A DNA stretch of 43,084 nt from positions 1 through 43,084 of IMG/VR virus record IMGVR_UViG_3300026274_000083, one strand, 5' to 3'. A program made the translations under genes and the position numbers. The notes under the pieces were generated by a model. The model was not told where the DNA came from, made no database searches, and was given only the letters and a program-made list of their open reading frames with translations. Of this stretch, positions 1 to 43,084 are shown in pieces; position 1 is the first letter of the stretch, and each line of letters begins with the position of its first letter. The stretch comes from a virus.

Positions 1-906
1 ATGTTTGAAGTGATTGATGTCCAGCAGGACTGGGTGGTCGATGAGGAGTGGATGGGAACGAAAACCAAATTTTGGGTTTCCATTCCGCCAGAGGGGAGCA
101 TTTGGCTATTCAAGCATTCAAGGGTATCTGGCACGGGTTATGCTGGTGAGCATTGGTCAGAAAAACTGGCCAGTGAGATTGGGAAGATCATCGGTGTGCC
201 ATGTGCAGACGTTGAGCTTGCAAGCTACAACGGGCAACCAGGTTGCTTGAGTCGTAAATTTAGGCAGCTCTCTGATAGCGTCGAGCTTGTTCATGGTAAC
301 GAATTGCTTGCGGGGGCGATCGCAGGGTATGACCAGGCTCAGAACTATGGGCTAAGCACTCATACGCTTAAGAACATTCTTTCTACTGTCACATCGTTGA
401 TGTCCACCCAGGAAGCAAAGGTCGAAGCGGCTATCGCGCTTGGGGGGATTGTTACGCTTGATGCTTTGATCGTGAATGTTGATAGACATCATGAAAACTG
501 GTGCGTGTTCCGATCAAGAGAACAAAATGGCGTAATGCATTGTATTGGGCCATCCTTCGACCATGCATCCTCGCTAGGTCGAGAGCTGAGCCCACAGAAA
601 ATTGATTCTTGGTTACGTTCTGGGCTTGCGAATCGGGGCGAATGGTACGTAAATAAGGCTAGGGGAGCGATATATTGGAATTCCTCTGGTTCAAAAGGGA
701 CTAATCCCATAGAGCTGCTAAAGCAGACGTACGGCGTTTGGCCAGAAATGATAACGCCATGGCTTGAGCGGCTGAGTAGGATTGATATTGATGAGCTCTG
801 TAGGCTGCTAGACCAGATTCCAGACGGCTACATTGAGCAGCCATGTCGGGAATTTACAGCTGACCTACTCAGGTATACCTACCGTGAGCTGACAGGAATC
901 AGATGA
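1..906 (+). CDS. HipA-like Ser/Thr kinase domain protein
   Basis: A 301-residue protein with the landmarks of the HipA-like kinase fold. A beta-strand lysine lies in WLFKHS (K38). A glutamate-rich helix follows at 50-60. The catalytic loop NVDRHHEN is at 159-166 (D161, N166), and a metal-binding FDHASSLG is at 186-193. The N-terminal HipA subdomain seen in classic 440-residue HipA is missing, so this is a short kinase-only form. HipA-family kinases phosphorylate translation targets such as aminoacyl-tRNA synthetases, but the substrate here is unknown. The stop overlaps the start of the next gene (ATGA, 903-906), so the two are translationally coupled. The first base of the window is the start codon, so promoter and start context cannot be judged. 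GC content is visibly lower than in the adjoining phage genes, and the gene lies outside the integrase. It is therefore probably chromosomal or part of another island. Confidence 0.75.
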   Translation: MFEVIDVQQDWVVDEEWMGTKTKFWVSIPPEGSIWLFKHSRVSGTGYAGEHWSEKLASEIGKIIGVPCADVELASYNGQPGCLSRKFRQLSDSVELVHGNELLAGAIAGYDQAQNYGLSTHTLKNILSTVTSLMSTQEAKVEAAIALGGIVTLDALIVNVDRHHENWCVFRSREQNGVMHCIGPSFDHASSLGRELSPQKIDSWLRSGLANRGEWYVNKARGAIYWNSSGSKGTNPIELLKQTYGVWPEMITPWLERLSRIDIDELCRLLDQIPDGYIEQPCREFTADLLRYTYRELTGIR

Positions 907-1673
907 TGAACACTTTATTTCTAGCGTGGAGATCAGGGTACACAGTCGACACTGCTACCTCGCTGAAGGCCAATTGGTTTCCAATTGGCCGTCTTGACCG
1001 GACTGACGAGGGGGTCGAACGTTACACCTTCCGTTACCTGAAAGGCGCGAGAATTGCCAAATCAGTAGCTGGCTTTAGCCCGCTAGAGGCCTTTCCGGAT
1101 CTGAGCGAGATTTACACGTCTTCTGAATTGTTCTCGGTATTTTCGAATCGTATCCCAAACCCTCGACGCTCTGATTTTTCTGAGATTGTCGAAAGGATGG
1201 ACCTGGAAGACAAGGCTGATCCTTTCAGAATTCTGTCGATCTCCGGTGGGTCTAGGCAAACCGATACGCTCGAGATTTTTCCGCTTCTCACGACGTCCCA
1301 TGATGGTGATTTTGTCTGCAGGTTTTTCATCCATGGAAGCCGATTCATGCATGAGTCCTCAAACCTAGCTATGAGTAATTTGGGGTTGGGTGAAGAGTTG
1401 CGGATCTGCTTTGAGGCTAACAATCCAGCCACTGGCTGGGCTATTCAGCTGCAAACCATTAATAAACCTCAAGTTATTGGTTACGTACCGCGTTATCTTC
1501 TGCCTGATTTGCATTCAATCAGGAAAGGTGACGAGCAGGAATTTCTCAGCGCGGTTGTAAGGAAAATCAACCCTGCTCCAGCTCCCCTGAATCAAAGGTT
1601 TTTGGTTGAGCTGAAGGGGCGCCTGCCAGCAGGTCATGCGATGATGAGTTCGACTGAGTTTGAAGTCCTGTAG
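903..1673 (+). CDS. HIRAN-domain protein coupled to the HipA-like kinase
   Basis: A 256-residue protein. Residues 5-31, ending in WFPIGRL, resemble the opening of HipA N-terminal subdomains, where a tryptophan/phenylalanine-proline-glycine-arginine-leucine motif is typical. Residues about 135-210 fit a HIRAN domain, with a hydrophobic FFIHGSR strand, a GEEL segment, EANNPATGWAIQL and the closing GYVPRYL. HIRAN domains bind single-stranded DNA ends in helicases such as HLTF and also occur alone in bacteria. The gene starts inside the kinase stop codon (ATGA), and a second ATG follows at 906. The kinase lacks the HipA N-subdomain and this partner seems to carry something like it. A split HipA (compare HipS/HipT) is one possible reading, which is an inference. 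No upstream HipB-like helix-turn-helix gene is visible because the window begins at the kinase. Confidence 0.65.
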   Translation: MMNTLFLAWRSGYTVDTATSLKANWFPIGRLDRTDEGVERYTFRYLKGARIAKSVAGFSPLEAFPDLSEIYTSSELFSVFSNRIPNPRRSDFSEIVERMDLEDKADPFRILSISGGSRQTDTLEIFPLLTTSHDGDFVCRFFIHGSRFMHESSNLAMSNLGLGEELRICFEANNPATGWAIQLQTINKPQVIGYVPRYLLPDLHSIRKGDEQEFLSAVVRKINPAPAPLNQRFLVELKGRLPAGHAMMSSTEFEVL

Positions 1674-1680
1674 TAATTGA

Positions 1681-1697
1681 CCCGACAAAATGTCGGG
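1681..1697. repeat. Perfect 7-bp inverted repeat between converging genes
   Basis: CCCGACA, a 3-base AAA loop, then TGTCGGG, located 8 bases after the HIRAN stop and 15 bases before the end of the convergent integrase gene. The stem is suitable for a two-way terminator, but neither side has a clear T-run. The integrase gene normally abuts one attachment site, so the interval 1674-1712 is also the most likely place for the left attachment junction. I found no copy of this sequence at the right side. Confidence 0.45.
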
Positions 1698-1712
1698 CCA
1701 ACTCCTCTGGCG

Positions 1713-2924
1713 CTAGGATCTAAATCCAAGCATTTTCGACACGATACCCGCCATGCTCTTGGTATCCTTTGGTATCCATCGGCCATAGTGTTTTCTCACC
1801 ATCGTCGTGTCGGCGTGGCCGAGTTGGCGAGCCACCCATTCCACCGGGACATAGCTCGAAAGCATCTGGCTAGCGAACGTGTGGCGGCATTGGTTGGGGC
1901 CACGGTGCCTGACTTCTGCCTTCTTCAGGTGGGCGGTGAACCAATTGCTCAGGGTCTTACCGTTCCAGAGCAGGCCGCTGGTGGAACTGCGGAACAGGAA
2001 CGTGACGTTCTGTTTCTTCGAGGTGATGTTGTCTCGCTGGATCACCGTGATCTCAGTGACCGGTTCGTTCCGGGCGGCAGCAATGATCTCGCTCATCAAC
2101 TCCAAGGCGGGATCGATCAGTTCCACCACTCGCACCCTGGAGCGTTCTTTCGGTACCTTGAACTCACCCACCACCAGGGCGCGGCGAATTTGAACGGTAC
2201 CAGCTTCAAGGTCGACATCCTCTGCAGCCACAGCGATCAACTCGGACAGGGAAAGCCCGGCCCAGCAGTTGAATACGATCATCCTGGTATCGGCCAGTCG
2301 TTCCGGATCGGCGGTACCTATCAATACTATTTCTTCGCGGCTGAATGGGTCTGCATGCTCTTGGTCGGTATCTGCGCCTATATTGCTGACCCTTTCCAGC
2401 GGGTTGGTTTTAAGGATCCCATCGCCAAAGGCGTCAGCCCAGACTCCGCGGACCACGGTGAAAATATCGTTCACCGTCTTCGGAGCCAGGCCCTGCTTGA
2501 GCAGTTGCGCCTGGAACAACTCGAGGTCGCTCTTGCTGATATCGACGATCCGGCGTTTTCCGAATTTGTTCTCGACGTGCACGGCCTTGCTGACGTAGTT
2601 GATCACCGTGCTGGATGCCTTGAGTGCCCGCTGTACCTCCAGCCAGCGGGTAATACCTTCTTTCACGGTGCGGTTTATCGACTGTCCGGCGCCTGAGAAT
2701 ATGGCGGCCCTGGGTGAGTTGGGAAAGTGGGCGGCGTAGTCGAAGCGGCCCTCTTTGATCTCGGCCAGGATTGTTCGGCGCTTGTTATCGGCGTATGCGA
2801 TCGAGGCCTTGTTGATCTTGACGATACCGGCCAGCGGCTCCCTGCACCGCTGGCCGTGAAGCATGAACACGATGCGTAGCTGCTTGCCGTTCAGCTCGAC
2901 GCCTGTTGGCATCTTGTCCGTCAT
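1713..2924 (-). CDS. Phage tyrosine integrase with DUF3596 arm-binding domain
   Basis: A 403-residue site-specific recombinase that would integrate and excise the prophage. The N-terminus (about 7-60, VELNGKQLRIVF) is the arm-type DNA-binding region of the DUF3596 type. A SAM-like core-binding domain spans about 85-180, and the catalytic domain runs from about 195. Visible catalytic residues are R347-H348 (CRHTFAS), H370 (QLGHADT) and the nucleophile Y380 (HYGRW). Two usual positions differ: the box I arginine of GLRxSE is serine (GLSLSE, S225), and the histidine three before R347 is asparagine (N344). I recall related Pseudomonas prophage integrases with GLSxSE, so this may be a subfamily trait. 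The start was set at 2924 because it overlaps the excisionase stop (ATGA, 2921-2924). An upstream extension to 3092 exists but would run through that gene. Confidence 0.92.
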   Translation of the reverse strand: MTDKMPTGVELNGKQLRIVFMLHGQRCREPLAGIVKINKASIAYADNKRRTILAEIKEGRFDYAAHFPNSPRAAIFSGAGQSINRTVKEGITRWLEVQRALKASSTVINYVSKAVHVENKFGKRRIVDISKSDLELFQAQLLKQGLAPKTVNDIFTVVRGVWADAFGDGILKTNPLERVSNIGADTDQEHADPFSREEIVLIGTADPERLADTRMIVFNCWAGLSLSELIAVAAEDVDLEAGTVQIRRALVVGEFKVPKERSRVRVVELIDPALELMSEIIAAARNEPVTEITVIQRDNITSKKQNVTFLFRSSTSGLLWNGKTLSNWFTAHLKKAEVRHRGPNQCRHTFASQMLSSYVPVEWVARQLGHADTTMVRKHYGRWIPKDTKSMAGIVSKMLGFRS

Positions 2925-3136
2925 GGTTGGCCTTCCATCCACTTTTCGATGGCGATACGGCTGTACACCACGCGGCGGGCTGGATCCCAGCGCCAGTGCC
3001 GGCCCTCGAGCCAGAGTCCGTTGGACCGATATTTTCTGGCGGCCTCGGTGCTGATGCCGAAGGTTGGGTAAAGCAGTTCCTGACGAAACCATAGGCCGGG
3101 AGATATGTTGAATTCGAGTTTTTCCGCGGCGCTCAT
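2921..3136 (-). CDS. Excisionase-family (DUF1233-like) DNA-binding protein
   Basis: A 71-residue basic protein matching the short prophage excisionases of the DUF1233 type. The pattern is an aromatic-rich start, a helix-turn-helix-like STEAARKYRSNG, then WLEGRHWRWDP and a final IEKWMEG. These proteins bend DNA at the attachment site and favour excision by the integrase. It sits directly upstream of the integrase with a 4-base ATGA overlap, as expected for co-expressed Xis/Int. Its own start overlaps the stop of an 18-codon mini-ORF, also by ATGA. Confidence 0.85.
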   Translation of the reverse strand: MSAAEKLEFNISPGLWFRQELLYPTFGISTEAARKYRSNGLWLEGRHWRWDPARRVVYSRIAIEKWMEGQP

Positions 3137-3189
3137 GGTTTCGGCCCTTTGTAGATGAAGGTATAGATAAACCAGGCAGTGGCGATCAT
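3133..3189 (-). CDS. 18-residue hydrophobic mini-ORF tiled between two genes
   Basis: Reading ATG at 3189 gives MIATAWFIYTFIYKGPKP and a stop at 3133-3135. The start overlaps the upstream phosphoesterase stop as ATGA (3186-3189), and the stop overlaps the excisionase start as ATGA (3133-3136). This is the same junction style as the rest of the operon. It would be a single short membrane-inserting helix with a basic tail. Its role may be a peptide product or simply to carry ribosomes to the excisionase start. No family is recognised. The exact double tiling is the evidence; length alone gives no support. Confidence 0.5.
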   Translation of the reverse strand: MIATAWFIYTFIYKGPKP

Positions 3190-4589
3190 GACGTCGCCCC
3201 CGAAGTACGCTCTGCGTCAGCGCCAGCAGGTGGAGCGGTCAGCTCATGTCCGAATGGAACGCGAAAGCCGGCGGCGTTGCGGTGGCCGCCGCCGCCGTAT
3301 TGCTGCGCGATCGCCGCTACATCCAGACCGTTGTCAGAGCTGCGCAGGCTGAAGGTGCGGCCCTGAGTTGTGTCCCAGTAGCAGGCGGCGAAAGGCTCGC
3401 CCTGGGTCATCAGGTGCCCGGCATCGCTGGACATGATCGGTGGCAGGTTCGCTACCGGTACGTCGTGGCCGCCTATGACCAGCCGGCGCTGTGTCAGGGC
3501 CACCATGTCCTGGGTATCCTTGCGCTGTTTGCGCTCGATCGCGGCGCCGTCCGAGCGCAGGGAGGCGGTGTCGGCGATCATCAGTTGGTCCCAGACTGTA
3601 AAATCGTGCGGATAGCTGAACAGGCTCGCCAGGATTTCCCGCGTGCCCTTGAGCTGGAACTGCCAGAGGTCGCGGTCCTGAATGTGCTTCAGGAGCGGTG
3701 GCGGCTCCTGCCCAGGGAAGAAGTGATCCCAGGCCAGCATGGCGCCGCTGCGCTGCATGTCAAAGCAGGCTGCAATAGCGGGGCGGTTTTGGCTGTGGCA
3801 GGCCGCCAATGCTGTCTCGCAGCAATCTCCGACGATATTGTCTGTTTGCGCATTGCCCTGACGGATGCCGGTCTGGAAGGCCGGCAGGCTGCTGAGATCC
3901 TCGGCAGCACTCTTGTGGTGGTCGAGGACGATCATGCTGTTGGCCCTTTCGCCCATCTCCTCGAGGACATCGCGCTTGTAGCTGAAGTCAACCAGGATCA
4001 CGTTCTTGCCCGTCACGTCTGGTGGTTGCTGGCCGTAGTGCCCGGGGACAAATTCGACCTTGGCGCCGAGTGCTTTACGAACAACCCAGGCGGCGCCGAA
4101 GCCGTCTGCGCAGTTGGCGTGGTAGATGCAAATGGTCTTCAGTGACTTGCCGGACATGGCGGATACCTGGGGAAAGAGGGTTGGATCGAAGGTGGCGCGC
4201 GCTGCGCGTTCCGCCAGGGCCTGGCGTACGGCTTTCAGGCCGCGGCGGCTGACGGGAACGTCCCAGCGTATTGGCTGCGCGGACAAAGCAAGGCTGATCA
4301 GGTTGAGTCTGTGCGACCCGGTGGCGTTGTCCCGGCGCAGATAGTTGATTGCGTGCTTCATCACCAGCACGCTGCGATGAGCCCGTGTCGCCTGGTCGCC
4401 GTAGATCTCCTCCAGCACATCGAGCGATGTTGTTAGCAGGTACTCGCCGTTCACCGTGTGAGCGGTGGCGTATTTGTCGGAGTACGAGAAGTGGGTGACG
4501 CTCTCGATCGGTGTGCGAATGACGACGCCGCGCCGGGCGGCCTGGATGTAGTGCGGCGTCATCTCTTGGTGTTTGGGGCCTGAGCTCAT
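3186..4589 (-). CDS. LytTR DNA-binding domain fused to DHH/DHHA1 phosphoesterase
   Basis: A 467-residue two-part protein. Residues about 20-127 look like a LytTR DNA-binding domain: IESVTHFSYSDKYATAH, then GEYLLTTSLDVLEE, HRSVLVMKHAI and the closing VPVSRRGLKAVRQAL. After a linker (128-147) comes a DHH phosphoesterase. It has IYHANCADG (H157, D162), LVDFS (D201), the signature LDHH (222-225), and a C-terminal DHHA1-type GGGGHRNAAGF at about 432-442. DHH enzymes cleave phosphodiester bonds in nucleotides or single-stranded nucleic acid with Mn2+, so phage nucleotide or DNA metabolism is plausible. A LytTR domain would target it to DNA or make it a regulator. The start at 4589 overlaps the upstream HD gene (ATGA), and a longer reading to 4721 has low-complexity sequence. 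An internal ATG at residue 145 could yield DHH alone. Confidence 0.8.
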   Translation of the reverse strand: MSSGPKHQEMTPHYIQAARRGVVIRTPIESVTHFSYSDKYATAHTVNGEYLLTTSLDVLEEIYGDQATRAHRSVLVMKHAINYLRRDNATGSHRLNLISLALSAQPIRWDVPVSRRGLKAVRQALAERAARATFDPTLFPQVSAMSGKSLKTICIYHANCADGFGAAWVVRKALGAKVEFVPGHYGQQPPDVTGKNVILVDFSYKRDVLEEMGERANSMIVLDHHKSAAEDLSSLPAFQTGIRQGNAQTDNIVGDCCETALAACHSQNRPAIAACFDMQRSGAMLAWDHFFPGQEPPPLLKHIQDRDLWQFQLKGTREILASLFSYPHDFTVWDQLMIADTASLRSDGAAIERKQRKDTQDMVALTQRRLVIGGHDVPVANLPPIMSSDAGHLMTQGEPFAACYWDTTQGRTFSLRSSDNGLDVAAIAQQYGGGGHRNAAGFRVPFGHELTAPPAGADAERTSGATS

Positions 4590-5131
4590 GCCGCCACCGC
4601 CTTGCGATGCGCGGCCTGCATCAGCTCCAGCAGGCGGTTGAAGTAGGTGTTCTTCGCAACGTCTGCGCGCAGGGGCGTGATGGTGGTGATGCAGGGGATG
4701 ACGTCCTTCAGGCACTCCCATTGCTCCGGGTGCCGGGGCATCAGGTCGCGGCGTTCGGTGGCGAGCGCCACCAGATCGGCGTGGTGCACGCTCGCTGGCA
4801 GTACCGGGTCGATGTTGAACCGCTCGCAGATGGCTAGCCAGACGTTGTGTTCGACGGCCTTGTACTCAGGCATTACGGCCTTGAGCGGGCGGGTCATGTC
4901 GCCAAGGTAGGCTTCGGTCGCATCGTGGAGCAGCGCGGCGAGTTGATCCTCGGCTGGCACCAGGTCTGCCACCAGCAGGCTGTGGTGCGCCACACTGTAG
5001 AGTTGGCTGGTATGCCCATTAAAGCGACACAACAGCGACAGCGCGTGGGCAATATCGATCGGGCTGATCATGCCGGCGGTCGGGGTGAGCAGGTCGAACC
5101 GGCGACCGCTGAAAGTGAGGATCCAGCTCAT
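4586..5131 (-). CDS. HD-domain phosphohydrolase (YfbR-like phage type)
   Basis: A 181-residue HD-superfamily metal-dependent hydrolase. The metal ligands are visible as AHH at 48-50, the HD pair in ALLHDATE at 69-70 and E73, followed by YLGDMTRPLK. Phage proteins of this look are usually grouped with YfbR-type 5'-deoxynucleotidases, which act on dNMPs. That would fit the dNMP kinase further up the same operon, but the substrate is inferred. The gene overlaps its neighbours by ATGA at both ends (4586-4589 and 5128-5131). Confidence 0.85.
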   Translation of the reverse strand: MSWILTFSGRRFDLLTPTAGMISPIDIAHALSLLCRFNGHTSQLYSVAHHSLLVADLVPAEDQLAALLHDATEAYLGDMTRPLKAVMPEYKAVEHNVWLAICERFNIDPVLPASVHHADLVALATERRDLMPRHPEQWECLKDVIPCITTITPLRADVAKNTYFNRLLELMQAAHRKAVAA

Positions 5132-5769
5132 GCTGCAGCTCCTTCTAGATGTTCCTTTTCCTTACGGGCCTTGTGCTGCTCGAACGCTTCGCGCAGGGCA
5201 TCACGGATATGTGGGTACCCTGCTGGGCACGCGTCGTCGTGCGGGAAGCGCACAAGGCTGGTCTTAAGGTCGCCAACGAGGTCGCCTTCCCTGTCCAGCC
5301 ATTCGATTAGCTGGGTGTCCAGCGATTCAGCGTTGAGGGTGTCCGCCGAATTGATGGTGTCGAGCACCCGGAAGGCGAGTTCGCCAAGGAGGTGGGCTTG
5401 GTTGATGGCCTTCAGGCGGTACGGCTCGGTACCGGGGAAGGCATCCCAGGTGTCTTTCGCTAGCCTGAGGGTGGTTGCAGCCTCCAGCAGGGCGAGATGA
5501 TCGGCCTTGGTGAACGGGGTAGCCCTGACCGTGCGGACTTGCTGCGAAAGTTCGGCAATGCGTGCCAGGTCGACCCGTTGCAGGCGGTTCAGGTCGTCAA
5601 TGTCTTTGTTCAGCGCCTCAACCCGTAAGGAGTGGACGGCGTTGCGCTCGCTGAGCCCGGCGGCGTAGCGGCTGACCAGAGCCCGCAGGATGGCGCGGCG
5701 GATGTAGTAGGTCATTAGGGCCAGGCCCAGGGTGATGCCCGCGTAAATGATCATGTGTTGTGTTTGCAT
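5128..5769 (-). CDS. Membrane-anchored coiled-coil protein, unknown function
   Basis: A 213-residue protein with one N-terminal hydrophobic segment (about 7-28, rich in I, L, A, then arginines), so probably anchored in the inner membrane with the remainder in the cytoplasm. Residues about 40-80 (RNAVHSLRVEALNKDIDDLNRL and on) have the heptad character of a coiled coil. The C-terminus is charged. I do not recognise a family. The start context includes the 12-mer ACACAGCACATG (5767-5778 on the opposite strand), which also begins the gene at 7058. An upstream GAGG serves as ribosome site. It is coupled to the HD gene by ATGA. Confidence 0.7.
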   Translation of the reverse strand: MQTQHMIIYAGITLGLALMTYYIRRAILRALVSRYAAGLSERNAVHSLRVEALNKDIDDLNRLQRVDLARIAELSQQVRTVRATPFTKADHLALLEAATTLRLAKDTWDAFPGTEPYRLKAINQAHLLGELAFRVLDTINSADTLNAESLDTQLIEWLDREGDLVGDLKTSLVRFPHDDACPAGYPHIRDALREAFEQHKARKEKEHLEGAAA

Positions 5770-5790
5770 GTGCTGTGTACCTCGGTAGAG

Positions 5791-5828
5791 CCCGCCGCCG
5801 TGATCGTTGGTGAGAGGCCGGCGGCGGG
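5791..5828 (-). promoter_or_regulatory. Intercistronic hairpin with CTCTCACCA in its loop
   Basis: A perfect 10-bp GC-only stem (5791-5800 with 5819-5828) encloses an 18-base loop. Read on the transcribed minus strand, the loop contains CTCTCACCA (5808-5816). It lies between the DUF2303 gene stop and the start of the membrane coiled-coil gene. There is no T-run, so it is not a standard terminator. The same 9-mer occupies hairpin loops at 9071-9100 and 10273-10307, whose stem sequences are unrelated. Confidence 0.65.
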
Positions 5829-5840
5829 GAGTTGCAGTGG

Positions 5841-6650
5841 TTAGGCCAGGCTGAAGCTGCCGATGGTCAGGGTTGCGTGACCGCCGACCTCCTGCTGCAC
5901 AACGGACTTGAACTCCTGGGCCAGGTCTTCACGCAATTGCGCTTCACCGATCCAGCGCAGGCGCAGGGTTGGTTTGTCGCCGGAGGTCAGCACGGCGACA
6001 CGCAGGCGAATGACCTTCTCGCCGAGGCCTTCGAATGGCTTCACGGTGAACAGGAATTCAGCAGGCAGGCCCTCGGATGACTTGGCCTCGATCCGCTCCA
6101 TCGCAGAACGAGACGTGCTCAGGTCGCCGACGACGTGTTCGCTCTGGCGTGCCTGGTCGATGCTGATCGATCGGATGGCGCCCGTGGCTTTGCGCAGGTC
6201 GATCTCGGTGGCGTCGGCGGTGAGGGCTTTCAGGTTTGGGGCCCAGTCCTCGATCCAGTCACTGAGGTCCTTCTGGGCGTGCTGTTTGCTGGCCGCCTGT
6301 TCGAGGGCCAGGAAGGCAGCCGTCTTTTTCAGGTTGAGTGTTGCGTTGAAATCACCGTGCCCCGGTGCGACTTCGTCGCCGAGGTTGAAATAGACGGTGC
6401 AGGCCATGGCATCGCCGTCAACGAAGCCCACGATGTTCGTGCTGGTCTGAGCGATGACGTAGTTGCTGAAGTCATTCAGCGAGTGAGTTTGCAGCGCTCC
6501 GCGGAAGCGGGCGCGGAGAAGCTGAAACTTCTCGATGCTGTGGATCTTGACGTCGGCTGGCAGGGCCACGGTAGGGATGTGGGTCGCCAGGGTCTTGGCG
6601 TGCGCGAGGATCGCGGTGTCTTGAATCAACTGTACGGCTTTGGCTTCCAT
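5841..6650 (-). CDS. DUF2303 (YfdQ-like) phage protein
   Basis: A 269-residue protein recognisable as DUF2303 from the opening MEAKAVQLIQDTAIL, the PADVKIHSIEKFQ segment near 36-48, and NYVIAQTS followed by a GDAMACTVYFNLGDE region near 65-95. This family is common in early operons of temperate phages of enterobacteria and pseudomonads. Its biochemical role is not established to my knowledge. The CTCTCACCA element lies 18-26 bases upstream of its start (6668-6676), here without a flanking stem. An AAGGAAAGATCC segment supplies the ribosome site. Confidence 0.85.
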   Translation of the reverse strand: MEAKAVQLIQDTAILAHAKTLATHIPTVALPADVKIHSIEKFQLLRARFRGALQTHSLNDFSNYVIAQTSTNIVGFVDGDAMACTVYFNLGDEVAPGHGDFNATLNLKKTAAFLALEQAASKQHAQKDLSDWIEDWAPNLKALTADATEIDLRKATGAIRSISIDQARQSEHVVGDLSTSRSAMERIEAKSSEGLPAEFLFTVKPFEGLGEKVIRLRVAVLTSGDKPTLRLRWIGEAQLREDLAQEFKSVVQQEVGGHATLTIGSFSLA

Positions 6651-6667
6651 TGGATCTTTCCTTGCGG

Positions 6668-6676
6668 TGGTGAGAG
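6668..6676 (-). promoter_or_regulatory. CTCTCACCA element upstream of the DUF2303 gene
   Basis: Fourth early copy of the 9-mer, in the gap between the 7058-6708 gene and the DUF2303 start. Unlike the other three copies it has no obvious inverted repeat around it. Confidence 0.5.
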
Positions 6677-6707
6677 AAATGGGCTTTCAGGTGTGGCAGC
6701 ACCGTCG

Positions 6708-7058
6708 CTATGACTTCGAGTGGATTGGTGCTTCGTCCCGGGTGAAGAGCTGGTCAGCGCCTGGCGCCTCCGGGAACAAGGTCAGCTTGCCGCCCTCACC
6801 GACATACATCGGTGTGTCGAGGGTGGTGTTCTCGCTGCGGCTGCCGCGTTTGGTCGGCACCTTGTAGTCGAGCTTGTGGTTAACGGTGACCTGGTGGCTG
6901 CTGCCGATCTGCTTCAGGCTGAAGGTCAGCGTGACCACGCCGGCCTTGCCGTGGTCGACCACGCCGGCTGCCACTTCGGACAGGGCGTGGCCGATCTGGC
7001 TGGCGTAAACCCCGGCATTGAGCTCGCCGATGAACTCGGCTGTATCAGTAGGTTTCAT
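6708..7058 (-). CDS. Conserved-looking phage early protein, unknown
   Basis: A 116-residue protein opening MKPTDTAEFIGELNAGVY, with a predicted beta-rich middle (GVVTLTFSLKQIG, QVTVNHKLDYKVP) and an acidic end. Genes of this size and look commonly precede DUF2303 in Pseudomonas prophages, and I recall no function for them. The start at 7058 was preferred over 7109 because it carries the same ACACAGCACATG start context as the gene at 5769 and is preceded by AAGAGA. Confidence 0.7.
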   Translation of the reverse strand: MKPTDTAEFIGELNAGVYASQIGHALSEVAAGVVDHGKAGVVTLTFSLKQIGSSHQVTVNHKLDYKVPTKRGSRSENTTLDTPMYVGEGGKLTLFPEAPGADQLFTRDEAPIHSKS

Positions 7059-7116
7059 GTGCTGTGTCTCTTGATTGCTATGTGTTTGCCCCTGGAGGGC
7101 AGGGGGCACCCTTGAA

Positions 7117-7365
7117 TCAAGCCGCCTGCTTCGGTGCCTGCGCGTCGAGGTAGGCGGCCAGGTCGTGCAGGTAGACCACCGGCTTCGCCCGGGCGGAGTT
7201 GTGCAGGCGGGTGAACTTGAGCTGGATGCGGCCGGAGCGGATCTCGCTGATCAAGTAGCGGTCGGTCCGGATGTGCGAGAAGTACCGTTCACGGACTGCC
7301 GACAACGTGGGGCAGGGCGTGGCGAACTCGCGCCGGAGCTGGTCGAGGGTCTGGCTCACGCGCAT
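7117..7365 (-). CDS. PrtN-like (pyocin activator family) small regulator
   Basis: An 82-residue protein that fits the pyocin activator PrtN family. An N-terminal helix is followed by LSAVRERYFSHIRTDRYLISEIRSG, IQLKFTRL, and the ending PVVYLHDLAAYLDAQ, closely parallel to the PrtN layout of YFGHL, IALPVTR and VHLQDLADYID. PrtN activates pyocin genes in P. aeruginosa after DNA damage. A phage homologue in an early operon is probably a transcription regulator of phage or host pyocin-type genes, but this is an inference. It overlaps the end of the upstream gene by 10 bases. Confidence 0.75.
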   Translation of the reverse strand: MRVSQTLDQLRREFATPCPTLSAVRERYFSHIRTDRYLISEIRSGRIQLKFTRLHNSARAKPVVYLHDLAAYLDAQAPKQAA

Positions 7366-7730
7366 ACCTCCCCGTGCCCCTCCACGTGGGGCAGCAACTT
7401 GACACGGATCGTCTCGGCCAGCCCTTCCTTGCTGACGCCCACCGCAGCAGCGAGGACCTGGCCGTCTTGATCGGCGACCACTGCACCGAACGGGAATCCG
7501 GGCAGGTTGGTCGGGGTTACGTAGGCAACCTGGCCGAGGCGGGTGACGGCATCGACGGCGCGGAAGACTTCCGCCAGGGCCAGATCCAGCGGCGGGATGC
7601 TGCCGAGGGCGGTCACTGCCTCGGCGGAGAGGCCGATCAGCGTTTCGCGGGAGACGGCACCGGGCTGGTTGAAGTAGACCGGTACCATCTTCAGAGCGCC
7701 TACGGCGATATCGAGCGGAGTCTGTTTCAT
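7356..7730 (-). CDS. Hypothetical phage early protein
   Basis: A 124-residue protein starting MKQTPLDIAVGALKMVP. It is rich in alanine, leucine and valine without a clear membrane segment, and no family is recognised. The start at 7730 overlaps the upstream KilAC gene stop as ATGA (7727-7730), which decides against the longer reading from 7781. It overlaps the PrtN-like gene downstream. Confidence 0.65.
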   Translation of the reverse strand: MKQTPLDIAVGALKMVPVYFNQPGAVSRETLIGLSAEAVTALGSIPPLDLALAEVFRAVDAVTRLGQVAYVTPTNLPGFPFGAVVADQDGQVLAAAVGVSKEGLAETIRVKLLPHVEGHGEVCA

Positions 7731-8002
7731 GCGGCGGCTTCCTTGTTCGAGATGGTGATGTCCAGCTTCTTGGCCAGCCACTGCACGCCCTCTTCCTTCA
7801 CCATCACCACGGCGTAGTGGACGCCTTTACCGATTTTCGGGTTCCAGCGGACGCGTGCGTCCGAGAACAGATAGCCCCGGTCACGGTGGTGGCTGGCGAG
7901 GTCGCCAGAGCTGGTCAGAATGCGCATGTCGCGCAGCTTGGCGCGGAAGGCCCGGGGCTTGATCCCGAGCACAGCCGCTGTTTCATCCAGGGTGCGGTTC
8001 AT
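7727..8002 (-). CDS. Stand-alone KilAC/antirepressor C-terminal domain
   Basis: A 91-residue protein. NRTLDETAAVLGIKPRAFRAKLRDMRIL followed by RDRGYLF, YAVVMVKEEGVQWLAKKL matches the phage KilAC (ANT C-terminal) domain almost end to end. In large antirepressors this winged-helix-like domain follows a BRO-N or Rha domain, and here it stands alone. It probably binds DNA and affects repression, but no antirepressor activity can be assumed without the N-terminal partner domain. Start at 8002 has a suitable upstream GAGG; a longer reading to 8065 would overlap the dNMP kinase gene. Confidence 0.75.
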   Translation of the reverse strand: MNRTLDETAAVLGIKPRAFRAKLRDMRILTSSGDLASHHRDRGYLFSDARVRWNPKIGKGVHYAVVMVKEEGVQWLAKKLDITISNKEAAA

Positions 8003-8012
8003 AGCAATGACC

Positions 8013-8585
8013 TCAAGCGGCGGGCCGATGTGTGCCGGTACGAATGAAGTGCAGGCATTCGTCAACCTGCTGGTGCAGGCCCGCCTGTGTTCCGGCGTTG
8101 TACACGGTCAGATCGACGCCCAGACGTTGGACGCCGGCCTCGCTGATATGGGGGTTGACCGCTGGTGCATTCGGCCGCTGAATGTGGATGATCGTGCCGC
8201 CGCGGTTCCGGATGAGCTCGGCTTCGTTCTCGAAGCGCACGTCGCTGATCACGAACCCGATCACGTCCGTCAGGGCGTTCTCCATGTAGTTGAGGTTCTG
8301 TTCCGCGATCTTGACCCATACGTCCGGGTGAACCATCTGGCGTGCCCACTCAGTACCCATTGACTGCATCAACTGGCGGGGCGACTTGCCGATCCAATCG
8401 ATTGGCTGCTCTTTGCGGGAGCCTTCGAAGTCTTCTGGATCAAGATTGAAGATCTCCATCAGGCCGGTGCGCAGCGGGTCAGCGAACGCGTAGTGCTCCA
8501 GCATGTGGTTACGCACCAGGTGTTCGGCGGCGGTAGATTTGCCGGAGCGGGCAGGGCCAGTGAGGCCGATCAGTAGTGGCTTCAT
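8013..8585 (-). CDS. Deoxynucleoside monophosphate kinase
   Basis: A 190-residue P-loop kinase. LIGLTGPARSGKST at 5-18 is the Walker A region. The HYAFADPLRTGL motif near 31-42 and IGKSPRQLMQSMGTEWAR near 65-83 are typical of phage dNMP kinases (T4 gene 1-like fold), and VISDVRFENEAELIR near 113-127 carries the later catalytic or lid segment. The enzyme converts dNMPs to dNDPs to supply phage DNA synthesis. It overlaps the upstream gene by ATGA (8582-8585). Confidence 0.9.
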   Translation of the reverse strand: MKPLLIGLTGPARSGKSTAAEHLVRNHMLEHYAFADPLRTGLMEIFNLDPEDFEGSRKEQPIDWIGKSPRQLMQSMGTEWARQMVHPDVWVKIAEQNLNYMENALTDVIGFVISDVRFENEAELIRNRGGTIIHIQRPNAPAVNPHISEAGVQRLGVDLTVYNAGTQAGLHQQVDECLHFIRTGTHRPAA

Positions 8586-8875
8586 GCTGCGGCCTCCGTG
8601 GCGAGGTGGCTTTTTGTCCAGTCCAGTAGGTCGAGCAGGCCCGGTTGCGGGTCTGGGTCCCGCTCAGTTGCTGTGAGTTGAGCGTGATTTGTCGTCCCAG
8701 GCCATTTGCCGGTTGGGTCACCAGTCCAGTCGTAACCTGCAGGCGCAATCTTCACGTCGACGCGACCAGCGTGTCCGGCCAGGTTGAAAAAGGCGTGCCA
8801 TTTCCCTTGGGAATTGATCAGGAGAACGGCGGCCAGGATCTGCATCAGCAGTTGTTCGGGAGTCAGCGGGTTCAT
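8582..8875 (-). CDS. Hypothetical phage early protein
   Basis: A 97-residue protein of unknown family. It opens with an amphipathic LTPEQLLMQILAAVLLINS and contains the tryptophans WHAFFNLAGH, GYDWTG and LLDWTKSH, suggesting a small folded domain. It is coupled by ATGA overlaps to the dNMP kinase below and the first operon gene above (8872-8875). Confidence 0.65.
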   Translation of the reverse strand: MNPLTPEQLLMQILAAVLLINSQGKWHAFFNLAGHAGRVDVKIAPAGYDWTGDPTGKWPGTTNHAQLTATERDPDPQPGLLDLLDWTKSHLATEAAA

Positions 8876-9069
8876 GCCGCGTCTCCCCCGAATGGGCCAA
8901 AGTCGTCAGCCGCTGGGGTGGTGTGGACCAGTTCGGGCTGGCGGAGCGCCGGGATGATGACCAGCACGCCGATGCGCTTCTGGATGGCTTCGACGGCCTT
9001 CGGGCTTGTGCAAGCTGTGGGGTGGAGATACACCCGGCAGCGGGTAGTGCTGTGCTGTGTGGTCTGCAT
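8872..9069 (-). CDS. First gene of the leftward early operon, hypothetical
   Basis: A 65-residue protein beginning MQTTQHSTTRCRVYLHPT, with a strand-rich middle (IGVLVIIPAL). No recognised family. It is the promoter-proximal gene of the minus-strand early transcript, about 28 bases after the predicted transcription start, and its leader carries the CTCTCACCA hairpin. A weak GAG/GTACGAG segment serves as ribosome site. Confidence 0.6.
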   Translation of the reverse strand: MQTTQHSTTRCRVYLHPTACTSPKAVEAIQKRIGVLVIIPALRQPELVHTTPAADDFGPFGGDAA

Positions 9070-9070
9070 G

Positions 9071-9100
9071 TCTCGTACTCTTGGTGAGAGGTATACGAGA
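9071..9100 (-). promoter_or_regulatory. Leader hairpin of the leftward operon with CTCTCACCA loop
   Basis: Arms TCTCGTA (9071-9077) and TACGAGA (9094-9100) form a perfect 7-bp stem around a 16-base loop holding CTCTCACCA on the minus strand (9082-9090). Within the loop CTCT and AGAG can also pair. The predicted transcript start (about 9097) falls in the first arm, so the RNA may form only part of the stem. Alternatively, the element could act as DNA. Confidence 0.6.
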
Positions 9101-9102
9101 TC

Positions 9103-9158
9103 AAAATTAGTGTTACTGGTTTAATCTGTCAATAGTATTGCTGTTATTTACTAATTTT
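9103..9158. promoter_or_regulatory. 9-bp inverted repeat flanking the PL-like promoter
   Basis: AAAATTAGT (9103-9111) and its exact complement ACTAATTTT (9150-9158) lie 38 bases apart, one covering the -10 hexamer and the other upstream of the -35. The spacing would place the arms on about the same DNA face for a looping or cooperative repressor. The identity of the binding protein (repressor or Cro-like) is inferred. Confidence 0.5.
9104..9132 (-). promoter_or_regulatory. Leftward early promoter (PL-like)
   Basis: On the minus strand a perfect -35 TTGACA (9132-9127) is separated by 17 bases from TAATTT (9109-9104). No other match this good is seen near the early operon. It would drive the genes from 9069 down to the integrase. 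It lies between two arms of a 9-bp inverted repeat (9103-9111 and 9150-9158), a likely operator layout. Confidence 0.75.
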
Positions 9159-9175
9159 TCTGGGCGGTCAGGCAC

Positions 9176-9200
9176 AAAAAAGCCCGCAGTGAGCGGGCTT
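9176..9200 (-). terminator. Rho-independent terminator of the repressor gene
   Basis: Read on the minus strand: AGCCCGC, a 5-base TCACT loop, GCGGGCT and a run of T residues (A-run at 9176-9181 on plus). It begins 18 bases after the repressor stop codon. Confidence 0.9.
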
Positions 9201-9217
9201 CCTCGGAGTGGTAATGA

Positions 9218-9940
9218 CTAAAGTTCCACGATTTTCCTACGGGCTCTGCCGTACACCTTCCATTCGGAGTCGATCTTGATCACTCGATCCGGCCAGTTCG
9301 GGTTGGTGGCGTAAAGGTAGAGATCACCACCTTCTTCGTTGATTTGCCTGAGCGTCGCAGCTTTCTCGTTGGCGCGCCTGGCGACTACAAAATCCCCCGA
9401 TTTCCAGGCCATGTCGGGATCGATAACAATTTTGTCACCAGGTGTAAAATCGGGCTCCATGCTTCTTCCTTCTACGCGCAGGATGAACGCGCGTGGGCCT
9501 GCAGCACCTCCTGCTTCGACCCATTCTTCTGCATCTTCCCGTTGAAATCCTTCACCCGCCTCGCAAAAGGCTACTGCTTTTACATATCCGATCACAGGCA
9601 ACAGCCTCCCCGCCGGTCCCAAATCCGTGGTGTTCTGGTGTGAGCCCCCGGTAACCGGGCTACTTATCACCGAACCGTTATTCGCCGGCGCCATCGTTTC
9701 CGCCAAGCGAGGGCTGACGCTCTCGGGGGCGAAACGTAAGGCGCGACTTAGGCTTAATAACGCGGGGAGATTCAGTGCGATCTTGCCTGTCATGTACTGG
9801 CTGACTGCGCTTTGACCAGACCACCCACAAGCTTCAGCAACCTTGTCTTGATTAAGACTACGGTCCTCTGCTTTCCGGGCGCTGTATGCGGCTTTGAGCC
9901 GGGCAGCTTCTTCTGCGACGTAGGGCGGCTTTTTAGTCAT
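9218..9940 (-). CDS. S24-family phage repressor (CI/PrtR-like)
   Basis: A 240-residue lysogeny repressor. Residues about 10-65 form a helix-turn-helix domain (QDKVAEACGWSGQSAVSQYMTG), and a linker rich in S, G and T runs to about 108. The C-terminal half is a LexA-like S24 domain with a candidate self-cleavage Ala-Gly in CEAGEG (128-129) and nucleophile S160 in VEGRSMEPD. The general base lysine usually follows about 37-40 residues after the serine in a TxK motif. Here the aligned position reads ATLRQI, so R198, and the nearest lysine is K193. Whether the protein can self-cleave after DNA damage is therefore uncertain. The start at 9940 opens MTKKPP; the longer reading to 9976 would cross the operator. 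Divergent from the Cro-like gene. Confidence 0.9.
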   Translation of the reverse strand: MTKKPPYVAEEAARLKAAYSARKAEDRSLNQDKVAEACGWSGQSAVSQYMTGKIALNLPALLSLSRALRFAPESVSPRLAETMAPANNGSVISSPVTGGSHQNTTDLGPAGRLLPVIGYVKAVAFCEAGEGFQREDAEEWVEAGGAAGPRAFILRVEGRSMEPDFTPGDKIVIDPDMAWKSGDFVVARRANEKAATLRQINEEGGDLYLYATNPNWPDRVIKIDSEWKVYGRARRKIVEL

Positions 9941-9951
9941 GGCATGGATCT

Positions 9952-9968
9952 TATAAGGGTTGCTTATA
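9952..9968. promoter_or_regulatory. Operator-like inverted repeat before the repressor
   Basis: TATAAG, a GGTTG spacer, then CTTATA form a perfect 6-bp dyad 12 bases upstream of the repressor start in the repressor/cro intergenic region. A similar GTTTATATGAGC occurs at 10003-10012 within the rightward promoter. These are candidate repressor or Cro-like operators. Confidence 0.45.
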
Positions 9969-9996
9969 TCGCTCAAAGAGTGCTGGTGGTTTTTTC

Positions 9997-10025
9997 TTGC
10001 CTGTTTATATGAGCTGGACTAATAT
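9997..10025 (+). promoter_or_regulatory. Rightward early promoter (PR-like)
   Basis: TTGCCT (9997-10002), a 17-base spacer and TAATAT (10020-10025) on the plus strand, followed by the Cro-like gene with its GAGGA ribosome site at 10044-10048. The spacer includes a TTATATGAGC similar to half of the operator at 9952-9968. Confidence 0.65.
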
Positions 10026-10056
10026 CTGGTCCTGCGTCCGTTCTGAGGAATTGAGA

Positions 10057-10266
10057 ATGCCAGTTGATTATGGGATCCCTTTGCGAGAGTTCGCGAAGGG
10101 CAAAAGTCAGATTGAGGTGGCTGAGCTTCTGGGTGTAACTCAGGGCGCCATCTCTCAAATGATGCTGAGTGGCCGGGATATCCGGGTTGTCAGTGATTCC
10201 GCCGGAAAGCCAGAGGGCTTTGAGATACGGCGTATTGGTAGTCGGCGTAAACAGTTGGCTGCATAG
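10057..10266 (+). CDS. Lambda-Cro-like repressor
   Basis: A 69-residue DNA-binding protein laid out like lambda Cro: IPLREFAKGKSQIEVAELLGVTQGAISQMMLSGRDI gives the helix-turn-helix, followed by a short beta section and a basic tail (RRIGSRRKQLAA). It would repress the early promoters and favour lysis. Start at 10057 follows GAGGA by 8 bases; the upstream in-frame ATGs at 9997 and 10009 overlap the promoter and are unlikely. It is the first gene of the rightward transcript and divergent from the repressor. Confidence 0.8.
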   Translation: MPVDYGIPLREFAKGKSQIEVAELLGVTQGAISQMMLSGRDIRVVSDSAGKPEGFEIRRIGSRRKQLAA

Positions 10267-10272
10267 GGTGCC

Positions 10273-10307
10273 GGGCTGGGGCCTCTCACCAAAGAACCCC
10301 CCAGCCC
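10273..10307 (+). promoter_or_regulatory. Hairpin after cro with CTCTCACCA loop (nut-like position)
   Basis: GGGCTGGGG (10273-10281) pairs perfectly with CCCCAGCCC (10299-10307). The 17-base loop contains CTCTCACCA (10283-10291) on the plus strand. It begins 7 bases after the Cro-like stop. No T-run follows. In lambda the equivalent place between cro and cII holds nutR. Lambda boxA (CGCTCTTACA) shares only the CTCT and AC parts with this element, so the similarity is weak. Confidence 0.6.
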
Positions 10308-10328
10308 AGCTACGACGATACACAGCAC

Positions 10329-10379
10329 ATGCACATCGGTCGTGGTCGTAGGATAGGTCGTACCTATTCGCATGGCTAG
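10329..10379 (+). other. Possible 16-residue Arg-rich leader peptide
   Basis: ATG at 10329 opens MHIGRGRRIGRTYSHG and a stop at 10377-10379, just before the CII-like gene. The ATG sits in the 12-mer ACACAGCACATG that also starts the genes at 5769 and 7058. No strong ribosome site precedes it. The peptide has four arginines. It may be a leader peptide or chance. Confidence 0.25.
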
Positions 10380-10401
10380 GCCGTAAACGGGGTATTTACG
10401 G
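10353..10401 (+). promoter_or_regulatory. Two inverted repeats upstream of the CII-like gene
   Basis: ATAGGT-CGT-ACCTAT (10353-10367) and CCGTAAA with TTTACGG (10381-10387 and 10395-10401, loop CGGGGTA). The second one ends 2 bases before the ATG at 10404 and holds its only purine-rich stretch (CGGGG) in the loop, so RNA folding could control translation. The first could be a protein-binding dyad. Confidence 0.4.
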
Positions 10402-10403
10402 TT

Positions 10404-10892
10404 ATGAGTCGCACAGATCTTTTGCCGGGCGCTGGCCCGGTCCTTTCATTGCGCGAAGCGCTTTACCGTTCCGGTCGTGACTATCGGGGTGGCATCACTG
10501 CGCTGGCCCATGACATGTTCATGGATTACGACGAGCTTCAGAAGAAATTGAAGCTCAACGAAGAGCGCCGCTGGCTGACGCCTGATGACCTGGAAGAGGT
10601 TATTCGGTTGACGCAAAGCCCTGCGCTGCTTGATGCCCTTGTGCGTCCTGCTGGTGCGGTCTGGTACAAGCCGACGCCTGTCCCTGCCACGGCTGAGGCA
10701 TTGAAGTCGGTTGGTAAGCTGCTGGAGAGAACTGGCGAGTTTGTTTCCAGCATGCACGCGGGTGCCGCTGATAACGTTTGGGAGCTTCACGAAGTCGCGA
10801 CCCTGGACAAGTACGGTATCGACGTGATCCAGGCGGTTTTGGGCATCATGGCCGGTGCCCGTCAGGCGATGGAGGCCCAGGACAATGGCTGA
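10404..10892 (+). CDS. CII-family (CP76-type) phage regulatory protein
   Basis: A 162-residue protein with the CII/CP76 phage regulatory layout. LREALYRSGRDYRGGITALAHDMFMDYDELQKKLKLN carries the DNA-binding helices, followed by WLTPDDLEEVIRLTQSPALLDALVRPAGAVWY. Members occupy the cII position in Pseudomonas prophages and are thought to promote lysogeny or control early transcription. The C-terminal half (about 95-162) is helical and may oligomerise. The stop overlaps the next gene's start region (ATGGCTGA). Confidence 0.8.
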   Translation: MSRTDLLPGAGPVLSLREALYRSGRDYRGGITALAHDMFMDYDELQKKLKLNEERRWLTPDDLEEVIRLTQSPALLDALVRPAGAVWYKPTPVPATAEALKSVGKLLERTGEFVSSMHAGAADNVWELHEVATLDKYGIDVIQAVLGIMAGARQAMEAQDNG

Positions 10893-11088
10893 CATCATTG
10901 ACGTGGCAAACGATCAGGCGGACTACCTTTTGCAAATGGCGCTGGACCGCCGGCCGCGGCCGACATGCTCAGTCAGCGCGCAATTCTGTGAAGACTGCGG
11001 TGAACCTATCCCGTTACTTCGTCAACAGACGATCCAGGGTTGTGCTACCTGCGTCAGTTGCCAGGGGTTGCGGGAGCGGCGCAGATGA
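10885..11088 (+). CDS. DksA/TraR-family zinc-finger protein
   Basis: A 67-residue protein with the C4 zinc finger of the short TraR type: FCEDCGEPIP (C35, C38) and CVSCQ preceded by C56 (C56, C59), plus a helix at 1-25. TraR-like phage proteins bind RNA polymerase through its secondary channel and change promoter choice without ppGpp. It overlaps the CII-like gene and the primase gene (ATGA, 11085-11088), so all three are coupled. Confidence 0.85.
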   Translation: MADIIDVANDQADYLLQMALDRRPRPTCSVSAQFCEDCGEPIPLLRQQTIQGCATCVSCQGLRERRR

Positions 11089-13784
11089 CTGATCAGGCCA
11101 ACGGAATCCCCACTGCTGAGTGGGCGCGGCGCTACATCGAAACCTTTGGCCTTGCGCTGGTCCCCATCTCCCCGGGAGAGAAGGGCCCCAAGGGGTTAGG
11201 CTGGAACAAGCCGGGCGGCTACATCACTGACGCTGCCAAGGCCGAAGCATTCTGGCAGAAGAATCCCAACCACAACCTGGGCGTCGTGCTCGGGCCGAGC
11301 CGTGTCTGTTCGCTGGATGTCGATGATGTGCAGTGGACGCGTCAGGTATTGTACGACCTGCTGGGCCTGGACCTGGATGCCATGGCGCTGGTGTTCCCGA
11401 CCGTTGTCGGCAACCCGGCGCGGTTCCGGATCCTGTTCCGGCTACCAGATGGCGTAGAGCTGAACCGCCATTCCCTGGCGTGGCCGAATGAGCTCGATCC
11501 GGATGGCTCGAAGCACAAGGCGCTGATGGCTCAAGCCAGGGCTGCCAAGGTGGCCGGCGATACCGCTGGCGAGGCCGAGGCCAGGGCAGAGGCCGAGCAG
11601 TTCCAGCGCATCACGGTGTTCGAGCTGCGCGCCGGCCTGGTGCAGGACGTTCTGCCGCCATCGATTCACCCGGGGACCGGCAAACCCTATGTCTGGCGCA
11701 CGGCGCCGAACGCCGATGAGGGCTTGCCGACACTGACAGCGGACCTTCTGTCGATCTGGAACAACTGGGACATCTTTAAGCGCGATGCCGAGGCCGCGTG
11801 CCCGTGGGCGCCGAAGCCGAAGAAACCGGTTGGGAAGGTACTCAAGCGACCGCCACCGGCCCAGGGCAAGCAGCCTTCGGTGATCGATGAGTTCAATCGT
11901 TGTCATGACGTGACCGAGTTGTTGCGTGCTCATAGCTACATCAAGCGTGGGAACAAGTGGCTTTACCCCCAGAGCAGCACTGGGCTGCCGGGCATCACCG
12001 TCAATGAAGGCAAGGTGTATTCGCACCACGGCGCGGATCCGTTGGCCAATGGGCATCAGAATGATGCGTTCGAGGTGTTCTGTCTGCTCGAGCACGGCGG
12101 TGATCAGGGGCGGGCAGTGAAGGAAGCTGCTCGGGTATTGGGTATGTCCCATTCCACGCGCCCAGATCCTGCTGATCTTCCCCCACCCCCATCTGATGAT
12201 TCGAGCGGGCCGAGCCAGGGCGGTGAAGTCGCGCCCAGCGAGGCTGCTCCTGCTTCAACGGGGGGCGCGGGGGAAGTCTTGACGCTTGACCAGGTGCTGC
12301 GGCGGTTTGCCTTAGTTGAGGGCACCACGCAGGTGTGGGATTGCGATCAGGCGCGGGCGATGAAGAAGGCGGCCTTTGAGGCTCGGGTAAGTAAGCCCAT
12401 CGCCAAGGAGTGGCTGGACAACACCGGTAAACGCCTCATATCTGCTGATCATGTCAGCGACATAGAGCAGGCGCGGCGTATGGCGGGAAAAAAGGGTGAT
12501 GCTTTTGGCATGTCGCCTACCGACCGCTATGTGTACATCGATGGGACCAAAGATGTTTGGGACCGAGAGAAGAAGCGGCGCATTGCCGAGGGCGCGGTGA
12601 AGATGGCCCTGGGCGATACCTACCCGCTGTGGTTGAACAGCAGCGAGCGGCGCACGGTGGACGTTGAGCATATCGTGTTTGACCCGACCATGACCAAAGA
12701 CCCCGCGGTGTACATCAACACCTTTGACGGCCTGCCGCTGGAGCCTGTGAGGGATGACGCGGCCTGCGCAAATCTGCGGTGGCTGATCTCGTTTCTATGT
12801 AACCACGATGAGGCCGCCGCCCAGTGGTTGGTACGGTGGTTGGCGTACCCGCTGCAACACCTGGGCGCCAAGATGGATACCGCTGTGCTGATGCACTCGA
12901 TCATGGAGGGTTCAGGCAAAAGCCTGTTGTTCGCCGATGCGCTGGGCATGCTCTACGGCCAGTACGCCGCGACCGTGGGCCAGACGCAGTTGGAAAGCAA
13001 CTTCAACGCCTGGCAAAGCCGGAAACTGTGGTCGGTGTTTGAAGAGGTGGTGAGTCGTGATCAGCGGTACAACCAGGTCGGGAAGATCAAGCATCTGATC
13101 ACCGGTAAGACCGTGCGCATGGAATCCAAGTTCATCAACGGATGGGAGGAAGCCAACCATATGAACGCGGTGTTCCTGAGCAATGAGATCCTGCCCTGGC
13201 CCATCAGTGAGAGCGATCGACGGATGTTGGTCATGTGGCCCATGGAAACGTTGCCGGTCGAGCGGCAAAAGGCAGTCGGCCGGGAGCTGGAACAAGGCGG
13301 CGTTGCGGCGCTGTATGGCTGGCTTCTATCGATTGATCTGGGCGACTTCAACCAGCGCACGCGGCCGCCATCGACTGAGGCTCGGGAGCGTCTGGTGGCT
13401 TTGAGTCGGGCTGGCTGGCAAACCTTTCTGCACCTGTGGAAGTACAGCGAGCTGGGGCGAGATCTCTGGGGGCCATGCCTCTCAACCGACCTCTATTCGC
13501 TGTTCCTTGAGTGGTGTCATCGCAACAAAGAACACGTGATGAGCCAGACCAAGTTCTCGCTTTTCATCAGTTCCGAGGTGGACAAGACCCGGGCCATTCC
13601 CTGGACGGATGGGAGTAATCGCAAGTTCGGGGCGTTCTTCTTTCCCCATGGGGATGATGCTTCCCCACCCCCATCACTCAGATCGGCCGACCTAGGCAAG
13701 GCAGTGGTCGCGTGGCGGGCGGCGGCGCGTCTGTCGGGGTGGAACGTCGATAACTGGGACCACATCAAGGCGGCTGCAGCATGA
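11085..13784 (+). CDS. PrimPol-helicase replication protein
   Basis: An 899-residue replicative protein. Residues about 10-220 form a bifunctional primase-polymerase domain: LALVPISPGEKGPK, the acidic catalytic SLDVDD (76-81) and the SIHPGTGKPY region. A zinc-free linker and proline-rich stretch (about 365-405) follow. The C-terminal half is a superfamily 3-like ATPase with Walker A EGSGKS (around 608-613) and an acidic LWSVFEEV motif at about 648-655, then SNEILPWPISESDRRM with an arginine sensor. The protein would open and prime the phage origin and is probably the sole dedicated replication gene. Start at 11085 is set by the ATGA overlap with the zinc-finger gene. Confidence 0.9.
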   Translation: MTDQANGIPTAEWARRYIETFGLALVPISPGEKGPKGLGWNKPGGYITDAAKAEAFWQKNPNHNLGVVLGPSRVCSLDVDDVQWTRQVLYDLLGLDLDAMALVFPTVVGNPARFRILFRLPDGVELNRHSLAWPNELDPDGSKHKALMAQARAAKVAGDTAGEAEARAEAEQFQRITVFELRAGLVQDVLPPSIHPGTGKPYVWRTAPNADEGLPTLTADLLSIWNNWDIFKRDAEAACPWAPKPKKPVGKVLKRPPPAQGKQPSVIDEFNRCHDVTELLRAHSYIKRGNKWLYPQSSTGLPGITVNEGKVYSHHGADPLANGHQNDAFEVFCLLEHGGDQGRAVKEAARVLGMSHSTRPDPADLPPPPSDDSSGPSQGGEVAPSEAAPASTGGAGEVLTLDQVLRRFALVEGTTQVWDCDQARAMKKAAFEARVSKPIAKEWLDNTGKRLISADHVSDIEQARRMAGKKGDAFGMSPTDRYVYIDGTKDVWDREKKRRIAEGAVKMALGDTYPLWLNSSERRTVDVEHIVFDPTMTKDPAVYINTFDGLPLEPVRDDAACANLRWLISFLCNHDEAAAQWLVRWLAYPLQHLGAKMDTAVLMHSIMEGSGKSLLFADALGMLYGQYAATVGQTQLESNFNAWQSRKLWSVFEEVVSRDQRYNQVGKIKHLITGKTVRMESKFINGWEEANHMNAVFLSNEILPWPISESDRRMLVMWPMETLPVERQKAVGRELEQGGVAALYGWLLSIDLGDFNQRTRPPSTEARERLVALSRAGWQTFLHLWKYSELGRDLWGPCLSTDLYSLFLEWCHRNKEHVMSQTKFSLFISSEVDKTRAIPWTDGSNRKFGAFFFPHGDDASPPPSLRSADLGKAVVAWRAAARLSGWNVDNWDHIKAAAA

Positions 13785-14109
13785 GTCCGACAAAAAGTGT
13801 GTTGGGTGTGTTGAGCGTGTGTTGGGTTGGTTTTCGATACCCCACACAATTTCGGTCCTTCTATTTCGCGGCTTTGCGCATGTTGTGCTGGGTGTGTTGG
13901 GTTTGTCGTCGCGCGCGTGCATGGGTGACGTTATTTGAATCCATGGCGGCAAGGTTTTTTTCTTATGCGAGAACCGTTAAACCCAACACACCAAACACAC
14001 TCAACACATTCGATTTGAAGCTGTTGAATTTAAAGGTTTTTGGCTGTGTTGGGTTTGTGTCGGGTTGTGTGTTTTTGTGTCGGGTTCGGTTTTGTAGGGG
14101 AAATTGGTG
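13785..14109. repeat. Non-coding stretch rich in TGTTGGGT repeats (origin candidate)
   Basis: No convincing gene. The unit TGTTGGGT or a close variant recurs at about 13800, 13822, 13898 and 14048 on plus. It is inverted at 13979-13990 as ACCCAACACACC, which is followed by a further CAACAC. A dyad can form between 13808-13830 and 13979-14006. Such iteron-like DNA directly after the replication gene is a reasonable origin candidate, but it could also be a decayed coding repeat. A 109-codon plus ORF across it consists of repeat-derived Val/Cys/Trp and is not credible. Confidence 0.45.
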
Positions 14110-14592
14110 ATGATCGTGGAAATCGAGGAACTGATGCAGCATTGGGCGCGCCAGTGCTGCCAGGTCGGCAATGGCGGTGGGTTGGGCAGCCCGATGGCGA
14201 CGATCATGGAGTGGGGCGGCAGTGCTCCCCGTGGCACGCCTGGGCCCCGGTTGCCTGGTGGTGGCGCTGGTATGGATCATGTCGCTTGCGAGATCGCGGC
14301 GGCGCTGGCCCAGCTTGAGCGTCAATCGGAAAAGGGGGCGCAACTGGTGAGGTTGGCTCATAACCGTTACTTGCCGGCGGAGCCCCTGACAGTGCGCAGT
14401 CAGTTGGCGTTGCTCGGGCTCTCCGGCGATGCCGACCGCACTTACAGGAACTGGGTGCATCGTCTTCACCAGCAGGTGCATGTCATCCTTACTGTGCGGA
14501 CCGCGACTACCCGAGGGCTTGGGCGGCGCAGTGGAGGCGTTGAAACGGATCTGACGTTGGTGTCGGCGGTGGGGCGGCGACAGGCGTCTTAA
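14110..14592 (+). CDS. Q-like late antiterminator candidate
   Basis: A 160-residue protein starting MIVEIEELMQHWARQC, with a glycine/proline-rich segment (GNGGGLGSPMATIMEW and GTPGPRLPGGG), helices from 60 on and an HTH-like TVRSQLALLGLSGDADRTYRNWVHRLHQQV (about 97-126). Length, the WxxW-like start and the C-terminal HTH resemble phi82-type Q proteins, and the gene sits just before the lysis and late genes with a terminator downstream. Start ATG 14110 follows AGGGGA by 8 bases; TTG 14104 and GTG 14107 are alternatives. The family assignment rests on layout, not a strong motif. Confidence 0.6.
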   Translation: MIVEIEELMQHWARQCCQVGNGGGLGSPMATIMEWGGSAPRGTPGPRLPGGGAGMDHVACEIAAALAQLERQSEKGAQLVRLAHNRYLPAEPLTVRSQLALLGLSGDADRTYRNWVHRLHQQVHVILTVRTATTRGLGRRSGGVETDLTLVSAVGRRQAS

Positions 14593-14725
14593 ACTCTGGC
14601 AGGTTGGAGGTGGTTATGGTGGCTACCGTGGGGCGCAGCTATCGATTTGGAGCGCTACCGTTTGTCGGAGTGGATTGCCTCAACCATGCGTCAAAGTTGC
14701 GTCAAAGTTGAGTCGAGTCGATGAA

Positions 14726-14751
14726 CCGAAAATAGCCCCTTTTCGGTTTTT
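14726..14751 (+). terminator. Terminator between Q candidate and lysis genes
   Basis: CCGAAAA, a 7-base loop, TTTTCGG and five T residues. Comparable in place to the lambda tR' terminator that Q overrides. Confidence 0.75.
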
Positions 14752-14861
14752 CCGGAGAGGGGTAAAAAGTCCCCACGATATGGAATTTGCGCCTCGGCGC
14801 TGACCTCGCACGTGCTGTGCAACCCGCCCCGGCTTTCGCTGGGACATCGAGAACCCTGCCT

Positions 14862-14883
14862 CCCCGGCGGGGTTTTCTTTTTT
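14862..14883 (+). terminator. Short CCCC/GGGG hairpin with T-rich tail
   Basis: CCCC-GGC-GGGG followed by TTTTCTTTTTT, about 37 bases before the holin. Hairpins of this kind recur ahead of several late genes here (20590, 24543, 26891, 36653) and may act as partial terminators or RNA-processing sites. Confidence 0.5.
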
Positions 14884-14919
14884 CGGCGTTCGGCGCCGGT
14901 CAACTTTTTGGGGCGTGAC

Positions 14920-15267
14920 ATGACGAACGAACAGCAAGCGCTGTTGGAAATGCCAATCTGGATGGTGATCGTACTTTCCTTGGTCGGCGGTGTATCGGGT
15001 GAGATGTGGCGGGCCGACAAGGACGGCATGCGTGGTTGGTCGTTGGTGCGGCGGCTGGCGTTACGGTCTGGTGCCTGTGTTGTCTGCGGGCTGTCCACCA
15101 TGATGCTGCTGTACGCCGCCGGGGTGTCGATTTGGACTGCGGGTGGTATCGGCTGTCTGACCGCAATGGCCGGTGCTGATGTCGCCATCGGTCTGTATGA
15201 GCGGTGGTTGGCGAAGCGCCTGGGCGTCAGTGAGGTGCCACCGGTTAATGGCGAGCCAGGGCAGTGA
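14920..15267 (+). CDS. LydA-type phage holin
   Basis: A 115-residue membrane protein with hydrophobic stretches at about 11-26 (IWMVIVLSLVGGVSG), 45-68 (SGACVVCGLSTMMLLYAAG) and 70-90 (WTAGGIGCLTAMAGADVAIG). The middle RADKDGMRGWSLVRR is a typical LydA/phage_holin_3 loop. Holins form inner-membrane holes that release the endolysin and time lysis. It is first in the late operon and overlaps the HNH gene's GTG start. Confidence 0.8.
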   Translation: MTNEQQALLEMPIWMVIVLSLVGGVSGEMWRADKDGMRGWSLVRRLALRSGACVVCGLSTMMLLYAAGVSIWTAGGIGCLTAMAGADVAIGLYERWLAKRLGVSEVPPVNGEPGQ

Positions 15268-15572
15268 CAGCCCCAGCCAAGACTCCCAGCCTTTACGGCT
15301 ACCGCTGGCAGCGGGCGCGCGAAGGCTTCCTGCGCAGTCATCCGCTGTGTGCCCGGTGTGAGCGCCAGGGGCTCGTCCAACCTGCCCGAATCGTTGACCA
15401 CATCGTCGCGCACCGGGGAGATCAGGATCTGTTCTGGGATCGGAAGAACTGGCAGTCGCTCTGTGGGCCCTGCCATGACTCGCACAAGCAGCGGTTGGAG
15501 AAGTCGGGCCGTGAGGTCGGCTGTGATCGCGGCGGAAAGCCCGTAGATCCGGGGCATCACTGGAACCGATAG
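15264..15572 (+). CDS. HNH endonuclease
   Basis: A 102-residue nuclease. C29xxC32 and C67xxC70 make the zinc ribbon around the HNH core, with VDHIVAH (D45-H46), N62 in KNWQSLCGPCH and H71/H74. Genes like this lie next to the small terminase in many HK97-type phages and support packaging at cos ends. The start is GTG at 15264, overlapping the holin stop. Confidence 0.9.
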   Translation: MTAPAKTPSLYGYRWQRAREGFLRSHPLCARCERQGLVQPARIVDHIVAHRGDQDLFWDRKNWQSLCGPCHDSHKQRLEKSGREVGCDRGGKPVDPGHHWNR

Positions 15573-15613
15573 CCGTTTTCAGCCGCGGGCGCACGGAAAT
15601 GGTGCGATTTTTA

Positions 15614-15637
15614 TCAAATGACAATCATTATCATTTG
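15614..15637. promoter_or_regulatory. Fur-box-like sequence
   Basis: The 19-mer at 15614-15632 matches the Fur consensus GATAATGATAATCATTATC at 15 of 19 positions, with one mismatch in its last 15. It lies in a larger dyad, CAAATGA at 15615-15621 and TCATTTG at 15631-15637. It stands in a 204-bp gap (15573-15776) between the HNH and small terminase genes, with no iron gene near. The match may be chance. Confidence 0.4.
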
Positions 15638-15776
15638 TGGGTGGGTAGGGGGGGTGAAAAAGCGTTTTTCGGACTCGTTCTAGACCGGTCGCCCCCTTTT
15701 GCTTGCATCGCCGGGGAAAATGGGAGGGGGGGGTATCAAGAAAAGGGCTCAATTTATTGAGTTTCAGGAGGTTCAC

Positions 15777-16310
15777 ATGGCTGGAAACAGCAACTCGGGG
15801 CGATCAGGAAAGCCCGCCGTCCTGCATTTACTGGACGGCAACAAGAGCAAGAAGCCCTTCAGCGAACTGATGGACGATCTCACGTCACCGGCAGTTCCCA
15901 TTGAAGCGCCACCGATGCCCGACTGTCTCAGCGACGGTGCTGTCGCCGAGTGGGAACGCATCGTGCCGGACTTGCTGCTGCTTGGCCTGGTCGCGAAACT
16001 GGACATGATGGCCCTCGCCACCTACTGCGAAGCCGTCGCCGACTGGAAGACATTCCGCCGTCGCATCACTGACCTCAACGCCGAAATGGGCGGGGCGGAC
16101 AAGGGCGACGTCCAGATCTTCAAGACGGGCGCCACTCAAATCTCCGTCTGGCGGCAGTTGGCGAACGATGCGGAGAAACGCGCAAACGCAGCCGGCTCGC
16201 TCTTCGGATTCTCGCCCATGGCGCGGCGCAATCTGAAGGTTACCCCGGTGCCTCAAGGTGAGCTGTTCCCCAATGAACAACGAGACACCGCCCAGAAGTA
16301 TTTTGGATGA
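15777..16310 (+). CDS. Terminase small subunit (P27 family)
   Basis: A 177-residue packaging protein. The MAGNSNSGRSGKPAVLHLLDGN start and the later PMPDCLSDGAVAEWERIVPDLLLLGLV and DMMALATYCEAVADW are hallmarks of the phage P27-type small terminase, which recognises phage DNA and stimulates the large subunit. A strong AGGAGG site precedes ATG 15777; the in-frame upstream region to 15699 is untranslated leader. Confidence 0.92.
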   Translation: MAGNSNSGRSGKPAVLHLLDGNKSKKPFSELMDDLTSPAVPIEAPPMPDCLSDGAVAEWERIVPDLLLLGLVAKLDMMALATYCEAVADWKTFRRRITDLNAEMGGADKGDVQIFKTGATQISVWRQLANDAEKRANAAGSLFGFSPMARRNLKVTPVPQGELFPNEQRDTAQKYFG

Positions 16311-18111
16311 AGACGATCGTGCAACGGCCTTTGCCCGCGCGGTAAAGGCCAAGCAGATCGTTGCTGGACCTGATGTTCGTAACGCCTGTCGGCGACACCT
16401 TCGCGACCTTCGCGACCTTCGCGACGGCCACAAGCGTGGGTTGTACTGGGATCTCGATGCGGCAAGGCATGCCATCGGCTACTTCGAAGACGTGCTGAAA
16501 CTCAACGGCGGCGAATATGAGGGGCTGAAATTCATCCTCGCGCCCTGGCAGGCCTTCGTCGTTGGCTCCTTGTTCGGTTGGAAGACTGAAGACGGGTACC
16601 GGCGGTTCCGGATTGCCTACATCGAAACGGGGAAGGGCAGCGGCAAGTCGCCTCTGGCGGCGGGTATCGGCTTGTATGGGCTGACCGCAGATGGTGAGGC
16701 CCGTGCCGAGATCTATGCCGCTGCGACGAAAAAGGACCAGGCCATGGTCCTGTTCCGCGACGCGGTGGCGATGACCGACCTGTCGCCGCACCTGAGTGGT
16801 CGCCTACACCAGTCGGGGACCGGGGAAAAAGTCTGGAACCTTTACTACCCGAACACGCGGTCGTTCTTCAAACCGATCAGCGCCGACGATGGCCAGTCCG
16901 GCCCGCGCCCGCACATGGCGCTGCTCGACGAGATCCACGAACACAAGACCGCTGCGGTCGTGAACATGATGCGCGCTGGTACCAAGCACCGGAAGCAAGC
17001 ACTGATAGTCATGATCACCAACAGCGGTACCGACAAGACCAGCGTCTGCTGGGAGCACCACGAACTGGGCTCACGGATCTGCGCCGGCAAGGAAGACAAC
17101 GACAGCTTCTTCGCATTTATCTGCAGCCTGGACAAGGGCGACGACCCCTTCAAGGACGAATCCTGCTGGGCCAAGGTCAACCCCAGCCTTGACTTCATCC
17201 TGGATGGCCAGACCGATGGCCTCCCAGGGCGGAAGTACTTGCGCGAGCAGGTGGCCGAGGCTCGGGGCATGCCCTCGAAAGAGGCTGTCGTGCGGCGGCT
17301 CAACTTCTGCGAATGGACCCAGGCCACCTCGCCGTGGATCTCGTGGGACGTTTGGAGCCAGGCCGCCGAACGGGTACGGATGTCTGTTCTGCGCAACCGA
17401 CCATGTGTCGGCGGCCTCGACCTGTCCAGCACCACTGACCTTACGGCTTTCGTGCTGCTGTTCTACCCGACGTTTGAGGATCCGCACTGGCGGCTGCTGC
17501 CGTACTTCTGGATCCCCGACGACAAGCTGGACGAACGCGAGAAGCGCGACAAGGTGCCGTACCTGGCTTGGATCAAGGCCAAGGAACTGGAAACGACCCC
17601 GGGGCGGGCGATCAGCAAACTGCATGTATTGCGCCGTATGCAAACCATCTGCGGCTACTTCGACGTGCGCAAGATCGCTTACGACCGCTGGCGGATCGAG
17701 GATTTGCAGCAGCTCCAGGAGGAGCACGACATCTCGCTGCCGGAACTGGTGCCGTTTGGCCAGGGCTACAAGGACATGGGCCCGGCGGTGGACGAGTTCG
17801 AGCGTCGCCTGCTGGGGCCCCGGACGAAGCCGGTTATCGACCCGGATGTCGCAGACGCGACCATCGTTGGTGCGGCCCTGGACGTTGAGCCTGTCGAGTC
17901 GTTGCGGCACGACGAAAATCCGGTCATGACCTGGTGCGCCAGTAACGCTGTGATCACCACTGACCCGGCCAACAACCGCAAGGCCGACAAGGCCAAGGCC
18001 ATCGGTCGCATCGACGGCATCGTCGCTTCGATTATGGCCACGGGCATCAGTGGCTCGATCGCACCCGGCAGCACCGGAACATCCATCTATGACGAAGGGG
18101 TAGGCATTTGA
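16273..18111 (+). CDS. Terminase large subunit
   Basis: A 612-residue packaging ATPase/nuclease. Walker A is GKGSGKS (120-126), Walker B MALLDE (215-220). The C-terminal RNase H-like nuclease starts with GGLDLSSTTDL (around 376-386) and includes later acidic residues. It cuts concatemers and pumps DNA into proheads. The start ATG 16273 (MNNETPP) lies inside the small terminase stop region; an in-frame GTG at 16258 is an alternative. A 9-bp unit CTTCGCGAC is repeated three times at 16399-16425, giving an LRD LRD LRD run near residue 43. Confidence 0.93.
   Translation: MNNETPPRSILDEDDRATAFARAVKAKQIVAGPDVRNACRRHLRDLRDLRDGHKRGLYWDLDAARHAIGYFEDVLKLNGGEYEGLKFILAPWQAFVVGSLFGWKTEDGYRRFRIAYIETGKGSGKSPLAAGIGLYGLTADGEARAEIYAAATKKDQAMVLFRDAVAMTDLSPHLSGRLHQSGTGEKVWNLYYPNTRSFFKPISADDGQSGPRPHMALLDEIHEHKTAAVVNMMRAGTKHRKQALIVMITNSGTDKTSVCWEHHELGSRICAGKEDNDSFFAFICSLDKGDDPFKDESCWAKVNPSLDFILDGQTDGLPGRKYLREQVAEARGMPSKEAVVRRLNFCEWTQATSPWISWDVWSQAAERVRMSVLRNRPCVGGLDLSSTTDLTAFVLLFYPTFEDPHWRLLPYFWIPDDKLDEREKRDKVPYLAWIKAKELETTPGRAISKLHVLRRMQTICGYFDVRKIAYDRWRIEDLQQLQEEHDISLPELVPFGQGYKDMGPAVDEFERRLLGPRTKPVIDPDVADATIVGAALDVEPVESLRHDENPVMTWCASNAVITTDPANNRKADKAKAIGRIDGIVASIMATGISGSIAPGSTGTSIYDEGVGI
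16399..16425 (+). repeat. Triplicated 9-bp unit in the terminase gene
   Basis: CTTCGCGAC three times in tandem, in frame (Leu-Arg-Asp). A slippage-prone tract whose copy number may vary among relatives. Confidence 0.8.
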
Positions 18112-18296
18112 ATCTTATCGAACTGGCTGCCTGGCTCGCCGGGCTGCTCGGCTTCGGCCTGCTGATCGGTGGCATCGCCCTGGTCCACGTCCCAGCGGCG
18201 CTGATTGTCGCCGGTCTGTTGCTGCTGGCCTGGGCCTACATCGCCGACAAGGCCGTTGCCGCCCAGCGCCGTCAAGCCAAACCGGGGGGTGGCTGA
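18108..18296 (+). CDS. Small two-helix membrane protein
   Basis: A 62-residue hydrophobic protein with two membrane helices (about 5-24 and 28-46) and a basic C-terminus. It starts at TTG 18108, overlapping the terminase stop. Short membrane ORFs between terminase and portal genes occur in related prophages, and the role is unknown. Confidence 0.6.
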   Translation: MNLIELAAWLAGLLGFGLLIGGIALVHVPAALIVAGLLLLAWAYIADKAVAAQRRQAKPGGG

Positions 18297-18298
18297 TC

Positions 18299-19570
18299 AT
18301 GTTCTTCAGCAGCCTTTTCGGCGCCCGCGACGGCCTGGTCAGCAACGACGGCACGGGACTCTGGAGCAGCTTGATCGGTTCCAGTCGATCGGCGGCCGGG
18401 GTCAAAGTCACCCCGGATAGCGCCCTGGCAATCACTGTCCTGCAAAACTGCGTCACGCTGCTGGCCGAGAGCGTGGCCCAGTTGCCACTTGAAATGTACC
18501 GCCGGCTGGGCGAAGGCAAGCGCGAGCCAGCGCTGAACCACCCGTTGTACGATGTGCTGCGATATCAGCCCAACGGCTGGCAAACGCCTTACGAATATCG
18601 CGAGTGCAGCCAGCTCGCAGCCGGGCTGCGCGGCAATGCTTTCAGCTATATAGACAGAAACGATGATGGCTCGGTGAAGGGGTTGTATCCGCTGCACAAC
18701 GACAAGGTCACCGTTCTGAAGGGGCACGACCTGCTGCCCTACTACCGGATCGGCGGTCACGACCCTTTGCCGATGCGCCTGATCCACCACGTGCGCTGGC
18801 ACACTAGAAACCACTACACCGGCATGTCGCCGGTAGAGCTGCATGCCGATGCGATCGGCCTGGCCCAGGCGGCGCGTCAGTACGCGAGCAAGTCCTTCTC
18901 CAACGGCACCGCGGTCAGCGGTGTGATCGAGCGGCCAAAGGAAGCGCCGGCGATCAAGAGCCAGGCCGGTATTGACACGATCCTCGACCAGTGGGGCCAG
19001 AAGTTCTCCGGCATCGATAACGCCAAGAAGGTGGCGATGCTCCAAGAGGGCATGACCTTCAAGCCTGTGTCGATGAACAACGTCGATTCCGAGTTGTTGG
19101 GGATTCTCAAGGTCACCGGTACCGACCTGGCACGGATCTACAAGATCCCACCGCACATGATCAACGACCTGGAGAAGGCCAGCTACAACAGCCTCGAGCA
19201 GTTGCTGATCCAGTACGTGATCTTCGCGTTGCTGCCGTGGGTCAAGCGGCATGAAGAAGCCATGATGCGCGACTTCCTGCTGCCTGCCGAACGCCGGGAG
19301 TACTTCATCGAGCACAACCTGTCCGGCCTGCTGCGGGGCGACCAGAAAAGTCGCTATGACTCCTACGCGGTCGGGCGGCAATGGGGCTGGCTGTCGATCA
19401 ATGATATTCGCCGGCTGGAGAACATGCCGCCGGTGGCCAGCGGCGACAGCTACTTGCAGCCGCTCAACATGACCGACGTAGCCCATGGGCTGCCGAATAT
19501 GAAAAACCCCGACGTCCGCGCCATGATCGAACAGCAGCGCGACGACATACTGAGGATGCTTGCCGCATGA
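18299..19570 (+). CDS. HK97-family portal protein
   Basis: A 423-residue portal protein: AITVLQNCVTLLAESVAQLPLEMYRR, HPLYDVLRYQPN, and IHHVRWHTRNHYTGMSPVELHADAI follow the HK97 portal pattern, with DLARIYKIPPHMI and a C-terminal helix-rich part. Twelve copies form the ring through which DNA enters and leaves. It overlaps the protease gene by ATGA (19567-19570). Confidence 0.95.
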   Translation: MFFSSLFGARDGLVSNDGTGLWSSLIGSSRSAAGVKVTPDSALAITVLQNCVTLLAESVAQLPLEMYRRLGEGKREPALNHPLYDVLRYQPNGWQTPYEYRECSQLAAGLRGNAFSYIDRNDDGSVKGLYPLHNDKVTVLKGHDLLPYYRIGGHDPLPMRLIHHVRWHTRNHYTGMSPVELHADAIGLAQAARQYASKSFSNGTAVSGVIERPKEAPAIKSQAGIDTILDQWGQKFSGIDNAKKVAMLQEGMTFKPVSMNNVDSELLGILKVTGTDLARIYKIPPHMINDLEKASYNSLEQLLIQYVIFALLPWVKRHEEAMMRDFLLPAERREYFIEHNLSGLLRGDQKSRYDSYAVGRQWGWLSINDIRRLENMPPVASGDSYLQPLNMTDVAHGLPNMKNPDVRAMIEQQRDDILRMLAA

Positions 19571-20550
19571 AACAACATCTACGGGCTACCAGCCTACTGT
19601 TCAATCAGCCGCTGCTAGTCACCCCCGATATGCTCGACTTGGGGGTGCGCTGGGCCAACCAGGCAATGAGTTTGAACATCGTCAACCTGAGCATGGGCGG
19701 GCTGTCCAGCCTGCCGACCGACACGAAGCTCTTCTACGATGACGACGACTACGAGCAACGCGCGGTCGAGAAGGAAGCACAGCGCAGGGAGATCATCGGC
19801 CGAACCGGCGTTGAGGTGATCCCGGTCTACGGCATATTGGTCAGCCGCGGGAGCCACCTGTCTGTCTGCGAAACCATGACCAGCTACGAAGGGCTGCGCA
19901 CGGCGCTCAACCAGGCTGTTGCCGATCCATTGGTCGAACACATCGTGCTCGATATCGACAGCCCAGGCGGAAACGCTGTCGGGGCGTTCGAGCTGGCGGC
20001 AGATATTCGTGCCGCAACCAAGATCAAGCCCATCACCGGTCTGGTCAATTTCATGGCGTACTCCGGTGGCTACCTTATCGCAGCGGCTTGTACGGAAGTG
20101 GTGGTGAGCCTCACGTCCGGCGTCGGTTCAGTCGGTGTGATCGCCAGTCATATGGATCGCTCACGGATGCTTGAGAGCGCCGGCGTCAAGGTAACCACAG
20201 TGTTTGCCGGGGCCCACAAAAACGACCTGACGCCGGACGAACCGATCAGCGATCAGTCGCTGCAGGTGCTCACCGATCGGGTTCAGGGGGCTTACCAGCT
20301 CTTCACCACCCACGTCGCCGAATACCGCAACCGCGATGTCGCCGACATCGTCGCCACCCAGGCGGCTTGCTACACAGGCCAGGCCGCCATTGACGTGGGG
20401 CTGGCAGATCGCATGGAAACGCCGCAGCTTGCCGTCGACAACCTCTCGCGAGCGGTGGCCCTCAGCCGAAGCCAGCGGCAAGGCGGCATCCAGGCGCGAC
20501 AACATATCAGTGTGCGGGCAGCAGCCTTCGCGATTCAGTCCCAGATTTGA
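19567..20550 (+). CDS. S49-family capsid maturation protease
   Basis: A 327-residue SppA/S49-type serine peptidase. LDIDSPGGNAVGA (128-140) forms the oxyanion region, MAYSGGYLIAA carries nucleophile S166, and AGAHKND carries general base K218. It probably removes the delta domain of the capsid protein during head maturation. The C-terminal part of typical ScfD or scaffold fusions is absent, so scaffolding is likely supplied by the capsid N-terminus. Confidence 0.9.
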   Translation: MKQHLRATSLLFNQPLLVTPDMLDLGVRWANQAMSLNIVNLSMGGLSSLPTDTKLFYDDDDYEQRAVEKEAQRREIIGRTGVEVIPVYGILVSRGSHLSVCETMTSYEGLRTALNQAVADPLVEHIVLDIDSPGGNAVGAFELAADIRAATKIKPITGLVNFMAYSGGYLIAAACTEVVVSLTSGVGSVGVIASHMDRSRMLESAGVKVTTVFAGAHKNDLTPDEPISDQSLQVLTDRVQGAYQLFTTHVAEYRNRDVADIVATQAACYTGQAAIDVGLADRMETPQLAVDNLSRAVALSRSQRQGGIQARQHISVRAAAFAIQSQI

Positions 20551-20589
20551 CCCTGACCCACTCTGACCGCGTTCGCGGCAGTGATACCG

Positions 20590-20612
20590 ACCGTCCTTGT
20601 GACGGTTTTTTT
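20590..20612 (+). terminator. Hairpin with T-run before the capsid gene
   Basis: ACCGTC, CTTGT loop, GACGGT and a T-run, 17 bases before the capsid start. It would reduce, not end, late transcription if antitermination is active. Confidence 0.7.
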
Positions 20613-20628
20613 ATGCCCAGGAGGCAGT

Positions 20629-21954
20629 ATGTCCCTTGTAACTCAACTGCGTAGCGAACGCGCCCAGCTCAATACCTCGATTCAGGCGCTGGCCAAGATC
20701 GAGGCGGACGGTGGTTCGTTGTCCGTCGAACAACTGGCTCAGTTCACCCAGCTCGGCATCGAATTCAACTCCCTGAACGAAAAGCTGGCTCGTGCAGAAT
20801 CGGCCGAGCGTGTGGCTGCGTCGACGGCGGTGGAGGTGGATGTCAGTGCGCAGGGCATCAACGGTCCGCCCAAAACACACATCAGTGGCCCGTATGCGGC
20901 GAAGCCAATCCCGGGCGCCAATATGGCCCAGATGGTGCGGGTTCTGGCGGCGACTCGTGGTGACCAGCATGCTGCAGCCAAGATGGCCCATGATGCTGGG
21001 ATGAATCCGGACATCGCCATGGCCCTCAGTACCGTTACCCCGGCCGCTGGTGGTGTGCTGGTTCCACAGAGTTTTTCCAGCGAAGTAATTGAGTTGCTTC
21101 GGCCAAAATCGGTTGTACGTAAAATGGGGACGGTCTCGCTCCCCCTGAATAACGGCAGCATGGCTGTCCCGCGTATCAAGGGTGGGGCAATTGTGGGTTA
21201 CATCGGTAGTGAAGAGGACATGCCCGCGACGGGTATGCAATTCGACGACCTCAAACTGTCGGCGAAGAAGCTCGCTGCTCTGGTGCCGATCAGTAATGAT
21301 CTGTTGGCCTACTCGGGTGTGAACCCCAACGTTGATCGCCTGGTAGTCAATGACTTGACCAGCGCGATTGGTCTTGCTGAGGACTTGTCTTTTCTGCGTG
21401 GCGCCGGTACCGGCAACATGCCCAAGGGCCTGCGCTTCTGGGCCCCGGCCTTCAACGTGTTCGCAGCTCCCGCCTCGCTGACACTGGAGGCCGTAGAGTT
21501 TGCGCTGTCGGCGTTGATCCTTCGCCTGGAGAACGCCAATGCCAACATGATCTCCCCAGGCTTTGTCATGGCTCCTCGCACCAAACGCTGGTTGGCTGCG
21601 TTGCGTGTTGGTGATGATGGTAAGGGGGCCAAAGCCTATCCTGAGCTCGACCAGGGCCTGCTGAAGGGCTTCCCGGTTGCCACGACCACCCAGGTTCCTA
21701 TCAATCTCGGGGTGGGTGGTGATGAATCGGAGATCCATTTCGCTGACTTTGCCGACTGTTTTATCGGCGAAGACGACTCCATGGTCATCGACTTCAGTAA
21801 GGAGGCAACCTACAAGGATGCCGAGGGCAATATGGTCAGCGCTTTCCAGCGCGATCAGACCCTGGTGCGCGTGATCGCCAAGCACGATTTCGGCCCGCGC
21901 CATGTCGAGTCGGTGGCGGTGATGACTGCCGTCAAGTGGGGCTCCAGCCTCTGA
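20629..21954 (+). CDS. HK97-family major capsid protein
   Basis: A 441-residue capsid protein. Residues about 1-100 are a helical delta-domain (SLVTQLRSERAQLNTSIQAL and on) that acts as scaffold and is normally cut off by the protease. The HK97 fold follows, with GGVLVPQSFSSEVIELLRPKSVVRKMGTVSLPL (about 140-170), ISNDLLAYSG, and LRGAGTGNMPKGL. Start at 20629 follows the AGGAGG site; the longer ORF from 20581 spans the hairpin. Confidence 0.93.
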   Translation: MSLVTQLRSERAQLNTSIQALAKIEADGGSLSVEQLAQFTQLGIEFNSLNEKLARAESAERVAASTAVEVDVSAQGINGPPKTHISGPYAAKPIPGANMAQMVRVLAATRGDQHAAAKMAHDAGMNPDIAMALSTVTPAAGGVLVPQSFSSEVIELLRPKSVVRKMGTVSLPLNNGSMAVPRIKGGAIVGYIGSEEDMPATGMQFDDLKLSAKKLAALVPISNDLLAYSGVNPNVDRLVVNDLTSAIGLAEDLSFLRGAGTGNMPKGLRFWAPAFNVFAAPASLTLEAVEFALSALILRLENANANMISPGFVMAPRTKRWLAALRVGDDGKGAKAYPELDQGLLKGFPVATTTQVPINLGVGGDESEIHFADFADCFIGEDDSMVIDFSKEATYKDAEGNMVSAFQRDQTLVRVIAKHDFGPRHVESVAVMTAVKWGSSL

Positions 21955-22008
21955 CGCACCTGGCCCGGCTCCCCGGGCCAGCCAATTACCTGTTTAGAGG
22001 GGCGGCTC

Positions 22009-22419
22009 ATGTTCGTAGCAATCGCGGTAATCGTAATTTTCCTCAAGTCTTGGCGCGGTTACGCCCCAGGTGAAATTGCAGGTTTCGATGAAGAAACCGC
22101 TGATGGTCTCTTCGCAGGTGGCTATGCCGAAGAGTACTCCGACGAAGAGTCATCGAAGGCTCCAGAAGTAGCTGATAGTAAGAAGAACAAGCCACCGGCG
22201 TCGAAGGGGGCGGGGAAATCCAAGGCTTCATCCAAAGCGCCACCCACACAACGCCCGGCTCCGCTCTCACCAACGTTGCCCTTGGAACCGGGGGAAGGTG
22301 GCGATGGTGAAGGGCCCGATGATGACGAAGGCGGTGCGGGTGCTGGGAATGCTGAGGGCGGTGAAGGTGCCGGAGCTGGCGAAGATGACACCACAGGTTA
22401 CGGCGAAGGCAAGCCATAA
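22009..22419 (+). CDS. Low-complexity acidic protein after the capsid gene
   Basis: A 136-residue protein with a short ordered start (VIVIFLKSWRGYAPGEIAGFDEETADGLFAGGYAEEY) and a long tail of Lys/Ser/Pro and then Gly/Asp/Glu repeats from about 45. The ordered part resembles small head-associated proteins that follow the capsid gene in this phage group. The function is unknown, and the tail may vary quickly. GAGGGGCGG serves as ribosome site. Confidence 0.65.
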   Translation: MFVAIAVIVIFLKSWRGYAPGEIAGFDEETADGLFAGGYAEEYSDEESSKAPEVADSKKNKPPASKGAGKSKASSKAPPTQRPAPLSPTLPLEPGEGGDGEGPDDDEGGAGAGNAEGGEGAGAGEDDTTGYGEGKP

Positions 22420-22421
22420 TC

Positions 22422-23009
22422 ATGGCCTTGCTGATCGCTCACACTGGCCCCGAACCGCTGACCTATGAAGATGTAGTGATTCAGTGCCGGCTCGACCCCG
22501 ACGATGACGACACCGCCGAGCGTGACCTGATCGAGCGAATCGTCATCCCTGCCGCTCGCGGCTTGGCCGAAGAGGCGAGTGGTGCGGCGATCCGCAAGGG
22601 TCGGTATCGCGACCACTGGCCGGTCATTCCGGCAAGCAGTTCCTTCGCCCTGACCCTGGGCCAGGCGTTTGAATTGGAAAGCGTGGTTCTGGGTGTCGCG
22701 CCCGGCTCGCCGGCGCTGGATCCCGCGGCCTGCTACTTGGTCAATGGTGGGCAGGAGTCTCGGCTCTATACATCGCAGGGCCGCCCCTGGCGTGATCTGG
22801 TGGGCTCCAGCCCTCAGGGCATGATGGTCACCTACCTGGCGGGTATCGACATCGAAGACCGCCCCTCGGTGCGTCAGTACCTCTTGCTGGCGGCAGCCTG
22901 GGCTTACCGTCATCGCGAGTTACTGGTGCTCGGGCAAACCCTCAACGAACTGCCAGAGCGCTACCTACTGACCCTGTTGGCAGGCATCACCGTTCCCCCG
23001 AGGATCTGA
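22422..23009 (+). CDS. Head-tail connector (gp6-like)
   Basis: A 195-residue adaptor of the HK97 gp6-like family: DLIERIVIPAARGLAEEASGAAI forms the helical core, and PSVRQYLLLAAAWAYRHRELL is the usual C-terminal helix. It joins the portal ring and the neck. Start 22422 lies 2 bases after the previous stop. Confidence 0.85.
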   Translation: MALLIAHTGPEPLTYEDVVIQCRLDPDDDDTAERDLIERIVIPAARGLAEEASGAAIRKGRYRDHWPVIPASSSFALTLGQAFELESVVLGVAPGSPALDPAACYLVNGGQESRLYTSQGRPWRDLVGSSPQGMMVTYLAGIDIEDRPSVRQYLLLAAAWAYRHRELLVLGQTLNELPERYLLTLLAGITVPPRI

Positions 23010-23010
23010 C

Positions 23011-23373
23011 ATGGCTTATCGCGAACCCGGCGCTGGGGAGCTGAATCGGCGCGTTTCGATACGTCGGCGCACGGATGTGCCGGCGGACAACATGGGGTTG
23101 ACCTCGATCTTTTCCATGCCGAAACGGCGCTGGGCCCGGATCGAGCCGGTGGGTACCGGCGTTTACGCTGACAGCGTGCAGACGGACAACAAGATCACCC
23201 ACCGCATCACCTTGCGTCTGTTACCGGGCGTCACCACGGCGGACGAAGTGGTACATGGCAGTACCCTCTACCGGGTGAGCCGTAGCGTGGACATGAACGG
23301 AGCCCATCGTTTCACTGTGCTCGAGGTCGAGGAGCTCGGCCAGGATCAAGGCGGGGGGAGTATCTATGGCTAA
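23011..23373 (+). CDS. Head closure / head-tail adaptor protein
   Basis: A 120-residue SPP1 gp16-like head-tail joining protein: GELNRRVSIRRR at the start, RWARIEPVGT, HRITLRLLPGVTTADEV and YRVSRSVDM are characteristic. It stacks on the connector and stops the DNA exit until the tail joins. It overlaps the next gene by 8 bases. Confidence 0.88.
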   Translation: MAYREPGAGELNRRVSIRRRTDVPADNMGLTSIFSMPKRRWARIEPVGTGVYADSVQTDNKITHRITLRLLPGVTTADEVVHGSTLYRVSRSVDMNGAHRFTVLEVEELGQDQGGGSIYG

Positions 23374-23890
23374 CTCGGTAGGGGTTGATGGCTACTTTCA
23401 CATCGAGGGTTTCGACAACTTCGAGCGGGATGCCTTCGACAAGAAGAAGATTCGCGCCGCGATGCGCCAGGTCGGCAAGTTAGTCCGGCAAAAGGCTCAG
23501 ATGAACGTGGGGTTGGCTCGTGGCCAGGGTGGCTATCCAGCCAATCGCACCGGGCGATTGTTGGAGGCGATCAACTTCAAAGTTTCCCGTTCTGGCTTCC
23601 TGGTGAAAATCGCGCCCAGGAAAACCAATGGTATGAAGGATTTTTATCCTGCCTACCTATACTACGGTGTGCGCAAGGGGAGTCGGGTCAAGCCATTGGC
23701 GCCTGGGCAGGGACGCGGCAAAAGCAATCGTCGGGTGAGTGGCGCTCGCGCGGAGTTGACTGCTGCACGAAAGAGCAACGGCTGGCGCATCGAACCGCGG
23801 GCCAACTACATGACCCATGCCCTGCAGGATGCCAAGGGTGAGATCAAGTCGATACTGTCTGCAGCGTTTGAGGATGCCTTCGGAAGCTGA
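23366..23890 (+). CDS. HK97 gp10-like tail completion protein
   Basis: A 174-residue basic protein with FDNFERDAF, AMRQVGKLVRQKAQMNV and the NRTGRLLEAINFKVSRSGFLVKIAP region of the HK97 gp10/neck family. It completes the head-tail interface. It is the last gene before the exported-protein insertion. Confidence 0.82.
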   Translation: MANSVGVDGYFHIEGFDNFERDAFDKKKIRAAMRQVGKLVRQKAQMNVGLARGQGGYPANRTGRLLEAINFKVSRSGFLVKIAPRKTNGMKDFYPAYLYYGVRKGSRVKPLAPGQGRGKSNRRVSGARAELTAARKSNGWRIEPRANYMTHALQDAKGEIKSILSAAFEDAFGS

Positions 23891-23948
23891 TTTTTGGCGG
23901 TAGGGTGGTGTAGGCTTCCGGCCTTTATTGGTTCGGAGATCAAAGGGA

Positions 23949-24521
23949 ATGATTGGTCGATTCGTTGTAGCTGTTCTGTTGTGCGCTCAAATCCTTCCGG
24001 CCTTGGCTGCAAAACCCAAGGCTGCGGATGATGATGTTGAGTACCTCCTGCCGCCTGATGGCGAGCCGGTGGACACCCAGGCCAAGGCACCGGCTGGTTT
24101 GCCCCTCACGCCCAAGGCTTTTCGAGCGGGTATCGCCAAGTACATCAAGGAAGTGCCCCAGTATTCGGCGGCCAAGCTGGATGCCGGAAATGTTCTCAAG
24201 GACGGTGCCATCGTCCATCAGGCGCTGAAACTTAACGGCTCCGAAGTGGATATCCTTCTTGATGTAAACGCAGCCGGGAAAATCTCGAACGCCAAGTTCA
24301 ATGGGCCAAAGGGTGCGAAGGATGACGCCCAGTTGCGGCTGATGATGTGCTCGACCTACGCGATCATGCGCACGTTGCAGCCTGACCTTGAGTCTCCCGC
24401 GGCGGCCCAGGCCAACATGAAGCATTCTTGGGAGTCCGCTGCAAACCAGCCATTCGAGAAGTCTTTCTACTTCAACAAGATAAAGACTCAGTACGTGCCG
24501 TTCGAGATGAACGTCTACTGA
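23949..24521 (+). CDS. Exported protein of unknown function (moron candidate)
   Basis: A 190-residue protein with a clear Sec signal peptide (residues 1-20: positive start, hydrophobic core ending in ALA, then AKPKAADDD). The mature part is about 170 residues, mixed helix/strand, and no family is recognised. It stands alone between the neck and tail terminator genes, is preceded by GGAG, and is followed by a terminator. A lipobox is absent, so it is probably periplasmic. Expressed from the late operon or from its own promoter, it would act on the cell envelope; a superinfection-exclusion or lysogenic-conversion role is a guess. Confidence 0.7.
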   Translation: MIGRFVVAVLLCAQILPALAAKPKAADDDVEYLLPPDGEPVDTQAKAPAGLPLTPKAFRAGIAKYIKEVPQYSAAKLDAGNVLKDGAIVHQALKLNGSEVDILLDVNAAGKISNAKFNGPKGAKDDAQLRLMMCSTYAIMRTLQPDLESPAAAQANMKHSWESAANQPFEKSFYFNKIKTQYVPFEMNVY

Positions 24522-24542
24522 CTGACGTCCTTGTTAGACCCA

Positions 24543-24566
24543 AACCTCGCCTCGGCGGGGTTTTTT
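24543..24566 (+). terminator. Terminator after the exported-protein gene
   Basis: A GC-rich stem (24545-24551 with 24554-24560, one G-T pair) and a T-run to 24566, 19 bases before the tail terminator gene. Confidence 0.75.
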
Positions 24567-24584
24567 ATTGCCTGGAGTTGGTCA

Positions 24585-25175
24585 ATGAAGCTCAGCTTGA
24601 TAGTCGCCCAACTGCGCCGGTACAGCCCGAGCTTTTCCGAGCGGGTTGCTGCGGGCATCGATTTTGAGTCGGTGGCAGCGAGCGCGAAGTTGTCCCATCC
24701 GTCCGGTTACGTGATCGCAACGGCCGACAAGGCCAGCAATAACGACGTGCAGAACGGTGTGCGTCAGGCGATTACTGATCAGTTCGACGTGGTGCTTGTC
24801 CTGGATACTCAGGATGAGCGCGGCCAGGAAGCCGCCGACCTGATCCACGTTTTCCGCAGCGAAATCTGGCGCGCACTCGTCGGTTGGTCGCCGACGCCGG
24901 AATACACCCCCATCGAATATGAAGGGGGCGATCTGCTTTCGATCAATCGCAACCGGGTGATCTACCGGTTCGGCTTTTCGGCAGCCTTCCAACTGGGTCG
25001 CAACGCGGCCAGCGACCCAGCGGAAACCTGGCACGAGCTCGAGCTCGACGGCTTGCCAGGGTTTACCGGCGCCACCTTCAACATGGACTGCATCGACCCA
25101 GCAGACCCGAACCTGCACCGTCCTGGCCCGGACGGGCGCATCGAAGCGAAATTTTCAGGAGATGTAACACCATGA
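24585..25175 (+). CDS. Tail terminator-like protein (Mu gp37 type)
   Basis: A 196-residue protein: MKLSLIVAQLRRYSPSFSERVAAG, and later VLVLDTQDERGQEAADLIHVFRSEIWRALVGW. This pattern and the position just before the DUF2635 and sheath genes match Mu-like gp37 tail terminators that cap the tail tube. The start is set by a GGAG site at 24572; overlap with the next gene is 4 bases (25172-25175). Confidence 0.82.
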   Translation: MKLSLIVAQLRRYSPSFSERVAAGIDFESVAASAKLSHPSGYVIATADKASNNDVQNGVRQAITDQFDVVLVLDTQDERGQEAADLIHVFRSEIWRALVGWSPTPEYTPIEYEGGDLLSINRNRVIYRFGFSAAFQLGRNAASDPAETWHELELDGLPGFTGATFNMDCIDPADPNLHRPGPDGRIEAKFSGDVTP

Positions 25176-25375
25176 CACAGCGCATCACTGTGGTACCGGC
25201 GGCAGGCCGCGCAGTGCCCGATCCTGATGCCGGCGACTTGCTGCCGGACGAGGGCCGGGACGTTCCAGACAACGCCTGGTGGCGCCGCCGCCTGGCCGAT
25301 GGCGACGTCACCCGCAAGGCTGATGTCCCTCCAGCAAAGGCCGAGAAACCGGCGAAAACCGAGGAACCGAAATAA
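25172..25375 (+). CDS. DUF2635 protein (Mu gp38-like)
   Basis: A 67-residue protein with VVPAAGRAVPDPDAGDLLPDEGRDVPDNAWWRRRLADGDV, the complete DUF2635 pattern, then a Lys/Glu/Pro tail. Its family always precedes the sheath gene in Mu-type tails; the function is not known. Coupled at both ends (25172-25175, 25375). Confidence 0.88.
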   Translation: MTQRITVVPAAGRAVPDPDAGDLLPDEGRDVPDNAWWRRRLADGDVTRKADVPPAKAEKPAKTEEPK

Positions 25376-26871
25376 TGGCCATTGGATTCAGCAACATCCC
25401 GGCGGACTTGCGCGTACCGCTGTTCTACGCCGAAATGGATAACTCGGCGGCCAACAGTGCGTCGTCGTCAATGCGCCGGTTGATCGTCGCCCAGGTCAAC
25501 GACAACGCGACCAGCGATGCTATCGGCTCCCTGGTGCTGGTGCCTAGCCTTGGCATGGCGCGTGACATCGGCGGTACCGGCTCGATGCTGGCTGCGATGT
25601 ACGAAGCCTGGCGCAAGGTTGATCCAGTTGGGGAGGTCTGGTGCTTGTCGCTGTCCAACGCCGAGGGCAGCGCCGGTGCGGCCACTGTCACGATCACCGG
25701 GGCGGCGACCGAGGCGGGCTTACTGAGTGTGTATGTTGGCGGTATCCGCGTGCAGGCCACCATCCCCAGCGCGGCCTCCCCGGCGACGGCTGCCACGGCA
25801 CTGGCGGTGCGGATCAACGCCAGCCCGGACCTGCCGGTGACCGCAGTGACCGCCGGCGGCGTGGTCACGCTGACGTGCAAGTGGAAAGGTGACAGCGGCA
25901 ACGATATCAGCCTGCAGCTCAACCGGCTGGGTACGACCAACGGCGAAGTGACGCCTGCCGGATTGACCGTTGTGTTGACCAAGATGGCTGGCGGTACCGG
26001 GGCGCCTGACCAGGTGGCCGCGCTTGCCGCTCTGGGCGATGAACCTTTCGAGTTCCTGTGTGTACCCTGGTCTGACACCGCTACCCTCGACGCCTGGAAA
26101 GGCGCTATGGATGACAGCGTGGGTCGCTGGAGCTGGGCCAAGCAACTGTTCGGTCACGTTTACAGCGCCAAGCGCGGAACGGTTGGGACCCTGGTCGCCG
26201 CTGGCCAGACCCGCAACGACCAGCACGTGACCGTCCAGGCTATGGAAGTCGGCGTACCTCAACCGTTCTGGGTGCAGGCTGCGGCGTTGGCTGCGCGCTC
26301 GGCCGTGTTCATCTCCGCCGATGCCAGTCGCCCGACCCAGAGCGGTAGTATGCCCGGCTTGGACCCTGCGCCGGCCAGCGAGCGCTTCACCCTGACCGAG
26401 CGCCAGTCGTTGCTCAGTTACGGTATCGCCACCGCGTACTACGAAGGCGGTTACGTGCGCATCCAGCGTGCGATCACCACCTACCAGAAGAACGCCTATG
26501 GTCAGGCCGACAACTCGTACCTCGACAGCGAGACCATGCACCAGTCGGCGTTCATCATCCGCCGTATGCAAAGCGTGATCACCAGCAAGTACGGTCGCCA
26601 CAAGCTCGCGGACGACGGCACGCGCTTCGGCGCTGGGCAGCCGATTGTCACGCCGAGCACTATCCGCGGCGAACTGATTGCCCAATACGCCCGGCTCGAG
26701 CTGGAAGGGCATGTGGAAAACGCTGAGCTGTTCGCCGAGCACCTGGTGGTTGAGCGCGACAGCAACGATTCGAGTCGGGTCAACGTGCTGTTCCCGCCGG
26801 ACTATATCAACGGCTTGCGGGTGTTCGCTTTGCTCAATCAGTTCCGCTTGCAATACCGCGCTACCGAGTAA
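25375..26871 (+). CDS. Contractile tail sheath protein
   Basis: A 498-residue Mu gpL-like sheath protein starting MAIGFSNIPADLRVPLFYAE, with a variable domain (about 80-210) and the conserved C-terminal RRMQSVITSKYGRHKLADDGTRFG and VVERDSNDSSRVNVLFPPDYINGLRV. It shows that the phage is a myovirus: the sheath contracts to drive the tube through the envelope. Confidence 0.93.
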   Translation: MAIGFSNIPADLRVPLFYAEMDNSAANSASSSMRRLIVAQVNDNATSDAIGSLVLVPSLGMARDIGGTGSMLAAMYEAWRKVDPVGEVWCLSLSNAEGSAGAATVTITGAATEAGLLSVYVGGIRVQATIPSAASPATAATALAVRINASPDLPVTAVTAGGVVTLTCKWKGDSGNDISLQLNRLGTTNGEVTPAGLTVVLTKMAGGTGAPDQVAALAALGDEPFEFLCVPWSDTATLDAWKGAMDDSVGRWSWAKQLFGHVYSAKRGTVGTLVAAGQTRNDQHVTVQAMEVGVPQPFWVQAAALAARSAVFISADASRPTQSGSMPGLDPAPASERFTLTERQSLLSYGIATAYYEGGYVRIQRAITTYQKNAYGQADNSYLDSETMHQSAFIIRRMQSVITSKYGRHKLADDGTRFGAGQPIVTPSTIRGELIAQYARLELEGHVENAELFAEHLVVERDSNDSSRVNVLFPPDYINGLRVFALLNQFRLQYRATE

Positions 26872-26890
26872 TACCACCCGCCAACACCCG

Positions 26891-26911
26891 ACCCGCCTTG
26901 TGCGGGTTTTT
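26891..26911 (+). terminator. Hairpin with T-run between sheath and tube genes
   Basis: ACCCGC, CTTGT loop, GCGGGT and TTTT. It would lower tube expression relative to sheath unless read through. Confidence 0.7.
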
Positions 26912-26931
26912 GCATTCTGGAGACGAACACC

Positions 26932-27279
26932 ATGGGCCAATTAGTGGCGGGTACCGCCTACGTCAAAGTAGACGGTGCTCAGTTGACCATCACCGGCGGC
27001 GCCGAGGCGCCCTTGATGAGCGTGAAGCGGGAGTCGGTGGCGCCAGGCTTTTACAAGGAAGAGGACCTGGTGCCGCACCTGAAGATCAGTGCGATCTATA
27101 CGCCCGATCTTGACATCAAAAAAATCACCAACGGCAGGGACATGACCGTCACCTGCGAGTTCAAGAACGGCAAGGTCTATGTGTTGGCCGGTGCCTACCT
27201 GGTCGATGAGCCCACCTTGAAAGGTGATGACGGCACTATCGAACTGCAATTCGACGGCATTAAGGGGACCTGGCAATGA
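26932..27279 (+). CDS. Tail tube protein (Mu gpM-like)
   Basis: A 115-residue beta-rich tube protein: AGTAYVKVDGAQLTITGGAEAPL, VAPGFYKEEDLVPHLKISAIYTPDLD and MTVTCEFKNGKVYVLAGAYLVDEPT match the Mu-type tube family. It overlaps the chaperone gene by ATGA (27276-27279). Confidence 0.92.
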   Translation: MGQLVAGTAYVKVDGAQLTITGGAEAPLMSVKRESVAPGFYKEEDLVPHLKISAIYTPDLDIKKITNGRDMTVTCEFKNGKVYVLAGAYLVDEPTLKGDDGTIELQFDGIKGTWQ

Positions 27280-27572
27280 CTGATCCAATCAAGTTGAGCG
27301 CACCTATCGACGCTCATGGCGAACAACTGACAGAACTGACCCTGCGTCGGCCCACTGTGCAGGAAGTGCGGGCCATCAAGTCGCTGCCTTACAAGATCGA
27401 TAAGAACGAAGACGTCAGTCTCGACCTGGATGTCTCGGCCAAGTACATCGCAGTCTGCGCGGGCATCCCGCCGTCGTCGGTCAATCAGCTGGATCTGTCC
27501 GACCTCAACAGCCTGAGCTGGGCGGTCGCCGGTTTTTTCATGACTGCGGCATCAGCACCGTCGACGAGCTGA
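27276..27572 (+). CDS. Tail assembly chaperone, short form (Mu gp41-like)
   Basis: A 98-residue protein of the Mu gp41/phage TAC type: LSAPIDAHGEQLTELTLRRPTVQEVRAIKSLPY and then VSAKYIAVCAGIPPSSVNQLDLSDLNSLSWAVAGFF. It binds the tape measure during tail assembly. The last codons pass a slippery site (27533-27539), and most ribosomes would end here at 27570-27572. Confidence 0.88.
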   Translation: MTDPIKLSAPIDAHGEQLTELTLRRPTVQEVRAIKSLPYKIDKNEDVSLDLDVSAKYIAVCAGIPPSSVNQLDLSDLNSLSWAVAGFFMTAASAPSTS

Positions 27573-27700
27573 TTGTTGTCGCCTACGACCTGGCCTGGTT
27601 CTGGAAGATCGACCCTGAACAGATGATGGCCAGGCCTCTGGATCTTGTCACCGAATCGCTCGTGCACGCACAGCGAATCAACGAAATGCAGAAGGTGTAG
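27276..27700 (+). CDS. Tail assembly chaperone, -1 frameshift fusion form
   Basis: At 27533-27539 the in-frame codons GGT TTT TTC present the slippery heptamer TTTTTTC. A -1 slip there continues into an open frame (HDCGISTVDELIVVAYDLAWF and on) for 53 codons up to the TAG at 27698-27700, giving a 141-residue product. The extension has no own start or ribosome site, ends 2 bases before the tape-measure ATG and reads as coding. This is the normal G/GT-type arrangement of tailed phages. Confidence 0.85.
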
Positions 27701-27702
27701 CG

Positions 27703-29754
27703 ATGTCAGACAAGTTTCAGCTCAAGGCGTTGATTACCGGCGTCGACAGGCTGTCGCCGACGCTGACCGGTATCCGCAAGAACGTTGCGACCTTTCGTAA
27801 GCAGCTCAACAGTTCCGGGTTGGGGAACATCGGTTTCAAGGACGTGCTGCAGGGTGGTGCCTTCGCGGCACCGTTTGTGGCTGGGGCGAAGGCGGCCATC
27901 GATTACGAGTCGGCGATGGCTGACGTGAAGAAAGTGGTCAACTTCGATTCGCCGGAACAGTTCAAACAGATGAGCAAGGATGTGCTCGATCTGTCTGAAA
28001 AGCTGCCAATGGCGGCCAATGGCATCGCGTCGATCGTCGCGGCAGGCGGCCAGGCCAGTATTCCTCGCGAGGAGTTGAAGGCTTTTGCGACCGATGCAGT
28101 GAAAATGGGTATCGCCTTCGACCAGACCGCCGAGCAGTCGGGCGAGATGATGGCCAAATGGCGGACGTCGTTCAAGCTGACGCAGCCCGAAGTGGTGGCG
28201 TTGGCTGACAAGATCAACTACCTCAGCAACACGGGGCCTGCAACGGCGCAGCAGGTGTCGGACATCGTTACGCGAATCGGTCCGCTTGGTTCGATCGCCG
28301 GCCTTGCCTCTGGGCAAATCGCCGCGATGGGCGCGACTCTGGCGGGCGTCGGTGTGCCTAGCGAGGTCGCGGCGACGGGCATGAAGAACTTCATGCTGGC
28401 TCTCACCAAGGGCGGATCAGCGACCAAGCAGCAGGCAAAGGCCTTCAAATCACTGCGGCTGAACGTAAAAGAAGTCGCGAAGGGTATGCAGAAGGATGCT
28501 CAGGGCACAATCGAGAACGTGCTCGCGCGCATTGCTGAGGTCGATCCTGCCAAGCAGGCGGGCTTGCTGACTGAGCTTTTCGGTACCGAGTCGGTGGCGG
28601 CCATTGCACCAATGCTTACCAACCTGGATCTGTTGAAGAAAAACTTCAAGAGCGTGGGGGATGTAACCCAATACACAGGTTCCATGGAGCAGGAGTACGC
28701 ATCTCGCTCGGCGACCACAGCGAACGCGCTCCAATTGTTGCAAAACCGTGTGACGCGCTTGGGTATTGAGATTGGTAACGTGTTGTTGCCGCCGATCAAC
28801 GACGCTCTGGCGGTGATTGGGCCGTGGGTGACTAAGTTGTCGGAAGTGGCCGCTGCTCACCCTGAGGTCATCAAGGGCGTGCTGGGGGCTGGTGTGGCTT
28901 TCGGTGTGCTGCGCATTGCAGTGCTGGGCGCAATGATCGCGATGAAGCTGTTCGACACAGTGACAAAAATGTCGATCATCGGTCTGGTTGTTCGAGCGAT
29001 TGCACTGGCGGCGGGCTTCTTGATCGCCAACTGGTCGACAGTTGCTCCCTACTTTGAAAAGCTCTGGGACCGGATAAAAGGTCCGGCCATGGTGGTCTGG
29101 GAGTGGATGAAGAGCGCGTTCGCCTGGTCGCCGCTGGGCATCATCATCGAACACTGGGGGCCACTGTCTGAGTTCTTTGGGGCAGTCTGGGAGCTGATCA
29201 AAGCGCTATCGGTGCCGTTCTTTGACTTTCTCCGTGCTGCGTTTGATTGGAGCCCGCTTGGGATGATCATCAAACACTGGGGGCCGATCACTGAATGGTT
29301 CAAAGCGCTCTGGGAAAAGCTGAAGCCGATCATCGAACCGATCATGAAGTACTTCGGCGGGGGAGACGGCGGTGACGGCATCATCGCGGCGGCGACCAAC
29401 AAGGTCAACGCTTTCGCCGAAGCCCAGCGGCAGCGGAACGCTGGGCCAGGTGGTGGTACTGGTGCCCTGGTAATGGCGGCGGCACCACTGGTGGCGAAGA
29501 GTCAGCAGGATGCCAACAACGCGGCCACCGGTGTCGACCCTTCGGCACTGCTGCGAGCGCCCGGGCAATTGCCGCCTCCTGGCAGTTTGCTCATGCAGAC
29601 AGCGGCCAACAACCGACAGAACCTTCAAGGCGATCTCCGCATTCACTTCGATGATGCGCCTGCCGGCATGGTCGTGGACGATGCAAAAACCAATCAGCCC
29701 GGCCTGAGCGTGAAGCCCAGTGTCGGACGCCGGACAGTGGGAGCGGGCAGGTAA
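27703..29754 (+). CDS. Tail tape measure protein
   Basis: A 683-residue protein. The N-terminal region (ALITGVDRLSPTLTGIRKN, FAAPFVAGAKAAIDYESAMADVKKVVNF) is the TIGR01760-type core. Hydrophobic segments at about 390-415 and 420-450 can insert in the host membrane. Residues about 465-550 contain two copies of a WSPLGxIIxHWGPxxEWF module about 43 residues apart. Its length sets the tail length, predicting a tail near 100 nm (by the usual 0.15 nm per residue). Overlaps the next gene by one base. Confidence 0.93.
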   Translation: MSDKFQLKALITGVDRLSPTLTGIRKNVATFRKQLNSSGLGNIGFKDVLQGGAFAAPFVAGAKAAIDYESAMADVKKVVNFDSPEQFKQMSKDVLDLSEKLPMAANGIASIVAAGGQASIPREELKAFATDAVKMGIAFDQTAEQSGEMMAKWRTSFKLTQPEVVALADKINYLSNTGPATAQQVSDIVTRIGPLGSIAGLASGQIAAMGATLAGVGVPSEVAATGMKNFMLALTKGGSATKQQAKAFKSLRLNVKEVAKGMQKDAQGTIENVLARIAEVDPAKQAGLLTELFGTESVAAIAPMLTNLDLLKKNFKSVGDVTQYTGSMEQEYASRSATTANALQLLQNRVTRLGIEIGNVLLPPINDALAVIGPWVTKLSEVAAAHPEVIKGVLGAGVAFGVLRIAVLGAMIAMKLFDTVTKMSIIGLVVRAIALAAGFLIANWSTVAPYFEKLWDRIKGPAMVVWEWMKSAFAWSPLGIIIEHWGPLSEFFGAVWELIKALSVPFFDFLRAAFDWSPLGMIIKHWGPITEWFKALWEKLKPIIEPIMKYFGGGDGGDGIIAAATNKVNAFAEAQRQRNAGPGGGTGALVMAAAPLVAKSQQDANNAATGVDPSALLRAPGQLPPPGSLLMQTAANNRQNLQGDLRIHFDDAPAGMVVDDAKTNQPGLSVKPSVGRRTVGAGR

Positions 29755-31007
29755 TGGCGGATAGAACTTGGCGTGATGACCTGCTGCCTGCGTCGTTCCG
29801 AGGCATCAGCTTCTTGATTGATCAGGCTGCGGTCCCGGCAGGCCAGAAAGGGCAGTTGCATGAGTTCCCCCAGCGGGACGAGCCGTACTTTGAACAGTTG
29901 GGAAAGCAGTCGCAAGTCCACAAGATGAGCGCGTGGGTCATCGGCGACGATTGTTTCGTACGGCGTGACAAGCTGCTCGAGGCCCTTGAAGTCGAGGGCC
30001 CGGGCGAGCTGGTACACCCGTGGCTGGGGCGGATGCAGGTCAAGGTTGGCGAGTGCAGTGTCACACACTCCCGCAAGGAGGGCGGTGTCGCCCAGTTCGA
30101 GCTGACGTTTTACCCCGACCTGCCGCGTAAGTACCCGACAGCCACGGCAAACACGCGGCAGCAGGTGGCGCAGGCGTCGGAAGGCCTGCTGGACTCGGCG
30201 CTGGCGCGCTACAAGGCGGCTATGGCAAAGGTGGACGCGGCGCGGCTCAACATCATCGGCCTGCGCAATAGCCTGTCCAATGTCTACAACGTGATCCAAC
30301 AGCAGTTCGCGCCGCTGGTGGGGCTCTTCACCAACCTCAGTGGCTTCGTGCAGTCGCTGATCAATTCACCGGGTGCGCTCGGGGCATTGTTCTCCGGCTA
30401 CTTCAGCGACTTCTCCGGGATGAGTTTTTCCAGACCAGGATCCAGCTATCGCGGCACTGTGGCCAGGGCTTCCCAGCACTCCGAGGCTGTGAGCAACATC
30501 AACACCGTCAGTCAGGCCAGCGGCGTCGACACCGCGAAAGCGGCCCAGGCCACCGCTGACCTGGTGCAGGACGCGCTGCTGGTGCAAGTCGGGTTGATCA
30601 TCAGCGAAATGCCGGTTGCCGTGCAGCCGGTGGCTGTGGACTCGGTGCCGGCGATTGACCACCAGGCAGTGGCGCCGGTTGAGCGTCCAGAGGTGCCTGT
30701 GGCAGATGACGTCATCGAGCTGCGCGACACACTCAGCGAAGCAATCTGGGAGGCGTCTCTCAAGGCTGACCCTGAGCACTACCGGGCCCTGGCCACGCTA
30801 CGGCAGGTGGTGGTCAAGCACCTGACCGCTGTTGCCGCGTCAGGTGTCCGGCTGGTCGATATCACCCCGGCGCAAACCCTGCCAGCTCTGGTGCTGGCCT
30901 ATCGGCGATTCGGTGACTCGACCCGCGAGGGCGAGGTGGTGCAGCGCAATCGCATCAGGCACCCGGGGTTTGTGCCTCCGTTGCCGATCAAGATCGCCCA
31001 GGAGTAA
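29754..31007 (+). CDS. DNA circularisation N-terminal protein (Mu gpN-like)
   Basis: A 417-residue baseplate or tail protein with RTWRDDLLPASFRGISFLIDQA at the start and HEFPQRDEPYFEQLGKQSQVHKMSAWVIGDD, the DNA_circ_N domain pattern. In Mu the equivalent protein is part of the tail. The C-terminal half (about 130-417) is helical with a variable linker. Its name reflects an old annotation and not a proven function. Confidence 0.88.
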   Translation: MADRTWRDDLLPASFRGISFLIDQAAVPAGQKGQLHEFPQRDEPYFEQLGKQSQVHKMSAWVIGDDCFVRRDKLLEALEVEGPGELVHPWLGRMQVKVGECSVTHSRKEGGVAQFELTFYPDLPRKYPTATANTRQQVAQASEGLLDSALARYKAAMAKVDAARLNIIGLRNSLSNVYNVIQQQFAPLVGLFTNLSGFVQSLINSPGALGALFSGYFSDFSGMSFSRPGSSYRGTVARASQHSEAVSNINTVSQASGVDTAKAAQATADLVQDALLVQVGLIISEMPVAVQPVAVDSVPAIDHQAVAPVERPEVPVADDVIELRDTLSEAIWEASLKADPEHYRALATLRQVVVKHLTAVAASGVRLVDITPAQTLPALVLAYRRFGDSTREGEVVQRNRIRHPGFVPPLPIKIAQE

Positions 31008-31010
31008 CTC

Positions 31011-32126
31011 ATGCTTGATGAAGCAAATGCCGTCAGCCTGACCGTTGACGGCCTGGACTTTGGCGGCTGGAAAACCGTCGAGATATCGGCGGGACTGGAG
31101 CGTCAAGCTCGTGACTTCACGCTGGGCATCACCTGGCGCTGGCCCGGCCAGGCATTCGCGGTACCGATTCGTCAGGGTTCGAAATGCGAAGTGCGGATCG
31201 GCGCTGACCTGGTGCTGACGGGCTGGGTGTTCGCCACGCCGATCAGCTATGACGACAAGCAGATCACTCTGTCGATCTCCGGCCGTTCGCTGACCGCCGA
31301 TCTGGTTGACTGCGCGGCGGTGAACAAACCGGGCCAGTGGAGCGGGCAGGGTGTGCTGACGATCGTCAGTGCACTGGCGGAACCATACAAGATCAAGGTG
31401 CGCAGCGAGATCGCCGAAACAGGCAAGGTGTCCGACCACACCGTCAATCCCGGGGAGACCGTGTTCGAGTCCATCGACCGGTTGTTGACCCTGTTCCGCG
31501 TGTTCTCGACAGATGACGCGACCGGTATGGCGGTGCTGGCGAAACCCGGTAGCGAGGGCTGGGCCTTCGATGCGCTGGAAGTCGGCAAGAACATCTTGAC
31601 CGGCAACGCTGGGCTGGACTTTTCCAGCGTCTTCTCCGAATACCGGGTGCTCGGTCAGCGTAAGGGGACCGACGAAGACTTTGGCAAGACCACCACCGAA
31701 ATCTCAGCTGTGGTCACGGATGATCGCACCACGCGCAAGCGAGTGATGATTATCAAGGAGTCCGGGCAAATGACCTCGGAGCTGGTCAACGCGCGGGCCA
31801 ATTGGGAACGCGGCAATCGGATGGGGAAGGCGCTCAGCACCACCTACAAGGTACGGGGCTGGCGTCAGTCCAACGGCGCGCTGTGGAAGCACAACATGTT
31901 GGTGCGGGTCAGGGATCCGCTGATCGGTCTCGATCGCGACATGCTGATCGGCGAGATCACGTACTCCCTCAGCGAGAGCGGCACCGTGGCCACCATGGTG
32001 GTTGGGCCGCCAGACAGCTTCGAACCCGAGCCGCATGATCGGCGCAAGGATCGCAAATTAAAGAGGGGCGGCAAGGCCGACAACTTCGAATACCTACTCC
32101 CTGCTGATTGGAAGCCATCCGAATGA
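31011..32126 (+). CDS. Baseplate hub protein (Mu gpP/gp44-like)
   Basis: A 371-residue baseplate hub: VSLTVDGLDFGGWKTVEISAGLERQARDFTLGITWRW and later RSLTADLVDCAAV and VFSEYRVLGQRKG are typical of the Mu gp44 hub. It links the tube and the spike. It overlaps the gpV-like gene by ATGA (32123-32126). Confidence 0.9.
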   Translation: MLDEANAVSLTVDGLDFGGWKTVEISAGLERQARDFTLGITWRWPGQAFAVPIRQGSKCEVRIGADLVLTGWVFATPISYDDKQITLSISGRSLTADLVDCAAVNKPGQWSGQGVLTIVSALAEPYKIKVRSEIAETGKVSDHTVNPGETVFESIDRLLTLFRVFSTDDATGMAVLAKPGSEGWAFDALEVGKNILTGNAGLDFSSVFSEYRVLGQRKGTDEDFGKTTTEISAVVTDDRTTRKRVMIIKESGQMTSELVNARANWERGNRMGKALSTTYKVRGWRQSNGALWKHNMLVRVRDPLIGLDRDMLIGEITYSLSESGTVATMVVGPPDSFEPEPHDRRKDRKLKRGGKADNFEYLLPADWKPSE

Positions 32127-32632
32127 ACCTCTTGGATTTACTTGTGCGTGGGACTGTTGTCCTCGGTGATGCGGTGAAGAAAATGCAGACGCTGCAAATG
32201 CGACTCTACGCCGGCGAGGTCAAGGACGGCCTGGAACATTTCGAGCCCTACGGCTTCACCAGTAATCCGCTGGCCGGGGCCGAGGGGCTCGCCGCGTTTC
32301 TCGGTGGCGATCGCTCCCATGGCGTGGTGCTGGTGGTCGCTGACCGCCGGTACCGTATCCAGTCGATGGCACCGGGGGAGGTGGCGATCTATACCGATGA
32401 GGGGGACAAGATCCACTTCAAGCGTGGCCGCATCATCGACATCGAAACCCAGACGCTGAACATCAAGGCCAGTGTCGCGGTGAACTTCGACACGCCGCAA
32501 ATTACCCAGACCGGGAAGATCGTTTCCCAGGGTGATCAGGTTGCTGGTGGCATCAGCCAGATTCAGCATGTGCATGGTGGAGTGCTGCCCGGCAATGGCC
32601 AGAGCGGTGCGCCAGTCGGGGGTGATGGATGA
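32123..32632 (+). CDS. Baseplate assembly protein V (Mu gp45-like spike)
   Basis: A 169-residue spike protein. The N-terminal OB-fold part (LRLYAGEVKDGLEHFEPYGFTSNPLAG) and repeated beta segment (KIHFKRGRIIDIETQTLNIKASVAVNFDTPQITQTGKI) end in HVHGGVLPGNG, a typical metal-binding tip. It punctures the outer membrane. Coupled to the hub and to gp46-like gene (32629-32632). Confidence 0.9.
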   Translation: MNLLDLLVRGTVVLGDAVKKMQTLQMRLYAGEVKDGLEHFEPYGFTSNPLAGAEGLAAFLGGDRSHGVVLVVADRRYRIQSMAPGEVAIYTDEGDKIHFKRGRIIDIETQTLNIKASVAVNFDTPQITQTGKIVSQGDQVAGGISQIQHVHGGVLPGNGQSGAPVGGDG

Positions 32633-33024
32633 TCGACGCCAGCCTGGAAGCCTCGCTGGTCCGTGCTGTGGTGATCAGCCTGTTCACCTGGCGCCGGGCC
32701 TCCCCCGATGACCCGATCGATGACGAAGAGCGCTACGGCTGGTGGGGCGACAGCTATCCCAGCATCGCCGATGACCGTATCGGCTCACGGCTGTGGCTGC
32801 TGCGCCGCGTCAAGCTCACGGCGGCAACCCGGCGGGATGCCGAGTTCTACGCTCGCGAGGCCTTGCAGTGGCTACTCGATGACGGCCAGGTCCTTGATGT
32901 CGAGATCCTGAGCGAACAGGCCGACGTCAACCGCCTGAACCTGCGAGTCATCCTCACTGCCGTCACCGGTAGCCGCCTGGAAATTAACTCAAACCAACTG
33001 TGGCAGGTGATCTATGCCGTTTGA
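32629..33024 (+). CDS. Baseplate GP46-family protein
   Basis: A 131-residue Mu gp46-like wedge protein: SLFTWRRASPDDPIDDEERYGWWGDSY followed by RIGSRLWLLRRVKLT and EALQWLLDDG match the family. It overlaps the baseplate J gene by 11 bases. Confidence 0.92.
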   Translation: MIDASLEASLVRAVVISLFTWRRASPDDPIDDEERYGWWGDSYPSIADDRIGSRLWLLRRVKLTAATRRDAEFYAREALQWLLDDGQVLDVEILSEQADVNRLNLRVILTAVTGSRLEINSNQLWQVIYAV

Positions 33025-34054
33025 TACACCTTCGCTGCCAGTGCTGGTCAGTCGGACCCAGAGCGATCTCGCCGGCGATGCCCTGCGGCGCTCCGACGCC
33101 CAGGTCCTGGCTCGTACCCTGAGTGGTAGCGCCTATGGACTGTATGGCTACCTGAACTGGATCTCCGAACAGATCCTCCCCGACACCGCCGATGAAGAAA
33201 CCTTGGAGCGTATCGCCAATCTGCGGTTGAGCCAGCCTCGAAAAGCGGCCCAGCCGGCCGCTGGTAACGTCAGTTTCACCGCTGCGGCCGGCTCGGTGCT
33301 GGACGTCGGAGTGGTAATGCAGGCCAGCGACGGCCGCACCTACAAAATCGTCGTGGGCAAAACCACCACAGCGGGCACCAACACCGCCGCCGTCGAAGCG
33401 GTTGATGCCGGGGCCTTGGGCAATGCCGACGCCGGACTGGTGCTCACCCTGGTGCAGCCGGTCGAGGGGCTGGCCAGCACCTTTACGGTCCTGGCGCCGG
33501 GACTGATAGGCGGTGTTGCCCAGGAAAGCATTGAATCCCTGCGGGCCCGCGTCGTGCGCTCCTACCGGGTTATCCCACACGGCGGCTCGAAGGATGACTA
33601 CGAAACCTGGGCCCTGGAGTGTCCCGGCGTCACCCGCTCCTGGTGCCGCCGCAACTACCTTGGGCCGGGCACCGTGGGGTTGTTCTTCATGCGTGATGAC
33701 GATCTCAACCCGATACCGGATGCTGATCAGTTGGCTGACGTCAAGGCTTACATCGAGCCGCTGCGACCAGTGACCGCCGAGTTGTACGTGCTGGCGCCGG
33801 TACCGGTACCGGTGGTCTACAGCATTCGACTCACGCCGGACACCACGGCTGTACGAGCTGCGGTCGAGGCGCAACTGCGTGACTTGCACAACCGCGAGGC
33901 GGGCCTGGGTGATGCGCTGGTGCTGACCCATATCGCCGAAGCCATCAGCAGCACGGTCGGGGAGTTCGACCACAAGCTGGTATCGCCGAGCGCTGACGTG
34001 CCTGCGGCTACCAACCAGTTGCTGACCTTCGGTGAATGTATATGGCTGGCGTGA
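33014..34054 (+). CDS. Baseplate J family protein (Mu gp47-like)
   Basis: A 346-residue wedge protein with PSLPVLVSRTQSDLAGDALRRSDAQVLART, GLYGYLNWISEQILPDTADEETLERIA and VRSYRVIPHGGSKDDYETWALECPGV, all typical of baseplate J. It forms the ring around the hub and anchors fibres. Its end overlaps the next gene. Confidence 0.93.
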   Translation: MPFDTPSLPVLVSRTQSDLAGDALRRSDAQVLARTLSGSAYGLYGYLNWISEQILPDTADEETLERIANLRLSQPRKAAQPAAGNVSFTAAAGSVLDVGVVMQASDGRTYKIVVGKTTTAGTNTAAVEAVDAGALGNADAGLVLTLVQPVEGLASTFTVLAPGLIGGVAQESIESLRARVVRSYRVIPHGGSKDDYETWALECPGVTRSWCRRNYLGPGTVGLFFMRDDDLNPIPDADQLADVKAYIEPLRPVTAELYVLAPVPVPVVYSIRLTPDTTAVRAAVEAQLRDLHNREAGLGDALVLTHIAEAISSTVGEFDHKLVSPSADVPAATNQLLTFGECIWLA

Positions 34055-34650
34055 GAACGGCGGCACAGTACCGTGCGCAACTGAACTCCCTTTTACCTGC
34101 TGGGCCGGCCTGGGACCCGGAGTTGGTGCCGGAGATCGACCAGATCCTGAGTGGTGTATCTCAGGAGCTGGCGCGGATCGAGGCGAGGGCGTTCGACCTG
34201 CTCAATGAAATGGATCCGGGAGGTGTCACTGAGCTGGTGTCCGATTGGGAGCGGGTCATGAATCTGCCTGATCCATGCATTGGCCTGGAGCCTGTGTTCG
34301 AGGATCGTCGGCTGGCGGTGCGTGAGCGCCTGACTGCGACGGGTGGACAGAACCGGGCCTACTTCATCGACATCGCGATTCGGCAAGGCTATCCGCAGTC
34401 CAGCATCACCGAGCACCGGGCTCCACGTTTCGGAGCGTCTCGCTTCGGCCGTGCTCGCTTCGGCACTTGGTCTGCACAGTTCATGTGGACGCTCAACACC
34501 GGCCCGCGCCGCCACCTGGGCCGCCGGTTCGGGGCTAGCTACTGGGGGGAGCGCTTCGGGGTCAACCCGAGCGGCGCCCTTGAGTGTGTTATCCGCCGCA
34601 GTGCTCCGGCGCACGCGCAAGAATTTATCAATTATGGGGTAGGTGTTTAG
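34042..34650 (+). CDS. YmfQ/DUF2313 tail protein (Mu gp48-like)
   Basis: A 202-residue protein: YRAQLNSLLPAGPAWDPELVPEIDQILSGVSQELARIEARAFDLLNEMDP and later LTATGGQNRAYFIDIA are DUF2313 features. It connects wedge and fibre. Start 34042 (MAGVRT) is 6 bases after GGTGA; ATG 34036 is too close to that site. A run of Arg/Phe/Gly repeats (RFGASRFGRARFG) near 130-145 is notable. Confidence 0.85.
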   Translation: MAGVRTAAQYRAQLNSLLPAGPAWDPELVPEIDQILSGVSQELARIEARAFDLLNEMDPGGVTELVSDWERVMNLPDPCIGLEPVFEDRRLAVRERLTATGGQNRAYFIDIAIRQGYPQSSITEHRAPRFGASRFGRARFGTWSAQFMWTLNTGPRRHLGRRFGASYWGERFGVNPSGALECVIRRSAPAHAQEFINYGVGV

Positions 34651-36288
34651 ATGGATTATCCGAAAAGTACACCCAACGTCGGTCTGGTCAATGGCAAGTT
34701 TGTGGACGAGAACACCACGACCGGACAAGTAGGCTCGCTGATTCCGGCCGAGTGGGGCAACGCGGTTACTGACGAGCTGCTGAACGTGATCCGTGCTGGC
34801 GGCGCCAAGCCGGCCGAGGCTGAGCATGATCAGCTACTAGCCGCTATCAAGGTGATTGTGCGGGACTCTATCCCGCCGGAGAAGATTCGCACTACGCTGG
34901 CCGAGTATGGCATTACCGACGCTTACACCAAGTCGGTGACGTACACCAAGGCCGAAATCGACGCGCTGCTTAAGAACATGTCAGCGCTGCCGGTGGGGGC
35001 CATGGTGCCCTTCCCCAAGGGCACTGTTCCGCCGGGTTTCCTGGAGGTCGATGCCAGCGTTCAGAGTGCGGCGGTTTACCCGGATCTGGCAACGTACCTG
35101 GGCGGGGCGTTCAACAAGGGCGATGAAGGGGCGGGAAATTTCCGATTGCCTGAGTCTCGTGGCGAATTTCTGCGTGGCTGGGATCATGGTCGCGGGATTG
35201 ATGCTGGGCGTGCTGTTGGGAGTTACCAGATCGATGCGCTCCAGAACATTACCGGCGCCATTGGCGATTTTCCGCGCGGCTCGACAGGCGGCCAAAGCTG
35301 GTATGGCACTGGTGCGCTTTCTGTAACGTTGGGTGGTAATGGCCCGGGTTCTGATGGAGCTGGTGTTTCATGGTCGCAGGCTACTTTTGATGCCTCTCGG
35401 GTGGCTCGTACATCGACTGAAACGCGCCCCAGAAACTTAGCGGTGATGTGGTGCATCAAGGCCTGGAATGCGCCAATCAACCAGGGAAACATTGATATTG
35501 CGGCGCTGGCCGCTCAGGTGATCGCAGCAACCCCGAAAGACTATGTCGCCGGCTTTACCACAGCGATGAACATCGCGGCGCCTACTACGACAATTGACGT
35601 TGCGCCAGGAACGGCGCGTGGCTCGTCAAGCCCTGTCTTTTCGACGACGACGATCAGCGGGGTTTTGCAGGCGGCGGGTGCTTGGTCTCCGGGAACGGGC
35701 GGGAACAAGCTTGATACCGGCGCGCGCGCGGCGCTGAGCTGGTACCACGTTTTTTTGCTTCGCAAAGTGGCCGGTGGGGAGGCGGACCTGTTGTTCTCTC
35801 TGAGTCTGGCCGCGCCGACCGTTCCGCCGGGTTATGAGGTGGTAACCCGGCTTAAGGGGCGAGCCATTAAAACCGATGCATCGAGCAGCATCATCCCTTT
35901 CATCAACACGGGGAATAGCACTGACTTCAAGACGATTCAGCAGGATATGCTCGTGTCCAGCGTTTTGACGAATAGCTACACGCTGACAGTCAGCGTGCCG
36001 CCGGGTGTACGGGCTCGGGCAAGGTTCTATGCGCGTATGCAGGGTGAGTCGAGCGTCATTTACGTGCGTTCGCCCGAGGCGGCGGTCGTCACATTGGGCA
36101 ACACCGTGGTGGCAGGTTTCGTCGGTGGCATCGGTACGAGCAACGATGCGACCACAAATGAAAACGTGTCGGGCTATTGCGAAGCGATGACGAGCGCCGC
36201 CGGACAGGTCGTGGTGCAAGTCCATGTATACCCCGGATATACCGGGGGGTTTGCCTCGCTGCACACTCAAGGCTGGACTGAGGAGTAA
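34651..36288 (+). CDS. Tail fibre protein with collar domain
   Basis: A 545-residue receptor-binding fibre. The MDYPKSTPNVGLVNGKFVDE start attaches to the baseplate. The phage tail collar domain is at about 112-200 (GAMVPFPKGTVPPGFLEVDAS, FRLPESRGEFLRGWDHGRG). The C-terminal third is beta-rich and host-specific. GC and codon use remain like the tail genes until about residue 250 and then become more variable, as expected for a host-range region. Confidence 0.88.
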   Translation: MDYPKSTPNVGLVNGKFVDENTTTGQVGSLIPAEWGNAVTDELLNVIRAGGAKPAEAEHDQLLAAIKVIVRDSIPPEKIRTTLAEYGITDAYTKSVTYTKAEIDALLKNMSALPVGAMVPFPKGTVPPGFLEVDASVQSAAVYPDLATYLGGAFNKGDEGAGNFRLPESRGEFLRGWDHGRGIDAGRAVGSYQIDALQNITGAIGDFPRGSTGGQSWYGTGALSVTLGGNGPGSDGAGVSWSQATFDASRVARTSTETRPRNLAVMWCIKAWNAPINQGNIDIAALAAQVIAATPKDYVAGFTTAMNIAAPTTTIDVAPGTARGSSSPVFSTTTISGVLQAAGAWSPGTGGNKLDTGARAALSWYHVFLLRKVAGGEADLLFSLSLAAPTVPPGYEVVTRLKGRAIKTDASSSIIPFINTGNSTDFKTIQQDMLVSSVLTNSYTLTVSVPPGVRARARFYARMQGESSVIYVRSPEAAVVTLGNTVVAGFVGGIGTSNDATTNENVSGYCEAMTSAAGQVVVQVHVYPGYTGGFASLHTQGWTEE

Positions 36289-36291
36289 ACA

Positions 36292-36651
36292 ATGCCATTT
36301 GTTCAACGTGATGAATCGGGCCGAATCTGCGGCCGGTTCTCGAATCATCAGCTCGGCTATGCCGAAGAGTATCTGTCTGATGACGACCCGGAGTTGCAGG
36401 TTGGAGCGGTAGATCAGAATGCGGCGGCTGAGCGGACTTGGCGAGACAAGGAGCTGGCGTCGCTGATCTGGTTGCGTGATCGCCATCGCGATCAGCTTGA
36501 AATCGCCGGGGATACCACGCTCACAAATGAGCAGTTCAGCGAGCTGCTGGTGTACATGCAAGCCCTGCGCGATTGGCCGCAAGCACCTGACTTCCCCGAC
36601 AACCAGCATCGACCCAGCCCTCCCATGTGGATCGCTGTACAAACCGGATAA
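36292..36651 (+). CDS. Tail fibre assembly chaperone (phage_tail_APC)
   Basis: A 119-residue protein: PFVQRDESGRICGRFSN at the start and WRDKELASLIWLRDRHRDQLEIAGDTTLTNEQFSELLVYMQALRDWPQAPDFPD match the phage tail APC family. It probably folds the fibre tip and is specific for it. It is followed by a terminator. Confidence 0.85.
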   Translation: MPFVQRDESGRICGRFSNHQLGYAEEYLSDDDPELQVGAVDQNAAAERTWRDKELASLIWLRDRHRDQLEIAGDTTLTNEQFSELLVYMQALRDWPQAPDFPDNQHRPSPPMWIAVQTG

Positions 36652-36652
36652 G

Positions 36653-36680
36653 CGCCCCGCACTGACGGGGCGTTTTCTTT
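36653..36680 (+). terminator. Rho-independent terminator after the fibre chaperone
   Basis: CGCCCCG, CACTGA loop, CGGGGCG and TTTTCTTTT. Confidence 0.85.
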
Positions 36681-36711
36681 TCTGGCCAGACAGGTATTGA
36701 TCTGGCCTTAG

Positions 36712-36737
36712 ACCCGTGACTTCGCGGGTATTTTTTT
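36712..36737 (+). terminator. Second terminator-like hairpin before the endolysin
   Basis: ACCCG, 8-base loop, CGGGT, A and seven T residues, 15 bases before the endolysin start. Confidence 0.7.
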
Positions 36738-36752
36738 GCCAGGAGAAAAGTG

Positions 36753-37178
36753 ATGACAGTAACCGATAAAGACCGAGACATCCTTGCCCGTACATTGTGG
36801 GGGGAAGCCCGCGGCGAAGGCATGGTCGGCCAGATAGCGGTGGCCTGGACGATCCGCAATCGTGTGGACGATGGCAGGGACAGGTCATGGTGGGGGGAGG
36901 GCTATGCTGGCGTGTGCCAAAAGCCTTACCAGTTCAGCTGCTGGAACAAAAACGATCCGAACTTTGCTTATCTGAGTGGCACGAAGCAGATTCCATTCCG
37001 CGAGTTTGCCCAAGCGCAGATTGCTGCTGACCAGGTGATTGCCGGGAAAGTGCCAGATCCCACCGGTGGTGCCACGCACTACTACGCTACGAGCATGCCG
37101 AGCCCACCAGTTTGGGTCAAAGGTGCCAAACAGACCCTGCAGCTCGGCCATCATGTCTTCTTTAAAAATGTGCCATGA
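36753..37178 (+). CDS. SleB-type cell wall hydrolase (endolysin)
   Basis: A 141-residue peptidoglycan hydrolase of the SleB type: DILARTLWGEARGEGMVGQIAVAWTIRNRV, with E18 as catalytic glutamate, followed by PYQFSCWNKNDPN and ATHYYA. No signal peptide, so it needs the holin. Start 36753 follows AGGAGA by 6 bases; GTG 36750 is an alternative. Confidence 0.9.
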   Translation: MTVTDKDRDILARTLWGEARGEGMVGQIAVAWTIRNRVDDGRDRSWWGEGYAGVCQKPYQFSCWNKNDPNFAYLSGTKQIPFREFAQAQIAADQVIAGKVPDPTGGATHYYATSMPSPPVWVKGAKQTLQLGHHVFFKNVP

Positions 37179-37696
37179 CTCCTGGCGTATTGAAGGCGGC
37201 ACTGGCAGGCGTTCTGGCTCTGTTGTTGATCACCGCTGGTGGTGTGTGGAAGGTGCAGGGCTGGCGGTACGGAAAGCAACTCGTGGAACAGGCGGGCCTA
37301 CACAAGGATGATCTGACTGCCATCAGCAACGCGGCCGCCGCCCAGGTCCGCGCCGATCAGGACAAGCGCCTTGCGCTCGAGCAGCGTTTGGCGGCCAGCG
37401 AACAAACCCATTACAAGGAGCTGAGCGATGCCCAAACCAACCAGACTCGTTTGCGTGATCGCCTCGCTACTTCCGATCTGCGGCTGTCAGTCCTTCTCGA
37501 CGCCACGGATACAGCCGATGGCTGCTCAGTGCCAGCCAATACCGGCGCCGGCGGCGTGGTTCATGGAGAAGCGCGAGCCCGACTTGACCCAGCGCATGCT
37601 CAAAGAATTATCGGAATCACCGGCGAAGGCGATCAAGGACTGATCGCCCTGGCAGCGTGCCAGGCCTATGTAAAAGAAGTCTCAACACCGAAGTAA
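37175..37696 (+). CDS. Rz: Inner-membrane spanin Rz
   Basis: A 173-residue protein with a membrane anchor at about 7-24 followed by a helical, charged coiled-coil part (40-105) and a C-terminal periplasmic portion. It matches Rz-type i-spanins that link to Rz1 and fuse the two membranes at lysis. It overlaps the endolysin by ATGA (37175-37178) and contains Rz1 in another frame. Confidence 0.88.
   Translation: MTPGVLKAALAGVLALLLITAGGVWKVQGWRYGKQLVEQAGLHKDDLTAISNAAAAQVRADQDKRLALEQRLAASEQTHYKELSDAQTNQTRLRDRLATSDLRLSVLLDATDTADGCSVPANTGAGGVVHGEARARLDPAHAQRIIGITGEGDQGLIALAACQAYVKEVSTPK
37428..37643 (+). CDS. Rz1: Outer-membrane spanin lipoprotein Rz1, nested in Rz
   Basis: A 71-residue ORF in the +1 frame within Rz. 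The MPKPTRLVCVIASLLPICGC start is a lipoprotein signal (ICGC lipobox, acylated C20), and the rest is proline-rich (IPAPAAWFM), as in Rz1. It pairs with Rz in the outer membrane. Fully embedded genes are a standard Rz/Rz1 layout. Confidence 0.85.
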   Translation: MPKPTRLVCVIASLLPICGCQSFSTPRIQPMAAQCQPIPAPAAWFMEKREPDLTQRMLKELSESPAKAIKD

Positions 37697-37845
37697 AAGG
37701 AGCGACCGGGCTGCATGCGTCAACATCCAGTCTGGTCGCCGTCCCCGCAGAACGTACCTGCAAGTCCAGCCAAGGCTCCTGCTCTGTGCACAAAGCGCGG
37801 CGAGTCTAGTGCCTGTTCATCCCTACAGTAAAGGTCTTGCTCTTA

Positions 37846-38640
37846 ATGTCCTCACCCATCATCCCTTGGATGGGCGGCAAACGCCGCCTTGCCGATCGCC
37901 TCATCCCTCTCTTTCCGCCCCACGAATGCTACGTCGAAGTCTTTGCCGGCGGAGCCGCGCTCTACTTCATGCGTCCCCAGGCTGCACCGGTTGAAGTCCT
38001 CAACGACATCAACGGCGACCTGGTGACGCTGTACCGCGTCGTGCAGAACCACCTCGAAGAGTTCGTGCGCCAGTTCAAGTGGGCGCTCAGTTCCCGACAG
38101 GTGTTCGAATGGCAGAAGATGACTCGCCCCGAAACCCTCACCGACATCCAGCGCGCCGCCCGATTCTTCTACCTGCAGCACCATGCTTTCGCTGGCAAGG
38201 TTAGCGGGCAGACATTCGGTACCGCCACCACTGGCCCGGCCATCAACCTGCTGCGGATCGAGGAAAACCTCTCGGCCGCCTGGCAGCGCTTGTCTGGCAC
38301 CTACGTCGAAAACCTCCCCTGGCTTGACTGCGCCGAGCGGTATGACCGTGCCCACACCTTCCACTACATGGATCCGCCTTACTGGCAGACCGCCGGCTAT
38401 GGGGTCGACTTCCCGTTTGAGAACTACGAACGGATGGCAGACTTCATGCGGCGCTGCAAGGGTAGGGTTATGGTTAGCATCAACGATCATCCGGACATTC
38501 GGCGTGTGTTCGAGGGCTTTCACTTCGAGACCCTGGACATCCGCTATACCACAGCCAATCAGCGGCAAGGGAAGGCCGAGGTGACTGGGGAGCTGGTGAT
38601 CATGAACTGGGAGCCTTCAGCTTTGGGAGGGCTGTTCTGA
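37846..38640 (+). CDS. Orphan DNA adenine methylase (Dam/D12 class)
   Basis: A 264-residue class alpha N6-adenine methyltransferase: PWMGGKRRL (7-15, the FxGxK-like SAM motif), FAGGAAL (33-39) and catalytic DPPY (176-179), with the target recognition domain between them. No matching restriction enzyme is near, so it probably modifies phage DNA or alters host gene control. Start ATG 37846 follows AAAGG; the frame to 37837 has TTG. A 149-bp gap lies before it with no visible feature. Confidence 0.9.
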   Translation: MSSPIIPWMGGKRRLADRLIPLFPPHECYVEVFAGGAALYFMRPQAAPVEVLNDINGDLVTLYRVVQNHLEEFVRQFKWALSSRQVFEWQKMTRPETLTDIQRAARFFYLQHHAFAGKVSGQTFGTATTGPAINLLRIEENLSAAWQRLSGTYVENLPWLDCAERYDRAHTFHYMDPPYWQTAGYGVDFPFENYERMADFMRRCKGRVMVSINDHPDIRRVFEGFHFETLDIRYTTANQRQGKAEVTGELVIMNWEPSALGGLF

Positions 38641-38663
38641 TTCTAATGTTGTAGTGACGCGGG

Positions 38664-39026
38664 GTGGTTTATCCGAAGAGCACGGTGTCTATTTCTATTC
38701 GTCCTGAGCTGGAGAAAACCAGGGCCAGGTATCTTGACGGACATCTAGTTGAAGCAGGGCAGGCTGGATGCCTTGAAAACAGTGGAGCGGGTGAACACTC
38801 GTTATCAGCTTGGAAAGCTGATAACGAGGAATTATCAGCGTTTTTTGGTCTGAGAGGGATGGGCATGATCGAATACCATGACCACTGGCGGCCTCTTCGC
38901 GGCCGGATTGGGTTGAGGCTTTTCTGCTGGTTTCGTATCCGGCTTATTGCTGTCAGTCATATTGCTTTCCCCGCTGTCGTAGAAGCCAACCAGAAATATG
39001 TCATCACTGATGCGAAAAGGCTATAG
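38664..39026 (+). pseudogene. Possible remnant of a fibre-type gene start
   Basis: The GTG-initiated frame begins MVYPKST, matching the fibre opening MDYPKST; DNA there agrees at 16 of 20 bases with the fibre start (34653 on). After about 7 residues the similarity stops. The remainder has no recognised fold and carries the strong hairpin at 38798. The end overlaps the convergent SLATT-like gene by 70 bases. It may be a relic of a second fibre gene or a small gene of unknown role. Confidence 0.3.
38798..38828. repeat. Perfect 14-bp stem-loop after the methylase
   Basis: Arms 38798-38811 and 38815-38828 are exact complements with a 3-base GGA loop. A third half-copy TTATCAGC occurs at 38832-38839 and is followed by GTTTTTT. 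It could be a terminator of the rightward transcript, a REP-like element, or a recombination site. The spacing between stem and T-run (12 bases) is larger than in normal terminators. Confidence 0.7.
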
Positions 39027-39481
39027 GTCGAAAACTCTATCTCCTTGTATGCACTCCTCAGGCTATCTGTTTTTTTTTCAAGATTTTTTCTCGCGTGAGC
39101 TACAGCCTCCTGGCAAGAGAGAGCTAAAGAGTTGTACATCGTTAGCACGTCCTCATGCGCGGCGAGCAAATTAGCGTGCTCGCCAATATCCACTCTCGGG
39201 CTTTCCGCCAGGCGAATGCTGTTGAAAATCCGAAACCAAGAAGAGAATAGCGCGATGAATGTTATGACCGTTAGACCCATGAAAAGCCATCCGGCAGGGC
39301 CGGTCGTGCTTACCGGGGAAATTTTGGATGACGCAGCGTTAATCAGTGTGGTGTAGGCGACGATCACTATACTCAAGATGCTAAGAAAACGGCTGGCCTT
39401 TTCGTCCAGTTTCTTGTATCGGTCAAGCTCCTCGTCCAATGCCTTCCGAGAAAGCTCATACAAAAATTTGTATCGTTCCAT
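38957..39481 (-). CDS. SLATT/Pycsar-effector-like membrane protein
   Basis: A 174-residue protein. A charged helix (1-27) leads into LDEKASRFLSILSIVIVAYTTLI (TM1, about 31-50), then a second helix (WLFMGLTVITFIALFSSWFRIF, about 65-86), a long soluble helical part (100-145) and a third hydrophobic stretch (150-170). The KASRFLSILS junction and spacing resemble SLATT and PycTM two-helix effectors used in CBASS/Pycsar-type defence, which form pores on signal. No cyclase gene is next to it. The assignment is based on layout only. On the minus strand, facing the late operon. Confidence 0.55.
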   Translation of the reverse strand: MERYKFLYELSRKALDEELDRYKKLDEKASRFLSILSIVIVAYTTLINAASSKISPVSTTGPAGWLFMGLTVITFIALFSSWFRIFNSIRLAESPRVDIGEHANLLAAHEDVLTMYNSLALSCQEAVAHARKNLEKKTDSLRSAYKEIEFSTYSLFASVMTYFWLASTTAGKAI

Positions 39482-39803
39482 CCGATGCTCACCTGTGCAA
39501 CGCTGCCCTCGTCTGAGGTCTCTCAGCTAAGGCTGGGGTGGTTAGATATTAAGGCATTTTTAGGGCAAAACGCAGGCCGCCGTCGACCTATTTACGCCTT
39601 GAACCAAGGCTGAAGTTCGTGATGTTCGCGGCCTATGGCAGTCTGGAATGATTGATGATCGAGTTCGAATCCCTATCTGCGTTTACTCCAAGTTCATGTC
39701 CGACAACCGCATTCGAAACAGATATTAGCAAGCGCTATCATAACCAGCGCAGAACATTGGTCGTTCTAGTGAGCGAATCGGATTACCTGATCGCTCATTA
39801 TAT
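39482..39803. other. Gap between SLATT-like and membrane protein genes
   Basis: A 322-bp stretch with no convincing gene on either strand; composition shifts from GC-rich to AT-rich at about 39.7 kb. A tRNA-like TTCGAATCC string at 39664-39672 has no fitting stem. It probably holds the promoter of the SLATT-like gene (minus strand), but I could not define one. Confidence 0.4.
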
Positions 39804-40211
39804 TCATTTAAATGCATCAATTAAGAATGATCCATATGCCCATATTAATGTTCCTGATACCATAAATGAAACACCAAATACCTCGTCGGATATTATATTG
39901 TCGACCCAGGCCTCCTGCTCTTTGGTTATGATAGCTGTTCCGAACGGTGTTGCGCCTGCCAGTTTGTTATAGAGATTTAATTTTGGAATTTTAAGGTGAA
40001 AATTTAGACTGTATTTGATGTTGAGAAACAGGCCGGCGATAGTAACTATTGCACCAGAGCAGGAGAACAATGCTGGAATTTTTGCGAGCACTTCGATGGC
40101 AAAAGAAGCGGCAGAAAAAGTAAGGCAGAAAATAAGCGACCTCTTTCTATCGAAGAAAATGTAAATTATCAGCAGGAAAATATACTTTCTAGATTGTGCA
40201 AATAAGTTCAT
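39804..40211 (-). CDS. Small multi-pass membrane protein of unknown function
   Basis: A 135-residue AT-rich gene. Hydrophobic segments: about 9-20, 26-44, 48-63 and 110-131. AAGGA precedes the start at 40211. It follows the FRG gene on the same strand after 84 bases, so both may be co-transcribed. No family recognised. It may be the membrane partner of the FRG protein. Confidence 0.55.
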   Translation of the reverse strand: MNLFAQSRKYIFLLIIYIFFDRKRSLIFCLTFSAASFAIEVLAKIPALFSCSGAIVTIAGLFLNIKYSLNFHLKIPKLNLYNKLAGATPFGTAIITKEQEAWVDNIISDEVFGVSFMVSGTLIWAYGSFLIDAFK

Positions 40212-40295
40212 TTTTTTTCCTTGTTGTAAGAGTGCTGAGTAAGTAGTGGTTGAACTGGCGAAAACATAGTTTTTGTCAGGCTAATGGGCGTATTG

Positions 40296-41273
40296 TTATG
40301 GGATATATTCAGACGAATATAAATTTTTAATTTCTCGTGCCTGATATTCCATTTCCGGGAATAGAGTTGCTTCTCTGATGCCTAAATGCTCAAGCTCTTT
40401 AAGCAATAAGCGTTTATTTTTTGCCAGTATTGTTATTTTCATAAGTGAATTGCCTGCATAGTGATTCTGTTCCATATCTGCAATAGGAATGAATTCCTTC
40501 CCGTCAATAAACATTCCTCCGTGAAAAGTAAAAAATCCATGTTGCTGCCGGATTCTAGGATTTAGGTGGGGCGCATTAAATGGAACGATATTGGAAAATG
40601 CTCGTTTAATATCTTGATATATGAATGGTATTGGTGTTCCTTCGTGATCTACTGTGTTCGGGAGATTCGTCCGCAATGCTAAACTTTCAAAGTTCTCACT
40701 GCTACCTGTAGATAAACCTGTGAAGCGTGCGCGGATAGATATATTGCTTTTAATGTCTCCGATTCTAAATCTATTTAACAGGGTTTCGTCGTCAACCAGT
40801 TGGGGGAGGTCGTAAATGATTTTTCTAAAAAAATCACTCCTGGATCTTTCCTGAACTTGCATCTCAAGAATCTCATTAAAACGATAGTCTCTTTCCATGT
40901 ATGTAGGATCAAATACGTATAGAGCGCCATCCAGGTCTTCGTTTGATACACAGCAGAAATACAACCCAATCAGAAGATTGCTCGACCAGTCGAGTAATCG
41001 TGTCGGGAGTCCATAGTGTTGCATTAATGTTAGCCATTCATATGTGGTCTTGTGACTAGATGAATGGTCGGGGTATCTCCGTTTGAACTCTTCAAACATT
41101 TTATGCTCGTCAAATTTAACTCCATGTCTCTCACCTTGTCTGAATATACTTGGAAGTAACTTGTGCTTGTGGTCTGATTGGCCGCGAAACCACGTTGTCT
41201 TGTGGCTTTTTGCGTGACTCTGCAAAAGGGAAGTGATAGAACTTATTGTTCCGTCAGCAATTACTTCATTCAT
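40296..41273 (-). CDS. FRG-domain protein
   Basis: A 325-residue protein. The FRG domain is clear: TTWFRGQSDHKHKLLPSIFRQ (27-46), FEEFKRRYP and YEWLTLMQHYGLPTRLLDWSSNLLIGLYF (78-106). FRG domains resemble ADP-ribosyltransferase folds by comparative work, but direct enzymatic proof is limited to few members. FRG genes are frequently found in prophage and island accessory regions. The C-terminal half has no recognised domain. Start 41273 follows a GGGAG site; the upstream reading to 41465 overlaps another gene. AT-rich compared with phage core genes. Confidence 0.82.
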   Translation of the reverse strand: MNEVIADGTISSITSLLQSHAKSHKTTWFRGQSDHKHKLLPSIFRQGERHGVKFDEHKMFEEFKRRYPDHSSSHKTTYEWLTLMQHYGLPTRLLDWSSNLLIGLYFCCVSNEDLDGALYVFDPTYMERDYRFNEILEMQVQERSRSDFFRKIIYDLPQLVDDETLLNRFRIGDIKSNISIRARFTGLSTGSSENFESLALRTNLPNTVDHEGTPIPFIYQDIKRAFSNIVPFNAPHLNPRIRQQHGFFTFHGGMFIDGKEFIPIADMEQNHYAGNSLMKITILAKNKRLLLKELEHLGIREATLFPEMEYQAREIKNLYSSEYIP

Positions 41274-41355
41274 TGAGGTGCTCCCGTCGGGTGAAATTGC
41301 GTATTGGCAATTGTTAGGCTTACCGGCTGCGATCCTGAAATGGTATCGAAGAGGC

Positions 41356-41571
41356 TTAGCCGGCACTCGAGCCCTTGAGTTTGGCCGAGCCCTGTTTGAT
41401 GTGGCCGGCGTTTTCACCAATAGTCTCCAGCGCGCTGCGGACATTATCCCCAACCTCTGACGCACCCTGCTGTTCGACTTGCAGTGTCAGCTCCATCAAA
41501 GCGGCCTCAAGGGCCAGCTGGTTGGTGTACATCCTCTCCAGCACATCCGACAACGAATAGTCACCTAGCAT
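41356..41571 (-). CDS. Small helical phage protein, unknown
   Basis: A 71-residue protein beginning MLGDYSLSDVLERMYTNQLALEAALMELTLQVEQQG, predicted to be two helices with coiled-coil character. Preceded by GGAG at good distance. Similar small ORFs sit near the ends of other Pseudomonas prophages; the role is unknown. GC-rich again, unlike the FRG gene beside it. Confidence 0.6.
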   Translation of the reverse strand: MLGDYSLSDVLERMYTNQLALEAALMELTLQVEQQGASEVGDNVRSALETIGENAGHIKQGSAKLKGSSAG

Positions 41572-41789
41572 GGCGTCGACTCCTTTCGAGAAAAGTACAA
41601 GCATAGTACCGGTAGTGCCCTTGTCAGGCAGTAATAGCGGCTTGCTTAGAAATTGCTACAAAGCGAGGAGATTAAGGCGGGTTAGCCAAGCTGGCTGGTG
41701 CGTTGGAGGAGGGCTACGCCCAATCCATCATTGGCCAGAGGTCTCGGTCTGAGAGCTACACTCCTGGATGCAGATATCGGGGTCTAGCT

Positions 41790-41995
41790 ATGAAGCGTTT
41801 GGTGGAGTTGATTGAGGCAGGCGAGCGTTGGTTCAGCAAGCCGTCGATGCATTGAGGAAGTACCATGAGTCTCAAGCTGCGAACGGCCCAGCAGAGGAGG
41901 TGGAGCGCCTGCGCCGAGAAGCGGAGTCGCTCTATCAGGCGGTTACGGATTACCAACTGCGTGTGTTAGGTGCCCCTTCGGCAACTCACCACTAA
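41790..41995 (+). pseudogene. Frameshifted small phage gene
   Basis: The first frame reads MKRLVELIEAGERWFSKPSMH and stops at about 41855. From 41828 a different frame reads LVQQAVDALRKYHES and then EEVERLRREAESLYQAVTDYQLRVLGAPSATHH up to the TAA at 41993-41995. Joining them after GER gives one smooth helical protein of about 68 residues, so one base has probably been lost near 41827. I recall similar intact ORFs in Pseudomonas prophages. Confidence 0.55.
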
Positions 41996-42382
41996 GAATC
42001 AGTCGGTCACGAGGATGGGGCAAAAATGGGGCAAACCATACGCCAAACCATGCCATTCAATGCCCGCTATGCGTTTCTGCAAGCGGGCAAGGATGGGCGT
42101 TACAGCCAGCAGTCACGGGCATTTCCTACCCAGGTCACCACATACCCCAGCACAATCGGAGTGTGCCCAATCTGTTGCGTCGACCGGTTGAATCCACAAC
42201 CCATAGCAGTCGGTGGCGACAGGCAGAAATCGGCCAGCAGCGGACACTCAAGATGTCTACGAAACTAGGGGTGATTCATACCGACGTGTTGGCGAGATCG
42301 TAAAGCCAAAAAAATGATTTCAATAATCTATGAATGTTAGAGATAATGAAATAACAAAATCAGCCAAACATAGCGATTTATT
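41996..42382. other. Gap with 11-bp-period direct repeat (attachment region candidate)
   Basis: No credible gene in 387 bp. ATGGGGCAAA occurs twice in tandem (42015-42024 and 42026-42035, period 11). Such paired repeats are often seen beside phage attachment sites as integrase or excisionase arm sites. No tRNA is visible, and no matching core was found near the integrase. From about 42290 the DNA turns AT-rich. Confidence 0.35.
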
Positions 42383-43084
42383 ATGACTAAACAGGTGGCA
42401 CCACAACAAAATCATTTCGACGGCGACGCTTTGCTTACCATAAGGGAGAGCGTGAGAGCCTTTCAGAAACTCGACTTGGCCTACATCGCGGCCGGTGGAG
42501 CAATCGTCACTGCTTTCAAACTCGGCAGCACCGATATCATCGAAATGACAGCACAACTTTGGATCGCGGTTCTAGCCATCCTCGTCTTGCTTGCATATGA
42601 CACCATCTTAGAGAAAGTCATATTCTTGGACTGGATCGCCTCCCAACAACAAAGCGGTAAAAGACTTTCCAGCAAAATAGTTATAGGAGCCATCTCGGCA
42701 CAGCCAATAATTCATCTAGCATTCATCTCTATCTTAGTAACTGGCGGCTTGGGCTACGCTCTAGGTTCCAACAGCAGGATACAAATCTACAAAGGCGAAG
42801 CCGCCATTCAAGTCGCCGTCGAACATTTTCTTATAAAAGAAAAGCGTCTACCGAGCAGCATTGAAGAACTGGAAAGTAAGTCCCCATACACGACAAAATA
42901 TTTTGAATTGATAGGCCGATCAGAAATTCGAATCGAAAGCTCCACTGACGCTGTAGAAAAATATCGCATAACGTTCCCTGGAAGGGATGGCAAGATTGGC
43001 ACACCCGATGATGAAACAGTTACTGCTGCGATTAATCTTACAAAGATGTACGAAGAGATGAGGTCGAGTAAAAAAGGAGATTGA
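42383..43084 (+). CDS. Membrane protein with pseudopilin-like C-terminus
   Basis: A 233-residue protein. Hydrophobic helices lie at about 33-49 (LAYIAAGGAIVTAFKLG), 60-76 (LWIAVLAILVLLAYDTIL) and 98-126. The C-terminal third (about 145-225) has VEHFLIKEKRLPSSIEELE and GRDGKIGTPDDE, recalling the C-terminal layout of GspG-type pseudopilins. No clear ribosome site is seen. Lower GC and different codon use than the phage. It may be host or island; function unknown. Confidence 0.55.
   Translation: MTKQVAPQQNHFDGDALLTIRESVRAFQKLDLAYIAAGGAIVTAFKLGSTDIIEMTAQLWIAVLAILVLLAYDTILEKVIFLDWIASQQQSGKRLSSKIVIGAISAQPIIHLAFISILVTGGLGYALGSNSRIQIYKGEAAIQVAVEHFLIKEKRLPSSIEELESKSPYTTKYFELIGRSEIRIESSTDAVEKYRITFPGRDGKIGTPDDETVTAAINLTKMYEEMRSSKKGD

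Follow-up and report, generated by a model that had tools for sequence, protein, structure and literature searches.

The early region of the phage window (the whole stretch of DNA analysed, 43,084 nt) contains, on the minus strand, a pL operon whose first gene, in the position of lambda N, codes for a protein of 65 aa (LORF, 8872-9069, phrog_13491). Further along the same strand lie a yfdP-like gene (6708-7058), a yfdQ-like gene (5841-6650, DUF2303, phrog_210) and the next gene of the pL operon (5128-5769). On the plus strand, cro is followed by a gene for a CII-like activator (10404-10892, PF06892, phrog_101), with a primase gene downstream.

Two short motifs recur among these genes. The 9-mer CTCTCACCA (motif A) has six copies in the window, against 0.31 expected, and none of 100 shuffled windows reached this number. 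Three of them are read on the minus strand (5808-5816, 6668-6676 and 9082-9090) and three on the plus strand (10283-10291, 22264-22272 and 28400-28408). A preliminary description of this DNA had listed the four early copies, three minus and one plus, with a chance expectation of about 0.3, and both statements hold; it also gave one further copy, at 22264-22272, which is indeed present, but missed the one at 28400-28408. These last two belong to the late region, have no counterpart of the composite element described below and are treated here as unrelated to it. The second motif, ACACAGCAC (motif B), occurs four times in the window (0.46 expected) and trails all three copies of motif A that lie in hairpins by 21-29 nt. 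The preliminary description had rightly taken a hairpin loop as the element, but had missed this second box that belongs to it.

The hairpin with which the pL transcript would begin (site L, minus strand, 9071-9100) has a perfect stem of 7 bp (9071-9077/9094-9100), with the motif A copy at 9082-9090 in its loop. A promoter-like TTGACA-17-TAATTT stands immediately ahead of it, so that the hairpin would be transcribed first; a transcript start that excludes the hairpins, which the preliminary description had considered, is not what the sequence predicts. LORF starts directly behind this hairpin, its purine-rich ribosome site falls at the 3' side of the loop, and motif B of site L (9052-9060, minus strand) is contained within the first LORF codons (MQTTQHS).

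Between cro and cII (site R, plus strand) the arrangement is more elaborate. A first hairpin (10273-10307) has a perfect stem of 9 bp (10273-10281/10299-10307) and carries the motif A copy at 10283-10291 in its loop. A second one follows (10315-10343), in which ACGAT (10315-10319) pairs with GTCGT (10339-10343) and the loop shows motif B (10320-10328); it is supported by RNAalifold on 34 relatives, and strong B hairpins are also found in S. stutzeri phages. Then come a third conserved helix (10344-10377), formed by GGUCGUAGG with CNNAUGGCU and imperfect in the window, and a fourth one (10381-10401, CCGTAAA/TTTACGG) directly before the cII start, whose loop contains the purine-rich ribosome site of cII. 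Several A hairpins in a row are possible at R. Two hairpins were found at R, of which just the first has a clear counterpart at L.

The third hairpin (site M, minus strand, 5791-5828), which separates the yfdQ-like gene from the gene that follows it in the pL operon, has a perfect stem of 10 bp (5791-5800/5819-5828) with motif A at 5808-5816. Its motif B (5770-5778, minus strand) fits exactly between the ribosome site and the ATG of gene 5128-5769. The stem lengths of 7, 10 and 9 bp that had been claimed for these hairpins are therefore all correct. On the other side of the yfdQ-like gene, upstream of it, the copy at 6668-6676 (site D, minus strand) is unpaired and has no stem, and a lone motif B (7059-7067, minus strand) immediately precedes the start codon ATG of the yfdP-like gene.

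A minimum of 119 viral stretches contain the composite of motifs A and B. It recurs in them at three homologous locations, namely where the pL mRNA begins (L), in the cro-cII interval (R) and in a gap between genes further along the pL operon (M); this count, like all the others given here, is inflated by kinship of the sequences. Altogether, the loop is carried where both early transcripts start by hundreds of Pseudomonas phages and prophages. Site D was kept in 71 of the 79 relatives with the main loop type, and in five of six divergent loop types it carries their own version. Leaders in a set of loci collected through LORF, and not through the motif, keep the hairpin as well. A covariance model of R gave 39 strong matches in 299 Pseudomonas genomes, all 39 with LORF alongside (38 within 1.3-3.4 kb, the last being a divergent LORF). 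The same model gave no match in 274 gammaproteobacterial genomes, but it also missed the known Halopseudomonas case, and its silence is therefore no evidence of absence outside Pseudomonas. Across whole phage genomes, the motif hardly occurs outside the early region, where it is always in sense orientation. In the tailocin loci of P. syringae, LORF is present but R and the usual loop are missing. No match at the gathering score was found in Rfam 15 (far sub-threshold ones appeared only at relaxed E), and the literature searched, including that on nut-like sites in Pseudomonas phages, PrtN and YfdQ, yielded no description of the element.

From phage to phage, the L, R and M copies are homologous, and covariation shows that their stems are maintained. 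A stem of at least 6 bp can be formed in 81% of the sequences at site L (21% when shuffled), 86% at R (16%) and 93% at M (25%), and covariation at R and L is above that of every shuffle and every slid version. GU-type changes are common in the stems. The L hairpin is homologous in the relatives, with a covarying stem, and the M hairpin is kept in them and is also matched by the R model. Stem sequences are nonetheless unrelated among L, R and M, and what L and R have in common is only the loops, not the whole folds. The selection on the loop proposed in the preliminary description is thus well supported: relatives keep the loop at the same places, and the stems, far from being lost, are preserved by compensatory changes.

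Motif B, a nearly constant box across phages, is conserved at the nucleotide level. Within LORF it is read as Thr, Gln and His, with the codons ACA in 98 of 98 cases, CAG in 113 of 113 and CAC in 111 of 113, in a sequence set that was chosen by amino acids; elsewhere in the same genes these codons make up 6, 65 and 81%, respectively.

Motif A is, on the other hand, variable among phages. The exact 9-mer does recur, but it is just the most frequent among several loop types, which include CTCTCACC, CTCTGACC, CCTCTAC, CACTTACC, CACTCACC, CACCTACC and TTACCACAG. The loops are pyrimidine-rich, end in AC or ACC and usually measure 13-20 nt. Within one phage, a single type is shared by L, R, M and the site before yfdQ. 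When the regions were located by their flanking genes only, R, D and M in every genome of a divergent type had that genome's own type, or one differing by a single base; a foreign type was never seen in place of the own one, except for one partial overlap. Along the same lines, the own loop recurs within strong R hairpins in 33 of 44 diverse loci, compared to 172 of 1224 cross-checks. A chance origin of the motif is rejected by its excess in the window, its recurrence and this match of the loops within a phage.

LPPA56 and Lodos, two phages of P. aeruginosa, have different loop types throughout their sites, which indicates that the host does not set the type. Since the type is concerted per phage and not set by the host, the pattern points to a phage-specific trans-acting partner that would read the loop, and so lends indirect support to the loop-binding protein or RNA suggested in the preliminary description. 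A host factor is an unlikely reader for the same reason. PrtN-like, wHTH and DksA proteins are unlikely specificity determinants, being 98-100% identical in LPPA56 and Lodos, and YfdP and YfdQ were rejected as readers because their genes were not found in the Lodos, L162 and L167 loci, which keep the element. By position and invariable linkage only, LORF is the best candidate. It has no Pfam family, proved near neutral and not arginine-rich in a check for N-like character that covered LORF, and its AlphaFold2 model is of low confidence (pLDDT 60) and mostly unstructured.

The element resembles the lambda nut/N system in these points: one site behind pL and another between cro and cII (the nutL- and nutR-like positions already noticed, now well supported), a phage-specific hairpin loop combined with a more constant linear box, and a short gene that opens the pL operon just past the left-hand site. 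There are also differences. Here the hairpin precedes the linear box, the pL operon holds extra copies, a loop of usually 13-20 nt takes the place of a GNRA-like fold, and LORF belongs to no known family and lacks the arginine-rich character of N. There is no boxA core either, the best matches to GCTCTTTA-like sequences near L and R being no closer than in shuffles. The type CTCTCACC slightly resembles CTCTTACAC of lambda nutR; a boxA within the loop was rejected, as CACTTACC, CACCTACC and TTACCACAG are unlike it and the core is not enriched. In phage HK022, putL lies just behind PL, and some 270 nt separate putR from the start of PR; put is a single conserved fold of about 70 nt that works without a phage protein (PMC9378689). 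Shared with it are the left site behind PL, the right site after cro, structured nascent RNA and, at R though less clearly at L, two hairpins. Antitermination is also part of phage-like Pseudomonas regulation, through AlpA of P. aeruginosa (PMC7969949, PMC9371919). AlpA, however, recognises a promoter DNA element and not an RNA loop repeated along transcripts.

Taken together, the best reading, to which we would give about an even chance, is a nut/put-like element that works with a phage protein, perhaps LORF. It would be a multi-copy cis-acting RNA element that a large set of temperate Pseudomonas phages carry on both of their early transcripts, with a hairpin that shows the phage-specific loop and the near-constant ACACAGCAC. 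One phage-encoded trans-acting factor would read the loop, and the factor or the RNA structure would be loaded on RNA polymerase at the pL start and downstream of cro, allowing the polymerase to read both early operons to their ends. Antitermination as the function is suggested by the sequence pattern. Against this reading, a search of the stretch from R to cII gave no intrinsic terminator, the P. syringae tailocin loci have LORF but lack R, LORF is not arginine-rich like lambda N and its model is poor, the loop changes between LORFs of S. stutzeri phages that are 85-92% identical, and the D and M copies, together with motif B between ribosome site and ATG, suit translational control at least equally well.

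Translational control is the main rival, which we regard as less probable. A phage RNA-binding protein (LORF or other) would bind motif A, motif B or both near the ribosome sites of cII and of genes in the pL operon, thereby lowering or raising their translation, R being a regulatory leader of cII. Phage coat and autoregulatory translational operators are RNA hairpins at ribosome sites, with one or two sites and defined stems. They share with the present element the protein-specific loops and copies near start codons, but here there are many sites per phage, some of them in leaders at a distance from any ribosome site. In favour of this rival, motif B occupies the space from ribosome site to ATG both at M and ahead of the yfdP-like gene, as it does before yfdQ in LPPA56 and relatives; the unpaired D copy comes just before the ribosome site of yfdQ, and the location of the LORF and cII ribosome sites in or beside helix loops also fits. 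At R, however, A and B are about 75-120 nt ahead of the cII start, in what may be a row of A hairpins, A at M is upstream of the ribosome site and not on it, and nothing in such control requires a placement behind pL and after cro.

An RNA-only antiterminator, a nascent fold that binds RNA polymerase without a phage protein as in HK022 put, appears improbable. The places, the two hairpins in R and the strong structural conservation would all suit it. But the concerted loops differ among phages of one host species, something that a host polymerase is not expected to demand, L and R share loops alone while the stems of L, R and M are unrelated, and the HK022 early region gave no match to the R model and lacks both motifs. 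More improbable still is a signal acting as DNA (an operator, or a replication or recombination signal extruding as a hairpin), even if hairpins form in DNA too and a primase gene follows cII: every copy is in transcript orientation within early operons, L begins at the likely first transcribed base, GU-type changes are common and motif B is preserved within an open reading frame. Pairing of the loop with a complementary trans-acting phage RNA would also result in concerted change, yet it is the explanation that we consider least probable of all. The whole genomes of PG1, LPPA56, Lodos and pAN contain no exact loop complement in a sense-transcribed intergenic place, and the early-region copies are sense copies; a split or short complement falls outside such an exact search.

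Returning to the nut/put-like reading, we tentatively propose, at somewhat below an even chance, that the element represents a separate and undescribed class of early-transcript control, in which a small phage-encoded protein of the LORF family, without known relatives, reads a variable loop code plus the constant ACACAGCAC at every site of both early operons. This class would be independent of N/nut and put, spread across Pseudomonas in the broad sense and rudimentary in P. syringae tailocins. The way in which temperate Pseudomonas phages without N or boxA traverse their early operons is apparently undescribed in the literature searched. With loop types that shift together at four or more sites, the element amounts to a natural experiment in RNA recognition, and swapping loops between close phages such as LPPA56 and Lodos makes the partner findable. 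It would add a set of orthogonal RNA-protein pairs and a handle for annotating early regions; the R element is present in about one eighth of the 299 Pseudomonas genomes sampled.

The 9-mer CTCTCACCA (motif A), which the preliminary description had placed in the loops of three hairpins, is present in six copies in the window against 0.31 expected, a number reached in none of 100 shuffles. The excess was thus rightly noted, although a sixth copy, at 28400 on the plus strand, had been missed. The three hairpins (5791-5828, 9071-9100 and 10273-10307) do have perfect stems; what had been overlooked is a second shared box, ACACAGCAC (motif B), located 21-29 nt downstream of each of the three hairpin copies of motif A. 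Motif B has four copies in the window (0.46 expected), the fourth directly preceding the ATG of a yfdP-like gene. The 9-mer, or its first 8 bases, also stands alone at 22264-22272, 28400-28408 and 41128-41135, in the late or the right part of the window; these copies have neither stem nor second box and are probably due to chance.

The element is found at the 5' end of the pL mRNA (site L), between cro and cII (R), and in an intergenic gap of the pL operon (M), with an unpaired copy of motif A before a yfdQ-like gene (D). By homology with phages PG1 and Lodos, the surrounding genes code for a CI-like repressor (9218-9934, minus strand) and, on the plus strand, Cro-like (about 10058-10266), CII-like (10404-10892) and DksA-like (10891-11088) proteins and a primase (11085-13784). 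The leftward operon starts, directly behind the L hairpin and in the position of lambda N, with a 65-aa ORF (LORF, 8872-9069, phrog_13491); the rest includes a kinase, a small HTH protein, PrtN-like, yfdP-like and yfdQ-like (DUF2303) genes, a gene of varying identity downstream of site M, and others. A TTGACA-17 nt-TAATTT sequence precedes the L hairpin so closely that, from the start site we infer, the pL RNA would have this hairpin as its first structure. In all loci the conserved C-terminal ...WGGDAA of LORF overlaps the place where the next gene appears to have its ribosome site and start, and part of this conservation may therefore be at the DNA level.

The search in related phages proposed in the preliminary description retrieved the composite CTCTCACCA-N10-40-ACACAGCAC from at least 119 viral contig stretches, in two or three copies and with unchanged arrangement. 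KT1, SC_9_H1H8_2017, LPPA56, Lodos, Presto, PG1 and vB_PstS-pAN carry it or a variant; Turba and Meadow matched by similarity only. At site M the element stays while the downstream gene changes from phage to phage, and it is therefore not tied to one gene. Independently of the motif, we collected loci with the LORF protein as the only criterion. This yielded 80 viral loci and 43 loci from genomes of Pseudomonas, Stutzerimonas and Halopseudomonas; a later round on 299 genomes from a single Pseudomonas genus group gave loci in 56 of them. A hairpin stands immediately 5' of the LORF start in nearly every case. Its loop types are CTCTCACC, CTCTGACC, CCTCTAC, CACTTACC, CACTCACC and CACCTACC; distant LORFs have TCCACCAC, TTTACCAC, CAATCATTACC and others. 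In P. syringae-group loci near or next to trpE (L166, L168, L169 and L170, about 5900-6500), which are probably R-tailocin clusters, a leader hairpin with the changed loop CTCGTCATG still precedes LORF and a PrtN-like gene; the CII/R region is absent from them.

Stems of at least 6 bp were found in 81% of distinct L sites, 86% of those at R and 93% of those at M; once the 5' arms were shuffled, the figures were 21%, 16% and 25%. By the same test the copy at D has no stem. The covariation that the preliminary description had suggested examining is evident at both R and L, in sequences partly selected by motif, a selection that touches the loop and not the stem pairing. Among 34 R sequences, 90.9% of cells were paired and 63 double changes were counted, where shuffles gave 21.6 and slid versions at most 28; the score for 22 L hairpins was 0.360 (0.117 shuffled, 0.02-0.09 slid). 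RNAalifold predicted that hairpin A at R is followed by a second hairpin, whose loop contains motif B, and by two further helices up to the cII start, and in pAN and PG1 motif B lies within long hairpins at R. Motif B is conserved as nucleic acid. At L it lies in the LORF frame (T-Q-H), where the codons are ACA in 98/98, CAG in 113/113 and CAC in 111/113 cases, while elsewhere in the same genes these make up 6% of Thr, 65% of Gln and 81% of His codons, in a set chosen by amino acids in which kinship inflates the significance and not the direction.

The loop type changes in concert. We located regions R, D and M from their flanking genes alone and also read the loops by eye. Where L had CTCTCACC, this type was likewise present at R (172/172 tested), M (75/76) and D (71/79), and the few phages of other types repeated their own loop, either exactly or with one base changed (CACCTACC, CACTTACC, CACTCACC, CTCTGACC, CCTCTACC/A); replacement by the loop type of another phage was not seen in these regions. 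CACCTACC is additionally present at one M site whose type is CACTCACC, and R of locus L158 reads CCTCTACT and was hence not scored. Among 44 diverse loci, 33 repeated their own loop in a strong hairpin of the R region and 26 did so in the M region, foreign loops (sharing no 7-mer) appearing in 14% and 9%. In exceptions such as L323 and L303 no second loop copy was found; L303, with CAATCATTACC in the leader before its LORF, possibly represents a novel type or a prophage in decay. LPPA56 and Lodos, both on P. aeruginosa, differ in loop type, with several early proteins 98-100% identical, CII 90% and LORF 75%. In the whole genomes of PG1, LPPA56, Lodos and pAN most copies of the loop lie in the early region, where they are in sense orientation; an exact complement in a suitable place was not found. 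The element is thus a conserved, structured, multi-site RNA with concerted loop specificity, a pattern that needs a reader coevolving with the phage; we infer that a phage factor recognizes the loop.

LORF is the best candidate for this reader, because of its linkage and its N position. In the 299 genomes, 39 strong matches to a covariance model of R were obtained, 38 of them 1.3-3.4 kb from a LORF match and the remaining one with a divergent LORF that has its own L hairpin. LORF was present in all 17 divergent loci; CII was found in 16 of them, and some lack further early genes. Against this candidate, the protein lacks a basic character, the structure predicted for it is of low quality, and the loops of close LORFs can differ by one base.

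Given the L and R positions, the factor recognizing the loop would most likely serve, by analogy, nut/put-like processive antitermination of both early operons. The main rival is translational control, to which two observations point: at several genes motif B separates the ribosome site from the ATG, and the L and R structures have ribosome sites in their loops. We found no intrinsic terminator between R and cII. Antitermination finds its parallel in placement, in which the element resembles nut and put, but the boxA core of lambda nut was not found at the element, LORF is not N-like and no similarity to HK022 put (PMC9378689) was detected. No Rfam family matches the element, and our literature search found no paper describing it.

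Several minor features were also observed. In the window (9071-9100) and in relatives, the L loop has on its 3' side the purine-rich ribosome site of LORF (AGAG, GGAG, AAGG), which in many loop types could base-pair with the 5' portion of motif A. Three to five consecutive A-type hairpins, all with the loop CTCTGAC, are seen in the R regions of loci L163 (4400-4670, minus strand) and L306. CACAGCAC occurs at 14812-14819 (minus), on the strand opposite the rightward operon, and in similar sequence of LPPA56 and Lodos. In pAN (locus L250, about 11410 and 12250), a near-identical module, in the order A hairpin, purine-rich ribosome site, ACACAGCAC and ATG, is present in each of two successive gaps between genes of the pL operon.
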